This document shows positions 1-64,000 of a stretch of DNA of 64,000 nt, piece after piece; the first letter of the stretch is position 1, and each line of letters opens with the position of its first letter. A program made the position numbers and the translations under genes. Below the pieces are notes generated by a model. It did no database searches. It saw only the letters and a program-made list of their open reading frames with translations, and had not been told where the DNA came from. Origin of the DNA: an uncultured Acidimicrobiales bacterium (GTDB taxonomy: Bacteria > Actinomycetota > Acidimicrobiia > Acidimicrobiales > SZUA-35); NCBI GenBank assembly GCA_937997485.1, contig CALKTH010000009.1:62001-126000 (forward strand), written 5' to 3'.

Positions 1-407
1 TGCACCCCGTTCCAGGTGCCCATCTCTCCACCGACGTACACACCACCATCGCCGACGGTCTCGAGCGCAAGCACCGCTCCCCCGCTCTGGGGTCGCCACC
101 ACGGCAAGAACTGCCCGGTGCCGGCATCGAAGGCCGCGATCCACGGCTGATTGATCGTCTGTCCACCGTTGGTGACGTCTTGGAACTTCCCGCCGACGAG
201 CATGGCTCCGCCGGACTGCTCCGTGGCCCACCCAAGCGCGGCCCATCGATCGATGTTGTTGGTAGCCCCTGCTCGCGCCAAGCCCCAAGACGTCTGTTGA
301 GGAGCGTCGATCTCGGCATCGACAGGAGAAGACTCCAGCAAAACAGTTGTTCCAAAGGCTGAAGCGGCAACCAGAAGCCATGCGATGCACAGCCACCTGA
401 ACTTCAT
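1..407 (-). CDS. secreted protein, N-terminal part only (runs off left edge)
   Basis: Reverse frame open from ATG (cat at 405-407) to the window edge: MKFRWLCIAWLLVAASAFGTTVLLESSPVDAEIDAPQQTSWG...; signal peptide; repetitive G/W-rich segments (AFDAGTGQFLPWW) like beta-propeller repeats. Missing from ORF track because it has no stop in window. Confidence 0.7.
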   Translation of the reverse strand, partial: MKFRWLCIAWLLVAASAFGTTVLLESSPVDAEIDAPQQTSWGLARAGATNNIDRWAALGWATEQSGGAMLVGGKFQDVTNGGQTINQPWIAAFDAGTGQFLPWWRPQSGGAVLALETVGDGGVYVGGEMGTWNGV

Positions 408-556
408 TGGACAAGATGATAGGCGAAGCCCAGTGCAGGCGTCGTGTCGAGATGTACCCAGTCGGCATTCTTCCTCCTGGGTCAACCAGTCCGAGCCACG
501 ATGCAGGTAAGAGACAACAGCCGCTGTGACGCGTGTTGAGCGCGAGATGATGTCGT

Positions 557-599
557 GAATTTCTCGTCACACGACATTTCTCCTATGCGTGTAGTGCAA
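557..599. promoter_or_regulatory. candidate suf regulatory element, site 1 (upstream of sufC1-sufS-sufU)
   Basis: gaatttctcgtcacacgacATTTCTCCTAtgcgtgTAGTgCAA; shares ATTTCTCCTA-N6-TAGT with the element upstream of sufB and more weakly with the one at sufD. Confidence 0.45.
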
Positions 600-614
600 T
601 TAGAATCGTCCCCT

Positions 615-1376
615 ATGACCGCCCCGCTGTTTGAGATCGATGACCTCCACGTGAGCACCCTCGCCGATGGCAATCAGCCACCGGTCGAGATCCTGAAGGG
701 CGTGACGCTGACCATCAACGAAGGCGAAATTCACGCCCTCATGGGACCGAACGGATCGGGAAAGTCCACCCTTGCGTCCTCCCTTCTCGGCTCCCCCGAA
801 TACGAGGTCACCGCCGGTCGAATCCTGTTCCGGGGCGACGACATCACCGAGTGGGGCGCCGACGTGCGGGGCAAGGCCGGCATCTTCCTGGCCTTCCAGT
901 ACCCGCAGGAGATTGCCGGAGTCAGCGTGCTGAACTTCCTGCGCCAGTCGCTCAGTGCGCGGAAGGGCATCGAGATGAGCGTGCTCGAGCTGCGGTTGTC
1001 ACTGATGGAGTGGATGGAACGGCTCGAGATGGACTCATCGTTCATGGAGCGATACGTCAACGAGGGATTCTCGGGAGGCGAGAAGAAGCGCAATGAGATT
1101 CTGCAGATGGCGATCCTCGAACCCGAGATCGCGATTCTCGACGAGACCGACTCCGGCCTCGACATCGACGCTCTCCGGGTCGTCGCCACGGGCGTGCAGG
1201 AGATCCGCAAAGACCGACCGGCCCTCGGAGCTCTTGTTGTGACCCACTACCAGCGGCTGCTCGATCATCTTCAGCCTGATCAGGTGCATGTCATCGTCGA
1301 CGGCAAGATCGTGCAGTCCGGCGGCGCCGAGCTGGCCTTGCAGCTCGAGAACGACGGCTACGAGAGCTTCCAGTGA
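615..1376 (+). CDS. sufC: Fe-S cluster assembly ATPase SufC, paralog 1
   Basis: MTAPLFEIDDLHV...; Walker A GPNGSGKST, signature FSGGEKKRNE, Walker B AILDETDSGLD; start ATG 615 preferred over ORF-track 555; overlaps sufS by 4 nt. Confidence 0.93.
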   Translation: MTAPLFEIDDLHVSTLADGNQPPVEILKGVTLTINEGEIHALMGPNGSGKSTLASSLLGSPEYEVTAGRILFRGDDITEWGADVRGKAGIFLAFQYPQEIAGVSVLNFLRQSLSARKGIEMSVLELRLSLMEWMERLEMDSSFMERYVNEGFSGGEKKRNEILQMAILEPEIAILDETDSGLDIDALRVVATGVQEIRKDRPALGALVVTHYQRLLDHLQPDQVHVIVDGKIVQSGGAELALQLENDGYESFQ

Positions 1377-2653
1377 CCGCGGCCGACGACAGCCCCTCCC
1401 CCAAGACCGCTCTCGACGGCACCGCCATTCGAGCGGACTTCCCCATTCTCCATCAGATGCAGACCGGCGCCGACGGCGAAGAACGCCGTGTGGTGTTCCT
1501 CGACTCGGCCGCCTCATCGCAGCGACCCCAGCAGGTCATCGACGCGATGGACGAGATCTACACGCACTCCTACGCCAACGTGCATCGCGGCGTGTATCAA
1601 ATCGCTGAGCGAGCGACGAACGCCTACGAAGGTGCCCGCACCAAAGTGGCTTCATTCATCAACGCCCCGTCGGCCAACGAGGTGATCTTCACCAAGAACG
1701 CCACCGAGGCCATCAACCTCGTGGCCGCCAGCTGGGGTCGAGCCAATCTCGGGCCGGGCGACGCGGTCGTGCTGACGATGATGGAGCATCACGCAAACAT
1801 CGTTCCCTGGCAGATGCTGGCCGCCGAGAAGGGTGTGGAGATCCGTTGGATCCCGGTCACCGACGACGGACAACTCGACTTGAGCGAGCTCGACACCCTG
1901 CTCGACGGGGCCAAGATGTTGGCCTTCACGTCGATGTCGAACGTGCTCGGCACGCTCACACCGGTGAAAGAGCTGGTGGCTGCTGCTCATCGCCACGGCG
2001 CTCTGGCCCTCGTTGATGCGTGCCAGTCGGTCCCCCACCTGCCCACCGACGTGGTCGACATGGATGCCGACTTCGTGGCATTCAGCGCTCACAAGATGAT
2101 GGGCCCCTCCGGCCTCGGTGTGCTCTGGGGTCGCATGGAACTGCTCGACGCCATGCCGCCGTTCCTCGGGGGCGGGGGCATGATCCTGAACGTCACGACC
2201 GAAGGCTTCACCACCGACGCCGTGCCAGCCAAGTTCGAGGCTGGCACCCCGCCGATCGCCGAAGCGGCTGGCCTCAGCGCCGCCATTGACTACCTCGAGA
2301 ACATCGGCATGGACGAGGTTCGCCGTCACGAGGTGGAGCTGACGGCCTACGCCATGCGCACCTTGACAGAACGGCTCGGCGACGACATTCGCATCTTCGG
2401 ACCGGCAGAACCGGCAGCCCGGGGAGGCGTTCTTTCCATCGAGCTCCGAGACGTGCATGCCCACGACGTGAGCCAGATCCTGGACGAGAAGGCCGTGTGC
2501 ATCCGTCCCGGACACCATTGTGCCAAGCCGCTGATGCGCCACTACGGCGTTGCGGCCACGGCCCGAGCAAGCTTCTACATCTACAACGACACCGATGATG
2601 TCGACGCGCTGGCCGACGCACTGGTCGCCGCCCGAGACTTCTTCGCCCTCTAG
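1373..2653 (+). CDS. sufS: SufS-type cysteine desulfurase
   Basis: PLP-Lys motif FSAHKMMGPSGLGVLWG; C-terminal RPGHHCAKPLMRHYGV; operonic with sufC1 and sufU. Confidence 0.95.
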   Translation: MTAADDSPSPKTALDGTAIRADFPILHQMQTGADGEERRVVFLDSAASSQRPQQVIDAMDEIYTHSYANVHRGVYQIAERATNAYEGARTKVASFINAPSANEVIFTKNATEAINLVAASWGRANLGPGDAVVLTMMEHHANIVPWQMLAAEKGVEIRWIPVTDDGQLDLSELDTLLDGAKMLAFTSMSNVLGTLTPVKELVAAAHRHGALALVDACQSVPHLPTDVVDMDADFVAFSAHKMMGPSGLGVLWGRMELLDAMPPFLGGGGMILNVTTEGFTTDAVPAKFEAGTPPIAEAAGLSAAIDYLENIGMDEVRRHEVELTAYAMRTLTERLGDDIRIFGPAEPAARGGVLSIELRDVHAHDVSQILDEKAVCIRPGHHCAKPLMRHYGVAATARASFYIYNDTDDVDALADALVAARDFFAL

Positions 2654-2665
2654 GAGAAACACCCC

Positions 2666-3160
2666 ATGGCCGGACTCGAAGATCTCTACCGAGAGATCAT
2701 TCTCGACCACTACCGCAGCCCGCGAAACAAGGGCGAGCTGGAGACCCCGCCAGCAACCCGCACCGAGGGCTTCAACCCCTTGTGCGGCGACGAGATCGTT
2801 GTCTATGTCGACGTTGACGATGACGGCATCGTGCAGGACATCAAGATCGGCGGCCAGGGCTGCTCGATCTCCCAGTCATCAGCATCAATGATGTCCGCTG
2901 CAGTCAAGGGCAAGTCGGTCGAAGAGGCTCGCAAGCTCACCACGGCATTCAAGTCGCTGATGAGCATCCACGAAGCCAACGTGGGCGGCGACGGCTCCGA
3001 GGCCGAGGCCGACCCGGACGCCGAGTTGGACCCCTCGATCAAACTCGGCGATCTCGAGGCGTTGCAGGGTGTGGTCAAGTTCCCGACCCGTATCAAGTGT
3101 GCAACCCTCAGCTGGAACACCCTCAGCCAAGCCTTCGACGAAGCCGCCGCGGCGAACTGA
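2666..3160 (+). CDS. sufU: SufU Fe-S assembly scaffold/sulfurtransferase
   Basis: LYREIILDHYRSPRNKG; conserved Cys in NPLCGDEI, GQGCSISQSSASMM and IKCATLSW. Confidence 0.95.
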   Translation: MAGLEDLYREIILDHYRSPRNKGELETPPATRTEGFNPLCGDEIVVYVDVDDDGIVQDIKIGGQGCSISQSSASMMSAAVKGKSVEEARKLTTAFKSLMSIHEANVGGDGSEAEADPDAELDPSIKLGDLEALQGVVKFPTRIKCATLSWNTLSQAFDEAAAAN

Positions 3161-3170
3161 TCTCTCCGAG

Positions 3171-3866
3171 ATGGCCACACGATCGCCTTCCCCGATGGAT
3201 CGCGCCTTCCTGAATGGCGAGGACGGCGTGGGGCATCTCGTTCTCATCCGTCACGGCCAACAGCAATGGCCTGATCCCGACACGTCGGTCACTGCGGATT
3301 GGATCGATCCTCCGCTCTCCGAACTCGGCGAGCAACAAGCAGCGTGCACCGGCACGCATCTGGCGTCGGAGACGATCGACGCGGTGTACAGCTCCCAGCT
3401 CGCTCGAGCTCATGACACCGGGCGAGCCGTGGCCGGACACCACGACCTCGATGTCACGGTGATGCGGGAACTAGAGGAGATCCATATCTTTCGTGATCTT
3501 CCGCAAGACCAACGGGCGAGCGACGTCCTCGGCGAGGAGTTCATGCACGGCGTTCGCCACAATTTCGTGCGAACCAAGCGGTGGGATGCCTACCCCGGCA
3601 CTGAATCCTCACTGGAGTTCCGGCGCAGAGTCAGTGCCGCAATCGAGTCGATCCTGCACCGGCATCCAGGCCAAACCGTGGCGGTTGCCTGTCACGGCGG
3701 CGTGATCAACGCCTATCTCGCTGAGGTGCTGGGACTGAGCGAAGACATGTTTTTCCGACCCGTACACGCCTCTGTGCACCGGCTTCGCTTCGATGTCGAT
3801 CGCCGAGTTGTCGGCGTGCTCAACGAGCAGCACCACCTCGCCGCACAAGCGCTCGTCTCGCACTAG
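3171..3866 (+). CDS. histidine phosphatase family protein
   Basis: LVLIRHGQQQWP (RHG motif), VAVACHGGVINAYL; ATG 3171 shortly after sufU. Confidence 0.85.
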   Translation: MATRSPSPMDRAFLNGEDGVGHLVLIRHGQQQWPDPDTSVTADWIDPPLSELGEQQAACTGTHLASETIDAVYSSQLARAHDTGRAVAGHHDLDVTVMRELEEIHIFRDLPQDQRASDVLGEEFMHGVRHNFVRTKRWDAYPGTESSLEFRRRVSAAIESILHRHPGQTVAVACHGGVINAYLAEVLGLSEDMFFRPVHASVHRLRFDVDRRVVGVLNEQHHLAAQALVSH

Positions 3867-3899
3867 GCCGGGCCGTCGAGCCCGAGCCCAAAACGATCA

Positions 3900-3928
3900 G
3901 TGGAGATGATCAATCTGATCACCTCCAC
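3900..3928. repeat. 13-bp inverted repeat (one mismatch), 3-nt loop
   Basis: gtggagatgatca-atc-tgatcacctccac between convergent genes. Confidence 0.6.
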
Positions 3929-3944
3929 CAACCGGGTACGGATA

Positions 3945-3980
3945 GGCATCGAGCATGGATACGAGAAGGCGCTCGATGCC
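3945..3980. repeat. perfect 10-bp inverted repeat, 16-nt spacer
   Basis: ggcatcgagc-atggatacgagaaggc-gctcgatgcc. Confidence 0.6.
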
Positions 3981-4121
3981 GTTTGAGCCGAGGTCTGAGG
4001 TCGCCCGCCCCGGTCACTTCTTCATCGGAACAAATGTCGATGATTCAAGCTGTTTGTCCAAAGATGTTTGAGAAGTTCTCAGACGTCCCCAGCGACGTGC
4101 GTTGCGCCCTGTCTGCGCCGA

Positions 4122-4913
4122 TCACTCGAAGACGTCGAGAACGCCGGAAGCGAACGGCGTTGCTGGCTCTGCCACAGCCGCCTCGACCTCGCCGTAGGCG
4201 CCGTAACCGGTGTCTTCCAGCTCCGCTGCGAGCGCAGCGTCACCTGAGGCGACGATCTGCCCCTTGGCCAGCACGTGCACGTGATCAGGCTTCAGTTCGG
4301 TCAGCAAACGGTTGTAGTGGGTGATCACGAGGACACCGAGACCGGTCTCCTCCGTGGCCGCTTCGACGCGTTGGGAAACCATGCGGAGCGCATCCACGTC
4401 GAGGCCGGAGTCGAGCTCGTCCAGAATGGCAATCTTGGGCTGGAGCACACCGAGCTGCAGTGTTTCGTTCCGCTTCTTCTCGCCACCGGACAAATCGACG
4501 TTCAGCGCTCTGGACAGGAACTTCTCGTCGAAACCGATGCGAGCGGCTTCGACCAGCAGCGCTTCATCGAGCGCGGCTGTGTCTTTGTCGGCGGCATCAA
4601 AGGAGGCGCCGAGCATTTCCTGCAGCGAGACTCCTGGCACCTCGGTCGGGTACTGCATTCCGAGGAAGATGCCGGCGTGCGCTCGTTGCCACGTCGGCAT
4701 GGCCAGAAGGTCTTCGCCGTCGAGGGTGACAGTGCCGCCCGTGACCTCGTAGCCGGGCTTGCCCAACAACACGTGAGACAGCGTCGACTTTCCTGCGCCG
4801 TTCGGGCCCATCACAGCATGGACTTCGCCAGAACGGATGGTGAGGTCCAGGCCTCGAAGAATGGGGTTGCCGGCGGCGGAGGCCTCGAGGCCCTCGATGA
4901 TCAGTTCGCTCAT
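4122..4913 (-). CDS. sufC: Fe-S cluster assembly ATPase SufC, paralog 2
   Basis: MSELIIEGLEASAAGNPILRGLDLTIRSGEVHAVMGPNGAGKST...LSGGEKKRNET...AILDELDSGLD; operonic with sufD. Confidence 0.93.
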   Translation of the reverse strand: MSELIIEGLEASAAGNPILRGLDLTIRSGEVHAVMGPNGAGKSTLSHVLLGKPGYEVTGGTVTLDGEDLLAMPTWQRAHAGIFLGMQYPTEVPGVSLQEMLGASFDAADKDTAALDEALLVEAARIGFDEKFLSRALNVDLSGGEKKRNETLQLGVLQPKIAILDELDSGLDVDALRMVSQRVEAATEETGLGVLVITHYNRLLTELKPDHVHVLAKGQIVASGDAALAAELEDTGYGAYGEVEAAVAEPATPFASGVLDVFE

Positions 4914-5257
4914 GCGGATGCTCCCCCGCTCACGGCGGTGTCAGTCGTGATGGTCACCTGCACGCGTCCGCCGGAGACGGCGGCCTCAAAGACAGGTACG
5001 GATTTGGTGGCCGGCAAGCAGGTGGGCTCGCCGGAGTCGATCGAAAAGGTACTGCCGTGCTTCCAACACTCGAGAGTGCGGTCATCGACGTCGAGTTCGC
5101 CCTCAGCGAGCGAGAAGTCGGCGTGACTGCACTTGTCGCCCATGGCGAAAACGTCGTCGTCGAAGCGCACAATCGCCAAGCGATGACCGTCAATGTCGAA
5201 CCGCTGAGCCGAGTTCGGCTCGAGATCATCGAACGCACAGACGTCGAGCACCGTCAT
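4910..5257 (-). CDS. Rieske-type [2Fe-2S] ferredoxin of the suf operon
   Basis: MTVLDVCAFDDLEPN...; CSHADFSLAEG...LECWKHGSTFSI is the C-x-H ... C-x2-H Rieske ligand pattern; ATG at 5257. Confidence 0.9.
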   Translation of the reverse strand: MTVLDVCAFDDLEPNSAQRFDIDGHRLAIVRFDDDVFAMGDKCSHADFSLAEGELDVDDRTLECWKHGSTFSIDSGEPTCLPATKSVPVFEAAVSGGRVQVTITTDTAVSGGASA

Positions 5258-6555
5258 GCCACGTTTCCGTTCGTCTCGGCAACCAGACGACGATCGAGCT
5301 TCGTGTCGACCAGGCCTCGCACGGTCTCTTGTAATGCCGGTGAGGGGAAGCGAGCGATGACCTCTCGGAAGAATCCGGCGACGATCAGTCGGTCGGCGAC
5401 CGTCGGCGGCACACCACGGGCGTGCAGGTAGAAGCGCTGATCGGTGTCGACCGGGCTCACCGTGCTGGCGTGGCTGCAGCGGACGTCGTTGTTCTCGATC
5501 TCGAGGTTCGGAACCGACCACGCCCAAGCATCTTCGCTGAGTTTGATATTGCGGTTCGTTTGATGGGCGTTCGAGCCCCGTCCGTCTTCGTGGATGTGAA
5601 TCAGGCCGGTGTAGATCGAACCAGCGCGATCATCGACGGTGCCCTTGAACAGCAGATCGGACAGCGTGTCGGGTGCATCGTGGTGCTGGAAGGTACGGAA
5701 GTCGTGGACCTGGTCGCCGTCGGCGTAGTAGACCGAAATCAGATCGCCGGACGCACCCCGACCAGCGAGGCGGGTGTCGGTTCGCACTCGGGCGTAGGCG
5801 CCACCAAAGGCGGCAATGCCGCTGACCAGCGAGGCTTGCGAGCCAGCAGAGGAGATCTGTCGACCGAGCTGCCACATGGCAGTATCCAGCTCTTGGACGG
5901 TGACGTAGCGCAGACGGGCTGCGTCATCAGCCCGCATTTCGACCAGCGGCACCGCGAGTCCGGCGCCTTCCCCTGACGTTTGATGCTCAACGACGGTCAC
6001 CTCAGCGTTGGCTGCCGCCTCTACAACGACGTGGGGGAACGCTGCCACTCCAGCGCCGGAGTGATGATTGTGAATCACGATCGGGGCATCCACGGTGAGG
6101 CTGCGCTTCACCGTGATCTGCAGCGGAGCCGGAGCGAAGGCCTCGTGGAGACGATCGATGCGGTCGACGTCGTCGGCGTCGAGAGACGTGCGACCGCTCG
6201 GATCACCTTGCGCAACGGTCAGGCCCTTGTCCACCCAGTCAGCGTCGAGATCAATCGACGTGATCCAACCGTCAACGATGGTGACGGTGGCTGCTGCGCC
6301 CTCGATCGCCGGGGTCTCGGGCAGCACCGGGTCGGTCGGTGCCGTCAATTGCGGAACGTAGGCGTCGAGGTCGAGCTCGTTGATGGGGCCATAGCGCCAC
6401 GCCTCGCTCTCTGCGCTGGGCGCATCGAGTTCGAAGGCAGCAACCGCAGCGGCCGTTCGACGAGCCGCATCGGCGGCAACGTCGGTGGCTCCCTGACAGA
6501 GACTTGAGGTGGCGGCAACATCCGCCGAGAAGCTGGTGTTCACGGGGATTGACAC
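5254..6555 (-). CDS. sufD: Fe-S cluster assembly protein SufD
   Basis: SufBD features: HHDAPDTLSDLLFKGTVDDRAGSIYTGLIHIHEDGRGSNAHQTNRNIKLSEDAWAWSVPNLEIENNDVRCSHASTVSPVD; GTG start. Confidence 0.93.
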   Translation of the reverse strand: MSIPVNTSFSADVAATSSLCQGATDVAADAARRTAAAVAAFELDAPSAESEAWRYGPINELDLDAYVPQLTAPTDPVLPETPAIEGAAATVTIVDGWITSIDLDADWVDKGLTVAQGDPSGRTSLDADDVDRIDRLHEAFAPAPLQITVKRSLTVDAPIVIHNHHSGAGVAAFPHVVVEAAANAEVTVVEHQTSGEGAGLAVPLVEMRADDAARLRYVTVQELDTAMWQLGRQISSAGSQASLVSGIAAFGGAYARVRTDTRLAGRGASGDLISVYYADGDQVHDFRTFQHHDAPDTLSDLLFKGTVDDRAGSIYTGLIHIHEDGRGSNAHQTNRNIKLSEDAWAWSVPNLEIENNDVRCSHASTVSPVDTDQRFYLHARGVPPTVADRLIVAGFFREVIARFPSPALQETVRGLVDTKLDRRLVAETNGNVA

Positions 6556-6575
6556 TATCGCCGTAGGACAAATTC
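6544..6575. promoter_or_regulatory. candidate suf regulatory element, site 2 (at sufD start)
   Basis: Minus strand GAATTTgTCCTACGGcGATAGTgtCAAtCCCC, nearly the same as the element at 17044-17074. Confidence 0.5.
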
Positions 6576-6583
6576 AGGCCGAG

Positions 6584-6928
6584 TCAGAACGGCCAGAACC
6601 ACCGCTTTTTCTGCTGGCGGGCAGCCTGTTCCGCCTCGACCTCAGATCGGATGTCGTCACCGACGGCATTGATGATGTCCTCCGCTGAGTCCAGAAGTGC
6701 CGCAACGGATGGGTCGTCGCCCACGCTCGCTGGCGCCGAGGGAGTCGGCGGCGACACAAGCGATCCGTGTCGCCAGTTCACATCTGCGAGTCGTCGCTCG
6801 TATTTTTGACAGTCAGCGGGACAGCTCCACGGCGCCTCAGGCGCCAGGTCGAGCCCACACTTCCGCATGGTGTCGCCGCTCGGATACGAGCGGCTCTGAT
6901 AGTGCTTGCAATCTTGCCGCATGGCCAT
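6584..6928 (-). CDS. conserved hypothetical protein
   Basis: [46 protein letters not shown]; four-Cys N-terminus. Confidence 0.75.
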
Positions 6929-6954
6929 ACCTACAATTCTGGCAGACTCGATCT

Positions 6955-7677
6955 ATGGCAACACCTCACCTCAGCGCAGAACCCGGCGACTTCGCCTCCA
7001 CCGTCCTCATGCCGGGCGATCCGCTCCGTGCTCGCTTCATCGCCGAGACCTTTCTCGACGACGCTCGACAGGTCACAGACGTCCGCAACATGCTGGGATT
7101 CACTGGCACCTACAACGGCATGCCGGTGTCCGTCCAAGGTTCGGGCATGGGCATTCCGTCCTTCCAGATCTATGCCACCGAACTCGTCCGCGAGTACGGC
7201 GTGGACACCATCGTGCGGGTCGGCAGCTGCGGGGCGATCCGAGACGATGTGAATCTCGGAGACGTGATCGTGGGCATCGGAGCTGGAACCGACTCTCGCG
7301 TCAACCAAACGCGCCTCGGCGGAAACGATCTTCCTGCCGTGGCCAACTACGAGCTGTTGGCGGACGCCGTCGCGGCGGCCAACGAGCAAGACATCGCCGT
7401 TCGAGTCGGCACGCTCTTCACCTCGGACTTTTTCTACAACCCGAACGACCCGCAGTTCGATGTTCTGGAGAAGTACGGATTCCTCGGCGTCGAAATGGAA
7501 GCGGCGGGCCTCTACGGGTTGGCGGCCGAGCTTGGCATCGCCGCCCTTGCCGTGTGCACGGTGAGCGATCACATCAAGCGAGATGAGGCGATGAGCGCCG
7601 AAGAGCGCCAGACCACCTTTGCCGACATGATGAAGGTCGTGCTTGGGGGCCTCAAAAAGAGCCACGCTCGCAGCTGA
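6955..7677 (+). CDS. deoD: purine-nucleoside phosphorylase, DeoD type
   Basis: [66 protein letters not shown]-type segment; start ATG 6955. Confidence 0.95.
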
Positions 7678-7753
7678 GCAACGAGCTTCGCTGACCCCTC
7701 TCACCCCGAACGCGAGAGAACGAGAGAGCGCTCGGGGCCCACGGTGACGGGTC

Positions 7754-7771
7754 GCCGGCGCATACGCCGGC
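7754..7771. terminator. possible hairpin terminator between convergent genes
   Basis: gccggcg-cata-cgccggc perfect 7-bp stem; no U-tract. Confidence 0.3.
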
Positions 7772-7929
7772 TTCCCCTCCCCTGTCCGTAGGTGGCGAGC
7801 ATCTCTCTCGTCCTCTCTGGCGGCCTCACGTCACCTTCCCAGGTGGGGGCCGCCGATGCCTCGCCCGCTGCTGCCTCTCCGAACGATCCGGTGAGAACAC
7901 AGCGTGGGGCAGGCGAGACATCGAAGGCA

Positions 7930-9672
7930 TCAGCTCATGCGATCAACCGCCCGGATCAGCTCGGCCAGTTCCCGAACATCGGCCGAACGGCCGCTGAGCG
8001 CATCTGCTTCGCTTGCGATCTGCTCGAAGCTGATCTCCTCGGCGTACTGGCTTTGCCGTAGCTTTTCGGCAAAGGCCCCGGCCGTGACGGCCAAACGGAA
8101 GTCGTCGGAGGTCTCGGTCCAGCTCGACTCGAGGATGCTGGCCGACAACTCGAGCCGGGTTTCGATCACTTCACGGCTGTCCGGGTCTTCCCAACGAAGC
8201 TTGGCTGTTCCCAGACGGTCGGCGTTGTCGACGTCGTCGAAGAGCTCGAGTTCGTAGATCGCCGTCACCTGGTGTCCGGCTCCGAGCTCACCCGCATCAA
8301 CGGCATCGTTACGGAAGTCGTCGTCTCGCACCGCTCGGTTCTCGAACCCGAGCAGTCGGTACGACTTGACGGTGCGGTCATCGAACTCGACCTGGATCTT
8401 GCCGTCGATGGCGACCGTGAGGAGTGAAGAGACGAGATTCTCGCTGAACAGGTCCTCCGCCTCGTCCTGCGTGTTGACGTAGCGGTAGAAGCCATCGCCG
8501 TCGTCGGCCAGCGTTTCGAGCAGAACGTCGTTGAAGTTGCCCATGCCGACGCCGACGGAGATGAGCTGCACACCACGATCCGCGTCGTCACGAATCATGC
8601 GGACGAGAGCGTCCGGGTCAGTGAGTCCAGCGTTGGCCACACCATCCGAGGTCAGGATCACTCGGTTGATGCGATCACGATCGAAGGTCTCATCAGCCAA
8701 GCCGTAGCCCAGCTCGAGTCCGGCCTCCAGGTTCGTCGAGCCTCCCGTGCGGAGGTCCTCGATGGCCTCGATGATGCGATCAGCGTTGCGGACTCGAGTC
8801 GGCTCGAGCACGACTCGTCCATCACTCCCATAGGTCACGATGGCGACCTCATCCTCGTCACGCAGCTCTTCGACGAGACGGATCAGGCTGGTGCGAACCA
8901 GATCGATCCGGTTGTCTTGCTCCATCGAGCCAGAGGTGTCGATCACAAACGTGAGGGAGGCGTTGGGGCGATCTCGCTCGCTCACCTGCTCGGCTTGCAC
9001 CCCGAGACGAACGATGACGTTGTCTTGGTCGAACGGTGAGGGGCCCGCCTCGGCGAGGACCGTCAAGCCATCTCGAGGAGACGAGTAGTCGTACTCGAAG
9101 GAGTTGACGTACTCCTCGACTCGCACGGAGGCAGTGGGCGGAATCACGCCTTGGTTGATCCACTCGCGACCGATGCTGTAGCTGGCGGTGTCGACATCGA
9201 GGGCGAATGTGGAGTTCGGATCCTGAGCGGTATCGATGAACGAGCGCACGCCGTAGTCCTCGAACGTGTTGTTCTCGGTGCGGTCCGGGGCCAGTTCCGC
9301 TTCTGCGTCGATGTTCGCTTCCTCTTCAGCGAAGAAGCCGTCCTCGGCCGCAGGGCTTGTCGTGGTCGTGAGGGAAGACCCGGAGTCGGCTTCGGTCTCC
9401 ATGGCGTCCGCCTCCATGGCTGCTTCCTCTTCCATCGCTTCTTCCGCTTCCTCTTCGATGAAGAAACTCTCGGCATCTTCGTTCTCGGCGCCGTCACTGC
9501 TGCGCTCAGCCGCCTCCGTCGTCGGGAAGTCGAAGCCGTCCTCGCTCGACGACTCGTCGGCGCCACCACATGCGACGGCGGCGAGGCTCAGTGCCACGCC
9601 GATCGCCGCCATCTTCGGAAGGGTCAGCGGCTTGCGCTGTGTGTTCTTGGAAGAGTTCTTCGATGCGTTCAT
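7930..9672 (-). CDS. von Willebrand factor A domain lipoprotein, YfbK-like
   Basis: Lipobox-like LAAVACGG; acidic linker; NTFALDVDTASYSIGREWINQG; MIDAS FVIDTSGSM; TSDGVANAG. Confidence 0.9.
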   Translation of the reverse strand: MNASKNSSKNTQRKPLTLPKMAAIGVALSLAAVACGGADESSSEDGFDFPTTEAAERSSDGAENEDAESFFIEEEAEEAMEEEAAMEADAMETEADSGSSLTTTTSPAAEDGFFAEEEANIDAEAELAPDRTENNTFEDYGVRSFIDTAQDPNSTFALDVDTASYSIGREWINQGVIPPTASVRVEEYVNSFEYDYSSPRDGLTVLAEAGPSPFDQDNVIVRLGVQAEQVSERDRPNASLTFVIDTSGSMEQDNRIDLVRTSLIRLVEELRDEDEVAIVTYGSDGRVVLEPTRVRNADRIIEAIEDLRTGGSTNLEAGLELGYGLADETFDRDRINRVILTSDGVANAGLTDPDALVRMIRDDADRGVQLISVGVGMGNFNDVLLETLADDGDGFYRYVNTQDEAEDLFSENLVSSLLTVAIDGKIQVEFDDRTVKSYRLLGFENRAVRDDDFRNDAVDAGELGAGHQVTAIYELELFDDVDNADRLGTAKLRWEDPDSREVIETRLELSASILESSWTETSDDFRLAVTAGAFAEKLRQSQYAEEISFEQIASEADALSGRSADVRELAELIRAVDRMS

Positions 9673-9786
9673 GACCGGCTTTGGCGATCACTCGCCGCCA
9701 CCAGTTCCCACCGTCATGGATCCGTCACGAATCGGACACGAGGTGACGTGCCCACTCGAACTCACTTCACGCAGTGAGGGAGCGAC

Positions 9787-10970
9787 TCAGCGGGTTCCTG
9801 CCCACGCCTTGCCCTGTGACAATGCCGCCGCCTGCTCGACCCACTGGTCACGACGAATGCGACCGGGGAATCCTTCGAGCCGATCGTTGAGCGCCTCGGC
9901 CCCTTCGGCATCAAGGGACGCAAGCTGGCGGAACGTGAACACGCCGTTGCTATGGAGAAGCGGAACAAGACGAGCGCCGATGCCCTTGATGCGAGTGAGG
10001 TCGTCGGTGAAGTCGTGACGCCAACCCCGGTTCGCCTCAGCGAGCTGGCGCTCGAACTCGTCGGCATAGACGGCAGGAACCGTGACTCGGTCGTGGATCG
10101 CCTCATCGTGGACTTGGAAGTGCAGATCAGCGGCCTGATGCAACCAGTTCTGATTGCGAATGCGTCCCGGAGCGATGTCGAGGCGATGCTCCAGCTCGTC
10201 GATGGCTGGCCGGTCCAACAACGCGAGCTGGAACGCCGTGACGATGCCATGTGCTTCCAGGCCAGCACTCATGCGCCGTCCGACGCCCTTGATCGGGCGG
10301 AGGTTGTCTGCCTCAACGACCGGCCGCTCCTCGTAGAGGGTGGCCAGCCTGCGGGCCAGTGCACCCCGTGGCGGTGCAGCAGCTGCTGTGACAAACAATT
10401 CGTGGCGTCGGATGTCATCGCCGTGGACGTCGGCATGGAGCTGCGCTGCTTGGTGAACCCAGCCATCACGGCGGACGCGTCCCGGGAAACAGTCGAGCCG
10501 CTGTTCCAAGTCATCGATTGCAGCATCGTTCAGCAGGGCCATCTGGGCGAAGCTGCGGATGCCGGACTCGTGGAGCGTCGTCTCAAGGAGAGGTCCGATG
10601 CCCTTGATGCGCTGGAGATCGTCGTCTCGTTGCTCGACGGCAACGTTGATCTCCGCTAGGCGTTGAGCACAGAAGTCGTCGAAGCCCTCCTCGGCGAGTG
10701 CGGCGCGTGCGACCGATGGTCTGACGGCAAGCGCCTCGCTCAGATCTTCGTCGTGTCGTGCACGGTGGAGGGCTGCAGCTTGAGGAATCCAATCGTCCCG
10801 TTCGATCCGGCCGGGCGTGGCATCGATCCGCTCCTCCAGGGCCTTGATGCCCTCGCTGTCGAGCATCGCCAGGTCGAAATAGCTCTGAAGACCGTGCTGG
10901 TTGAGCAAACGGCTCATTCGTCGGCCGATGCCCTTGACGGCCGTCAGGTCGTCACTCTCGCCTTCAATGT
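9787..10970 (-). repeat. four tandem ~70-aa IKGIG domains (protein-level repeat)
   Basis: TAVKGIGRRMSRLL, QRIKGIGPLLETTL, RPIKGVGRRMSAGL, TRIKGIGARLVPLL, each followed by xPGRI/PGRV and W..QAA.L. Confidence 0.85.
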
Positions 10971-13900
10971 TGCGGCTGCTTCGCAGTTGTTCCAGACGAG
11001 CGCTGAGGCCATCGGGCTCGGCCGGGGCCGAGAACTCGGCCAGTGCTTCGATCTCGAATGCCTCGAGGCCGTTGGCTGCTTCCGCTGCTCGCCCTTCTGC
11101 ATCGGCAACGGCTTCTTCGAGTAGGGAGATGCGGTCGACCTGAGTGGTGAGTTCGTTGATCGCTGCGTTCTGCTGATCGATCGTGGCCGCGAGCCCGGTA
11201 GCTCGAGCGTCGAGCTCAGCCATTGCTGCGTCGCGCTGTTCGAGCATGTTCCGAGCATCATCAAGAGTCGAGGAGAGCGCACTGATCTCGGCATTCGCCG
11301 AAGCGACCTGCTGATTCCGCTCTTCGATCTCAGCCGCCATGCGCTCGCGCTCGTCGTTACGAGTCTGCAGCTCTGCCCTGGTCTCACTCAGCTCTTGGCT
11401 CCGTGCATCGAGCTCGCCGCGGACACCCTGCAGGGACTCGTCCCGCTCTGCCAGTTCCGTCCGCAGACCCGACAATTCTCCATCCCGGGCATCCAGTTCC
11501 GCCCGAGTACCGGCCAACTCGCCACCCCGGGCATCCAGCTCCGCCTGGACACCAGCCAACTCCTCGCCGCGGGCGTCGAGCTCAGCCCGGACACCACTGA
11601 GCTCATCGCCGCGAGCCTCGAGTTGGGTTCGCACTCCGAGCAACGAGTCATCGCGTTCGGTCAGTTGTGATTGCAGCTGTGCTGCGGCCTCGGCCGAGGC
11701 CAAAAGCTCACCTTCAAGGAAGGTGACCCGCTCGGTGCGTTCCACCATCTGGACTTCCACCGATTCGAGTTCGGAGACCCGATTCTTGCTCTCGTAGATC
11801 ACACGCTCCAGCTCGGCGACCCGCTCTTCCCGTTCGGTGAGCCCTTCGGCCAGCGCCACGCGCTCGGCTTCCAATCCTCCCAGTTGCGCTTCGAGTTCAC
11901 CGATTGTGTTGGCCCGCTCGGAGAGCTCGGCCTGCAACGCACCCGCCTCATTCCCCCTGGTCGTCAGCTCCTCCTTCAAGGACTCGATACGACGGACGCG
12001 CTCGCCGAGAAGATCTTGAAGCTCTCCAATCACGGTTTCACGACCGGCCAATTCTTCGGCCACTTCGGCCCTGGCTTGCACAGAGGCCCCGAGATCGGCT
12101 TCCAGCGACCGGTACCGCTCTGCTTCGATGTCGAGCCGTTCGCTGAGCTGTGCAAGTTCGCCATCCCGCAACTCGACGAGCTGGTTGACGCTCCCCTGCT
12201 CTTCCTCCGCCTGGGCTAGATCGGCCTCCAGGCCCGCAATGCGGTTGGAGAGCAAACTCACCTCGTTCTGGAGGTGTTCGATTCCTTGATCTCGCACCGA
12301 GAGATCGCTCACCAACGCGGAGACACGCGTCTCGTGCGCTTCGGCTGCTGCGGTCTGAGCTGACTCCAGCTCAGCCAGTCGATGGTCTCGCTCGCGAACG
12401 GCTTCGGTGTGAGCAAGCTCGAGCTCCGCCAGGCGAGTGTCCCGCTCGTTGATGTCGTGGACTCTCGCTTCGAGCTCGGCGTCTCGCTCCTCCACTCGTC
12501 CAGAGAGCAGACTGAGCTCGCCACGGGCAGAGGACATCTGGCTCTCGCGTTCGAGTGCGTTGGCTCGCTCGGTGAGCAGGGCAGCGTCCAGCTCAGCCAC
12601 TCGGCTTTCGAGATCGGTGATCTCACTCCGCCTGGCCTCGACCTGCGAGACCAATTCATTGGCCTTCGCTTCGGCTTCGGCTGCAGCTCGGGCATGGGCG
12701 GCCTCCGAGTCGGCGGCAGCGGCCCGAGCCGCTCCCAGCTCCCCTTCGAGGCGAGCCAAGCTCTCGTCTCGTTCTGCGGTGATGGCGTGAACGTGTCCCT
12801 CCATCTCGGCAATCCGCCGGTCGGCCTCCTCCGACAGAGCATTGACCTGCGCGACACGCTCTTCCCTGCTCGCCGCGAGCTGTGCGTCGCGATCTTCGGC
12901 TAGCGCCGCGAGCTGCGCAACTCGCTCCTCACTGAGCGAGCTCAGTTGCGCGTGGTGCTCGTCGTTCAGCGCAGCGAGCCTGGCCTCGGTGTTGGCTTGG
13001 AAGTTCGCCATTGCCGTCTCGTGTTCTTCGATGGCCTCGGCGATCCGGGCCTCTGCCCTGGCCTGTACGTCGGCTGCTTCAGCAGCGTGAGCATCGGCCA
13101 GTTCCGCCATCTCATTCGAGTGCTGCTTGAGCAGCGCATCACGTTCGCTTCGGCGCTCGTTCTCGACGGCTGCGAGCTGCGCGTCGTGCTCGGCCTGAAC
13201 ATCGGCGAGCTGGGAGTCTCGTTCTGTGGCGAGCGCTTCGAGGTCTCGGTCGCGCCCTACAAGCGATTCCTGCAGCTCTTGGATCTGCTCGTCACGTTCT
13301 GACAACGTCTCTCCCAGCGACGACAGCGACCGTTCGAGGGCGTTGATGCTTTGTTCGCGGGCCTCTGTCTCGGTCCGAGTCGACCGGAGTTCCTCGGAGC
13401 GCTCATCCACCTCGCTGCGCAGGGCCGCGATCTCCTGTTCTGCGGACGCAGCTTCCGCTGTGAGCTCTTCAGCCCTGGCGAACGCGGCCGCTACGTCGCC
13501 CTCGAGCGACGCCGCACGATTGTCGGCCGCCGTGATCTGCTGAGCCAGGTCGATTGCTTGCGTTTCACCCGAAGCGATCTCGCTTCGGAGTCCCTCGATC
13601 ACTGACTCGCGTTCACTCATCTCCGCCTGCAGTTCGAGCAGCGCGGTTGTGGCTTCGTTGCGCTCTCGTTGAAGCTCAGCGATCTCCTCTTCGCGTCGCT
13701 CGACAACACCGACCAGCGGTTCGAGCCGAGCCAAGCGCGTGCCCTCGGCGTTTGCCCGTTCAGTCAGCTCGGCCAGCGAGGCCTCGTGAGCCTCCCGAAT
13801 GTCTTGCAGTTCACCGATGCGAGCATCACGCTCGTCAAGCACAAAGCGCAACGTGGCCAGGTCATCCTCGCGCTCGACCAGAAGTGCATTCTGTTCTGCA

Positions 13901-15096
13901 ATCTGCTGCCGCCCGGCATCGACTGCCTCGTCACGGCGATTGAGTTCTTGCTGCAGCGATGCTTCCGAGTTTCGGAACGACTCGATCGACGCTTCACGTT
14001 CCGCAATCGTCTGATCGAGATCTGCACCCGCAGAACGGGCGGCCTCGAGTTCGGCCTGCAGCAGTTCAATCTGCTCGCCCAACCCAGCCGCCTCGGCCGC
14101 GAGCGCGTCTCGGTCGCTCTCTCGAGCAGCGATCTCCTGCTCGAGACCAGGAACACGATCGGCGACCGGCCTCAGCTCGGCAATGGACTCGTGAGCCGAC
14201 TCGAGGTCTGCTTCAAGCACGGGCACTCGTTCGGCCACCGGCTCCAGGTCGGCGATGAGCCGACGAGCGGAGCGCACATCGGTTTCAAGGTCCGGAACTC
14301 GCTCGGCCAGCGGCGAGAGTGCCGCAATCTCTGCGGAGAGGCGTTCGACCTCTGCCGTGCCGCTGTTGCGTTGTTGCTCCAGGGCGTCGCGCTGCTGATC
14401 TGCTTCGGCAAGAGCTGACTCCAGCTCACTGATGCGTTGTTCAGCGCTCGCGATGACCTCGTCGCGCTCGCTGACCTTGACACCAAGGTCGTCAAGGTCC
14501 GTGCGCGCCGTATTCAGAGCGATCGTGAGGTCCTCCGCTTGCGCCTTGAAGGGACGCAAGGCTCCGATCTGGCGGTCTCGATCAGCGAGCGTCTGTTCCA
14601 TGGCTCCCAGGCGCTGACTTGCCGCGCCGAGTTCGGCGTCCGTCTGCGACAGACGCTCGATCTGCATGTTCGCTTCGGCCAGCCGGTCGTCAGTCTCTCG
14701 AAGTCGCTCGGCCATCGCATCGCGGTCGACGGTGAGCGCCATGAGCTCTCGCTCCACATCTTGTGCTGCGGCCGTTCGATGTTCGAGATCCGCCTTGAAG
14801 GACTGAATGCGATGGTCGCTGCTCTCTCGCAGTTGCTGGTTCTCGGCCACCAGTGCCTCCAACCGCTCGACTTCAGCCTCCGCTGTGCGAACGTTGGTCG
14901 AAAGCGCTGCTTCGCGGCGCCCGAGTTCCTGTTTCTCTCTGCGGGCGGCGTCTCGCTCGCCCTCCAGGCGACCGATTCGTTGTTCGAACGGGGCCGCGGC
15001 GACCTTCGAACCCATTCGTCGCCCGTACCACCACCCCAGGAGCAGGGCGCAGAGCGCAGCAGCGATGACCACGACGAGGTCGGGGTAAACAGACAT
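9787..15096 (-). CDS. very large membrane-anchored coiled-coil protein with four C-terminal tandem helix-hairpin-helix (H3TH-like) domains
   Basis: N-terminal TM: MSVYPDLVVVIAAALCALLLGWWYG; ~1350 aa Glu/Ala/Arg-rich heptads; four copies of DDL-x2-(I/V)KG(I/V)G...(I/T)PGRI-x-RDxWxxQAAxLH. Start at MSVYPD preferred over ORF-track 15186. Confidence 0.9.
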   Translation of the reverse strand: MSVYPDLVVVIAAALCALLLGWWYGRRMGSKVAAAPFEQRIGRLEGERDAARREKQELGRREAALSTNVRTAEAEVERLEALVAENQQLRESSDHRIQSFKADLEHRTAAAQDVERELMALTVDRDAMAERLRETDDRLAEANMQIERLSQTDAELGAASQRLGAMEQTLADRDRQIGALRPFKAQAEDLTIALNTARTDLDDLGVKVSERDEVIASAEQRISELESALAEADQQRDALEQQRNSGTAEVERLSAEIAALSPLAERVPDLETDVRSARRLIADLEPVAERVPVLEADLESAHESIAELRPVADRVPGLEQEIAARESDRDALAAEAAGLGEQIELLQAELEAARSAGADLDQTIAEREASIESFRNSEASLQQELNRRDEAVDAGRQQIAEQNALLVEREDDLATLRFVLDERDARIGELQDIREAHEASLAELTERANAEGTRLARLEPLVGVVERREEEIAELQRERNEATTALLELQAEMSERESVIEGLRSEIASGETQAIDLAQQITAADNRAASLEGDVAAAFARAEELTAEAASAEQEIAALRSEVDERSEELRSTRTETEAREQSINALERSLSSLGETLSERDEQIQELQESLVGRDRDLEALATERDSQLADVQAEHDAQLAAVENERRSERDALLKQHSNEMAELADAHAAEAADVQARAEARIAEAIEEHETAMANFQANTEARLAALNDEHHAQLSSLSEERVAQLAALAEDRDAQLAASREERVAQVNALSEEADRRIAEMEGHVHAITAERDESLARLEGELGAARAAAADSEAAHARAAAEAEAKANELVSQVEARRSEITDLESRVAELDAALLTERANALERESQMSSARGELSLLSGRVEERDAELEARVHDINERDTRLAELELAHTEAVRERDHRLAELESAQTAAAEAHETRVSALVSDLSVRDQGIEHLQNEVSLLSNRIAGLEADLAQAEEEQGSVNQLVELRDGELAQLSERLDIEAERYRSLEADLGASVQARAEVAEELAGRETVIGELQDLLGERVRRIESLKEELTTRGNEAGALQAELSERANTIGELEAQLGGLEAERVALAEGLTEREERVAELERVIYESKNRVSELESVEVQMVERTERVTFLEGELLASAEAAAQLQSQLTERDDSLLGVRTQLEARGDELSGVRAELDARGEELAGVQAELDARGGELAGTRAELDARDGELSGLRTELAERDESLQGVRGELDARSQELSETRAELQTRNDERERMAAEIEERNQQVASANAEISALSSTLDDARNMLEQRDAAMAELDARATGLAATIDQQNAAINELTTQVDRISLLEEAVADAEGRAAEAANGLEAFEIEALAEFSAPAEPDGLSARLEQLRSSRNIEGESDDLTAVKGIGRRMSRLLNQHGLQSYFDLAMLDSEGIKALEERIDATPGRIERDDWIPQAAALHRARHDEDLSEALAVRPSVARAALAEEGFDDFCAQRLAEINVAVEQRDDDLQRIKGIGPLLETTLHESGIRSFAQMALLNDAAIDDLEQRLDCFPGRVRRDGWVHQAAQLHADVHGDDIRRHELFVTAAAAPPRGALARRLATLYEERPVVEADNLRPIKGVGRRMSAGLEAHGIVTAFQLALLDRPAIDELEHRLDIAPGRIRNQNWLHQAADLHFQVHDEAIHDRVTVPAVYADEFERQLAEANRGWRHDFTDDLTRIKGIGARLVPLLHSNGVFTFRQLASLDAEGAEALNDRLEGFPGRIRRDQWVEQAAALSQGKAWAGTR

Positions 15097-15351
15097 CAGC
15101 AAGCTTCCTTGGATCGGATATCGCCGGTACCTCGAGCGACAGACTGACCATGTGATAGCGGATCGCCTCCGCGGATGCTCAAACAACCCCGAGGATCTGC
15201 ATCCATTGGCGACCGTTTCGCTCCAACTCCTCTCCGGCCAGCGCGCCAGGAAATTCTTCGCGACCCAGACCGTCTCTCAGCCGTCAGAACTGACAGCATG
15301 GGAATCGTGCCAACCGGCACGCTCCCCCGACAGCGAAAGCAGAGACCAACC

Positions 15352-15525
15352 ATGGGCATCTTCGACAAAGCCAAGGACATGGCCGGCAACGCCGACGAAC
15401 TGATCGATACGGCCAAGGACGCCGTTGCAGAGCACGGCGACAAGCTCCCCGGCGGCGTCGGCGACAAGGCCGCCGAAGCCCTCGACAAGGCCGACGAGCT
15501 CAAAGACAAGCTCCCCGGCAACTGA
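15352..15525 (+). CDS. small MT0933-like antitoxin-family protein (57 aa)
   Basis: MGIFDKAKDMAGNADELIDTAKDAVAEHGDKLPGGVGDKAAEALDKADELKDKLPGN; followed by a strong terminator. Confidence 0.75.
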   Translation: MGIFDKAKDMAGNADELIDTAKDAVAEHGDKLPGGVGDKAAEALDKADELKDKLPGN

Positions 15526-15536
15526 TCCAAACGGAA

Positions 15537-15566
15537 AGAACCCCCGGCCCAAGCCGGGGGTTCTTT
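15537..15566 (+). terminator. Rho-independent terminator
   Basis: agaacccccggc-ccaa-gccgggggttct-tt: perfect 12-bp stem, 4-nt loop, T-rich tail, just after the 15525 stop. Confidence 0.9.
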
Positions 15567-15572
15567 CGGTTT

Positions 15573-15604
15573 TCAGACCACTACAGCGTCAGACCACTAC
15601 AGCG
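15573..15604. repeat. perfect 2 x 16-bp tandem direct repeat
   Basis: tcagaccactacagcg | tcagaccactacagcg. Confidence 0.9.
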
Positions 15605-15613
15605 ACGGATCGG

Positions 15614-17026
15614 TCAGCCGACCGAGCCCTCCATTTGAAGCTCAATCAACCGGCTCCACTCCACGGCGTACTCCATGGGGAGGGTGCGTGTCACGGGCTC
15701 AATGAATCCGTTGACCACCATGCCGATGGCTTGTTCTTCGGAGAGACCTCGGCTCATGAGATAGAAGAGTTGCTCGTCAGCGACCTTGGACACGGTGGCT
15801 TCGTGGCCGATCTGTGCGTCTTGCGAACCAATCTCCATGTAGGGGTAGGTGTCGCTGACGCTCTCGTCGTCGAGGATGAGGGCGTCGCACTGCACATGGC
15901 TCTTGCAGCCGTAGGCACCGTCTTCGACTCGAACGAGTCCTCGATAGCTGGAGCGCCCGCCGTCCTTGGAAATGGACTTGGAGACGATCTTCGACGTGGT
16001 CTCGGGAGCGGCGTGCACCATCTTGGCGCCAGTGTCTTGGTGCTGACCGCGGCCTGCGTAGGCAACAGAGAGCACTTCGCCCGTGGCCTTGGGGCCAGCG
16101 AGCCAGATGGCCGGGTACTTCATGGTGAGGCGGCTACCGATGTTGCCGTCGATCCACTCCATATGGCCTTCTGCTTCGACCCAGGCCCGCTTGGTGACGA
16201 GGTTGAACACGTTGGATGACCAGTTTTGGATGGTCGTGTAGGTCACGTGGGCGTTCGGCTTGACGACGATTTCCACAACAGCCGAGTGCAGGGAGTCTGA
16301 GGTGTAGACCGGGGCGGAGCAGCCTTCGATGTAGTGCACCTTCGAGCCCTCGTCGGCGATGATGAGCGTCCGCTCGAACTGGCCCATGTTCTCTGCGTTG
16401 ATGCGGAAGTAGGCCTGAAGCGGCATCTCGACCTCGACGCCGGGCGGCACGTAGATGAACGAGCCACCGGACCAGACCGAGGAGTTGAGGGAGGAGAACT
16501 TGTTGTCATTCGGCGGAATGATCTTGCCGAAGTATGGCTTGACGAGCTCGGGATACTCCCGCAGCGCGGTGTCCATGTCGGTGAAGAGGACGCCCTGCTT
16601 CTCGAGGTCTTCGCGGTTGCGGTGGAAGACGACCTCAGATTCGTACTGAGCGGTGACGCCCGCGAGGTACTTGCGTTCTGCCTCGGGGATCCCCAGCTTC
16701 TCGTAGGTGTCCTTGATGGCGTCGGGGAGGTCGTCCCAGCTATCGACCTGGCCGTCGGTCGGCTTGATGTAATAGAAGATGTCGTCGAAGTAGATCTCCG
16801 ACATGTCGCCACCCCAGTTGGGCATGGGCCGCTTCTGGAACTGGCGGTAGGACTTGAGGCGGAAGTTGAGCATCCAGTCGGGCTCACCCTTCATCCACGA
16901 CATCTCGCGCAGAATGTCTTCGTTCAGCCCCTTCTTGGGCTTGAAGACGTAGTCCTCTTCATCGCTCCAGCCGAGCTTGTAACGATCGAGATCGAGAGCA
17001 TCAGGTGTGACAGTCATCAGAACCAT
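15614..17026 (-). CDS. sufB: Fe-S cluster assembly protein SufB
   Basis: [74 protein letters not shown]; SufB hallmark C-terminus. Start could be ATG 17017. Confidence 0.96.
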
Positions 17027-17043
17027 CGCCTTTCAGAACGCGA

Positions 17044-17074
17044 GAATTTCTCCTACGGAGATAGTAACAACCCC
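17044..17074. promoter_or_regulatory. candidate suf regulatory element, site 3 (upstream of sufB)
   Basis: GAATTTcTCCTACGGaGATAGTaaCAAcCCC; contains palindrome TCTCC-GTA-GGAGA on the minus strand. Confidence 0.5.
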
Positions 17075-17137
17075 GGAGAGTCCCGCCTTCATCCAGCAGC
17101 GGGTACTTTTCGGCGCTGCGGTGTCCGATCGTGGACC

Positions 17138-17656
17138 TCAATCGAGACGGCGGAGATTCTGACGGAAGAATTGGGCCCGCTCGATGTAGGCCGCCACGCC
17201 GAGCTCGATCATGCCGTCGGGAACCGAGTCGGGCCGGATCTTTGCCGGGATCCCGAGCGCCATGGCCCCAGACGGCACTTCGACGTCGTTGTTGACCACG
17301 GCATTCGCTCCAACGAGAGCGCCGGAGCGCACGATCACTCGATGCAGGACGATGGCGCCGTTCCCGACGAACGAACCGTCTTCGAGCGTGCAACCTTCGA
17401 GATGGACGATGTGCCCGACGAGACAGTTGCTACCAACCGTCGTGGGGTCTTCCGGAGTGGTGTGGAGCACCGAACCATCCTGGATGGACGTGTTCTCCCC
17501 GATGCTGATGTAGCCACCGTCGCCCCGTAGCACCGCACACGGCCAGATCGAAGAGCCGGCACCAATGCGAACATCGCCGATCACCACGGCATCAGGATGC
17601 ACGAAGGCCGTCTCGTGAATCTGGGGTTCGAGTTCGCCGAGTGCGTAGATGGGCAT
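17138..17656 (-). CDS. gamma-carbonic anhydrase family protein (left-handed beta-helix)
   Basis: Hexapeptide repeats; HPDAVVIGDVRIGAGSSIWPCAVLRGDGGYISIGENTSIQDGSVLHTT; LVGHIVHLEGC. Confidence 0.88.
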   Translation of the reverse strand: MPIYALGELEPQIHETAFVHPDAVVIGDVRIGAGSSIWPCAVLRGDGGYISIGENTSIQDGSVLHTTPEDPTTVGSNCLVGHIVHLEGCTLEDGSFVGNGAIVLHRVIVRSGALVGANAVVNNDVEVPSGAMALGIPAKIRPDSVPDGMIELGVAAYIERAQFFRQNLRRLD

Positions 17657-17676
17657 GCGGGAACGCTACGCGAACC

Positions 17677-18675
17677 TCAGCCGAGGCCCAATTCTCGGAG
17701 GTCGATCACCAGAGCCGAGACGGAGAGCGCAACAAGCACGAACACCGTGACGTAGGCCAGCGGCTCGAGGCGAGCCACATTGAAGCGGATGGATCGATCG
17801 CGCTTGATGCCCTGAGCCACCCGCTCTGATGCAGCCATGAGGGCATGTGAGCCATCGAGCGGCGGAAGTGGCACGAGGTTCACGGCGCCGATGGCAGCAG
17901 AGAGGATGGCGAACCAACGGAGTGACTGCGCAGCGCCGAGCGCAACGGCGTCGCCGGTGACGCTGGCTTGCGACACCGGAGAGAGGAAGCGGACGGGCGC
18001 TTCGGGGGCCGAGCTGTCAAAGACGAAGCCTGCGTAGGTGCCGAGGTTCGAGGCCCAAAGCCATAATGCTTCGATCGTGCCGGTGATGACGAACCACAGT
18101 TGGTCAACACCGATACTGAGGGACTGGATCATGGAGGCGCCATCGATCCACGCGGCGAGGGCGAAGGCCAGCACCGCCATGACGATGTTGACCATGGGTC
18201 CGGCCAAGATGGTGGCCAAACGACCCCGGTGCGACGCCGCCCGGTAGGTACCCATCTCGGACACTCCTTCGGGGAGGACCGACGTCGGGGTCATGCCCCA
18301 CAGCTTTACGTAGCCACCGAGGAAGAGCGCCTTCACGCCGTATCGGCAGCCGTTGTGATCAAAGCCGAACACTTCCGGCCCAAAGCCCCAGTAGAACTCG
18401 GTCGGCTTCATGCCGCTCAGGCGCGCCGCCACGAGGTGTCCGGCTTCGTGGGTGAGCACGATGATGCCGATGAAGGCCATCAGCCACAGCCCGCTCGGGG
18501 CCAGGAACCACAGGGCGAGAATCGACAGCACAGTGACCGTCCCCCACAGGGGCGAGACATTCCAACCCCGGGTGGATGTCGCCGCGGGCCGAATGGCCTC
18601 GATTGCTGCGTCGACCTCGAGCTGATGGAGATCCTGGGGTTCCTGCGAAAGAGTGCTTCGTGCTACCAGCGCCAC
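17677..18675 (-). CDS. M50 family (site-2 protease-like) membrane metalloprotease
   Basis: LTHEAGHLVAARLSG (HExxH), YWGFGPEVFGF, PLPPLDGSHAL. Confidence 0.9.
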   Translation of the reverse strand: MALVARSTLSQEPQDLHQLEVDAAIEAIRPAATSTRGWNVSPLWGTVTVLSILALWFLAPSGLWLMAFIGIIVLTHEAGHLVAARLSGMKPTEFYWGFGPEVFGFDHNGCRYGVKALFLGGYVKLWGMTPTSVLPEGVSEMGTYRAASHRGRLATILAGPMVNIVMAVLAFALAAWIDGASMIQSLSIGVDQLWFVITGTIEALWLWASNLGTYAGFVFDSSAPEAPVRFLSPVSQASVTGDAVALGAAQSLRWFAILSAAIGAVNLVPLPPLDGSHALMAASERVAQGIKRDRSIRFNVARLEPLAYVTVFVLVALSVSALVIDLRELGLG

Positions 18676-18818
18676 GTTGGTGTCTTTTCTTGACGATTCC
18701 CGAGTCGGTTTGCCGTGCTCGTTTCGCCGCCGTGGCTATCTCACCACAACCGCGTCACGCGCCCACCTCCCGAGGCGGCAATCGGGAGCGTTTGCCCATC
18801 TCGGGCAAGAGTTCGCGA

Positions 18819-19316
18819 CTAGGCGAACGTTCCGTACTGCCCCTTGAAGAAGACCATGGGCGCGGCGTCTCGCTTGGCTTCGAGGGACTGCACTCGGCCG
18901 ACGATGAGGTTGTGGTCACCCGCCGGGTGCACGCCCTCAAGCTGACAGTCGATCATGGCGATCACGTCCGGGAGAATCGGAGCGCCCGAAGACGGAGCGG
19001 TTTCGGTCTCGACGCCCGCGAACTTGTCATCGGAGCGAGAGGCCATGACGCCGCACAGTTCCATCTGATCGGCACCCAAAACATTCACGCAGAAGCTGCC
19101 AGCCGCTTCGATGGCAGCGCCGCTCCCCGACTGCGTGCCGAGGAAGAAACCGACGAGCGGGGGGTCGAGCGAGATCGAGACAAAGGAACCGATGGCGACG
19201 CCGACCGGGCCGGTTTCGCCGTGGGCGGTCACCACAGTCACGCCGGTGGGAAAATGTCCAAGAACCCGGCGGAAGTCGCCGGAGTCGATCGCAGGGGTGT
19301 CACTCTCGTCAGTCAT
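18819..19316 (-). CDS. flavin reductase family protein
   Basis: FRRVLGHFPTGVTVVTA...AIGSFVSISLDPPLVGFFLG...GSFCVNVLGADQ. Confidence 0.88.
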   Translation of the reverse strand: MTDESDTPAIDSGDFRRVLGHFPTGVTVVTAHGETGPVGVAIGSFVSISLDPPLVGFFLGTQSGSGAAIEAAGSFCVNVLGADQMELCGVMASRSDDKFAGVETETAPSSGAPILPDVIAMIDCQLEGVHPAGDHNLIVGRVQSLEAKRDAAPMVFFKGQYGTFA

Positions 19317-19327
19317 GCCGCCGGACC

Positions 19328-20188
19328 CTAGTCGGCCGGAAGGTCATCTCCCGAGTGAAGCGTGAGGCCTTCGACCGCAGCGAGGACCTCGAGGTCGGGA
19401 CCGGCGAGAGAACGAGCATGTTCGGTCGCCTCAGCGACCCACCCGTCGTCGTGCCCGGGGTCGTGATGGAAAAGCACAAGACGTTTGGCGCCAGACTCCC
19501 GGGCCACGGCAACAGCGAAGTCGACAGTGCTGTGCCCCCAGTGCGACTTGGTCGTGAACTCCTCAGCGTCGTATTGCGCGTCGTGGATCAACACGTCCAC
19601 ATCTCGGCAAAGCTCCACCACCGACGCGGGCACCGTGAGGCTGCCGTCGATGGGCTGCTGGTGGTCGCTGAGATAGGCCACCGATCCGGTCCCGTTTTGA
19701 ATCCGATAGCCGTTGGTCCGCCCAACGTGTTCGATCGGAGCGACGGTGACTTCGACCGAACCGATCGTCATCACGTCTTGGCTCGTCTCGATGAAGTCCA
19801 CCGTTCCCGGCAGGATCTCCAGGTCGACCGGAAAGAGGGGCGGGCTGATGAAGGTCTCGAACGCTGACCGGAGGGTCTGTTCGTTCTCCTGTTCCGGGCC
19901 GACGACGGTGAGACGGGAGTCGGGACGGAGGACGGGGACGAAGAACGGCAGGCCTTGCACATGATCCCAGTGCAGGTGGGTGACGAGAGCTGTGCCGGTG
20001 AAGGGCGAGTCGCCGAGCTCTTTCATTATTTCCATGCCGAGGTACCGCAGGCCGGTTCCGAGGTCGAGAATGATCGGGGCCTCGTCGCCGACTCGGACCA
20101 GCACGCACGACGTGTTGCCACCCACACCGCGGGTTTCGTCGCAGGCGCACGGCGTCGAACCACGAACCCCGAAAAAGCTGATCTCCAT
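19328..20188 (-). CDS. MBL-fold metallohydrolase
   Basis: MEISFFGVRGSTPCACDETRGVGGNTSCV; THLHWDHVQGLPFF; DAQYDAEEFTTKSHWGHSTVDFAV. Confidence 0.9.
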   Translation of the reverse strand: MEISFFGVRGSTPCACDETRGVGGNTSCVLVRVGDEAPIILDLGTGLRYLGMEIMKELGDSPFTGTALVTHLHWDHVQGLPFFVPVLRPDSRLTVVGPEQENEQTLRSAFETFISPPLFPVDLEILPGTVDFIETSQDVMTIGSVEVTVAPIEHVGRTNGYRIQNGTGSVAYLSDHQQPIDGSLTVPASVVELCRDVDVLIHDAQYDAEEFTTKSHWGHSTVDFAVAVARESGAKRLVLFHHDPGHDDGWVAEATEHARSLAGPDLEVLAAVEGLTLHSGDDLPAD

Positions 20189-20280
20189 CATGCGGCTAGT
20201 GGTCTCCCCGACTCGCAACCTCGTCCGAACGTAGTTCGCTCAGTTCGCCGCGTCAGCCCTGTGTGAATAAGGTCTCACCG

Positions 20281-21741
20281 ATGACTGTCACCGAGGCCTC
20301 CACCAAGCCGGCGTTGCCTGATGGCTTCATTGCCATCGTCAAGAAGGACTGTCCCACATGTGAGCTCGTTGTTCCCGTGCTTCGGCAACTCGAGTCCGAG
20401 GGCGTCTCGCTGACCACGTACACCCAGGACGATCCAGCGTTTCCCGCCCAATTGGCGTCAGTCGTCGACGACACCGATCTTGCGGTCTCGTGGCACCACG
20501 ACATCGAGACCGTGCCGACGCTCTTGCGGGTCGAAGCTGGCACGGAAACAGCTCGGACCGTCGGCTGGTCCCGAGAACAGTGGGAAGCATTCACCGCTGT
20601 GACCGGGCTCGGGGCCGAATTGCCAGAGCAGCGACCGGGTTGCGGTTCGCTCTCGGTCGACCCGAACCTCACCGACGAGCTCACGGTCCGATTCACGGGC
20701 TCGACGCTGCGGAGCCGACGAATCGAGCTGGCAGCTATGGAAGACGAGATGGAGGCTGCCTTTGATCGCGGCTGGTCTGACGGTCTTCCGGTCGTGCCGC
20801 CCACGGAGGCTCGGGTGCTCCGCATGCTCGAAGGTACGAGCCGGGCTGCCGACGACACGGTCGCCGTGGTTCCGCCCGATCTCCATGAGGTCACGGTCGA
20901 GCAAGTTGCGGTGAACGCCGTGATGGCCGGGTGCAAGCCGGAGTACTTCCCCGTCGTGTTGGCTGCCGTCGAGGCCGCCTGCTCTGACGAGTTCAACATG
21001 CACGGCCTCCTGGCAACGACGTACTTCTCGGGCCCGATCGTTGTGGTGAACGGCCCGATCGCTGAGCGAATCGGCATGAACAGTGGCGGCAACGTCTTCG
21101 GGCAGGGCAACCGAGCCAACCTCACTATCGGACGCGCGCTCCAACTCGTCGTCCGCAACCTCGGCGGCGGTCGACCGGGCGGCGTGGACATGGCGCTCAT
21201 GGGCACGCCGGGCAAGCTCGGCATGGCCTTTGCCGAGCGGGAAACGGATTCCCCGTTTGCTCCTCTTTCTTCGGACTTTGGGTTCGCGGCCGGTGAGAAC
21301 ACCGTCACGCTGTATGCCGGCCAGGGCCCAACCGCGATCGCCGACCAGCTGTCTCGCACGCCCGAATCACTCGTTCGCACGTTCGCCAAGGCGCTACTGA
21401 ACGAGTGCCACTCGAAGCTGATCATCGGGTTCGACGCCATGCTCGTTGTTGGTCCGGAGCACGGCCGAATCTTTACTGAGGCCGGATGGGACAAGGCTCG
21501 GTTGCGAGCCGAACTCGATCCGCTCCTCATCCGTCCGAGCGACGACCTGCTCCGCGGCGTCGACGGGATCGACGAGGGCTTGCCGGAGGTTTTTGCTGGC
21601 AACGACGTGCCGAAGTTCCGTCCGGGCGGCCTCCAGATCGTGCACGCCGGAGGCGACGCCGGCCTGTTCTCCGCCATCCTCGGCGGCTGGGTTGGTGGCG
21701 CCAAAGGCAGCACCCCAGTGGCGCGAGCCATCGACCTCTAG
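20281..21741 (+). CDS. thioredoxin-fold (CPTC) protein with large C-terminal domain; partner of UGSC selenoprotein
   Basis: N-terminal IVKKDCPTCELVVPVLRQLESEG; C-terminal WSDGLPVVPPTEARVLRML...; 12 bp upstream of the UGSC gene. Confidence 0.75.
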   Translation: MTVTEASTKPALPDGFIAIVKKDCPTCELVVPVLRQLESEGVSLTTYTQDDPAFPAQLASVVDDTDLAVSWHHDIETVPTLLRVEAGTETARTVGWSREQWEAFTAVTGLGAELPEQRPGCGSLSVDPNLTDELTVRFTGSTLRSRRIELAAMEDEMEAAFDRGWSDGLPVVPPTEARVLRMLEGTSRAADDTVAVVPPDLHEVTVEQVAVNAVMAGCKPEYFPVVLAAVEAACSDEFNMHGLLATTYFSGPIVVVNGPIAERIGMNSGGNVFGQGNRANLTIGRALQLVVRNLGGGRPGGVDMALMGTPGKLGMAFAERETDSPFAPLSSDFGFAAGENTVTLYAGQGPTAIADQLSRTPESLVRTFAKALLNECHSKLIIGFDAMLVVGPEHGRIFTEAGWDKARLRAELDPLLIRPSDDLLRGVDGIDEGLPEVFAGNDVPKFRPGGLQIVHAGGDAGLFSAILGGWVGGAKGSTPVARAIDL

Positions 21742-21753
21742 AAGGATGTGACC

Positions 21754-22269
21754 ATGACGATCGTGCTCGACCCCACAGCAGGCAAGGCGGCAGCGTCGAT
21801 CGAGACGGTGCCTCGGCCCGCTTCGCTCGACGGTTTGACCGTTGGACTGCTCGACATCTCGAAGGCTCGAGGCGACAAATTCCTCGACCGACTGGAAGAA
21901 CGTTTGAGTGAGAGGGGCGCCACGGTTGCCCGCTACACCAAGCCGACGTTCGCCAAGCCGGCACCTGTCGATCTCCGACACGAAATCGCCTCGAACTGTG
22001 ATGCGGTGATCGAAGCGCTTGCCGATTGAGGCAGCTGCACGTCGTGCAGTGTGCACGACATCGCAGATCTCGAGCGCCGCGGTGTTCCCGGCGTGTTCGT
22101 TGCCAGCGGCGTGTTCGTCGACGCAGCCCGGACTCAGGGTGAAGCCATTGGCTTCCAGCCTGAACGGGTCTTCGTCGAACATCCCATCCAGGACCGCACC
22201 GACGAGGAAATGGCTGTGATCGCCGACAAGGCCGTCGAAGCGCTCGTCGACAAACTCACCGGCCGCTGA
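21754..22269 (+). CDS. UGSC family selenoprotein (Sec at in-frame TGA 22027-22029)
   Basis: ORF-track pieces 21748-22029 and 22051-22269 share a frame; read through: ...CDAVIEALAD-U-GSCTSCSVHDIADLERRGVPGVFVASGVFVDAARTQ...; RBS aagga at 21742-21746. Confidence 0.9.
22041..22059 (+). promoter_or_regulatory. candidate bacterial SECIS hairpin
   Basis: gtcgtgca-GTG-tgcacgac: perfect 8-bp stem; loop begins 20 nt after UGA with G-U. Confidence 0.75.
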
Positions 22270-22284
22270 CGACCCACCCCCTTG

Positions 22285-22328
22285 GTGGCACCGTTACTTG
22301 TCGCTCTGGCGACACTTCACGGTGCCAC
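22285..22328. repeat. two-tier stem-loop downstream of UGSC gene
   Basis: GTGGCACCGT-tact-TGTCGC-tctg-GCGACA-cttc-ACGGTGCCAC: 10-bp perfect outer stem and 6-bp perfect inner stem. Confidence 0.7.
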
Positions 22329-22392
22329 GAAGGACTCGAGATGCTGGCGCGACGAGCGAAGAGGGGGCGAGGCCTGACAAGATCGATTTCCT

Positions 22393-22803
22393 ATGGCTGT
22401 GACCTCGACTGAAGGAATAGCTGCGCTCGAACGAGTGCGAGCAATCGCGCTCGCTTTGCCGGAGGTGTCCGAGCGGCTGAGCCACGGCACGCCCTCGTTC
22501 TTCATTCGTGGGAAGAAGACGCTGTGCAACGTGTGGGAGAACCACCACGGTGATGGTGAGCTCGCCATTTGGTGTCCCGCTCCGCCGGGCGTGCAGGCAG
22601 ACATCGTCGAGCAGGATCCCGATCGCTTCTATGCGCCGCGCTACGTGGCGCACAACGGGTGGATCGGCATGAGGCTGGGGCAAACAGCAGCCGAAGAGTC
22701 CGTCGACTGGGACGAGGTGGCTTCGGTGCTCGAAGAAGCATTTCGCCACGTCGCACCCAAGACCGTGCTCCGGCAGCTGGACAACCACGAAACCTGCGAG
22801 TGA
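22393..22803 (+). CDS. MmcQ/YjbR family DNA-binding protein
   Basis: LERVRAIALALPEVSERLSHGTPSFFIRGKKTLCNVWENHHGDGELAIWCPAPPGVQ...HNGWIGMRLG. Confidence 0.75.
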   Translation: MAVTSTEGIAALERVRAIALALPEVSERLSHGTPSFFIRGKKTLCNVWENHHGDGELAIWCPAPPGVQADIVEQDPDRFYAPRYVAHNGWIGMRLGQTAAEESVDWDEVASVLEEAFRHVAPKTVLRQLDNHETCE

Positions 22804-22818
22804 CGTCGTTGCGCCGTC

Positions 22819-24518
22819 CTAGCTGATGAGCTCCGGCTCGATTGGTTCCGGTTCAGTCGGATCGAAAAGTGGCAGCTCGTAGACGACAGAATCTGCGACC
22901 TGGTCGGCCAGGCTCCGGTGGAGACGGTCAGAAACGATGGAACCGCCCACGACGATCCACCACGCGACCCAGCTGTAGAGCGTCCACTCGACGATGCCGC
23001 CAGTGAGGCCGGCCGCTAGCAGCAAGAGCAGAAGGACGAGCGGTAGATCTCGCGCAAGCCAGCGAGTGGCGGCCTCCCCGACCTGCAGCGCATCGCCGTT
23101 GCGCGCCCGCAGGGCCGATCGTGTGAGTCGGCGTCCGATCGTGCGCCCAGGCTCGCCGGTGCCCAGCGTGTTGTTGAGAACGGTGAGAACGAGCCCGGCC
23201 ACAGCGATCCATCGCATCTCGGCGATGAGGCCACCGATGATGGCCAAGACCGGGCCAGCAATCACAGCATCGAGGACATTCGCCACGACTCGTCGGCCGA
23301 GTCCGACCACCTGTCCCGCCAACTCATCAACGCCTCCATCAGGACCAAGACCCGTCCGGACCTCCTTGAGGTAGCGCTCCATGATCTCCACGTACCCCGG
23401 ATACGCCACGACCATCCTCTCATTGGCCCACTGGTGCTCGATCGGGTCCTCCATGAGCCGTTGCTTCAGTGCTCCGATCTGCTCATCGTCGAAGTGCTGG
23501 AGATCGAAAGCCTGCGCACGCTCGGCGTAGGGCACCGACTCTTTCGGCGTGACCGGCTGGAGCTCGGTGGGTTCTTCAGAGACGAGGGGAATGCGGCAAT
23601 CTGCGCAAGCCGTGACGTGGACTTCGTACTCATCGCCGCACGACGGGCACCACTTGCTCTGCGTCGCAACGACGGCACGGGAGTCGACATCCGCTGTCTC
23701 GCCTCCGTCCGCATCGTCGACGACATCGACAGCATCGACATCGGTTGGGGGTGTCGAGCCGTCGGGGGCTCCGGAGTCGTCGTCGGACACGGGACAGAAA
23801 GGTACCCGCCGAGCCATTTCATTCCCGTTGGCCGTCACGAATGCTTCGAGATCTCGTCGGCGGTAGAGCACGGTGTCCGCCACCAGATCGTTGATTCCCC
23901 TTCGCTGCGCGTCGAGAAATGCACTGCCGATCACGATCATGAACCAAACCCCGGCGAAGAGCTCCAGCCACGGGCCGATGCCGAGATCAGGCGCTGTCCA
24001 AAGGAGCACAGCGGAGAGAGAGAGGCCGGCGCTTCTCTCATTGACCACCGAACAGTGGCAGCGCGAAGCGTCGCCGGTGACCCGTCCCGCCGGCAGAGGT
24101 CCACGCCGAGGAGCCAGCGTCCGGGTGTGTGTCCCGGGCGACCGAGACCCGCCGTGGCGAAGAGGGCGACAAGGGTCAGCGTGATCGCTGCGCCCACTTC
24201 CTGCCCTTCGAGGCGTTCAGCGATCAAGACGATCGGCGTGAGGACGAGCACGTCGGCGAGATAGATCAGCAAGCGGCGGCGGAGTCGAACCGGTTCCGCG
24301 ACGACGGGCATTGTGAAGCGCTGACCTCGTGGCTTCTTTTCGTAGCGGGCGGCTTCTACCAGGCGAGAAAGCTCACGCTCGTAGCTCGGGAGCGCCGTGA
24401 TTGTTTGGCCGTCGTCCCCAAGCTCATGGGGCACGGGCCTCGTGTCGAGCAGAGCGAACAACCGCTCGCGTCGCACGTCGTCGAGATCGGAGATGTCGAA
24501 CTCGGGGCCCGCTGTCAC
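22819..24518 (-). pseudogene. RDD-family membrane protein with zinc-ribbon insert, frameshifted in a CT repeat
   Basis: ORFs 23937-24518 and 22819-24048 give the two halves of one RDD domain: RRRLLIYLADVLVLTP...ATVRWSMREAPASLS | AVLLWTAPDLGIG...DAQRRGINDLVADTVLYRRRD; frame changes at GA/CT tract 24014-24024. Zn ribbon CPSC...CADC. Sequencing error or phase variation not excluded. Confidence 0.65.
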
Positions 24519-24627
24519 CCGTCTCCATCGCCCGATCCAGACGACGGTTGAATCCGCAAGCGGTCAGAGGCTTGGTGCGACAGGGTGGACCGAGGTGTCG
24601 ACGGCAGCGACGGGGGCGGAAACAGCG

Positions 24628-25485
24628 CTACCGAGGGAGTGCCCAGGCCTCCTTTTCGTGGACAGCCAGGCCATCGAGCAGCAGCGTCGCGGCAACGCGT
24701 CGAGCTCGATCGGGTTCATCCGGCCAACCCATGACCGCTGCGAGATCGTTGTCCCGCACCGAGCCAGAACGAAGGCGATCGATGAGCCTGCCCCTCCCCT
24801 GCCGATCCGACCCCTGGAACGTCGATTGTCCCTTCGATACACCGGCCGAGCCCGAGGCCGGATCCGGCTCGGCGTGCCCGGTCAGGCGCCATGAGCAATC
24901 TGACGAGATCGGGCAATCATCACAGCGTGGTGTCGGTCGACAACGAAGGGCACCGAGTTCCATGATCGCCTGGTTCCACTCCCATCCGAGCCCTGAAGGC
25001 ACCAAGGAATCGGCAAGGTCCTGTGCCGCTCTTGGCTTGAGCGATCGGCCTTCGAGGCGGGCCAGGATGCGCCCGACATTGGTGTCGACGACGGCGTCGT
25101 CCTTCTCGTAGGCGAAGGCCCGAATCGCACGTGCGGTGTACGGGCCGACACCGGGGAGCGCGAGCAGCTCGGTGAGCGAGTGCGGCATGGTGCCACCGTG
25201 TTCGTCTCGTACTGCGATGGCGGCGCGGTGCAAGTTGAGCGCTCGTCGGTTGTAGCCCAGGCCCGCCCACTCATCGATCACATCAGCTGCGGGAGCGTCG
25301 GCGCAGGCCGAGGCCGTGGGAAAACGCTGAAGGAAACGAGGCCAGCGCTCGAGCACCCGGGCGACCTGGGTCTGCTGCAACATGAGTTCGGAGACCAGGA
25401 TCTCCCATGGATCGCGCGTGTGGCGCCACGGGAGATCTCTCCCCTGCTCAGCGAACCAGTCGAGCAACGCTGTGGACGACTTCAC
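24628..25485 (-). CDS. mutY: A/G-specific adenine glycosylase
   Basis: LPWRHTRDPWEILVSELMLQQTQVARV; LPGVGPYTARAIRAFAY; Fe-S Cys CRPTPRCDDCPISSDC. Confidence 0.93.
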   Translation of the reverse strand: MKSSTALLDWFAEQGRDLPWRHTRDPWEILVSELMLQQTQVARVLERWPRFLQRFPTASACADAPAADVIDEWAGLGYNRRALNLHRAAIAVRDEHGGTMPHSLTELLALPGVGPYTARAIRAFAYEKDDAVVDTNVGRILARLEGRSLKPRAAQDLADSLVPSGLGWEWNQAIMELGALRCRPTPRCDDCPISSDCSWRLTGHAEPDPASGSAGVSKGQSTFQGSDRQGRGRLIDRLRSGSVRDNDLAAVMGWPDEPDRARRVAATLLLDGLAVHEKEAWALPR

Positions 25486-25555
25486 ATCACGCTCACTCGC
25501 CCATTCCGTGCGCGTTCAAGGTGCTCAGCGCCCGCTCAACGCGCACAGAACCACA

Positions 25556-26077
25556 TCACTCGGCGTCGTCGGACCAGATGCTGGCGTCATAGGGACGCTG
25601 GCGCACGGGAGCCGCGTCCTTCTTCCACACCAGCACCTTGCGCTTGAAGTAGCAGACTTCCTCGCCACGCTGGTTGAGGCCTTTGGTCTCCACGGCCACG
25701 ATGCCCCGATCGCCCTTGGAGCTCTCTCGCTTGCTGAGCACCCGCGTCTCGGCGTAGATCGTGTCGCCGTGGAACGTCGGTTTGGAGTGCCGGAGTGTCT
25801 CGATCTCCAGATTCGCAATCGCCGCACCCGACACGTCGGCCACGCTCATGCCGAGCACGAGGGAGTACACGAGGTTCCCGACGACGACGTTCTTCCCGTG
25901 GACCGTCTCGTTCTCCGCGAACCACTCGTTGGTATGCAGCGGATGATGGTTCATCGTGATCATGCAGAAGAGGTGATCGTCGTACTCAGTGATCGTCTTC
26001 CCGGGCCAGTGCTTGTAGATGTCGCCGACCTCGAAGTCCTCGAGATAGCGGCCGAAAGGGCGGTCATGCTCGGTCAT
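25556..26077 (-). CDS. MaoC-family dehydratase
   Basis: MTEHDRPFGRYLEDFEVGDIYKHWPGKTITEYDDHLFCMITMNHHPLHTNEWFA; hot-dog fold hydratase motif. Confidence 0.88.
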   Translation of the reverse strand: MTEHDRPFGRYLEDFEVGDIYKHWPGKTITEYDDHLFCMITMNHHPLHTNEWFAENETVHGKNVVVGNLVYSLVLGMSVADVSGAAIANLEIETLRHSKPTFHGDTIYAETRVLSKRESSKGDRGIVAVETKGLNQRGEEVCYFKRKVLVWKKDAAPVRQRPYDASIWSDDAE

Positions 26078-26110
26078 GGCGCCAGATCGTAGGGCGAGAC
26101 GGCAAAGGAA

Positions 26111-26689
26111 ATGGAATGCGTGTGGTTGACTGGGGCGGTGCTGCGTCCCGGTGACCTCGTCTCTGATCTTTCGCTGATCGATCACACTGGCGCTCGCTGG
26201 TCGCCCGCTGGAAATCGATCCGGGCCACTCGTCCTGATCGTCCACCGACATCTCGGTTGACTGCCCTGTCGGGCACACACCGGTGCCGTGCGCAGCCGGA
26301 GGGACGAATTCGAGGCCCGAAACGCCGAGGTTGTTGTCGTCACCTTTGCTTCTCGGGAGCGCCTTTCGTCATATCAGAAGACCTACGGAGCACCGTTTCG
26401 GGTGGTCACGGATGAAGATCTGAGCCTGTACCGACTGCTCGGCTTCGGCAGAACGTCGTTCGCCCGGGTGTGGGGGTGGACAACGATCCGGACCTACGTC
26501 CGCTTGCTTCGGGAGGGTGGAAAGCTGGAAGCCACGCATGGCGACACACGACAATTGGGCGGCAACGCTGTGATCGATCACAACGGCCGCCTGGCATGGG
26601 TCCGCGCTGCGAACGGGCCGGGTGACCGGCCAAGTGTCGATGACATCCTGCAGGCGCTCGACGCGCTGCCGGACGCGGACGCCCGCTAG
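26111..26689 (+). CDS. AhpC/TSA (peroxiredoxin)-like selenoprotein with U-x-x-C (Sec at TGA 26258-26260)
   Basis: Frame open from ATG 26111 through the TGA into ORF 26288-26689: ...DLSLIDHTGARWSPAGNRSGPLVLIVHRHLG-U-LPCRAHTGAVRSRRDEFEARNAEVVVVTFASRERL... Matches RxxGCPxCR-type Prx-like proteins with the first Cys replaced. Start uncertain (also GTG 26120/26138). Confidence 0.85.
26280..26299 (+). promoter_or_regulatory. candidate bacterial SECIS hairpin
   Basis: ccggtgc-CGUGC-gcagccgg with one bulged A and one G-U pair; loop starts 27 nt after UGA, G at loop position 2. A competing hairpin (ggcac/gtgcc) also exists. Confidence 0.45.
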
Positions 26690-26724
26690 CGGCCTGCGGC
26701 GAAGAGCGACGCCACACCGCTTCA

Positions 26725-26738
26725 TTACCCGTAGGTAA
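26725..26738. promoter_or_regulatory. possible TetR-like operator upstream of acyl-CoA dehydrogenase
   Basis: TTACC-CGTA-GGTAA palindrome, 68 bp before ATG 26806. Confidence 0.4.
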
Positions 26739-26805
26739 CTTTCTCGACGCTTGGGTTCTTTTGGGGTTGGCCGCCTGACCCTCGAGTCACCTACCCTTGC
26801 CGACC

Positions 26806-28419
26806 ATGACGACGCCAGATCTGCAAGATGCCTCCGCCGCCATCGACGCCGCCGACCAGGTAATCCGGGGTGCCGTCCGGCATCTCGCCGAGACCAGCTC
26901 AGTCGACGCCGACCAGGTGCTCGCCTACGACATCGCTCACGCTGCAGCCGCGGTGGAGACGGCACGGTCGATGATCGACTACGGCAACAAGGGCGACATC
27001 GAAGCGAAGCTGACGTGCGTGTTCGTCGCTGACGCGGTGGCTGACCTCGGCGCCAAGATCTGGGGTCGCGAGTCTGCGTGGAACTGTGCACCCAACGCTC
27101 TCGATACAACCAGAGCCTTCGTCAGCATCTGGCGAGACCCGGCCACGCTCGCTTCGCTGGCCTTCGAAGACGGCCCACGCCACCTCGACGAAGAATTCGA
27201 TCTCGTGCAGGACACGTTCCGCCGGTTTGCCGAGGAACAGATCAAGCCGCACGCAGAGCACATTCATCGGACGAACGGCGACATTCCCGAATCCATCATC
27301 AATGGCCTGGCCGAGATGGGTCTCTTCGGGCTGTCCATCCCCGAGGAGTTCGGCGGCTTTGCTGGCGGGGGCGAGTCGGACTACTACGGCATGGTCATCG
27401 CAACCGAGGAGCTGAGCCGAGCCTCACTTGGTGCTGGCGGTTCGCTCATCACCCGCCCTGAGATCCTCGCCCGAGCCCTCGAGACCGGCGGCACTCAGGA
27501 GCAAAAGTCAGAGTGGCTGCCCAAGCTGGCCATGGGCGAGATCATGAACGCCGTCGCCGTCACCGAGCCTGATTTCGGATCTGACGTTGCGGGCGTCAAG
27601 GTCACGGCAACGCCCACCGTCGGCGCTGATGGAACCGACGGATGGCTCATCAATGGTGTGAAGACCTGGTGCACGTTTGGCGCCCGAGCCGATGTCCTCA
27701 TGGTGCTCGCCCGGACGGACCCGGACCGCTCCAAGGGGCACCGAGGACTCTCCATCTTCATCGTTCCCAAGGAGCGAGGCGACGGTCACGGGTTCTCACA
27801 GCAGCAGGAGGGCCTGGTCGCCGACACCACCGGCAAGCTGGAGGCTTCCCCGATCGACACCATCGGCTACCGGGGCATGCACTCCTACGAGATTTCATTT
27901 GAGAATTGGTTCGTACCGGACGCCAACTTGATCGGTCAGGAAGCCGGACAGGGTCGCGGCTTTTACTACCAGATGGCCGGGTTCGAGAACGGCCGACTGC
28001 AGACGGCTGCTCGTGCCGTCGGCGTGATGCAGGCCGCCTACGAGGCAGCGAAGGACTACGCCGAGAATCGTGTCGTGTTCGGCTCACCGATCTCCGAGTA
28101 CCAGCTGACCCGGGCCAAGCTCGCTCGTATGGCTGCCATCATCCAGGCCTCCCGCCAATTCGCATACTCCGTGGGAGTACTGATGGCCAAAGGCGAGGGA
28201 AAGATGGAAGCGACGCTGATCAAGGCCTACGTCTGCAAGGCGGCCGAATGGGTCACCCGCGAGGCGCTCCAGATCCACGGCGGCATGGGCTACGCGGAAG
28301 AGTACGACGTGAGCCGCTACTGGGTCGATGCCCGAGTGCTCAGCATCTTCGAAGGGGCGGATGAGACGCTCTGCCTCAAGGTGATCGCTCGATCACTGGT
28401 GAACGACGCCAAGGCCTGA
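26806..28419 (+). CDS. acyl-CoA dehydrogenase with N-terminal extension (methylsuccinyl-CoA dehydrogenase-like)
   Basis: ~100-aa N-terminal helical extension; AVTEPDFGSDVAGVKVTA; QIHGGMGYAEEYDVSRYWVDARVLSIFEGADE. Confidence 0.85.
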   Translation: MTTPDLQDASAAIDAADQVIRGAVRHLAETSSVDADQVLAYDIAHAAAAVETARSMIDYGNKGDIEAKLTCVFVADAVADLGAKIWGRESAWNCAPNALDTTRAFVSIWRDPATLASLAFEDGPRHLDEEFDLVQDTFRRFAEEQIKPHAEHIHRTNGDIPESIINGLAEMGLFGLSIPEEFGGFAGGGESDYYGMVIATEELSRASLGAGGSLITRPEILARALETGGTQEQKSEWLPKLAMGEIMNAVAVTEPDFGSDVAGVKVTATPTVGADGTDGWLINGVKTWCTFGARADVLMVLARTDPDRSKGHRGLSIFIVPKERGDGHGFSQQQEGLVADTTGKLEASPIDTIGYRGMHSYEISFENWFVPDANLIGQEAGQGRGFYYQMAGFENGRLQTAARAVGVMQAAYEAAKDYAENRVVFGSPISEYQLTRAKLARMAAIIQASRQFAYSVGVLMAKGEGKMEATLIKAYVCKAAEWVTREALQIHGGMGYAEEYDVSRYWVDARVLSIFEGADETLCLKVIARSLVNDAKA

Positions 28420-28542
28420 CCACCCGTCTCGCGGTGCCGCCGTGTCGCCCCAAGGCGGCCGGGCACCGGTTGACCATCCCGTCTGATCCAATTGGTTCAG
28501 GCGACCCATCTCGTTTCGGGGCAGCTCGGCCGATAGGAGTAC

Positions 28543-28737
28543 ATGGCGGCAAACAACACCGGCTCTTTCCACGCGACTCAAACTCTCGACCCGGAGAACC
28601 CCGACTTCAACACCATGACCGTGACGGCGGCCATGCAGTGGGTGAATGCGGCGGCCGACGACGCACGAGCCGAGCGCATGGCTCGAGTTCTTGCCCACGT
28701 TCGCCCGGAAACGGCGAGAGCGTCAACCCAACGCTGA
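28543..28737 (+). CDS. small hypothetical protein
   Basis: 64 aa, MAANNTGSFHATQTLDPENPDFNTMTVTAAMQWVNAAADDARAERMARVLAHVRPETARAS; aggag RBS. Confidence 0.5.
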   Translation: MAANNTGSFHATQTLDPENPDFNTMTVTAAMQWVNAAADDARAERMARVLAHVRPETARASTQR

Positions 28738-29400
28738 CAGCGCGGCCAGCGTTCGGTCCCACGCCAGTGCGGAATGCTTCGCGCTGTAGACCTCGGGACG
28801 GGTGTCGTTGAAGAAGGCGTGTTCGCCCTCGGCGTACACATGGAACGTGGCGTCCTTGCCCAAGCCCTGCAGCGTTGTGTCGAGTTCAGCCGCGGCCGCA
28901 GGACCGAAGAATCCATCGTTTTCGGCGATGTGGGCGACCACGGTTCCGTCCAGCGCTGACCAATCAGGCTGCGCGTCCTCCCAGGGGATCACCCCGTACC
29001 AGGGCACCGCCACACCAACGGCGTCCGGTCGTTGACACGCGAGGGTGAGGGTCAGCCCTCCTCCCATGCAGAAACCGGTCACGCCAATCTTGTCGGTTGA
29101 TCCTTCACCTCGGACCAGTTCAACGGCGCCAGACAAGTCCGTGGCGGCACGACCGAGGTCGAGTGCCATCATCGCTTTCCCCGCCTCATCGGGTTCGGAC
29201 GTCACCTCGCCGTGGTACAGATCCGGGGCCAGAGCGACGTAGCCAGCGGCGGCGAAACGGTCCGTCACATCCTTGATGTGGTCGTTGAGCCCCCACCACT
29301 CTTGGATGACGACCAGACCTGGCCCGCTCCCCGATTCGGGCCGGGCAATGTAGCCCTGCGCCGTGGACCCGTTGCTGGCAAATTCGATCATTTCTCCCAT
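28723..29400 (-). CDS. dienelactone hydrolase family protein
   Basis: VVIQEWWGLNDHIKDVTDRFAAAGYVALAPDLYHGE; GVTGFCMGGGLTL; YAEGEHAFFND. Confidence 0.92.
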   Translation of the reverse strand: MGEMIEFASNGSTAQGYIARPESGSGPGLVVIQEWWGLNDHIKDVTDRFAAAGYVALAPDLYHGEVTSEPDEAGKAMMALDLGRAATDLSGAVELVRGEGSTDKIGVTGFCMGGGLTLTLACQRPDAVGVAVPWYGVIPWEDAQPDWSALDGTVVAHIAENDGFFGPAAAAELDTTLQGLGKDATFHVYAEGEHAFFNDTRPEVYSAKHSALAWDRTLAALSALG

Positions 29401-29419
29401 GGGCGAGACACTAGGCGCC

Positions 29420-30319
29420 ATGACCACCAAGATGCCTGCCCTGTCCCTCGCCGCCGTTCCCGGCCGACGCCAGTCCACAGCCGCATTGGCGCGGGAGATC
29501 GAAGAGCGAGGCTTCAGCGGCATCTACTGCCCGAGCTTCGGTGATGCGCTGGGGTTGTGTCTCTCGATCGCCCACGAGACCTCGACGATCACATTCGGCA
29601 CCTCGATTCAGCCGATCTATCTCCAGCACCCGGTTGCGCTGGCGACGACGGCGTCGTATCTGCACGAGATGGCAGAGGGCCGCTTCCGTCTCGGCCTCGG
29701 CGTCACGCACGGACCCGTCATCGAGCGCCTCGGCGTCTCGACCGGCAAGCCGCTGACTGACATGCGCGAGTACGTGGGGACGATGCGAGCGGCAGCGGAC
29801 AAGATGGGTGGCCTGCCCCCGGTCATCCTCGCCACCCTCCGAGACAAGATGGTCGGGCTCTCCGGTGAGATCGCTGAGGGGGCGGTGTGGGCGAATGCGT
29901 CTCGCTCCCGCATGGACCACTCGCTCTCGTTGCTGCCGGAGGGCGACTTCTCGATCGGCAACATGATTCCAACGGTGATCGACGACGACATCGAGGCCGC
30001 CCGAGCCCGCAATCGCAAGACGCTGAGCGGCTACGTGGCGCTGCCGAACTACCGGAACTACTGGAAGGAAGCGGGCTACGAGGCGGAGATGACTGCGGCT
30101 GAGGCGGCGATGGACGCCGGTGACCGCGACGGCGTTGCCGCTGCCATGTCGGACGCTTGGCTTGACGATTGCACGCTCAGCGGATCTGTGGAACGAGTGC
30201 GCGACGGCGTCGAGGCATGGTTCGACGCCGGCGTAGACACCCCGATCCTCGTGCCTTCAAGTACGAGCGGTGGCCAGCAGAAGGCGTTCGCCGAACTCTT
30301 CGCCGCCTACGCCGACTAG
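29420..30319 (+). CDS. LLM-class F420-dependent oxidoreductase
   Basis: ALAREIEERGFSGIYCPSFGDALGLCLSIAHETSTITFGTSIQPIYLQHP...GRFRLGLGVTHG. Confidence 0.87.
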   Translation: MTTKMPALSLAAVPGRRQSTAALAREIEERGFSGIYCPSFGDALGLCLSIAHETSTITFGTSIQPIYLQHPVALATTASYLHEMAEGRFRLGLGVTHGPVIERLGVSTGKPLTDMREYVGTMRAAADKMGGLPPVILATLRDKMVGLSGEIAEGAVWANASRSRMDHSLSLLPEGDFSIGNMIPTVIDDDIEAARARNRKTLSGYVALPNYRNYWKEAGYEAEMTAAEAAMDAGDRDGVAAAMSDAWLDDCTLSGSVERVRDGVEAWFDAGVDTPILVPSSTSGGQQKAFAELFAAYAD

Positions 30320-30329
30320 CTGGCCACGG

Positions 30330-31478
30330 TCAGAGGCCGAGTTGGCGTGAGGCGAGGTCTCGCATGATCTCTTCGGACCCGCCACCGATGGCCTGGACTC
30401 GCACCTCGCGATACAGACGTTCGACGGTGTCACCCCGCAGATAGCTGGCCCCACCCAGGATCTGGGCAGCCTCGCGAGCGCAGAATTCGAACGTCATCGT
30501 GGCGTCCACCTTCGCCTCGGAGATCTCAACCACCGGGTCGTCACCCTGGTTGAGCCGCCACGCCAGCGTCTCGATCCAGGCCTGGCACGCATTGATTCGC
30601 CGGTCCATCTCGACCAGCTTGTGGCGGATCACTTGGTGCTGGGACAACTTCTTGCCGAAGGTCTCCCGCTCCCGAGCCCAGTTCAGCGCTTCGTCGAAAC
30701 ACACTCGGGCGAAGGCCACCGACTGAGCGGCGAGATCGATGCGCTCAGGGTTGAAGTTGTTCACGATCATCGAGAACCCGGCGCCCTCTTCGCCCAGGAG
30801 GTTCTCGGCTGGTACCCGCACGTCGTCGAAGAACAACGTCGCCGTGTCCGAGGCAAGCCAGCCCATCTTGTCGAGCTTTTGCCGCTCAATACCTTCGGCG
30901 TCACCGTCGATGACCAGCATCGAGAGACCTGCAGGTCCCTCTCCCCCGGTGCGCACCGCAGCGGTGAAGAAGTCGGCTCGCATGCCTGAGGTGATGAAGG
31001 TCTTGGAGCCGTTCACGATGTAGTGATCGCCATCGCGCTTGGCCGTGGTCTTTATCCGGGCCACATCGGAGCCGCCAGAGGGTTCGGTGATCGCCAACGC
31101 TCCGATGGCCTCACCAGACATGCACGGCGTCAGCACTCGGGCCTTGGTCTCATCTGAGCCAAACTTCTGGACCGGCGGGAGACCGATGTAGTTCGACAAC
31201 AGCGCAGCGACCACACCACCAGAGCCGGCCTTTGACACTTCCTGCATCAGCACGAGCCGCATGAGGGCGTCTCTCTGACCGTGCCCGCCGTACTCCTCGT
31301 CGAAACCATCGCCGAAGAAACCAATCGCCCCGGCCTTGTTGTACAACTCCCGGGGCACCTCGCCATCGAGGTCCCACTGGTGCACGTTCGGCGTGATTTC
31401 TTTCTCTGTGAACTGACGCACCACGTCGCGGAATGCATGGTGATCGTCATTGAAGAAGGGGTTGGAAACCTGGACCAT
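30330..31478 (-). CDS. acyl-CoA dehydrogenase
   Basis: ALAITEPSGGSDVARIKTTAKRDGDHYIVNGSKTFITSGMRADF...RERETFGKKLSQHQVIRHKLVEM...ILGGASYLRGDTVERLYREVRVQAIGGGSEEIMRDL. Confidence 0.95.
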   Translation of the reverse strand: MVQVSNPFFNDDHHAFRDVVRQFTEKEITPNVHQWDLDGEVPRELYNKAGAIGFFGDGFDEEYGGHGQRDALMRLVLMQEVSKAGSGGVVAALLSNYIGLPPVQKFGSDETKARVLTPCMSGEAIGALAITEPSGGSDVARIKTTAKRDGDHYIVNGSKTFITSGMRADFFTAAVRTGGEGPAGLSMLVIDGDAEGIERQKLDKMGWLASDTATLFFDDVRVPAENLLGEEGAGFSMIVNNFNPERIDLAAQSVAFARVCFDEALNWARERETFGKKLSQHQVIRHKLVEMDRRINACQAWIETLAWRLNQGDDPVVEISEAKVDATMTFEFCAREAAQILGGASYLRGDTVERLYREVRVQAIGGGSEEIMRDLASRQLGL

Positions 31479-31495
31479 GGCTCAGACCATAGAAG

Positions 31496-32326
31496 TCAGG
31501 TCAGCTCTCGAAGTAACTCACTGGCCACGGCGAGGTCTGCCCCTCCGCCCGACGCCGCGTGTTCAGCCACGAGTTGCACGCCCGCTGAGCTCACGATTCG
31601 GTCAACCAAACCGGTCGGCACGACTTCGAAAGGGGCAACGAATGCTGGCAAGCTCCGGTCGTCGGTGCGTTGCACGATCTCCTGCCAATACGGCTCGGGG
31701 ACACGACGACCCACACCGGCGACGAGCCAGACCGGTGTACCCGAGGCGCGAGCGACGGCAGCGGCGAGATAGCTGCCCACGTCGGTAAGAGCGGCAAGCG
31801 GACCCAGTGCGGCGGCTTCGATCACCACAAGGTCTGCCTCTTCCACCGCGCCAGCTGCGTGACCGGGATCGATCGCCTCGGCGTCGATCTCCGCTCGGTC
31901 CAGGCGACGGACGGCAGCGTGGCCCTGGCCCTCGATGTCCAGTGCCAGCACACGCAGATCGCCCCGCCGAGCCAGCCCCCGCACGGTCTGGTCGGGCCAG
32001 CCAGCGATGAGGACCGTGGCCTCATCGGGGAAGGCGTGACTGAGTTCCTTGGATGTGGGGTCGTCCTCGAGCTGCTCGATCACCTGTCTCGCTGCCCGAT
32101 ACGGCTCTGGGGACGTCACGAGTTTGGTCGCCATCCACCACAGTGGGCCGACGCTTGGCTGCCGGGTTAGCAGGCGGCGACAGGAAGTGACCATGGCGGC
32201 CGGATCATCGCCAAACACCGAGATCGCAGATGCTGCCTCCTGCACCAACATCGAAGCGTCGGCACCGGCAGCGCGGGCCACGTAGCGGAGGTGTTCGATC
32301 GGATGCACGGCCCCGACCCTAGTCAT
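31496..32326 (-). CDS. eIF-2B/MtnA-like superfamily protein (putative)
   Basis: VLIAGWPDQTVRGLARRGDLRVLALDIEG...EEADLVVIEAAALGPLAALTDVGSYLAAAVARASGTPVWLVAGVGRRVPEPYW. Confidence 0.55.
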   Translation of the reverse strand: MTRVGAVHPIEHLRYVARAAGADASMLVQEAASAISVFGDDPAAMVTSCRRLLTRQPSVGPLWWMATKLVTSPEPYRAARQVIEQLEDDPTSKELSHAFPDEATVLIAGWPDQTVRGLARRGDLRVLALDIEGQGHAAVRRLDRAEIDAEAIDPGHAAGAVEEADLVVIEAAALGPLAALTDVGSYLAAAVARASGTPVWLVAGVGRRVPEPYWQEIVQRTDDRSLPAFVAPFEVVPTGLVDRIVSSAGVQLVAEHAASGGGADLAVASELLRELT

Positions 32327-32433
32327 CGAGATCGCCAGCGGAGCCACCCGGGCTCACCGCTGATCGAACGAATCCAGACGAACCCATCGCAGAAGTTCGG
32401 AGTCGGCCTCAGGGTGCGCTAGCCTCGCCCGCC

Positions 32434-32916
32434 GTGGCTGAAGCACCCAGCGACCTGATCCTCGATTCGATTCGGGGAGAGGGCTACCCCCTTCGAGATT
32501 GGTTGACGTCGTTCCCATTTTTGATGGTTGCGCTCGACCCCTACACGCACGAAAGCGCCTGGATTCTCGAGACGGCTGGCCGTTTCCTTCGCCACTATCA
32601 GCCGGCTGACATTCGCACCTGCTGGCTCGTCACGGCCGACGATGAAGGCTGCAAGCAGTTCCTTGGGCCGTGGGCCGACGAGTTCCTGACCTTCGCCGAT
32701 CCAGACCGCACTGCGGTCACCGGCCTCGGTTTGTCGCAGCTCCCCTCGCTCGTTCATGTTCGGTCCGACGGTTTCACCCAAACGGCGGGTGGATGGGATC
32801 CGCTGGCCTGGCGCGAGATCGGCGCCGATCTGGCGAAGATCCTCTCGTGGAGTCGCCCCACGGTGCCGGCTCCGGGCGACCCCGTGCCCTACAACGGCAC
32901 CCCCGTCGCCGGCTGA
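32434..32916 (+). CDS. hypothetical protein, possible thioredoxin-like fold
   Basis: MAEAPSDLILDSIRGEGYPLRDWLTSFPFLMVALDPYTHESAWILETAGRFLRHYQPADIRTCWLVTADDEGCKQFLG...LPSLVHVRSDG. Confidence 0.65.
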   Translation: MAEAPSDLILDSIRGEGYPLRDWLTSFPFLMVALDPYTHESAWILETAGRFLRHYQPADIRTCWLVTADDEGCKQFLGPWADEFLTFADPDRTAVTGLGLSQLPSLVHVRSDGFTQTAGGWDPLAWREIGADLAKILSWSRPTVPAPGDPVPYNGTPVAG

Positions 32917-33017
32917 CGCTCTGGTCTCACGGATCCCGCACGCCGGGATCGCTCCTCGCCTGAGCGACATGACCGTGGCGCTTCACACACACGGCCAAAA
33001 TCTGCGAAGGTCTGCAC

Positions 33018-34433
33018 ATGGTGGTGACACGGGTTGAGCGGATGGTGCGGCGAGTTCGACGCTGGGTTCCTGGGGCATCGAACACATTTCACGTCGGCCC
33101 GGATCTCTCCGATCAGGACCAGCGACAGCTTCGGGTACTGATCGACGACACCATCGCCGGTCGCGGCGGTGAAGTGGCCGCTCGCCGCCGAGCAGGCGAC
33201 ATCGGCACGGCCTTTCTGTCCTTGAACGAGTCCGGTCGGCGCCGCTTCTTCGAACTGCTGGCCAACGACTACGGGGCCGACGACGAAGCGGTGAACGTGG
33301 CGATCGAAACGGCCCGGCGGGCGCTGCCTGAAGAGCGGCGAACCGTCCTCAACGACCTGCGCTCAGTGCTGGAACCGCCGCACGATCGTCTCCTGCGAAA
33401 GTTTCTCGGGTTGGAAGGCGGTCTGGCGTTTCTCGTCGACCTGCGAGAGGAGCTTCTGGTTCACCGAGGCACCGATCCCGCCCTCAGCTCACTTGACCAG
33501 AGCCTGCGAAGCATTCTGGAACAGTGGTTCGATGTCGGACTGTTGCAACTGCAACGGCTGACCTGGGACTCACCTGCTTCGCTGCTGGAAAAGTTGATCG
33601 AATACGAAGCAGTCCATGCCATCGAGTCCTGGAACGATCTTCGGGGTCGCCTCGGGACCGGCCGCCGCTGCTACGCCTTCCTTCACCCGGGGATGCCGGG
33701 CGAACCGCTGATCTTCGTCGAGGTCGCTCTCGTCCAGGGCATCGCTGAGGCGCTTCCGCCGTTGCTCGACCATGACGCAACCCGGGTTACCGAGACCGAC
33801 GCCGACACTGCGATCTTCTATTCGATTTCGAACTGTCACCGGGGGCTGGCCGGCGTTTCGCTCGGCGACTTCTTGATCAAGCGGGTGGTCGAGGAGATCA
33901 ATCACGACCTCCCGAACATCGAACACTTCGCGACCCTCTCGCCGGTCCCCGGATTTCGTCGCTGGCTTCAGCGCTCGTTGGAGAGCGAACCATCTGAGAA
34001 CGGTGACCGACCGTTGCTCGGCCCCGGCGAGCGCCATCTACTCTCGCCCGGATCACCCGAGAACGCGGATGCAGCATTACGCAGGCTCATCTCCGGTTCA
34101 TGGCCAGCACAACCCGGCGACATGGACAGAGTGAAGCCTGTGCTCGTCCAGTTGGTCTCCCGCTATCTGTTGGACACCTCGGACCGAGGCCGATCGGCCG
34201 ACCCCGTTGCGAACTTCCACCTCTCGAACGGCGCATCGCTGGATCGGGTGAACTGGTGGGCCAACCCCGGATCGATCGGTTGGGAACGAGGTCTCAGCAT
34301 GATGGTGAACTACCGCTATCGCCTCCGGTCCATTGAAGAGAACCACGACCGCTACGTCGGCCGGAGCGAGGTGGTCGTCAGCGATGACGTGCGCCGTCTC
34401 ACGAACACCATCCCCGCCCCCAAGAGCGATTGA
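33018..34433 (+). CDS. malonyl-CoA decarboxylase
   Basis: RRFFELLANDYGADDEAV; EAVHAIESWNDLRGRLGTGRRCYAFLHPGMPGEPLIFVEVALVQGIA; YSISNCHRGLAGVSLGDFLIKRVVEEI; LSPVPGFRRWL. Confidence 0.95.
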   Translation: MVVTRVERMVRRVRRWVPGASNTFHVGPDLSDQDQRQLRVLIDDTIAGRGGEVAARRRAGDIGTAFLSLNESGRRRFFELLANDYGADDEAVNVAIETARRALPEERRTVLNDLRSVLEPPHDRLLRKFLGLEGGLAFLVDLREELLVHRGTDPALSSLDQSLRSILEQWFDVGLLQLQRLTWDSPASLLEKLIEYEAVHAIESWNDLRGRLGTGRRCYAFLHPGMPGEPLIFVEVALVQGIAEALPPLLDHDATRVTETDADTAIFYSISNCHRGLAGVSLGDFLIKRVVEEINHDLPNIEHFATLSPVPGFRRWLQRSLESEPSENGDRPLLGPGERHLLSPGSPENADAALRRLISGSWPAQPGDMDRVKPVLVQLVSRYLLDTSDRGRSADPVANFHLSNGASLDRVNWWANPGSIGWERGLSMMVNYRYRLRSIEENHDRYVGRSEVVVSDDVRRLTNTIPAPKSD

Positions 34434-34441
34434 AAGGCACC

Positions 34442-34846
34442 ATGTCCACCCCGATCGATCCCTCAGCTCCCGGCCCAGACGTCATGGCTTTTCTCACCGA
34501 ACGCCACCTGGCCACCCTCACGACCTCACGAGCCGATGGCACGCCTCAGGTAACGCCGGTCGGCTTCACCTATGACCCCGAGACCCGGCTTGCTCGGGTC
34601 ATCACATGGACGAGCTCATGGAAGAGCCGTCATGTCGAGCGCGAGCCAGGACAACGAGTTGCGCTCTGCCAGGTTGATGGCGGTCGATGGCTCACGCTCT
34701 ACGGCGCAGCAGTGACTCGCACCGACAGCACAGCGACACGCGAAGGCGTCGAGCGATATGCGGAGCGCTACCGACAGCCCAAGGATCGAGATGATCGCTC
34801 TGTCATCGAGATCACGGTTGATCGGATCGTGGGCCGGGCAGGATGA
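34442..34846 (+). CDS. PPOX-class F420-dependent enzyme
   Basis: FLTERHLATLTTSRADGTPQVTPVGFTYDPETRLARVITWTSSWKSRHVEREPGQRVALCQVDGGRWLTLYG. Confidence 0.88.
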   Translation: MSTPIDPSAPGPDVMAFLTERHLATLTTSRADGTPQVTPVGFTYDPETRLARVITWTSSWKSRHVEREPGQRVALCQVDGGRWLTLYGAAVTRTDSTATREGVERYAERYRQPKDRDDRSVIEITVDRIVGRAG

Positions 34847-36071
34847 TGACGAACTCCGAGCCTTGACCTTCCACGGCGGAAGCGGTGATACGACCACCGT
34901 GACGCTCGACGATGCGCCGGCACACTGAGAGACCGATCCCTGATCCTTCGTATTCGGCCCGACCGTGAAGCCGCTGGAAGACAGTGAAGATCTTCTCTGC
35001 GTGATGTTCGCCGAATCCGATGCCGTTGTCGGCAACCACGATTCGATACCACCGGTCATGTTTCGCTGCCTCAACCCCGACGTTCGCCGTGAGCTCAGCA
35101 CCGCTGAGCGGACGGGAAACGATCGTCACCAGTGGAGAGCGGTCGCTGTGACGAAACTTGAGCGCGTTGCCGATCAGATTCTGGAACAACTGGCGCATTT
35201 GTGTCTCGTCAGCGTCGACGACCGGGAGCGTGTCGACGTCGAGGGTTGCCCCGGAGTCGGACACCACGACTTCGAGGTCACCGAGCACAACTTCGACGAC
35301 CTCGTTCAGATCGCTCGACGCGAACGCTTCGCCTTGGGTCGTGACACGAGAAAAGGTCAGCAGATCATCGATCAGGCGCTGCATGCGTCCGGCGGCACCG
35401 TTGATGCGAGCGAGGTAGTCCAGGTTGCGCTCGCTCAGCTCGTCAGCGGCCTTGGCCGTCAATCGGTCGGAGAAGGTCGTGATCTTGCGCAGCGGCTCCT
35501 GGAGGTCGTGAGAAGCGACGTAGGCGAAGTCCGACAAATCACGATTGCTCTCCTCGAGCCGACGGTTGGCAGCCACGAGCCGCTCCTCCGCCAGGTGGCG
35601 ATCCGTTTGGTCCCGCCCGGTGGCGACGACCACGATCATCTCGCCTGCCTCATTGAAGTACGGGGCATCGTTCCACTCGACCCATGCCTTCGCGCCGTCT
35701 GCACCAGTCATCTCCACCAGATTCTTGACGAGGGGGTCACCTGGCCGAAGCGCCTGGATGCGGGCAAGGCTCGCCTCTGCGTCGGCCCGATGGTCGACCG
35801 GGGTGAGTTGGGCCAACGGCAGCGTCACCAGCTCAGATCGACGCATGCCGTAAAAGGCGGCGAAGGAGCGGTTCGTGTACACGATCTCGCCTGACGGCTG
35901 ATACACGCAGAGCATGTCCTCTTGCTGCTCAACGAACGAGTAGAACAGCGGAAAGACGGCCTCGATGTCGCCCGGGCGCTCGTCCCAAGCGACGTCGTTG
36001 AGCACGCGCTCGATCGCCGACGGCGTGTAGGTCGGAAGCGCCTCATCCAGATGCGGTGGCGGCTGCTGCAT
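34812..36071 (-). CDS. PAS-domain sensor histidine kinase
   Basis: PAS (FAAFYGMRRSELVTLPLAQLTP), DFAYVASHDLQEPLRKITTFSDRL, FQNLIGNALKFRH, RIVVADNGIGFGEHHAEKIFTVFQRLHGRAEYEGSGIGLSVCRRIVERHGG. Confidence 0.95.
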   Translation of the reverse strand: MQQPPPHLDEALPTYTPSAIERVLNDVAWDERPGDIEAVFPLFYSFVEQQEDMLCVYQPSGEIVYTNRSFAAFYGMRRSELVTLPLAQLTPVDHRADAEASLARIQALRPGDPLVKNLVEMTGADGAKAWVEWNDAPYFNEAGEMIVVVATGRDQTDRHLAEERLVAANRRLEESNRDLSDFAYVASHDLQEPLRKITTFSDRLTAKAADELSERNLDYLARINGAAGRMQRLIDDLLTFSRVTTQGEAFASSDLNEVVEVVLGDLEVVVSDSGATLDVDTLPVVDADETQMRQLFQNLIGNALKFRHSDRSPLVTIVSRPLSGAELTANVGVEAAKHDRWYRIVVADNGIGFGEHHAEKIFTVFQRLHGRAEYEGSGIGLSVCRRIVERHGGRITASAVEGQGSEFVIILPGPRSDQP

Positions 36072-36211
36072 GAGCCACCATCGGCCGGATCCCCCAGCGA
36101 TCAAGCCGAGCGTGGGCAATATCCCCCTGTTCCCCGCTTCAGTTGGTGTGCTGTTCTACCGTTCACACACGGAGTTGCTCAACGGCGAGTGACCCGACAT
36201 TGGAGTACATC

Positions 36212-36388
36212 ATGCAGACCCCGACTGACCCGGCTCGACTCCTCGGCCGCTACTCGACTGTGCACACCACCGGTGGCGTGGTTGGTGGAACCATCCTCGC
36301 GGCAGGATCCGGAGGCGTTTCCATCGTCGTCGACCAGCAGGTCCGGCGCTACACCCCGGGTGAGGTACTCCGCATCACCGCTGGCTGA
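36212..36388 (+). CDS. small hypothetical protein
   Basis: 58 aa, MQTPTDPARLLGRYSTVHTTGGVVGGTILAAGSGGVSIVVDQQVRRYTPGEVLRITAG; ggag RBS. Confidence 0.55.
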   Translation: MQTPTDPARLLGRYSTVHTTGGVVGGTILAAGSGGVSIVVDQQVRRYTPGEVLRITAG

Positions 36389-36419
36389 GGCCTCTGCGCA
36401 TTGGTGCAAGTCTGATGAA

Positions 36420-37040
36420 TCAGCGGTGCAGGCGTTCTGCGTCGAGCACGATGATCTTGCCCCGACCGGTTTGCACCAGGTCTTCCTCGCGAAGATCCGT
36501 CAAGACTCGAGCGGTTGCCTCCCGAGTCGCACCGACCCAGTCCGCCAGCTCCTGTTGGGTGATCTGGAGGTCGGTGTGACCTCGCTCTTCGACAAGAAGC
36601 AGCAGCCGTTGGGCGACACGGACGGACAGCTCTTCTGAGCGGCCCCCGTGCTGCGTTCCGAGCTGCCGCAGCCGCCGTGCCATCTGCTTGCAGATACCCA
36701 CGGCGAGCGCCGGTTGTTGGGTGAGCACGTCAGTAAACCGCTGACCGGTCAGCACCCACACCGACACGGTGCCCTTCGCCGTCATGGTCGCGGAGCGAGG
36801 TCCGCCGTCGAGTGGTGCGAGCTCGCCCACGAGCTCTCCCGGCCCGCGCTCTGCCAGTAGAAGTTGCGCGCCGGTGCTCGTCGTCACCGTGATGCGCACC
36901 GTTCCGTGTTCGATGGCGAAGACTTCATCTGTTCGCTGGCCTTCCATGGCCAGAACATGACCGTCGCGAAGCTCGACGCCGCGCCCAAGAGCACGGATCG
37001 CTTCCCACTCCGCGGAGTTGAGTTGACGAAGTGCGTTCAC
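36420..37040 (-). CDS. Crp/Fnr family transcriptional regulator
   Basis: cNMP-binding fold (GTVRITVTTSTGAQLLLAERGPGELVGELAPLDGGPRSATMTAKG) and HTH TQQELADWVGATREATARVLTDLREEDLV. Confidence 0.93.
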   Translation of the reverse strand: MNALRQLNSAEWEAIRALGRGVELRDGHVLAMEGQRTDEVFAIEHGTVRITVTTSTGAQLLLAERGPGELVGELAPLDGGPRSATMTAKGTVSVWVLTGQRFTDVLTQQPALAVGICKQMARRLRQLGTQHGGRSEELSVRVAQRLLLLVEERGHTDLQITQQELADWVGATREATARVLTDLREEDLVQTGRGKIIVLDAERLHR

Positions 37041-37237
37041 CCGTCGACAAACCGTTCTCGCATACGGGTCACCTCGGACTTGCTGCGGTCATCCATTCGG
37101 TCGAATCGCTTCTGAGCGACGACCACACGTCGACCAGCGCGATGCTGCTTGACCGACCGTCGACCGCGGGCTGCGGTGCGGAACGGCCAGGCAATGCCGC
37201 GGAACGGTGCGGAGAGAACAGAAGCAAGGCTCGGCAT
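37037..37237 (-). CDS. small basic hypothetical protein
   Basis: 66 aa, overlaps crp start by 4 nt; no family recognised. Confidence 0.35.
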   Translation of the reverse strand: MPSLASVLSAPFRGIAWPFRTAARGRRSVKQHRAGRRVVVAQKRFDRMDDRSKSEVTRMRERFVDG

Positions 37238-37367
37238 GGCCGAGATTGTGCCATTCCCGGCGGTTCACTGCCCCTTTCTCAGGACAGATTGCTCTCGAAA
37301 GCCCCGACGGCCTCTCACGAGTGACCACCCTCTTTCCCTGCTCCATCGCCAGCCGTATATTCCCGGC

Positions 37368-38225
37368 ATGCCAGCGACACCGGACCTCACGACCGAGGTG
37401 ATCACTCCTGCCATTGGCGCCGAGATCGAAGGGATCGATCTGGGTCTGCCTCACGACGACGACACGTGGAACCGCCTCCACCAGCTACTGCTCGAGCATC
37501 AAGTCCTCGTCTTCCGCGGTCAGCACCTCGACCCTCGCAGGATGGTGGATATGGGTCGGGCCTTCGGAGAGCTGGGAGCCCGGCATCACACCTACGTGAC
37601 GCACGCCGACGCGGACGACGTCGTCATCTTGGACTGGCATGGAGACATGAAGCCCGATGCCGCCGAGTGGCACTCGGACATGACGTATCGGGCCCAACCC
37701 CCGTTCGCTTCGATTCTCCAAGCGGTCGTTCTGCCGCCATCGGGAGGCGACACGCTCTTCGCAAACATGTATGCGGTGCACGATGCCCTCGACTCCGGAT
37801 TGCGTTCCGATCTGGCCGAGCTTCAGGCGGTCCACGACATGGGAGCATTCCGGACGCCCGCCTACACCGAAGGCGGCAATGCGGGTATCGACGCAGCGAT
37901 GGTGGCGGCCGGCTCCGCGGTTCATCCGATCATCGCCCACCATCCCGTCACACAGCGGCCTTACCTGAACGTCAGCGAGTCCTTTACCCGCTTCGTCATC
38001 GGCCTCTCGGCTCCCGAAAGTGGCCGGCTCCTGACACACGTGTTCGACCTCACGAACCGACCCGAGTTCCACATGCGTCTTCGTTGGCAGGCGGGCACGG
38101 TCGCCATGTGGGACAACCGAGCAACGCAGCACTACGCCGTGAACGACTATCTGCCGGCTCGGCGAGTGATGCACCGGGTTGCGGTAGCCACCGATGCCCG
38201 CTCATGTACCGCCGCGCCGACATGA
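37368..38225 (+). CDS. TauD/TfdA family dioxygenase
   Basis: VLVFRGQHLDPRRMVDMGRAFGELG; EWHSDMTYRAQPPFASIL (HxD); MWDNRATQHYAVNDY. Confidence 0.93.
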   Translation: MPATPDLTTEVITPAIGAEIEGIDLGLPHDDDTWNRLHQLLLEHQVLVFRGQHLDPRRMVDMGRAFGELGARHHTYVTHADADDVVILDWHGDMKPDAAEWHSDMTYRAQPPFASILQAVVLPPSGGDTLFANMYAVHDALDSGLRSDLAELQAVHDMGAFRTPAYTEGGNAGIDAAMVAAGSAVHPIIAHHPVTQRPYLNVSESFTRFVIGLSAPESGRLLTHVFDLTNRPEFHMRLRWQAGTVAMWDNRATQHYAVNDYLPARRVMHRVAVATDARSCTAAPT

Positions 38226-38261
38226 ACCGCCGCGCAACGGCGGAGTCAAGCGGCGCCGACG

Positions 38262-39161
38262 TCAGTTTCGGACGCTGATGACAACGAGATCGGTTGGCTC
38301 ACTGAGCTCCGACATGGGCAACCTCGTCACGGCAGAACGCCGACCCACGACCTGAATCAGCGAACGGCTCCCATCGGGATGCTCGGCGATGCCCTTTGCT
38401 CGCACAACGTTGTCGGCCAGCCCCTCGAGCTGCTCGGTCAATGCCTCGAGCGTGATGGGCCGGGCGATCGGCATCGTCGTGGTCTCGTGCGAATCAAACA
38501 GAGTGGCTGGTGGCACGTCGACGGGGTCTCGGTCCCGCCGGCCGCCGAGAGCGATGAAGCTGGCGCTGGCCACGGCGTCGGGCGCACTCACGAACGGCGT
38601 GTCGGGAACGATCTCTGCCAGGCGCTGGCGAACCCCTTCGACCACGTCAGCGTCGACGAGGTCCGTTTTGGTCGCAACCAGCAGATCCGCTGCTTCGAGT
38701 TGCGTTCGGTACGCAATGCCGTAGCTCGGATCGTCGACCAGCTCATCGAACACCTCAACGTCCACGAGGATGACCACGCCATCCAGCATGAAACCAGCGG
38801 TCTTGCCCCACGGAACCACGCGGTTGGGATCGGCTAAACCGGAGAGCTCAACGATCAGATGATCGGGGGGTGTCTCCCTGGCCCGAATCTGATCGAAGGC
38901 CACGCCAAAGCCATCCACCATCGTGCAGCAGACACATCCGTCGGTGAGCTCAATCGTGTCGCCCGAGCGCTTTTTGATGAGTCGCGCGTCGATGTTGACC
39001 GCCCCAGCATCGTTGACCATGACCGCGATCGGCCGGTCCGATGAAGCGAGCAACTCGTTCAGCATCGTCGTCTTCCCGGCCCCGAGATAGCCGCCAAGAA
39101 AAGTCAGCGGCACTCGTCGGCCGTCCCAAGGGAGATACTCCGGTTCCTGATACGGCACCAT
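38262..39161 (-). CDS. CobW-like G3E family GTPase
   Basis: LTFLGGYLGAGKTTMLNELL; DGCVCCTM (CxCC); ELSGLADPNRV; VATKTDLVD. Confidence 0.93.
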   Translation of the reverse strand: MVPYQEPEYLPWDGRRVPLTFLGGYLGAGKTTMLNELLASSDRPIAVMVNDAGAVNIDARLIKKRSGDTIELTDGCVCCTMVDGFGVAFDQIRARETPPDHLIVELSGLADPNRVVPWGKTAGFMLDGVVILVDVEVFDELVDDPSYGIAYRTQLEAADLLVATKTDLVDADVVEGVRQRLAEIVPDTPFVSAPDAVASASFIALGGRRDRDPVDVPPATLFDSHETTTMPIARPITLEALTEQLEGLADNVVRAKGIAEHPDGSRSLIQVVGRRSAVTRLPMSELSEPTDLVVISVRN

Positions 39162-39246
39162 TTGGAGGGTAGAGGCCGCGCTGCTGGGCCGCGACCTTCT
39201 CGAGCGGAGCGCGGCGCTGGCACCTTGCTGAGATAGACAGACCCGC

Positions 39247-40428
39247 ATGATCCGTTCGTTGCGTGTGTTCGAGGACGGCCGTTCGATCGGCCAGCTGCGG
39301 GAAGCCCGCACCAACAAGTTCACGTTCACCTACGAACCGGACGTACAACCAGAGAGCCTCGTAAGTGTGCGACTGCCCGTCGACGAAGACCGCTACTCCC
39401 CTGCGCATGTCGCCGGTTGGCTCGCTGGACTTCTGGCCGACGAGGACGCTCGAGCCCATCTGGCCGAGGTCCACGACTTCGCGCCTCACTTCGATCTTCG
39501 AGTCCTCGAAGCCATCGGGAGCGACCTTCCCGGAGCGCTCGTGTTCCTCGGAGAAGACGACGACCCGTTGCCACCCGGTCCGCCAACCGGAACACCAGTT
39601 GATCTCGAGCTCGCCTTGCATCTCGGCGAGGTCGGCGTCGTCAACGTCGACGGTCAGTGGTGTGCTCCGGACCAGGGGACTCCCAGCACCCACTGGCTTC
39701 GTCCGGAAGATCCCATGCTCCCTGGCGCCGTCGTGGCCGAGGCCTTCGGCTTGGCGGTGGCATCAGAGCTCGGACTGGCCGTGATGGAGCCCACGATCGA
39801 CCTCATCGACGGGGTTCCGGTGCTTGTCGTCGCCCGCCCAGACCGGTCCCTTGAGGATGGCCTTGTCCTCCGCCATCACATGGAGCACATGGGGCAGGTG
39901 TGCGGCATCGACACCGCTCGAAACCCTGACGCCATCTACGAAGAAGCTGACGGACCCGGCTTCATCGACGTGGCCGAACAACTGCTCGAGGTCAGTGCTG
40001 AGCCTCGGGCTGATCTCGAACAACTCGTCCGGCTCATGACCGCAGGGCTCGTGATCGGCAATGGCAACGCGCACGCTGGGATGATGCCCTTCCTCCTACC
40101 CGAGCGCCGGCTCGGCCCGGTCCACTCCATGCTCAGCACCGAGTGGTTCACCGAAGTCGAAACCGAAGAGGGTGTCCTGGAGCTCGATCACCGACTGGCG
40201 ATGAGCGTCAACGACATCTGGAAGTCCGACGGGGTCGACCACGAAGATCTCGTGATGGAGGCCACCAGGTGGCCAACATTGGGCCGTGTGATGGTGCAAC
40301 CGTGGATTGATGAGCTCCTTGCAGAGGTGCCAAACGCCGTTGAGCGAGCATCCACCCGCATCTCCGACGTACCCTCTTCCCTGGGCGACTTCGTGATCGA
40401 CCGGGCAAATGCGCTCAGTCGAGGGTGA
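39247..40428 (+). CDS. HipA-like protein, predicted pseudokinase
   Basis: HipA layout: THWLRP...VPVLVVARPDR...EHMGQVCGI...YEEADGPGFIDVAEQL...GNGNAHAGM...LGPVHSMLST; catalytic and Mg-binding Asp both replaced. Confidence 0.75.
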   Translation: MIRSLRVFEDGRSIGQLREARTNKFTFTYEPDVQPESLVSVRLPVDEDRYSPAHVAGWLAGLLADEDARAHLAEVHDFAPHFDLRVLEAIGSDLPGALVFLGEDDDPLPPGPPTGTPVDLELALHLGEVGVVNVDGQWCAPDQGTPSTHWLRPEDPMLPGAVVAEAFGLAVASELGLAVMEPTIDLIDGVPVLVVARPDRSLEDGLVLRHHMEHMGQVCGIDTARNPDAIYEEADGPGFIDVAEQLLEVSAEPRADLEQLVRLMTAGLVIGNGNAHAGMMPFLLPERRLGPVHSMLSTEWFTEVETEEGVLELDHRLAMSVNDIWKSDGVDHEDLVMEATRWPTLGRVMVQPWIDELLAEVPNAVERASTRISDVPSSLGDFVIDRANALSRG

Positions 40429-40514
40429 TGGTCGTCAATCAAGCCCATCGATCCCACTAGGGTGGCCCGCTGGACGTCCGTCCGGGTGGCGACCCCGAAC
40501 CTCAAGGAACACGA

Positions 40515-41033
40515 ATGTCGGATGTAGCGCTGTGTGAGCACGGCGAGATTGAAGTCGCCTGTCTCGACTGCTTCGGCAAGCCCCGGAAGTTGGCACCGCA
40601 GGCCAAGGTCACACAACGCACGACGAAGACGCCAAGCTCGATCAACGACACGATCGCGCCATTCACCGGCGACCTGGACCTGTCGATGGGCGTCGATGAC
40701 ATTCCTGCGCTGGTCGGCGGTTCGCATCTGCCGGCTCGCATCTTCCCTCATCACCTGCGTCGGGGCGGTTGGGTCTACCTTCGCTCCGCGGAGGCGCTCG
40801 AAGCTCGGGTCAAGGCGAAGAAGATGGTCTGGAACGACGAGCAGGCTGAGCCCGGCATGACCCTCGAGGTCGACCCTGCCACGTGGACCTCAGATCTTGG
40901 CATTGAGCTCGGGTGGCTCGCCGTCCAGCAGCAGACCGGCTATCGGTACCTCGCCACAAATGAGGACGGCACCGTCGTCCACTACAAGGGCGGCAAGCCC
41001 GTCGTGAAGCCTGAAGAGGACGACGACGAGTAA
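40515..41033 (+). CDS. hypothetical protein with N-terminal CEHG-CLDC motif
   Basis: MSDVALCEHGEIEVACLDCFGKPRKL...; acidic C-terminus. Confidence 0.7.
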   Translation: MSDVALCEHGEIEVACLDCFGKPRKLAPQAKVTQRTTKTPSSINDTIAPFTGDLDLSMGVDDIPALVGGSHLPARIFPHHLRRGGWVYLRSAEALEARVKAKKMVWNDEQAEPGMTLEVDPATWTSDLGIELGWLAVQQQTGYRYLATNEDGTVVHYKGGKPVVKPEEDDDE

Positions 41034-41087
41034 CAGCGATCAACCCGACGAGCGCGCTCCTCGGACGTGATCACATCTCAAGCTCGA

Positions 41088-41459
41088 CTACTTCTCGATG
41101 CGACGGGCAAAGCTCAGCTCGTGTCCGTCTGGATCCCGCAGATGGAAATAGCGCTCGCCCCACGGGGCGTCTGATGGTTCCATCATCGGCTCGTATCCGT
41201 TCGATCGGGCCGTCGCCCAGGTGGCATCGGGGTCGGGCACATGAAAGATCACTCGACCCCAGAAGCCTGCCGGGGCGCCCTCGCTCGCGGTGAGATTCAC
41301 AAAGTTCTGACCGAACTGCAGTGACGAGAACGGCTCGTCGGGCCCGCCAAAGACGAGTTCGAAGCCGAGCACCGCGTAGAACTGGCACGAGGCCGCCATG
41401 TCGGTGCAGAGAAGCGTGATCGCGTTGATCTCTCGATGCGGGTGATCATTCGACGACAT
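41088..41459 (-). CDS. VOC family (glyoxalase-like) protein
   Basis: REINAITLLCTDMAASCQFYAVLGFELVFGG...FHVPDPDATWATARSNGYEP...WGERYFHLRDPDGHELSFA. Confidence 0.9.
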   Translation of the reverse strand: MSSNDHPHREINAITLLCTDMAASCQFYAVLGFELVFGGPDEPFSSLQFGQNFVNLTASEGAPAGFWGRVIFHVPDPDATWATARSNGYEPMMEPSDAPWGERYFHLRDPDGHELSFARRIEK

Positions 41460-41483
41460 CCAGCGAGACTAGGGCCTCCTTCG

Positions 41484-42674
41484 CTAGCCGATGGCGTCGT
41501 GGGCTCGATCAAAAGGACCGTCGGCCAGGATCCACGAGCCTCCCGCCGCCTGATCGCGCTCGAACCGCCACCAGCGACGCTGCGCATCTACCCGCAGTTG
41601 GGTCACCGACCCATCGAGATCAGCGGCCACGTCACCCAGAGCGCCGGGAGCGGCAGCGGTGAGATCGATGGCTCGTAGGCCCGGCTCGCCCCCGACGTTC
41701 CACGCGGCCACCGCCCGAGTCAGCTCCTCAGCGTCCATGTTGAAGACCTCGCAGACCCGAGCGCTGAGCGCTGCGGTTGTTCCGTCGGCAGCAGCCACCA
41801 TGCGGATCGCATCGTCTCGTGGATCAAGCCGCAGCCCGCTCACGGCCTCGTCGGTGAGCAGGCCCAGAGCACGTTGCGCCGCATCGGCCACGAGTCGTTG
41901 GAGGTCTTCAGCCCGCACGCCGCTATCCAGCGGAGGTTCCTGCAGGAGTGCAACCGGAACACCGGCGACGAGGGGCGTTCGGCGGTGAGGCCCAGGAATC
42001 GGACCAGGTGAGGATCGGTGCGCGGCCGCTGCCGCCATGCCGGCGTCAGCACCGCGCGGTTCATGACTTGTCGGCCCGGCCGACGCGCCAGACCGCTTCT
42101 CCCGTTGTTCTCGCAACGCGTCGAGAAAGCGTTGACGATCCATGCCCCGCAGAAGCAAGTAGAGCCACGGATCCGCCTCGATCATCTCCACGAGTCGGGC
42201 GCAAAGGGCGAAGACATGCTTGCACGGCTCATGCCAGTCGGGACAGGAGCAGTCGGGCCCGAGGTCGCCCTTTCCAAGCTGCAGCGGAACTCCGAGATCA
42301 CTGGCGATGGCCGCGACTTCGGCGGGGATCGAGCCGGTCAGAAGCTGAGCCGACACCGCAGGGCGGGTAGCGATCTCATCGATGAGACGAATCCAATCGG
42401 CGTCGGAGAGCGCTCGCACGCCGAGCTGCGCTGTCCACGGCCGACGGCGTGTGTCTGTCGGGTCATCCTCCACCACCGATCGGGCATGGCGAGTGCGGAC
42501 CACTGACTGCCGCATCGTGGCGCTTCCGGGTTCAACCTCAAGGTCGTGATCCGGCTCGCGACGAGCGAGCGATCGACCGCTGTCCAGTTGGCTGGTATCG
42601 GTGAACGCATCGTTCTCGAAGGCGGACGAGAACACGACCGACCACCACGCACCACGCTGGGCTTGGGCCATCAC
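41484..42674 (-). CDS. SWIM zinc finger protein
   Basis: CSCPDWHEPCKHVFALCARLVEMIEADPWLYLLLRG (CxC...CxH); overlaps SNF2 gene by 4 nt. Confidence 0.88.
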   Translation of the reverse strand: MMAQAQRGAWWSVVFSSAFENDAFTDTSQLDSGRSLARREPDHDLEVEPGSATMRQSVVRTRHARSVVEDDPTDTRRRPWTAQLGVRALSDADWIRLIDEIATRPAVSAQLLTGSIPAEVAAIASDLGVPLQLGKGDLGPDCSCPDWHEPCKHVFALCARLVEMIEADPWLYLLLRGMDRQRFLDALREQREKRSGASAGPTSHEPRGADAGMAAAAAHRSSPGPIPGPHRRTPLVAGVPVALLQEPPLDSGVRAEDLQRLVADAAQRALGLLTDEAVSGLRLDPRDDAIRMVAAADGTTAALSARVCEVFNMDAEELTRAVAAWNVGGEPGLRAIDLTAAAPGALGDVAADLDGSVTQLRVDAQRRWWRFERDQAAGGSWILADGPFDRAHDAIG

Positions 42675-45600
42675 GCAGCTCCCTGTTCGCCAACCGGCGG
42701 CTCTCCGAAGGGAAGCTCTCCAGCGCCGGTTGGGAGATGGGCGGTGCTGAAGTCCAGTGAGGCATCGAGGTTCACGAGATTCGCAAGGTCCTCGTCGCTG
42801 AGGTTGGAGATCCAGCGATCGCCACCACCGCCGACGACCCGATCAGCCAAGTCCCGCTTCTCGGTGAGCAGCTGGGCCACTCGATCTTCCACGGTTCCCT
42901 CGGTGATCAGCCGGTGCACGGTCACGGCCTTCGTCTGGCCGATGCGGTACGCACGATCGGTGGCTTGATCTTCGACCGCTGGGTTCCACCAACGGTCGTA
43001 GTGGATCACGTTCGTCGCTGCCGTGAGGTTCAGGCCGGTTCCTCCCGCTTTCAGCGACAGCACGAGCACGGGGAGCTCGCCTCGTTGGAATCGATCGACC
43101 AGCGTTTGTCGAGCGGCAATAGAAAGGCCGCCGTGGAGGATCTCCGCAGTCTTTCGCTCGCCGAGCGAGGACTGTCCGTTTCGTCCGAAGCGGTCCCCGC
43201 CGGTGCGGTGTTGATCGTTCAAATGCTGCACCAGTAGCTCGCCCATGGCGACGTATTGCGAGAAGATCAGCGAGGACTCACCGGCATCGATTGCCTGCCC
43301 AATCAACTGATCTAGCGCTTCGAGTTTGCCGGAGCGGCCGACGAGGGGCCGGCGTTCACCGAGGTAGTGCGCCGGATGGTTCGTGATCTGCTTCAGAGCC
43401 GTGAGCATGCGCAACACGAGACCGTGTCTGGCCAAGCCATCGTTCTGGGCGAGATCGAACAGCGCTTCCTCGGTGGTGGCCTTGTAGAGCGAGATCTGCT
43501 CGTCGGTGAGCGGAACCACAAGGTCACGTTCGGTCTTGGCTGGAAGCTCCGGCGCAATTCCAGGATCGCTCTTGCGGCGGCGGAGCAAGAACGGCTCGAT
43601 GATCCGGGTCAGACGAGTAAGTGCCTGCTCGTTACCCTCCCGTTCGATGGGGATCGCCGTCTCCCGCCGGAAGGTCTCCAACGGACCGAGCAGGCCCGGC
43701 ACGGTCCAGTCGATGATGGACCACAACTCGACGAGGCGATTCTCGATCGGTGTGCCCGTCAGCGCCAGCTTGCTATGGCTCTCGATGGTTCGAAGCGAGC
43801 GTGCGGTTCTCGACCGAGGATTCTTCGCGTTCTGTGCTTCGTCAGCTGCGATGAGGTCCCACGTGTGGGCAGCCAACGTCTCGGCGTCGGAGCGGACGAC
43901 GCCATACGTGGTGATGACGATGTCTCCGTTCCGGACTCGGCCCAGCTTCCGGTTTGGTCCGTGGAACCGTCGAACTCGAACCCCCGGCAAGAACTTGGCC
44001 GCCTCCCGCTCCCAGTTCGCCAGGAGCGAGGTGGGACACACCACAAGTGTGCCGACGCCCGTTTCGCGTGGCTGATCGCTCTCCTCCATACGGTGGGCAT
44101 GCAGCGCAAGGACCTGGATGGTCTTGCCCAGGCCCATGTCGTCGGCCAGGCAGCCACCGAACCCGGCCTCGACGAGGTCGGCCATCCACGCCAAGCCACG
44201 CCGCTGATAGGGACGGAGCGTGGCTTGAAGGGCAGCAGGCTCGGCCTGCTCCCGGTCGTTGTCCGACGACAGCAGCGAACGCATGACGGCGTTCAGGTTT
44301 GGGCCGATCACGATCTCGATGTCGTGGTCTTTGCCGTCGATGTGGACCGGACCATCGGAGCCATCCGCCCCGAGCACGGCGGCCACGGCATCAGCGGCGT
44401 TGAGTCGAGGCGGTGCCTCGGTGAGTTGCTTGCGCGTGGCCGCATCGAGACGGATCCAGCGACCGCGGAACGGGATGACCGCTCGTTTCGCCTCGGCCAA
44501 CGCATCGAGTTCCTCTCGTTGCAGGGCGCTGCCCTCAAGCAGAAACTCCCACTTCACGTCGAGGAGCGCATTGAGCGCGGTCATCGAGGGCAGACCACCT
44601 GCGGGAAGCGAGGCGTCGACCAGGAGGCGTCGCTCGATCGGAGCGAACATCAGCTCCGCCGGCCAATGCAGATCGACGCCCACAGCTTCGAGCTCTTCGA
44701 CTCGGTCCAGGACTTCCTCGATCTCTTCTCCCGCCAGCATCAAGTGCGTGGGCTGATCTGTGTCGAGCCCTCGACGTAGGGTCGGGCAGATCTCCGAGGC
44801 TCGGGCCAGACCGGCCAGGAGCTCGATTTCTGCCTGTCCATCGAATCGATCGGCGATCGTGCCGCGTGCGGTCACACTCCGGACCTCGATCCCACCCGGG
44901 CTTCGCTCGACGGCACCGAAGAGCTCGGCGGCATCGATCATCAGCGACGGATCGAGCACGCTCCGCAACCGAAAAACGATGCGCCACCACGCGTCGAAGG
45001 TGACCGCATTGGGGTCTTCCGGATCGTCGAGCGCGGGTGGGTGAAGCTGGAGCACAAGGCCGGTCGATGAGCAGTGCGGTCCAGCGACATCGGAGACCCA
45101 TGGTCGAAGATGACGCACCCGCGTCGGATCTTTGTGGGCGAACACAGGACTGGACGCAACTGAGGCTGCCGCCGGGGAACGAACGAGTCGATCACCCACA
45201 GCATCAAAACAGGCTCGGATCGCCCAGACCGGGTCAACGATCCGTCCGCGGATCGGACCCGTTGGTGTGCAGTGTCCGACCGCAGGCATGGCTCTGGCCA
45301 ACGCGTCGACCGCCAGTCGATCGTCGTGTTCGAGCGGATCGACGCGCCACGTGTCCCAGCCATCGGGGCTGACCCAGGGCAACAACCGTCCCCGAGCGAT
45401 CAGCCCGAGGGCCATCTGCACCGCCGCCGCCCACGCCCGCACCGACGGATGCAGCGCCGCAGCTGCCTCCGAGCGCAAGGGAATCGACCCGAGCAGATCG
45501 ACGGCGAGCGGCATCGGCAATCGCCGAGCCGACACTCGAACCCGCTCGGTTCCCCGTCCGCTCGCCGGCAGCACGAGGTCCAGTTCTGTGGTCTTCAGCT

Positions 45601-45784
45601 CAATGCTCGGGGGTCCCTGGGCCGACGGATCAAGCATGTGGGCGGCGGCGAACAGACCGCCCGTTTGTTGTTCGTTCCAGAGGGCGAACCACGAGCCACG
45701 TGCGGGGTCGACCGAAACGAATGTGCAGGCGGTTTCGGCTGTGAGCATCTCACGCCACGCGGGCTCGGGGTCGGAACGGTCCAC
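42671..45784 (-). CDS. SNF2-family DEAD/DEAH-like ATPase (copy 1)
   Basis: LRPYQRRGLAWMADLVEAGFGGCLADDMGLGKTIQVLAL; ADEAQNAKN; LTGTPIENRLVELWSIIDW; LSLKAGGTGLNLTAATNVIHYDRWWNPAVEDQATDRAYRIGQ. GTG start at 45784 assumed. Confidence 0.93.
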   Translation of the reverse strand: MDRSDPEPAWREMLTAETACTFVSVDPARGSWFALWNEQQTGGLFAAAHMLDPSAQGPPSIELKTTELDLVLPASGRGTERVRVSARRLPMPLAVDLLGSIPLRSEAAAALHPSVRAWAAAVQMALGLIARGRLLPWVSPDGWDTWRVDPLEHDDRLAVDALARAMPAVGHCTPTGPIRGRIVDPVWAIRACFDAVGDRLVRSPAAASVASSPVFAHKDPTRVRHLRPWVSDVAGPHCSSTGLVLQLHPPALDDPEDPNAVTFDAWWRIVFRLRSVLDPSLMIDAAELFGAVERSPGGIEVRSVTARGTIADRFDGQAEIELLAGLARASEICPTLRRGLDTDQPTHLMLAGEEIEEVLDRVEELEAVGVDLHWPAELMFAPIERRLLVDASLPAGGLPSMTALNALLDVKWEFLLEGSALQREELDALAEAKRAVIPFRGRWIRLDAATRKQLTEAPPRLNAADAVAAVLGADGSDGPVHIDGKDHDIEIVIGPNLNAVMRSLLSSDNDREQAEPAALQATLRPYQRRGLAWMADLVEAGFGGCLADDMGLGKTIQVLALHAHRMEESDQPRETGVGTLVVCPTSLLANWEREAAKFLPGVRVRRFHGPNRKLGRVRNGDIVITTYGVVRSDAETLAAHTWDLIAADEAQNAKNPRSRTARSLRTIESHSKLALTGTPIENRLVELWSIIDWTVPGLLGPLETFRRETAIPIEREGNEQALTRLTRIIEPFLLRRRKSDPGIAPELPAKTERDLVVPLTDEQISLYKATTEEALFDLAQNDGLARHGLVLRMLTALKQITNHPAHYLGERRPLVGRSGKLEALDQLIGQAIDAGESSLIFSQYVAMGELLVQHLNDQHRTGGDRFGRNGQSSLGERKTAEILHGGLSIAARQTLVDRFQRGELPVLVLSLKAGGTGLNLTAATNVIHYDRWWNPAVEDQATDRAYRIGQTKAVTVHRLITEGTVEDRVAQLLTEKRDLADRVVGGGGDRWISNLSDEDLANLVNLDASLDFSTAHLPTGAGELPFGEPPVGEQGAA

Positions 45785-45917
45785 GGCCGAGAGCTTAGAG
45801 CGAACAGGCGTTCGAATGTGCGAGATCGGACGGCAATCGGTGGATTGGGGTGCCGGAGCCGTTCTTCGAGTCTCGCCTTCTTCGCCGCGGCATGAGCTCG
45901 CAGATAGCGTGCGGCCG

Positions 45918-46823
45918 GTGTCGACCGTCGAATTGCTCGTCAACGTGCTTGGGCCGGTCGTTGCCCTCGTGGCGATCGGCGCGTTCGCCGGACCCCGGCT
46001 CAAGATCCACAGCGGTTCGCTCTCGGCCCTGGCCTACTGGGTGCTCGGACCTGCGTTCGTCTTCGATCTGTTCCGAACCAGCGCGCTGGAGGGCGGCGAG
46101 ATCATCCGGCTTGTCGCCGCTGGTGCGGTGGGCATGGTGGCAGCAGGTACCGCTTCGTTCGCCGCTAGCCGATCGCTCGGCAACTCTCGATCGGTCGCTG
46201 CGGCCTCCATGCTGTCCAGCACCTACGGCAACGTCGGCAATGCTGGACTCGCCATCACCGTGTTCGCCATCGGCGACGACGCACTAGCGGCGGCCGGCGT
46301 GCTGATGCTCTCGATCAACGCCACGGGTATCGCCCTCGGCGTTGGCCTCGCTGCGGGACAAACACTGGGCCCATTGGGTGCCCTGCGCCGGGCACTGCTG
46401 GCGCCAATGACGCTTGCAGCTGCCCTCGCCGTGGTCATGAACATCGTCGATGTCGGCCTGCCCGTGGTGGCCGCCCGCTCCGTCACACTGATGTCTGGAG
46501 CCCTCATTCCCGTGATGCTCATCACCCTCGGAGTCCAGTTGATGGGCACCGGGCTCACCCGCCCCGACGCCACACTCGGCTCGGTTGCCGTCAGCAAGCT
46601 GCTGATTGCTCCGGCAGCGGCCGTCGGCGCGGCGCTACTCCTCGGCCTTGAAGGCGACCTCGTGAGCACCGTGGCCATCCAATCAGCCATGCCGCCCGCC
46701 GTCTTCACCATGGTTGTGGCGATGGAACACCATCTCGAAGCGGAGCGAGTGACCCACTCTCTCGTCGCCACAACGCTGGCGTCGCTGATCACGCTGCCGA
46801 TTGTGCTCACCCTCACGGCATGA
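45918..46823 (+). CDS. AEC family transporter
   Basis: VELLVNVLGPVVALVAIGAFAG...; STYGNVGNAGLAITVFAIGDDAL; ~9-10 TM; GTG start. Confidence 0.87.
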   Translation: MSTVELLVNVLGPVVALVAIGAFAGPRLKIHSGSLSALAYWVLGPAFVFDLFRTSALEGGEIIRLVAAGAVGMVAAGTASFAASRSLGNSRSVAAASMLSSTYGNVGNAGLAITVFAIGDDALAAAGVLMLSINATGIALGVGLAAGQTLGPLGALRRALLAPMTLAAALAVVMNIVDVGLPVVAARSVTLMSGALIPVMLITLGVQLMGTGLTRPDATLGSVAVSKLLIAPAAAVGAALLLGLEGDLVSTVAIQSAMPPAVFTMVVAMEHHLEAERVTHSLVATTLASLITLPIVLTLTA

Positions 46824-46833
46824 CGGACCTCGG

Positions 46834-47508
46834 ATGACGGCCACCAGCGAAGCTGATCCGACGCGTGGGCTTCTCCATCTCCGCTCGCCAGCGGAAACGG
46901 CGCGGCGCCTTCCCCAGGTGGTCATCGGCCTGGTGCTCTTCGGAGTCGGCATTCGCTGCATGATCAGCGGCGACCTCGGGCTCGGGCCGTGGGATGTGTT
47001 CCATCGGAGTGTGGCCAGTCGCAGCGGGCTCAGCCTGGGCACGGTCATCATGCTCACTGGCGTGGTCGTGGTCCTCGGGTTCGTTCCACTCCGGGAACGA
47101 CTCGGTCTTGGCACCTTGCTGAATGCGATCGTGATTGGCGTGGCCGCCGACGCCAGCGCCCCGTTCATCGAGCCCGCCTCCGAGCTCTGGGCGCGCGTTG
47201 GGCTCATGATCTTGGGACCGATCGTGATCGCGTTCGGGACGGGCCTCTATTTGGGTGGAGGGCTCGGACCGGGTCCGAGGGACGGCATCATGACCGGGCT
47301 TGCCAAGCGAGGCATACCAGTCTGGAAAGCCCGAACTGCCATCGAGGTGACGGTGCTCATCGTTGGCCTCGCTCTGGATCCCGAACTCCTGGACGGTGGA
47401 GTCTTCGATACGGACCTGAACGCGGGCACCCTCTGGTTCGCCTTCGGCATCGGGCCGATGATCCAGTTCTTTCTTCCAAAGCTCCGCATGCGCGACCGGG
47501 GCGACTGA
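46834..47508 (+). CDS. YczE/YitT-like integral membrane protein
   Basis: VVIGLVLFGVGIRCMISGDLGLGPWDVFHRSVASRSGLSLGTVIMLTG...GGGLGPGPRDGIMTGL. Confidence 0.85.
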   Translation: MTATSEADPTRGLLHLRSPAETARRLPQVVIGLVLFGVGIRCMISGDLGLGPWDVFHRSVASRSGLSLGTVIMLTGVVVVLGFVPLRERLGLGTLLNAIVIGVAADASAPFIEPASELWARVGLMILGPIVIAFGTGLYLGGGLGPGPRDGIMTGLAKRGIPVWKARTAIEVTVLIVGLALDPELLDGGVFDTDLNAGTLWFAFGIGPMIQFFLPKLRMRDRGD

Positions 47509-47559
47509 GAACATTGGACCGGCCCGCTCGACCCACCAAGCGCGGGAGGGGCGTTGCGG

Positions 47560-48720
47560 TCAGTTGCGGTGGCCGGGGGCCATGTAGAACCAGACCGGGA
47601 ACGGAGCCTCGGCGGCCTTCATAGCTCGGCGGGCGGCCATGATCGTCTTGCCTGCTTCGGTCTCTTCGTAGAACCAGGTCTCGCTGGCCCGACCGCCGGG
47701 CGGCGGGCCATTCACGAGTTCGAGCCCGGCTTCTTCGTAGTAGGCACGCACGTCGTGCACGATGGGCATCGGGTTGCCACCCTCGAGACCGACCTCGTTC
47801 CACGCTTCACCCTCGGCAATCTTGCCGAACAGTTCGAGCGCAGCCGGAATGGCATCCGCGTCGTGGACGCGACCGACTGACGTTGCCCCACGGGCAGCCA
47901 GCGCCCGGTCGTAGGCCTTGCGCAAGCCTCTGGCCTCGTCGACCGCCGGTGGGAGGTCTGGGTCGAATCGAGGAGGGATCGCGCAGGACATGGCAACTTC
48001 GTCGGCCTCGATGACCTCAGGGTGGTCAACCAACACGGGTCCGCTGGGCTCAGCGAGCAAGGCAAAGGCACGGTTCAGAACGTCTCGCTGGAACGCGGGA
48101 TCGCTCGGTTTGCCCAGCGGGCGGCCGAGCGGGAACTCGCCGTGAAGGACCCGAGGCGGGTGCATCTTCTCCGCAACGGGGCGGGTGGAAGAGATGGTGA
48201 CGGTGGCGAGACCGGCGGCTTCGAAGACGTGGGCGAGCGTACTCACGGTACGCGTGCAGAGAGGTCAAACAGGAGTGAGGAGGACGACGTCCACCCCGTC
48301 GCTCTTCAGAAGTTCGGCAGCAGCCGGACCGGAGTCGAGGCGAAGGGTCGAGACATCGTCGGGCTGGTTACCAGCAAAGGAAATGTGCCGGGGCGCAACC
48401 GCGCCGATGGCGCCTTCGGCCCGCATCTCCTCCAGGCGGTCGATCGGGTAGACGACGTTGAGGTCAGCGGCGAAACCGGAGCGATCGAAGTTGGGGCTCC
48501 AGTGGCCGAGCTTCAACCCACGCTCGGCGCTCTCGATCACACGGAAACTCGTGTCACCGGCGGCAAACGCTTCCTCATGCTCAGGGTGAATGGCGGCGCT
48601 GGTCACAATGGCGACCGTGGCCTCGGCGAGGGCCGGCGGCGGCGTAAAGGCCGTCTCGGCGAATTCAGGAACGGGCAGGCCGGACGCGAACTCTCGCATC
48701 GCTTGATCGCCGGTTGGCAT
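47560..48720 (-). CDS. glycine/sarcosine/betaine reductase selenoprotein B (GrdB)-like selenoprotein (Sec at TGA 48267-48265)
   Basis: ORFs 48265-48720 and 47560-48246 share a frame: ...VAIVTSAAIHPEHEEAFAAGDTSFRVI...DLNVVYPIDRLEEMRAEGAIGAVAPRHISFAGNQP...LLKSDGVDVVLLTPV-U-PLCTRTVSTLAHVFEAAGLATVTISSTRPVAEKMHPPRVLHGEFPLGRPLGKPSD... Confidence 0.92.
48237..48253 (-). promoter_or_regulatory. candidate bacterial SECIS hairpin
   Basis: gcgtac-CGUGA-gtacgc: perfect 6-bp stem; loop begins 18 nt after UGA, G at loop position 2. Confidence 0.65.
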
Positions 48721-49361
48721 CAGAAGGTCTCCTCAATGACAGGGAACGTCTCGGCATCATCGGTCATCTGGCGGCCAAGCAACAAACGGGCGGCAACGAG
48801 GCCGGCAACAGCGCCAAAGAAGTGCCCCTCGAACGACACGCCCTCGCTGGGTACCAAGCCCAGGAAGAAACTGCCGCCAAACCAGAAGACGGCAACAGCA
48901 GCAGGCACGATCGCTCGAAAGCGCCGCTCGAAGAGCACCGCTCCAACAAGGAAGCCGAAGTAGCCGAACACGACGCCGCTGGCCCCGACATGATTCCCGA
49001 ATCGGGCCAAGCCCCAGGTCAGGGCGCCGCCGACGATGATGATGGTCAGCGTGGCCAGTAGGAACGTCCGCATGCCACGAAACGCAACGAGCCCACCCAG
49101 TGCGAGGAAGGGAATCGAGTTGGCGATCAGGTGCGGCCAGTCGGCGTGAAGGAACGGTGCGTACGCGATGCCGTCGATCCGGTCGCGTCGGCGGGGCAGG
49201 ATCCCGTTGCCTTCCAGACGGCTATCGAGGATGACGGTGTCGAGCACTTCGATCAACCACATCGCCGCCAGGAGAACAAAGAGCAGGCCGAACGACGTGC
49301 TCAGCAGCGAACCCACCTTCGATGTCCGCTCGTCGGACTCGGGCAGGTTCGCTGCAGTCAC
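48720..49361 (-). CDS. rhomboid family intramembrane serine protease
   Basis: FLHADWPHLIANSIPFLALG; NHVGASGVVFGYFGFLVGAVLF (GxSG); EGHFFGAVAGLVAA; GTG start at 49361. Confidence 0.9.
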   Translation of the reverse strand: MTAANLPESDERTSKVGSLLSTSFGLLFVLLAAMWLIEVLDTVILDSRLEGNGILPRRRDRIDGIAYAPFLHADWPHLIANSIPFLALGGLVAFRGMRTFLLATLTIIIVGGALTWGLARFGNHVGASGVVFGYFGFLVGAVLFERRFRAIVPAAVAVFWFGGSFFLGLVPSEGVSFEGHFFGAVAGLVAARLLLGRQMTDDAETFPVIEETF

Positions 49362-49362
49362 G

Positions 49363-49980
49363 TCAGCTCGGCCGTTCGCCGAACTCAGGGCCAACGGTGC
49401 GGGTGCGCTTGACTTCCCACACACCGGGTGTGGTGGTGATGCCAACAAAGCTGTCCCACAGCTTGAGACCAGCTTCACCCTTCGGCGCCACGGAAATCAC
49501 AGGGCCGAACATGCCGACCCGATCACCGTTGTCATCGTCCATAGCGATGATCGGCGTGCCGACATCGTTGCCCGTCAGGCCCAGGCCCACGTCCATGCGA
49601 GTTTGAATCTCCGCATCCCAGGCGTCGTCATCGAAGGCCGAGGCATGCGCCGGATCGAGTCCGGCCGCGGTGAGCGCCTCGGCGATGTCGAAGTCGCGGT
49701 CCTTGTCGTGATGGATGCGAGTGGCGAACTCCCAGTAGGCCTTGAACGCAGCCTCATTGCCGTCAGCAGCTCGGAGCGACTCCATCACACGCAACATGTT
49801 GTGCGTCTTCTGGACCGGTCCGAAGTAGTCACTGTCGGGCGGAGGCTGGTTCTTCACCAGCAGGGAAATGGGTTGCCAGGTGACGTTCACGTCTCGCTCT
49901 GGCTGCACGGTTTCGACGACCCAACGGGCCGTCACCCAGCACCACGGTCAAATGGGGTCTACCCAAAAATCAATGTCCAT
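49363..49980 (-). CDS. Rv2466c/DsbA-like selenoprotein with UPWC (Sec at TGA 49950-49948)
   Basis: ATG (cat 49978-49980): MDIDFWVDPI-U-PWCWVTARWVVETVQPERDVNVTWQPISLLVKNQ... in frame with ORF 49363-49935; aligns with FYWDPMCPFAWMTSRWV of the Cys paralog at 54346-55119. Confidence 0.92.
49915..49933 (-). promoter_or_regulatory. candidate bacterial SECIS hairpin
   Basis: gacggccc-GUU-gggtcgtc: 8-bp stem with one G-U pair; loop begins 23 nt after UGA with G-U. Confidence 0.75.
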
Positions 49981-50014
49981 GTCGGGACCGTAGCTGTCAT
50001 GGAAGACTCCCACC

Positions 50015-50980
50015 ATGCATGGCATCCAGATGGCGAAGACCGGCGGCCCGGAAGTTCTCGAATGGCTGCACCTCGATGACCCAACTCCTGAGCCCGGCCA
50101 GGTCGTGGTCGACGTCGCGGCAGCGGGCCTGAATTTCATCGATACCTACCAGCGTTCCGGCCTCTACGAGGTGCCGCTTCCTTATCGGCCTGGGCTGGAA
50201 GGAGCGGGGGTGGTCTCCGCCGTTGGCCACGCGGTCTCTGGTGTGTCAGTGGGCGACCGATTGGCGTGGACAACCACGCCGGGCTCCTACGGCGAGAAGA
50301 TCGCGATCGATCCGGCGGCCACGGTGCCAGTCCCCGATGATGTGCCGCTCGATCTGGCGGCAGCCGTGATGTTGCAAGGCATGACAGCGCACTACCTCGC
50401 CGTCGATACCTATGCGCTGCAGCCGGGCGACCGATGTCTGATCCACGCAGGCGCGGGCGGCGTCGGTCTGCTGCTCATTCAGATCGCCAAGATGCGGGGC
50501 GCAGAGGTCTTCACCACGGTCGGCACCCCGGAGAAAGCCGAGCTGGCGCGAGGCGCCGGCGCGGATCACACGATCCTGTATCGAGAGGTGGACTTCGGCG
50601 ACGAGGTGGAACGGGTCGCGGGTTCTCGAGCGCTCGACGTTGTGTACGACGGCGTCGGCCAGTCAGTCTTCCAGCGCAGCCTTGACCTTCTGCGCGCTCG
50701 AGGCGTCATGGCTACGTTCGGCAATGCGTCAGGACCTGTCGAACCGTTCGCACCCCTGGTGCTCTCCCCCGCCTCACTCTTCGTCACCCGGCCCACCCTG
50801 TTCCACTACATCGCCACTCGCGAAGAGTTGCTGGCCCGAGCCGGAGATCTGTTCGGTTGGATTGGTCAGGGCGAGTTGGACGTTCGGGTTGGCTTGCGAA
50901 TGCCGATGGCAGAAGCGGCGGAGGCACACCGCCTACTCGAGGGGCGCGACACGACCGGCAAGGTCCTCCTGGTCAGCTGA
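50015..50980 (+). CDS. quinone oxidoreductase / zinc-type alcohol dehydrogenase-like
   Basis: GLNFIDTYQRSGLYEVPLPYRPGLEGAGVVSAVG; HAGAGGVGLLLIQIAKMRGAEVFTTVGTPEKAELARGAGADH. Confidence 0.93.
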   Translation: MHGIQMAKTGGPEVLEWLHLDDPTPEPGQVVVDVAAAGLNFIDTYQRSGLYEVPLPYRPGLEGAGVVSAVGHAVSGVSVGDRLAWTTTPGSYGEKIAIDPAATVPVPDDVPLDLAAAVMLQGMTAHYLAVDTYALQPGDRCLIHAGAGGVGLLLIQIAKMRGAEVFTTVGTPEKAELARGAGADHTILYREVDFGDEVERVAGSRALDVVYDGVGQSVFQRSLDLLRARGVMATFGNASGPVEPFAPLVLSPASLFVTRPTLFHYIATREELLARAGDLFGWIGQGELDVRVGLRMPMAEAAEAHRLLEGRDTTGKVLLVS

Positions 50981-50982
50981 GC

Positions 50983-51456
50983 TCAGGCCTCGAGATCGTT
51001 GAAAGAATCACCGAGCAGGTAGCGCGGGCCGCTTCCGAGCGTCGCTGCGCTGTCATCGGGATTCCAAATCGCGCACGCCTCGATCGAGAGGCAGCCACAG
51101 CCAATGCACCCGCCCAACTTGGTGCGAAGCAGTTGGAGACCGGCGATTCGCTCATCGATGTCGGCCGCAAAGCTGGTGGCCAGGCGATTCCAGTCGCGCT
51201 CGGTCGGTGTTCGCCCACCGGGCAGCTCGTCCAATTGGGCTTTGATTTCCTCAAGCGAATATCCGAGCCGCTGGCTGATGAGGATGAAGGACAGCCGGCG
51301 AATCACCGACTTGCGAAATCGTCGATGGCCGGCTGCGGAGCGTTCAGAGTCAACGAGGCCCTTCCCCTCGTAGAAGCGGATGGCCGACACCGAAAGGCCG
51401 GTGCGTTCGGCGACAACCCCGATGGCGATCAGCGGATTTTCTCTTGACCTCGACAT
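50983..51456 (-). CDS. soxR: redox-sensitive MerR-family activator SoxR
   Basis: GVVAERTGLSVSAIRFYEGKGLV; [2Fe-2S] motif CIGCGCLSIEAC. Confidence 0.93.
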   Translation of the reverse strand: MSRSRENPLIAIGVVAERTGLSVSAIRFYEGKGLVDSERSAAGHRRFRKSVIRRLSFILISQRLGYSLEEIKAQLDELPGGRTPTERDWNRLATSFAADIDERIAGLQLLRTKLGGCIGCGCLSIEACAIWNPDDSAATLGSGPRYLLGDSFNDLEA

Positions 51457-51464
51457 TGGTTGAG
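51449..51464. promoter_or_regulatory. possible SoxR operator at the soxR start
   Basis: ctcgac-attg-gttgag, imperfect dyad in the 25-bp gap region between divergent soxR and the VOC gene. Confidence 0.3.
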
Positions 51465-51481
51465 ATAGTAGAACGATTCTC

Positions 51482-51868
51482 ATGACATCAACAGCACGAC
51501 TCGAACACATCAACGTCACCGTCTCGGACCCTGATGCCACTGCCCAGATGTTCGTCGAGCTCTTCGACTGGCACGTGCGATGGAGCGGTCCGGCGATCGA
51601 CGATGGCTACACCGTGCACGTGGGCTCCGATGAGGACTACGTGGCGCTCTACCGGCCGAACGTCGACCCTTCCGCTCGCGAGGACACCTACCGCCAGGCC
51701 AACGGGCTGAACCATCTCGCGCTGGTCGTCGACGACCTCGACCTCATCGAGAAGCGCGTGCGGGCACAGGGCCTCGAGCCGTTCAACTTCGGCGACTACG
51801 AACCTGGCAAGCGCTTCTACTTCTTCGACACCAACGGCATCGAGTTCGAAGTCGTCTCGTACCCGTGA
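51482..51868 (+). CDS. VOC family (glyoxalase-like) protein
   Basis: LEHINVTVSDPDATAQMFVELFDWHVRWSG...NHLALVVDDLDLIEKRVRAQG...RFYFFDTNGIEFEVVSYP. Confidence 0.9.
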   Translation: MTSTARLEHINVTVSDPDATAQMFVELFDWHVRWSGPAIDDGYTVHVGSDEDYVALYRPNVDPSAREDTYRQANGLNHLALVVDDLDLIEKRVRAQGLEPFNFGDYEPGKRFYFFDTNGIEFEVVSYP

Positions 51869-51890
51869 GCAATCGGAGCGTCGCGCACGC

Positions 51891-52829
51891 TCAGGGTTCG
51901 ATGATCTCGATGCTCTGGCCCGTGCTGTAGGCCACGAGCCCGCCTTCGAGTGCGAGCACGTCGAGGAGGCAGTTGTCGGTGAGGTCGGGCATGGCCTCCA
52001 CACTCTCCCCGTCGGGAGCGAGGCGATAGCGGAGGAGTCGCTGCGTGTTGTACGAGCACACGAGAATCTCGTCGCCGACGACGGCAAGGCCGGTGGGCGC
52101 ACTGTCCGCCGGTATCACCGCCACAACCGACGGATCGATGCCGAGATCACCTCTCGCCAGCCGCTCGTCACCATCCTGAGGGTGGTTGTCGGCAACCCAC
52201 AGCGCTCCGTCGACCGACTCGCCGATAGCGAAGGCGTTGAACCAGGGACCGGACACAACGGCAGGTGCCTGATCCGGCGGGCCGTCGGGGTCGAGCTCCA
52301 CCAGCTTGCCCACGATCGATGTCGGATCTGCCTGGGCATCACGATCATTCAGCAGACCGATGCTGACGAGCAGACGGCCATCGCTAAGTGCGACGACTCT
52401 GCCACCATTACCTCCTCTTCCCGTGGCGGGCCCGACCCAGACCGAGCGCTCGACAGCCAGCTCAGCAGCGTCGTCCGCACCGTCGGTGTTGATCGTTAAC
52501 TCGACGACCTCCAGCCGTTCGTCGGGACGGATCAGACCGGCGAAGATTCGACCCTCGGGAGTTGCCGACAACCCAACGAGCCCACGCTGCCCTTCCGTCG
52601 AGACCTCGAGCGTTGCGACGACACCGCGGTTCTCAAGTACAACATCTCCGTCAAGTTCCGCCCACAAGAGTCGTCCGTCGAGTTCGGTGATAGCCACGGC
52701 CTCGGCTGGCAGAGACCGAGGGCCCGGCGTGTCATCGGCAACACACCCGGCGGTTGATACGAGCAGCGCAGCCAGAGCGGCGGAGAGGGCGCGGCGGGAC
52801 GACCGAGGGAGACGAAGGGCGTCGAACAT
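51891..52829 (-). CDS. lipoprotein, PQQ sugar dehydrogenase-like beta-propeller
   Basis: Lipobox LVSTAGC; GQRGLVGLSATPEGRIFAGLI; GRVVALSDGRLLVSIGLLNDRDAQADPTSIVGKLVELDPDG. Confidence 0.75.
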   Translation of the reverse strand: MFDALRLPRSSRRALSAALAALLVSTAGCVADDTPGPRSLPAEAVAITELDGRLLWAELDGDVVLENRGVVATLEVSTEGQRGLVGLSATPEGRIFAGLIRPDERLEVVELTINTDGADDAAELAVERSVWVGPATGRGGNGGRVVALSDGRLLVSIGLLNDRDAQADPTSIVGKLVELDPDGPPDQAPAVVSGPWFNAFAIGESVDGALWVADNHPQDGDERLARGDLGIDPSVVAVIPADSAPTGLAVVGDEILVCSYNTQRLLRYRLAPDGESVEAMPDLTDNCLLDVLALEGGLVAYSTGQSIEIIEP

Positions 52830-52864
52830 GATCTGCGGACGGTAGTAGGGGCGCCATCGCTACC

Positions 52865-53470
52865 GTGCGTCGGGTGATCACCGACCTGCTCGACTGGCTC
52901 GAGACCTTCTCGTCCGAGCCGGTCTTTTATCTCGTCATCTTCGCGATCGCCCTGTTTGATTCGGTGATTCCCGCCGTGCCGAGTGAGACCACCGTGATTC
53001 TCGGAGGCATCGCCGCCGGTCAGGGCAACCTCAACATCGTGGCGGTCATTGCGCTTGGCGCGCTGGGAGCGTTCGTGGGCGACAGCATCGCCTACGGGAT
53101 CGGCTACCGAGCCAGCGACTGGTTGAACCGCACGTGGTTCAAGAGCGAGAAGGCGCAGGGGCGACTGGAGGCAGCAACTCGCCAGATCGACAAGCGAGGC
53201 GGGCTTCTCCTCGTGACCGCTCGCTTCATCCCGGGTGGTCGCACCGCCGTGACGCTGTCATGCGGCATCACCAAGCGTCCGTACCTGGCATGGTTCGCCA
53301 AGTTCGACGTGCTGGCCACGATCATCTGGGCGAGCTATGCCGGCATTCTCGGCTTCGTTGCCGGTGAACGATTCAAGGATTCCCACACCACCGCCTTCTT
53401 CGTCGCCTTCGGCGCCGCCCTCAGCGTCACCGCTCTCATCGAGGCTGTTCGCTGGCTCCGCCACCGCTAG
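52865..53470 (+). CDS. DedA family membrane protein
   Basis: ALFDSVIPAVPSETTVILGG; FVGDSIAYGIGYRASDWLNR; VTARFIPGGRTAVTLSCGI; GTG start. Confidence 0.93.
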   Translation: MRRVITDLLDWLETFSSEPVFYLVIFAIALFDSVIPAVPSETTVILGGIAAGQGNLNIVAVIALGALGAFVGDSIAYGIGYRASDWLNRTWFKSEKAQGRLEAATRQIDKRGGLLLVTARFIPGGRTAVTLSCGITKRPYLAWFAKFDVLATIIWASYAGILGFVAGERFKDSHTTAFFVAFGAALSVTALIEAVRWLRHR

Positions 53471-53555
53471 CCGGATGCAGGCCCGCCGGACAGGCTGGTG
53501 GCCGCGGGATGCAGGGCCGCAAGCCCGCCGGGGAGCACACACGAGCCCGACAGAT

Positions 53556-54212
53556 TCAGGGCTGCTTCACCAGACGGATGTAGGGCAGGGGTGATTCCCA
53601 GCCCTCCGGGTACTTCTCGGCTGCGGCTTCGTCGGAGACTCCGGGCGAGATGATGACGTCGTCGCCTTGCTTCCAGTTGGCCGGCGTGGCCACCTGTTCC
53701 TTGGCGGTCAGTTGCACGGAGTCGACGATGCGAAGGATCTCGTCAAAGTTGCGGCCCGTGGTCATCGGGTAGGTGAGGATGACTTTGATCTTCTTGTCGG
53801 GGCCGATCAGGAAGACCGAACGGGCGGTGGCGTTGTTGGCTGCAGTGCGCCCTTCGGCGGAGTCACCGTCATCGGCGGGCAGCATGTCGTACAGCTTCAC
53901 GATCTCGAGGCTTGGGTCGCCGATGAGCGGATAGTTGATCGCTGTGCCCTGCGATACCTCGATGTCTCTCGACCAGGCTTCGTGGTCTTGGACACCGTCA
54001 ACGCTGATGCCGATGGCCTTGGTGTTCCGAGCGTCGAGCTGGGGCTTGAGGGCAGCCACGGCACCCAGTTCGGTCGTGCAGACCGGGGTGAAGTCCTTGG
54101 GGTGGGAGAACATGAGCACCCAGCTGTCGCCGATCCACTCATGAAAGCGCAGCGTGCCTTCGGTGGTGTCAGCGGTGAAGTCGGGCGCGGTGTCGTTGAT
54201 GCGAAGGGACAT
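53556..54212 (-). CDS. peroxiredoxin (1-Cys/Prx6-like)
   Basis: LRINDTAPDFTADTTEGTLRFHEWIGDSWVLMFSHPKDFTPVCTTELGAV; ILTYPMTTGRNFDEILRIVDSVQL. Confidence 0.95.
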   Translation of the reverse strand: MSLRINDTAPDFTADTTEGTLRFHEWIGDSWVLMFSHPKDFTPVCTTELGAVAALKPQLDARNTKAIGISVDGVQDHEAWSRDIEVSQGTAINYPLIGDPSLEIVKLYDMLPADDGDSAEGRTAANNATARSVFLIGPDKKIKVILTYPMTTGRNFDEILRIVDSVQLTAKEQVATPANWKQGDDVIISPGVSDEAAAEKYPEGWESPLPYIRLVKQP

Positions 54213-54345
54213 ACGGATCTCGTTTCGAGTCGGTCATTGTTGACTTACCTGATCGACAATAGGGCAATTCGAGACGATGCAGGACACTGCGCGCGCGGGT
54301 ACATGTCACGGAATGCAAAGAAGCAAGAAGCGGTTGGCGAAAGGC

Positions 54346-55119
54346 ATGACCGAGACTGCCTCCTCGCTTCGGGTGCCCGCCGAGACGCCTGCCGACCTGC
54401 TCTTCTATTGGGATCCGATGTGTCCCTTTGCGTGGATGACCTCTCGCTGGGTCAAGCAAGTGCAGGCCCAGAAGAATTACACGGTGGACTGGCGGTTCAT
54501 TTCGCTTCGGATCCTCAACGCCGACAAGGACTACGACAAGCACTTCCCGCCCGAGTACGAAGCCGGGCACAACGGCGGCAAGCGCCTTCTCCGCATGGCT
54601 GCGGCCATCCGGCTCGACCACGGACGCGAGATCATGGATTCCCTCTACACCGCACTCGGTGAGGCGATCTTTGACATCGACCCTCCGGCGTCGGAGACCG
54701 AGCGCCGCCATCGCGTCGGCACGCCCGAACAGGTGCTGCCGATCCTCGACGCGCTCGGCCTCGATCCGGCCTACGCCGATGCGCTGTACGACGAGTCCTG
54801 GGACGCCGAGCTGCAGGCAGAGACCGATGAGGCCCTCGACAAGACTGGACGAGACGTCGGCACGCCGATTCTTGCCTTTCAGCCTCCGGAAGGTCCGGCG
54901 TTTTTCGGTCCGGTGATTTCCCGCCTTCCGTCAGATGAGGAGGCCGTCGCATTGTGGGACTCGGTGATCCATCTCGCCACGTTCCCCGGCTTCGCCGAGA
55001 TCAAGCGCAGCCTCAGAGAACGCCCCCAGCTCCGCGTCTTCGGCATTGACCCCGACGAAGCGGGCAAGGTCGAGGACTGGCACGGCGGCAGCCGTCGCCT
55101 CAACAGCGAGAAGGGCTAG
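54346..55119 (+). CDS. Rv2466c/DsbA-like protein, Cys paralog of the 49363-49980 selenoprotein
   Basis: LLFYWDPMCPFAWMTSRWVKQVQAQKNYTVDWRFISLRILN; RRHRVGTPEQVLPILDALGLDPAYADALYDESWDAELQ...VGTPILAF. Confidence 0.88.
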   Translation: MTETASSLRVPAETPADLLFYWDPMCPFAWMTSRWVKQVQAQKNYTVDWRFISLRILNADKDYDKHFPPEYEAGHNGGKRLLRMAAAIRLDHGREIMDSLYTALGEAIFDIDPPASETERRHRVGTPEQVLPILDALGLDPAYADALYDESWDAELQAETDEALDKTGRDVGTPILAFQPPEGPAFFGPVISRLPSDEEAVALWDSVIHLATFPGFAEIKRSLRERPQLRVFGIDPDEAGKVEDWHGGSRRLNSEKG

Positions 55120-55136
55120 TCCCCGCGCCTCCGGAC

Positions 55137-55952
55137 CTACTGGTCCGGGATGAGCACGTTCGCATAGAGCTGCCAGGCCAACACGCTCTTGGCCACGAAG
55201 CTGAGCACGATGTAGATGCGCTCGCCGAACAGATAGTCGGCCCACTTCCCGACCTCCGCGTATTGGAGGTACTGGTTGATGGCAAACGTGTTGAAGAAGA
55301 AGAAGATCGAGAAGATGATGCCGTACACGAACCCGGGCGGGCCCTCACCGTCGCCGGTGAGGATGTACCCACCGATTGCGATCCAGGGGCCGATGCCAGC
55401 GATGCAGCCGAACCAGAACGGTGTCCACCAGGTCTTCTGACCTCGTTGGTTCGTCATCTCCATGAGCCAGCCGAAGAGGATCATGGAGACGTTGACGAAG
55501 GCAATCGAGATGATGGCGCCCAGGTCGGTGATCGTGGTGATCAGCGAGATCGTCACGATCATCAAGGTCGATGAAAGCGAGTATTCGACCCAGCGGAAGC
55601 GATTGCGCCCGTGGCGGAGTTCGCTTCCGTAGCCCTTGAACCCAACGGTTGAAATCAGAAAGTGGAAGAAGGCCGAGAGGAACAGGAAGGCTGCGGTCAG
55701 GGGTGCCAGTTGCACATCGACGAGTGTGGAGAAGACGCCCTCTTCGACCGGGGTGCCGGGCGGCCCGTTCAAGTTGAACGTGGTGATGGGCAGGGTGAAG
55801 TCGGCGGCGATGATCACCATCACCACGGCGGAAATGAGATGCAGCGTTCCCGCTGCGATGTTCAGTGTTCGCAGTTTGGACAGCGTGCCGTCCGGCACCT
55901 CAACGGACTCAGGATCGCCAGCGGCGAGCGGATTGATCGCGGGAGAGGTCAT
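55137..55952 (-). CDS. heliorhodopsin
   Basis: RWVEYSLSSTLMIVTI (TM3 Glu), FAINQYLQYAEVGKWADYLFGERIYIVLSFVAKSVLAWQLYANVL (TM7 Schiff-base Lys, codon 55188-55190). Confidence 0.92.
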   Translation of the reverse strand: MTSPAINPLAAGDPESVEVPDGTLSKLRTLNIAAGTLHLISAVVMVIIAADFTLPITTFNLNGPPGTPVEEGVFSTLVDVQLAPLTAAFLFLSAFFHFLISTVGFKGYGSELRHGRNRFRWVEYSLSSTLMIVTISLITTITDLGAIISIAFVNVSMILFGWLMEMTNQRGQKTWWTPFWFGCIAGIGPWIAIGGYILTGDGEGPPGFVYGIIFSIFFFFNTFAINQYLQYAEVGKWADYLFGERIYIVLSFVAKSVLAWQLYANVLIPDQ

Positions 55953-56032
55953 GGCAGGACTCTTGCCCATTTTCGATGGCTCTCAATCCTCCGCGCTCAA
56001 GTTGTCCCCGCAGGGGGAGGATGTCGTGATCG

Positions 56033-57103
56033 TCAGAGGCGGGGCAGAACATCGCGGCCGACGGCTCGAAGCACGTCATCTCGAGGAGCGAGCGGCGGCA
56101 GAATCATCAACTGATCGAGCCCGGCTTCTCCGAGTGCCCGCAACCGAGCAACGACTTCGTCAGCGGTCCCAATCACGCAGGTGGCATCAAGAAGCTCGCT
56201 GGTCAGGAACTGCTCCTCCTCCGGAATCACCCAACAGTTGTGTCCTGCGTGGATGCGTTGGTGCCGAACGTCCTCGGGCACCTCATCGAGCAAGGCGACG
56301 TAGTCATCCCACACACCAGCCACCGGACCGCTCGGTCGCCGACCGAACTGACGCCACTGGTCGTACGAGTAGTGCAGCGAGGCGATGGCAAACGCTCCCG
56401 CCTGTTCCTTGACTCGGGCCGAATCGCGTGCTTCCCCCTCATTCGTCACCACAATCGTCGACAGTGAGCAGGTGAAGAACTGCGAGCGATCGAACGGACG
56501 GCCGACGGCCTGAGCACCCGCTTCGATGTGGCGCCAGGTTCGTTCCATGAACGACGGGTCCGGCGGGATGGAGAAGACGGCACCGTCGCCGAATGCGCCG
56601 GCGAGTCCGAGGGACCGAGGCCCGAACCCGGACACGTACAGAGGGATCGGATGGTCGAAATCAACGAAACCCGCATCCGGCATGAGGTGACGAACGGGCG
56701 AGGTCTGACCCCTCCAGGCAACCTCTGCTTCTTCGCCTCGCAACAGCGGGCCAAGTTCGTTCAGGTACGCCTCGTACTCTGCGATGCGCATTGGCTTGTG
56801 TCCCATCATGCGCATGGCCGTGTTGCCCGTTCCGATGCCGAGGAACGTTCGATCCGGAGCGATGCGGTTGATGGAAGCAATGCTGGAGGCGGTTACCGGT
56901 GCCGGTCGAGTAGCAGCGACCGAGACACCCGTCCCCAGTCGAATCGACGTTGTGCGGTCGGCGGCGAGCGCCAGGCATGCGTAGGGATCGCTCCAGATCA
57001 TCTGGGAATCCGCAAACCAGGCAGCACTGAATCCCAACGACTCAGCCAACAGCACGTGATCGATGTCGTCGATCTTGGAGGCAATGCACACACCGAGTTC
57101 CAT
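56033..57103 (-). CDS. LLM-class F420-dependent oxidoreductase
   Basis: LLAESLGFSAAWFADSQMIWSDPYACLALAADRTTSIRLGTGVSVAATRPAPVTASSIASINRIAPDRTFLGIGTGNTAMRMMG. Confidence 0.93.
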   Translation of the reverse strand: MELGVCIASKIDDIDHVLLAESLGFSAAWFADSQMIWSDPYACLALAADRTTSIRLGTGVSVAATRPAPVTASSIASINRIAPDRTFLGIGTGNTAMRMMGHKPMRIAEYEAYLNELGPLLRGEEAEVAWRGQTSPVRHLMPDAGFVDFDHPIPLYVSGFGPRSLGLAGAFGDGAVFSIPPDPSFMERTWRHIEAGAQAVGRPFDRSQFFTCSLSTIVVTNEGEARDSARVKEQAGAFAIASLHYSYDQWRQFGRRPSGPVAGVWDDYVALLDEVPEDVRHQRIHAGHNCWVIPEEEQFLTSELLDATCVIGTADEVVARLRALGEAGLDQLMILPPLAPRDDVLRAVGRDVLPRL

Positions 57104-57179
57104 CGGCTCAGGTTGACACGATCACTCTCAACCAGCGAGCTGGCGAGATCGATGATGGCGCCCGGGCCGCGCTCAGCGG

Positions 57180-57329
57180 TCAGCCTTCAGCAGAGATCGG
57201 CGGGACCTCATCGCCAGAGGCGGCTTCGGCAAGCAACTGCCCGCCGAGGAAGCCGAGAATGAAGATTCCGAGTGCGATCGCGATGATCGCACCGACGCTG
57301 GGAAGTTGGTCAAAGAGACGTTCGAACAC
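57180..57329 (-). CDS. small single-pass membrane protein
   Basis: GTG start; (M)FERLFDQLPSVGAIIAIALGIFILGFLGGQLLAEAASGDEVPPISAEG; AAAGGG-like RBS ~10 nt upstream. Confidence 0.45.
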   Translation of the reverse strand: MFERLFDQLPSVGAIIAIALGIFILGFLGGQLLAEAASGDEVPPISAEG

Positions 57330-57440
57330 GACGGTCTCGCCCTTTCTGGCCCGGAAGGAAAGAGCGGCTCGGCGTGGCTGCTCTTGGGCTCGCAAGAATC
57401 TATTGCATCCAAAACCCCTCGTGCAGAGGTAGACGTACCT

Positions 57441-58493
57441 GTGGCTCTTGTTTTCACCAGTGACAACACTCGACTCATCGCCGCCGTTCATGACGGCGCC
57501 CTTGCAAACTGGGCGGCGACCAACAACCACGATGCGGCTGCGACGCTGTGCCGAGGGATCGGTGAGCGGACCGCAGCGGAAGCTGCAGAGATCCAATCCC
57601 ACCTTCGCCGGGCGAGCATCGATCTCGGTGACCCAGCGGGGTGGGACAGCAGCGGGGGCCCAGCCGAAGGGGGGCAGCTGCATGCTTTGGAATGGCAGGT
57701 GTCTGACGGTGCAGCAGCCAACGCTGCGGTCGATGCGCTTCGTTCGGCTGGATTCGAACCGTGGGAGACGGACTCGGTCGGCGGACGCGCCGCTATCCAA
57801 CGCCTGTCATCGGTGATGACCACTGCCCGCACCACGGACGTGACCGTCGCCGTTCGGTTTCGCTGGCAGCCAACGGGCGTGGGGCGTCTGCTTCCCCGTG
57901 CGTTGCGGCCAACAGCGGCGGACTACGGGGCACTCGACGTCCCCGCTCCGCTCTGGCCGGTGTATCTCTTGACTCGCCCGCTCCGGCTCTTGGCGGAGCG
58001 GACCGGCCGTCGCGAACCAGCACCGGCCAGTCTCGGTCCGTTTCTGAGCACCCCCGCTGAGCTCCTCGGTCCGCTTCTGGAGTTTGCGTCGCTCACGTCA
58101 GAGGATGTCTTGGTGGACGTCGGCAGTGGCGACGGCCGGCTACCCATCGAAGCTGCCCGCTCAACCGGCTGCCGCGCCAAGGGCATCGAGCACGATCCCG
58201 GCCTTGTGTCTCAGGCCGCTTTGGCGGCAGAGACAGCAGGGGTGACCGACAAGGTGACGTTCGTTGTTGGTGATGCAGCGAGAGCTGACCTCAGCGCGGC
58301 CACGGTCGTGTTCATCTTCCTACCGGCCAACGTGACAGCTCGGCTGATCGAGCCCATCGCCGCTTCCCTCCAGCCGGGAAGTCGCATCATCGCCCACGAG
58401 CAGCATGCGCTCAGCGGTGCACCCACACCCTCGGTGTCACTCGCCATCGGTGCCGGGCAGGGCATGACGGTCGCTCATCGGTGGGACATCTGA
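57441..58493 (+). CDS. SAM-dependent methyltransferase
   Basis: DVLVDVGSGDGRLPIEAARSTGCRAKGIEHDPGLV (motif I), VTFVVGDAARADLSAATVVFIFLPA. GTG start at 57441 assumed. Confidence 0.8.
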   Translation: MALVFTSDNTRLIAAVHDGALANWAATNNHDAAATLCRGIGERTAAEAAEIQSHLRRASIDLGDPAGWDSSGGPAEGGQLHALEWQVSDGAAANAAVDALRSAGFEPWETDSVGGRAAIQRLSSVMTTARTTDVTVAVRFRWQPTGVGRLLPRALRPTAADYGALDVPAPLWPVYLLTRPLRLLAERTGRREPAPASLGPFLSTPAELLGPLLEFASLTSEDVLVDVGSGDGRLPIEAARSTGCRAKGIEHDPGLVSQAALAAETAGVTDKVTFVVGDAARADLSAATVVFIFLPANVTARLIEPIAASLQPGSRIIAHEQHALSGAPTPSVSLAIGAGQGMTVAHRWDI

Positions 58494-58565
58494 GGCCACA
58501 ACGCCCGCTCAACTGTTCCGGTCTCCTCAGGTTCGCTAGGTTCCCCGGACCAGGAGGCCACCACC

Positions 58566-59813
58566 ATGAACCCGACGTACCCATCGTCCATCGAGGAATA
58601 CCGCCAGAAGATTCGCTCGTTCTTGAGTGAGAACTTGCCGGACGACTGGCAGGGCATCGGCGCAGTTCCGTCAGCGGAGCGCACGGTGTGGACCGAGAAC
58701 TGGCGGGCCACGCTTCGAGACAACCAACTCCTGGCGCCGAATTGGCCATCGGAGTATGGCGGCGCCGGTCTCACCCACCTCGAGCACGTGGTGCTCAATG
58801 AAGAGTTTGCGGCTCGAGGGGTGCCGACTGCGGGGAGCAACGACGCCTTCAGCATCTCGATGGTCGGTAACACGATCCTGCACTGGGGAACCGAGGAACA
58901 GAAACAGCACTACATCCCTCGCATCCTCGACGGCGACGACATCTGGTGTCAGGGATACTCCGAACCCAACGCCGGCTCCGATCTCGCGAATCTGGGCTGC
59001 AAGGCCGAGCTCGACGGTGACGAGTGGATTCTCAACGGGCAGAAAATCTGGACCTCTGCCGGTCAAACGGCCAACAAGATCTTCGTCCTGGCCCGCACCG
59101 ATCCCGAAGCGGCCAAGCACAAAGGCATCTCGTTCTTGCTTGTCGATGTAGAGCAGCCCGGTGTGGAGGTGCGGCCGATCACGAACATCGTCGGCCAAGA
59201 CCACTTCTGCGAGGTCTTCTTCGACGACGCTCGCTGTCCGAAAGAGAATGTGCTCGGTGGCACGAACAACGGCTGGGCGGTCGGCAACACCCTTCTCGGA
59301 TTCGAGCGAGGCGTTGGAGCCACCACGCAATACCTGTCATTCCGAGCCCACGTCGAGCAGTTCATCGATATGGCGAAGGAGGCGGGCAAAACCGATGACC
59401 CGTTGGTGCGCCAAGACATCGCGAAGTTCCATACCAAGTCCGAGATCATGCGGATCCGCGGCATGCAAACCCTCACTCGATTCTTGGCTGGCAAGGAACC
59501 GGGGCCGGAGAGCTCGATCAACAAGCTCTTCTGGAGCCACTTCCAGCTCGAGATGACCGAGTCCGCCATGAACGTGCTCGGCCCCGAGTCGCTCGTGCAC
59601 TTCGGTGAAGAAAGCCGAGGCGGTCTCGGCCCGCCTGCCATCGGCAGCGCGAACTCACCGGCCAACTGGATGGCCAGCTTCCTGATCGCCCGCCCGGGCA
59701 CCATTTACGCTGGCACCTCGGAAGTGCAGCGCAACATCATCGGCGAACGCGTGCTCGGTCTTCCACGCGAACCACGAGCCGACGGTGGCCCATGGAAGGA
59801 CTCACACAGCTGA
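58566..59813 (+). CDS. acyl-CoA dehydrogenase
   Basis: GYSEPNAGSDLANLGCKAELDGDEWILNGQKIWTSAGQTANKIFVLARTD; IYAGTSEVQRNIIGERVLGLPREP. Confidence 0.95.
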   Translation: MNPTYPSSIEEYRQKIRSFLSENLPDDWQGIGAVPSAERTVWTENWRATLRDNQLLAPNWPSEYGGAGLTHLEHVVLNEEFAARGVPTAGSNDAFSISMVGNTILHWGTEEQKQHYIPRILDGDDIWCQGYSEPNAGSDLANLGCKAELDGDEWILNGQKIWTSAGQTANKIFVLARTDPEAAKHKGISFLLVDVEQPGVEVRPITNIVGQDHFCEVFFDDARCPKENVLGGTNNGWAVGNTLLGFERGVGATTQYLSFRAHVEQFIDMAKEAGKTDDPLVRQDIAKFHTKSEIMRIRGMQTLTRFLAGKEPGPESSINKLFWSHFQLEMTESAMNVLGPESLVHFGEESRGGLGPPAIGSANSPANWMASFLIARPGTIYAGTSEVQRNIIGERVLGLPREPRADGGPWKDSHS

Positions 59814-60719
59814 GGGGTTCGGCTCGATCGGCGCCGTCGGGGCATCCACCTCGTCAGCGCCGGTCGTTTGGCCGCGCACGATGGCGACCAGCGCTCCGAG
59901 CACGACGGCCATTGCCGCTGCTTGAAACACCGAAAGCGATTCGCTGAGGAAGAGCCAGGCGAGAATCGAGGAGGCGACGGGGATGAAGAGCGTCATCGTC
60001 GATCCGACCCAGAGCGGGATTCGCACGAGGGACCAGTTCATCAGCGAGTGGCCGATGAGTCCGGAGGTGAGGGTCATCACCAGCAGCCAGAACAGGCTGT
60101 TCGACGAGGGCCAGCTGAGGGACTGACCGAAGACGAACGCCAACGGCGTGTTGATGAGCGCTGTCCAGATGGCGGTGCCCGCGGTGTATTCAGTCGACGA
60201 CAATACGCCTCGGGACCGCTTGGAGAAGATGAAGTAGGCGCTCCACGTGAACATGGCAGCGAGGGCCAGCACGTCTCCTTCCGGACTCCACTCCGGCGTG
60301 CCGTTCGAAGCCAAGATCACCCCAGCAACACCGACGAGAGCCACGCCGGACCACAGCGCATCGCGCTTTGCAATCGTCTCGCCAAAGAAACGGGCAGCGA
60401 TGATGCCGACGACGATGGGTTGCAGGGAACCGATCAGCGTGGCGTTGACCACGTTGGTCAACTTCACTGCGGAGAAGAAAAAGGCGATGTCGAGGCCGAG
60501 CGCGACGCCGCCGAAGAACGAGTGGCGAAGCACCACGAACCGAAACGGAGTGCCCTTGGCTGCCATCCAGCCGACCATCAGCAACGAGAAGAACCAGAAG
60601 CGGTAGACGGCAATCGCCAGACCACCCATGTCGATGTGCTTGGCAATCACCGTGCCGGTCGACCACGCCGTGACGGCGATCACGGCGCCGACCAGGCCGG
60701 CCGGAAGTTCCTTGTTCAC
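59802..60719 (-). CDS. EamA/DMT family transporter
   Basis: Ten hydrophobic segments; VNATLIGSLQPIVVGIIAARFFGETIAKRDALWSGVALVGVAGVIL; tail overlaps the preceding gene by 12 nt. Confidence 0.9.
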   Translation of the reverse strand: MNKELPAGLVGAVIAVTAWSTGTVIAKHIDMGGLAIAVYRFWFFSLLMVGWMAAKGTPFRFVVLRHSFFGGVALGLDIAFFFSAVKLTNVVNATLIGSLQPIVVGIIAARFFGETIAKRDALWSGVALVGVAGVILASNGTPEWSPEGDVLALAAMFTWSAYFIFSKRSRGVLSSTEYTAGTAIWTALINTPLAFVFGQSLSWPSSNSLFWLLVMTLTSGLIGHSLMNWSLVRIPLWVGSTMTLFIPVASSILAWLFLSESLSVFQAAAMAVVLGALVAIVRGQTTGADEVDAPTAPIEPNPSAV

Positions 60720-60809
60720 CGCCGCAACCTAGCGGTGGTTCATCAGCCGCACGGAACGATCCCCGCAAGACGCTGCTGAAGATGGAGAGTGGGCTCGTAC
60801 GCTAGACAG

Positions 60810-63800
60810 ATGCGCGCTCCGACGGACTCGTCCCCGACCCCCACGGAGGGGGCGAATGATGCGCAAGGATCGGCGTCAGGTGCGGACGAGCGCCGTTCGC
60901 CGCTGGCGACTGCCCTGGCCTCCCCGACCACGCATTTGACCTTCCTCAATGCGGACCTTCCCCGCGAGGCGCAGCTTGCCCTTTGGCGCCACCAGATCGA
61001 CAGCGGGCCGGACGGCGAGGCAGTCCTGGCCAGTGACGCAGCGCTGGGTGACCCCATCACGCTCGAGCGACTCGTGCAGGAGGACGGAACGGTGTCGATC
61101 CAAGCGACACCAGCGGTCGAGCTGGAACTCGACGCGCTCTTCGATGCGTTTGCTGAGTTGGACCGCGTCGAGACCCTTTCCGCATCGACTGCAGCCTGGG
61201 TGGGTTGCCTGCACTGGGCACTCACCGCTCTGAGTAAGGCGCAGATCCAGCCCGGTCTCACCTCCCGGGGCATTGACACCTGGCGGATCGGCCCGTTGTC
61301 TGACCAAGACCAGGCCCATCTCGCGGCCTTGGCGGCGGCACTGCCCGACGAGGCCTGGGCGTCTCGCGACGCCGTCGATGGGGGCGACGGCGACCCCTTG
61401 CTGACGGCTCGCGCCGCGGTCGATGCGTTCGTCACCTCCGTCGCCGATCGCTTCACGAGGACGAAGGCTGCACCAACAGCCGCCGGGCATCGCGCGTTTG
61501 CGTCTGGCGGAGCCGTTGTCATCGATGCTCAGGCGGCAACGACGAGCTTCGACACCTCGGGCGACTCGCGGGGCCCGCTCATCGTTCTCCGAGTGACCCC
61601 GCCGCCTCCCGAACGGCCGGACGATCCCTTCCTCGCCTCGCTCGCCTATCAGAGCCGTCGAGACCCGCACCGGGTCATCGACCTGCAATCAATCTGGCGT
61701 TCGCCGGCGGCAGCCCGAGCCCGCTTCCAGTCAGCCGAGGCCTCGCTTCTCGTGACCCTGCGCCGTGCCGCCCGCCAGTGGGCGCCCGTGCGACGGCTGC
61801 TGGAGCAGGAGCGCCCGGACCGGATGCTCCTGACCGAAGAGGAAGTTGATGAGCTCTTCGGTGAGAAAACCGTCGCGCTCGGCGCCGCAGGTCTCAGCGT
61901 TCTGATTTCGTCAGAGTTGCTGCGATCGGTCGAACTGACGCCGGTGGTGCGTTCCAGCGCTGGCCCCGCTGCGACCGGGGCGAACCCGTTTGGCGGTGGT
62001 CGCTTCGATCGCGATGACGACCCGGAACACTGGAGCGGCCCAAGAGCCAACGCACTCAACACCACCTTTGACCTCTCCTCACTTCTCCAGCTCGACTGGC
62101 GCGGGGAAATCGACGGCCAGGCGCTGACGGAAGAAGAACTAGCCGAGTTAGCCGAGAGCAAGCGCCCGCTCATTCGATTCCGTGGCGAATGGATTCGCGT
62201 TGATGATCGAAAACTCCGCCGCATGCGCGAGCGGCGCACCATCGGCGCGTCCACCGCACTCGCAGCTGCCCTCGGTGCCACGATCGATCTCGAGGGCGAC
62301 GGCGGTGCTGTCATCACCGTCGAAGGTCCGCTCGCCGAGTTGGGTGAACGCATTCGATCGCTCGACCCCACCCAAGAACTCGCAGCGCCGCCCGAACTTC
62401 AGGGCGAACTTCGGCCGTACCAGGAACGAGGCCTTGCGTGGCTGACGCTGATGGCGGAGCTCGGATTGGGCGGCGTTCTGGCCGACGACATGGGCCTCGG
62501 CAAGACGATTCAGCTCATCGCCACCCATCTCCATCGCCAAACCGATCGGCCCGCTCCCTCGCTCGTCGTCTGCCCGGCCTCGGTGGTGGGCGGATGGGAA
62601 CGCGAGGTCAACCGATTCGCTCCGCATCTCAAGGTGCATCGCTATGTTGGCCAAAGCCGCCGCCTTCGTTCGCTTCAGCCCGGCGACATCGTGCTGACTA
62701 CCTACGGCGTGGCTCGACGCGACGCTGACGTGCTGGCAACCCACGAATGGGGCTTGGTGATCGCCGACGAGGCGCAAGCGATCAAGAACCCGGCGTCACG
62801 AACGGCCAAGGCGTTGCGTCGCATCCCATCCGGTGCACGCTTCGCCCTCACTGGCACACCGATCCAGAATCAGCTCATCGACCTCTGGGCCATTCTCGAT
62901 TGGAGTACGCCGGGCCTCCTTGGCCCCCAAGAACGATTCCGCCGCGACATCGCTGCTCCGGTCGAGCGAGATCGAAACCCTGAAGCCATCGAGCAACTCA
63001 ATCGCATGCTGCGGCCCTTCGTTCTCCGGAGAACCAAGGCCGACCCAACGATTGTCCCCGACCTGCCGCCAAAGACCGAGACGGACGAGATCGTGCCGCT
63101 CACCGTCGAGCAGGCCGCGCTGTACCGGGCCACCGTCACCGAAGTCATGGCCGAGATCGCCGCCGCCGAGGGCATCGAACGCAAGGGTCTCGTGCTTCGT
63201 CTGATGACCCGACTAAAGCAGATCTGCAATCACCCCGAGCACCTACTGGCCGAGGGTGGCGAGCTCGCTGGGCGGTCAGGAAAGCTCACGGCAACCACCG
63301 AGCTCTTGCAGACGATCACGGCCGAAGGCGATGCTGCGCTGCTCTTCACCCAGTACGTACGAATGGGTGAACTTCTCCAGCCTTACCTTGAAGGGCTCGG
63401 CTTGCGAACACTCTTCCTCCAAGGCTCCACGAGCATCAACGAACGAAGCCGCATGGTCGAAGAGTTCCAAGCTGGCGACATCGACGTCTTCCTTCTCTCG
63501 CTCCGCGCCGGCGGCACTGGTTTGAACCTCACGGCCGCCACCCACGTCATTCACTACGACCGCTGGTGGAACCCGGCGGTGGAGGATCAGGCCAGCGACC
63601 GGGCGTGGCGAATCGGTCAGGAACGCCCGGTCCAGATCCACCGGATGATCACCGAGGGCACAGTCGAAGACAAGATCGCCGTGCTGCTCGAGGAGAAGCG
63701 CAGCCTGGCCTCGGCGATCGTCGGCTCAGGCGAGGGATGGATTTCCGATCTCAGCGACACCGAACTCGCCGAACTCGTGGCGCTGTCAGACGACGCAAAC

Positions 63801-63848
63801 GAAGCCGTGGACACCGGGAACGACCTCGAGACGGAGCTTCTGGGATGA
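60810..63848 (+). CDS. SNF2-family ATPase (copy 2)
   Basis: LRPYQERGLAWLTLMAELGLGGVLADDMGLGKTIQLIATHLHRQ; ADEAQAIKNPASRTAKALRRI; LTGTPIQNQLIDLWAILDW; SLRAGGTGLNLTAATHVIHYDRWWNPAVEDQASDRAWRIGQ. Confidence 0.94.
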   Translation: MRAPTDSSPTPTEGANDAQGSASGADERRSPLATALASPTTHLTFLNADLPREAQLALWRHQIDSGPDGEAVLASDAALGDPITLERLVQEDGTVSIQATPAVELELDALFDAFAELDRVETLSASTAAWVGCLHWALTALSKAQIQPGLTSRGIDTWRIGPLSDQDQAHLAALAAALPDEAWASRDAVDGGDGDPLLTARAAVDAFVTSVADRFTRTKAAPTAAGHRAFASGGAVVIDAQAATTSFDTSGDSRGPLIVLRVTPPPPERPDDPFLASLAYQSRRDPHRVIDLQSIWRSPAAARARFQSAEASLLVTLRRAARQWAPVRRLLEQERPDRMLLTEEEVDELFGEKTVALGAAGLSVLISSELLRSVELTPVVRSSAGPAATGANPFGGGRFDRDDDPEHWSGPRANALNTTFDLSSLLQLDWRGEIDGQALTEEELAELAESKRPLIRFRGEWIRVDDRKLRRMRERRTIGASTALAAALGATIDLEGDGGAVITVEGPLAELGERIRSLDPTQELAAPPELQGELRPYQERGLAWLTLMAELGLGGVLADDMGLGKTIQLIATHLHRQTDRPAPSLVVCPASVVGGWEREVNRFAPHLKVHRYVGQSRRLRSLQPGDIVLTTYGVARRDADVLATHEWGLVIADEAQAIKNPASRTAKALRRIPSGARFALTGTPIQNQLIDLWAILDWSTPGLLGPQERFRRDIAAPVERDRNPEAIEQLNRMLRPFVLRRTKADPTIVPDLPPKTETDEIVPLTVEQAALYRATVTEVMAEIAAAEGIERKGLVLRLMTRLKQICNHPEHLLAEGGELAGRSGKLTATTELLQTITAEGDAALLFTQYVRMGELLQPYLEGLGLRTLFLQGSTSINERSRMVEEFQAGDIDVFLLSLRAGGTGLNLTAATHVIHYDRWWNPAVEDQASDRAWRIGQERPVQIHRMITEGTVEDKIAVLLEEKRSLASAIVGSGEGWISDLSDTELAELVALSDDANEAVDTGNDLETELLG

Positions 63849-64000
63849 CCACGACCCCTCCCCCGTCCCTGCGCTGGGGCAGCCAATGGCTGCGCACGGT
63901 GGAAACTGCGCGCAGCATTCCCTCCGATGCGTTGGAACGCGGTCGCAGCTACGGCGGCTACGACTGGCAACTTGATGTTGATGTCGAACCGGGCATCGCC
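63845..64000 (+). CDS. SWIM-associated protein, N-terminal part (runs off right edge)
   Basis: ATGA overlap with SNF2; MTTTPPPSLRWGSQWLRTVETARSIPSDALERGRSYGGYDWQLDVDVEPGIA resembles the N-terminus of the 41484-42674 SWIM protein (LDSGRSLARREPDHDLEVEPGSA). Confidence 0.6.
   Translation, partial: MTTTPPPSLRWGSQWLRTVETARSIPSDALERGRSYGGYDWQLDVDVEPGIA

Follow-up and report, generated by a model that had tools for sequence, protein, structure and literature searches.

A predicted membrane-anchored coiled-coil protein with four helix-hairpin-helix units in an uncultured Acidimicrobiales bacterium, and its relation to an OmpA-paired gene family

Golgins, EzrA and ZipA are membrane-anchored extended proteins that present a binding module in the cytoplasm. 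In ArfA/OmpATb of Mycobacterium, a transmembrane (TM) segment is combined with BON and OmpA domains (TM-BON-OmpA); to our knowledge, it is not encoded together with a protein that joins a TM segment, a coiled coil and helix-hairpin-helix (HhH) units (TM-coil-HhH). HhH units of one type form the C-terminal end of NuoE, L21, S2 and PhaH (NCBIfam NF009040, NF008915/6, NF008966 and NF045508) and are also found at the C-terminus of an Fe-S oxidoreductase. The only solid sequence matches of this unit in the PDB are protein-O of the D. shibae RC-LH1 complex and a 41-kDa complex I subunit. In RC-LH1, protein-O forms a TM hairpin whose two ends are on the cytoplasmic side, and it has a flexible C-terminal domain (PMC12079452). 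The same 2025 structural paper termed the physiological function of these HhH domains obscure (PMC12079452). The protein-O gene lies between nuoE and nuoF and has no OmpA neighbour, and in Rhodobacteraceae a TM-HhH gene directly follows nuoE-HhH (our locus survey; also PMC12079452).

Here we describe a gene in a 64,000-nucleotide stretch of DNA from an uncultured Acidimicrobiales bacterium (the window, to which all positions refer unless a locus is named). The coding sequence (9787..15096, minus strand), delimited by ORF reading and homologues, specifies a TM segment, a coiled coil and four HhH (H3TH-like) units. The frame is unbroken from 15096 to 9787, with 1769 codons between an ATG start and a TGA stop, and a Shine-Dalgarno-like AAGGAAG is positioned 7 nt 5' of the ATG (15104..15110, minus strand); the protein of ~1770 aa proposed in the initial annotation is thus an intact ORF of 1769 aa. 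The gene is located within a suf cluster, between SufB (15614..17026, minus strand; Pfam and synteny), its upstream neighbour, and SufD (5254-6555). Its downstream neighbour encodes a YfbK-like von Willebrand A (VWA) protein (7930..9672, minus strand; Pfam, syntenic in relatives), which we regard as genomic context outside the proposed mechanism. A small ORF divergent from the focal gene (15334-15525, plus strand) has an MT0933-like antitoxin match below the cut-off (PF14013, 19 bits against 27), and a similar ORF occupies the same place in a sister species (G038). The window also holds two SNF2/DUF3670 helicases (42671-46003, minus strand, and 60789-63848, plus strand), ~15 kb apart on opposite strands and 46% identical to each other.

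Among the described carriers, protein-O (8yy9_O) has a C-terminal HhH unit homologous to those of the focal protein (profile E 1.5e-15), and the two also share an N-terminal TM segment and a flexible linker. Protein-O differs in having 239 aa, a TM hairpin and a single unit, without a long coil. The extensions of NuoE, L21, S2 and PhaH are the same ~65-aa unit as those of the focal protein (IKGIG..PGRI.RD.W..QA), but these carriers are soluble or complex subunits with one or two units and no TM-coil. The likeness to golgins, EzrA and ZipA is one of analogy and not of demonstrated sequence relation, and the distal modules differ.

The single N-terminal TM anchor of the initial annotation was confirmed by hydropathy. 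Residues 1-25 form the only strongly hydrophobic stretch N-terminal to the array (Kyte-Doolittle 2.2-2.3), and the helix spans residues ~3-25 (15022..15090, minus strand) and is followed by GRRMGSK. Hydropathy and the positive-inside pattern of relatives predict an N-out/C-in orientation. There is no K or R ahead of the helix, RR and K lie behind it, and in OmpA-paired relatives (described below) 0-1 K/R precede the TM segment and mostly 2-6 come after it. Because positive charge is missing before the helix and present in GRRMGSK after it, with the same pattern in these relatives, the rod is predicted to be cytoplasmic; the topology call for the focal protein rests on this charge rule. A basic n-region, a cleavage site and a lipobox, the marks of a Sec signal peptide or lipoprotein, were looked for in the focal N-terminus and not found; AALC was considered as a lipobox and rejected because it does not qualify. 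Judged from the sequence, the TM helix is predicted to stay uncleaved and the rod to face the cytoplasm, and the cleaved signal peptide that had been considered beforehand is disfavoured by the K/R distribution and the missing lipobox.

The coiled-coil rod covers residues 31-1350 (11047..15006, minus strand), as delimited by 3.5-residue periodicity against shuffles and by local phase. Over this region the power of the hydrophobic 3.5-residue periodicity is 19.8, whereas none of 2000 shuffles exceeded 7.65; of 61 local 42-aa windows, 53 show the periodicity. Heptad phasing is perturbed around residues 620-790, prolines occur at 182-316 and 460, and there are Pro-bearing 24-aa repeats at ~258-320. 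Because of the phase disturbance and the prolines, the coil is not one uninterrupted rod. At 0.1485 nm per residue, ~1320 residues would extend ~195 nm, which is an upper bound; the long coil claimed earlier therefore stands, whereas its ~200 nm holds only as a ceiling. Tandem 42-bp repeats (14 aa, two heptads; 11451..11622, minus strand; Tandem Repeats Finder) show rod growth by duplication as one route of lengthening. The idea that the focal protein is the longest of its kind was rejected, as Granulosicoccaceae proteins with a TM segment, a low-complexity stretch, a long coil, Lys-rich linkers and two HhH units reach 2228-2394 aa (L171:7217-14398, L172:5851-12534, L173:5630-12694).

Four tandem HhH units end the protein, at residues 1381-1448 (unit 1; 10753..10956), 1491-1558 (unit 2; 10423..10626), 1596-1663 (unit 3; 10108..10311) and 1697-1762 (unit 4; 9811..10008), all on the minus strand and delimited by profile and AlphaFold2 model. 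These ~68-aa units score 86-101 bits each with an iterated profile. The motif [IV]KG[IV]G is found at residues 1387, 1497, 1602 and 1703, and PGR[IV] at 1428, 1538, 1643 and 1744. In Pfam, PF14520 (HHH_5) matches with 50.8 bits for the whole protein and 59.3 bits for its C-terminal part (cut-off 27), and no nuclease domain is among the matches of the focal protein. The array is 48-49% identical to the four-unit arrays of three relatives, and L, I, two G, R, W and Q are invariant in an alignment of 43 HhH units. AlphaFold2 models the array as four discrete five-helix domains on linkers (mean pLDDT 84.5, pTM 0.53; pLDDT 90.6 for unit 4 as a single-unit model), and Foldseek found nothing significant when the entire array was compared with PDB and viral models. 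The four domains with IKG(I/V)G and PGRI proposed beforehand were thus recovered by profile, by family model and by structure prediction. The accompanying remark that such domains are usually single-copy did not hold: membrane-anchored relatives commonly have 2-3 units, and two are present in the L21 of Granulosicoccaceae (L084-L091), where they are acidic (-4 to -7). The tethered units encoded in Granulosicoccaceae operons (L067, L070, L072, L073), by contrast, are basic (+2 to +3). Acidimicrobiales also encode membrane Fe-S oxidoreductase-like proteins with 1-3 C-terminal units of the same family (L053:4807-7338, L055:6653-9505, L064:5088-8942).

Among ~35 distinct loci encoding a TM segment and at least two HhH units, 29 have a same-strand gene for an OmpA-domain protein as their immediate upstream neighbour, as do several loci with a single unit. 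The loci were gathered by HhH sequence and not by neighbour, and L064, which resembles L053 and is on that basis an Fe-S oxidoreductase, was set apart from the count. The spacing between the two genes is usually within 100 bp, or they overlap, and in L042 the OmpA gene lies farther upstream, beyond an assembly gap. Six loci lack an adjoining OmpA gene: L065, L078, the window and the three giants L171-L173, for which the absence applies to the flanks examined. The genome of the window has ~10 OmpA-like matches, which puts the chance that a random immediate upstream neighbour is an OmpA gene at a rough value of well under 1%. The loci come from Acidimicrobiales, Granulosicoccaceae, Hellea, Hyphomicrobiales, Aurantiacibacter, Rhodobacteraceae, Cytophagales, Salinivirgaceae and Deinococcales. 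An OmpA domain forms the C-terminal part of the partner, which in Acidimicrobiales also has an N-terminal TM segment and BON-like repeats; among four partners scanned with Pfam, OmpA was over the cut-off in all four and BON in two, with a weak match in a third. This is the domain order of ArfA/OmpATb, which is unrelated to the focal protein itself. No account of TM-coil-HhH proteins or of OmpA/HhH pairing was found in the open-access literature, most subscription journals being outside the scope of the search. While the HhH domain is already known, the TM-coil-HhH proteins and their OmpA pairing are apparently undescribed, and the pair (e.g. L037:4269-9223, L041:164-3837, L066, L067, L082) is of more interest than the window gene alone.

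The focal protein has the predicted N-out/C-in TM helix, the rod and the C-terminal HhH units of this system. We term its gene an orphan derivative and not a pair member, because no OmpA-domain gene lies directly upstream of it at the locus. Relatives of another genus carry an OmpA gene and a four-unit gene at the same place, with the OmpA gene in the upstream gap beside SufB. G038, the congeneric sister species (95% complete), has no match to the array anywhere in its genome, and its SufB and VWA genes are separated only by a small ORF. Three HhH-family proteins are encoded in the genome of the window, including the focal one. A shorter two-unit TM-coil-HhH protein with an OmpA partner is encoded on contig C102; a foreign origin of this contig was considered and is unsupported, as its GC content is 63.8% and its tetranucleotide correlation of 0.971 falls within the 0.927-0.981 of window chunks, a weak test because related genera score 0.937-0.963. 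The member on contig C11 (L174:7747-9234, G000:C11) has a TM segment, a short coil, a long D/E-rich linker and one HhH unit. In a tree of units, which is weak because it was built with FastTree from a short alignment, the second and third units of the window protein cluster with the corresponding units of the syntenic relatives, and the window units are on long branches. The simplest history is that the locus originally held a four-unit gene, which lost its partner and then diverged. Matches to the array were found in 26 of 148 genomes drawn from the class, mostly as short single-unit proteins.

We propose that the focal protein tethers a multivalent docking head to the membrane on its cytoplasmic side and derives from an OmpA/HhH two-gene system, a reading to which we give about even chances. 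The single N-terminal helix would anchor it in the membrane, the long coiled coil, probably oligomeric and hinged, would serve as a spacer spanning at most ~200 nm, and the four HhH units at the tip would form the head. The tether put forward in the initial annotation is in line with this architecture of N-terminal TM helix, predicted cytoplasmic extended coil and distal array. In the ancestral system, the first gene product, typically TM-BON-OmpA in Acidimicrobiales, is expected from its domain to grip peptidoglycan outside the membrane, the second, TM-coil-HhH(n), would reach into the cytoplasm, and the two together would connect the wall with cargo in the cytoplasm. The window copy is a divergent, long-rod, four-unit orphan without an adjacent partner.

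Several readings differ in what the head would bind. It is somewhat unlikely, in our judgement, that the array binds DNA directly, keeping the nucleoid spaced from the membrane or wall. The fold itself, with HHH_5 over its cut-off, is compatible with such a chromosome tether, as are the conserved GxG hairpin and the two invariant or near-invariant Arg residues of each unit. RadA/Rad51 N-terminal domains are nearest in a fold search with a single unit, followed by NusA AR2 and RNAP alpha-CTD, but these matches are weak (E ≥ 0.19), and such domains make both protein and nucleic-acid contacts. H1-like Lys/Ala linkers occur in several relatives, with an array pI of about 9-10 (e.g. L044, L054, L067, L070-L073, L081), basic stretches are present in the giants L171-L173, and the strongly basic linkers favour nucleic acid in those relatives. 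The focal array is instead acidic (units -1, -5, 0 and -1; pI 5.5), like those of its closest relatives (pI 4.6-5.2), and the C11 member of the same genome has its D/E-rich linker. In addition, NuoE, L21, S2, PhaH and protein-O carry the same unit, which weakens its assumed role in DNA binding, a role that makes little sense on NuoE, L21 or protein-O. Array charge and the other carriers lead us to favour protein docking by the HhH units in this species and to rank direct binding of nucleic acid second, and the recurrence of the unit as a C-terminal add-on fits a docking module. Docking could be homotypic, with tethered arrays capturing HhH-tagged complexes (ribosomes via L21/S2, complex I via NuoE, PHA granules via PhaH). 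This model is attractive in Granulosicoccaceae and Rhodobacteraceae: the tag is found on abundant assemblies, a Granulosicoccaceae genome (G186) has both an OmpA/TM-coil-HhH pair and a 315-aa L21-type protein with two HhH units, and the Rhodobacteraceae TM-HhH gene follows nuoE-HhH. Overall it appears clearly improbable, since contacts between HhH units are neither known nor predicted here, and in two other pair-bearing genomes (G008, G192) every match falls in the tether itself. Nor does the genome of the window encode an HhH-tagged ribosome or complex I subunit; the docking partner there would consequently be an untagged protein or DNA.

The remaining readings concern the gene and its rod. 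Long branches and absence from the sister species imply that the orphan may have relaxed or reduced function. Taken further, the gene would be drifting since the loss of its OmpA partner, with rod length and repeats as free expansion without a specific role; the 42-bp repeats and the partnered second copy kept in the same genome agree with this, but the 5.3-kb frame is fully open with a Shine-Dalgarno sequence and start, heptads persist across most of ~1300 residues, and signature residues are kept in all four units, which makes such a relic very unlikely. An SMC-like ATPase scaffold or a cell-length ruler, both suggested in the initial annotation, is extremely improbable. The long rod has weak similarity to SMC and Rad50 models, confined to the coil, and there is no ATPase head (SMC_prok_B, 123 bits against a cut-off of 567). 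A ruler is at odds with a coil of about 580-720 residues within one related genus versus about 1320 in the focal protein, and with a gene that is missing from the sister species.

The proposed tether with its docking head may be one version of a wider arrangement. It is possible, though we hold it only tentatively, that peptidoglycan-binding OmpA proteins and TM-coil-HhH(n) proteins form a multi-phylum envelope-cytoplasm linkage that fastens the chromosome or large complexes to the wall, in which the window protein would be a four-valent, long-rod version that is partnerless or has its partner encoded elsewhere. The pair points to a physical connection from the cell wall to cytoplasmic cargo, in single- and double-membrane bacteria alike, and the OmpA operon provides the first testable partner for HhH units found on ribosomal, complex I, PHA granule and photosynthetic proteins.
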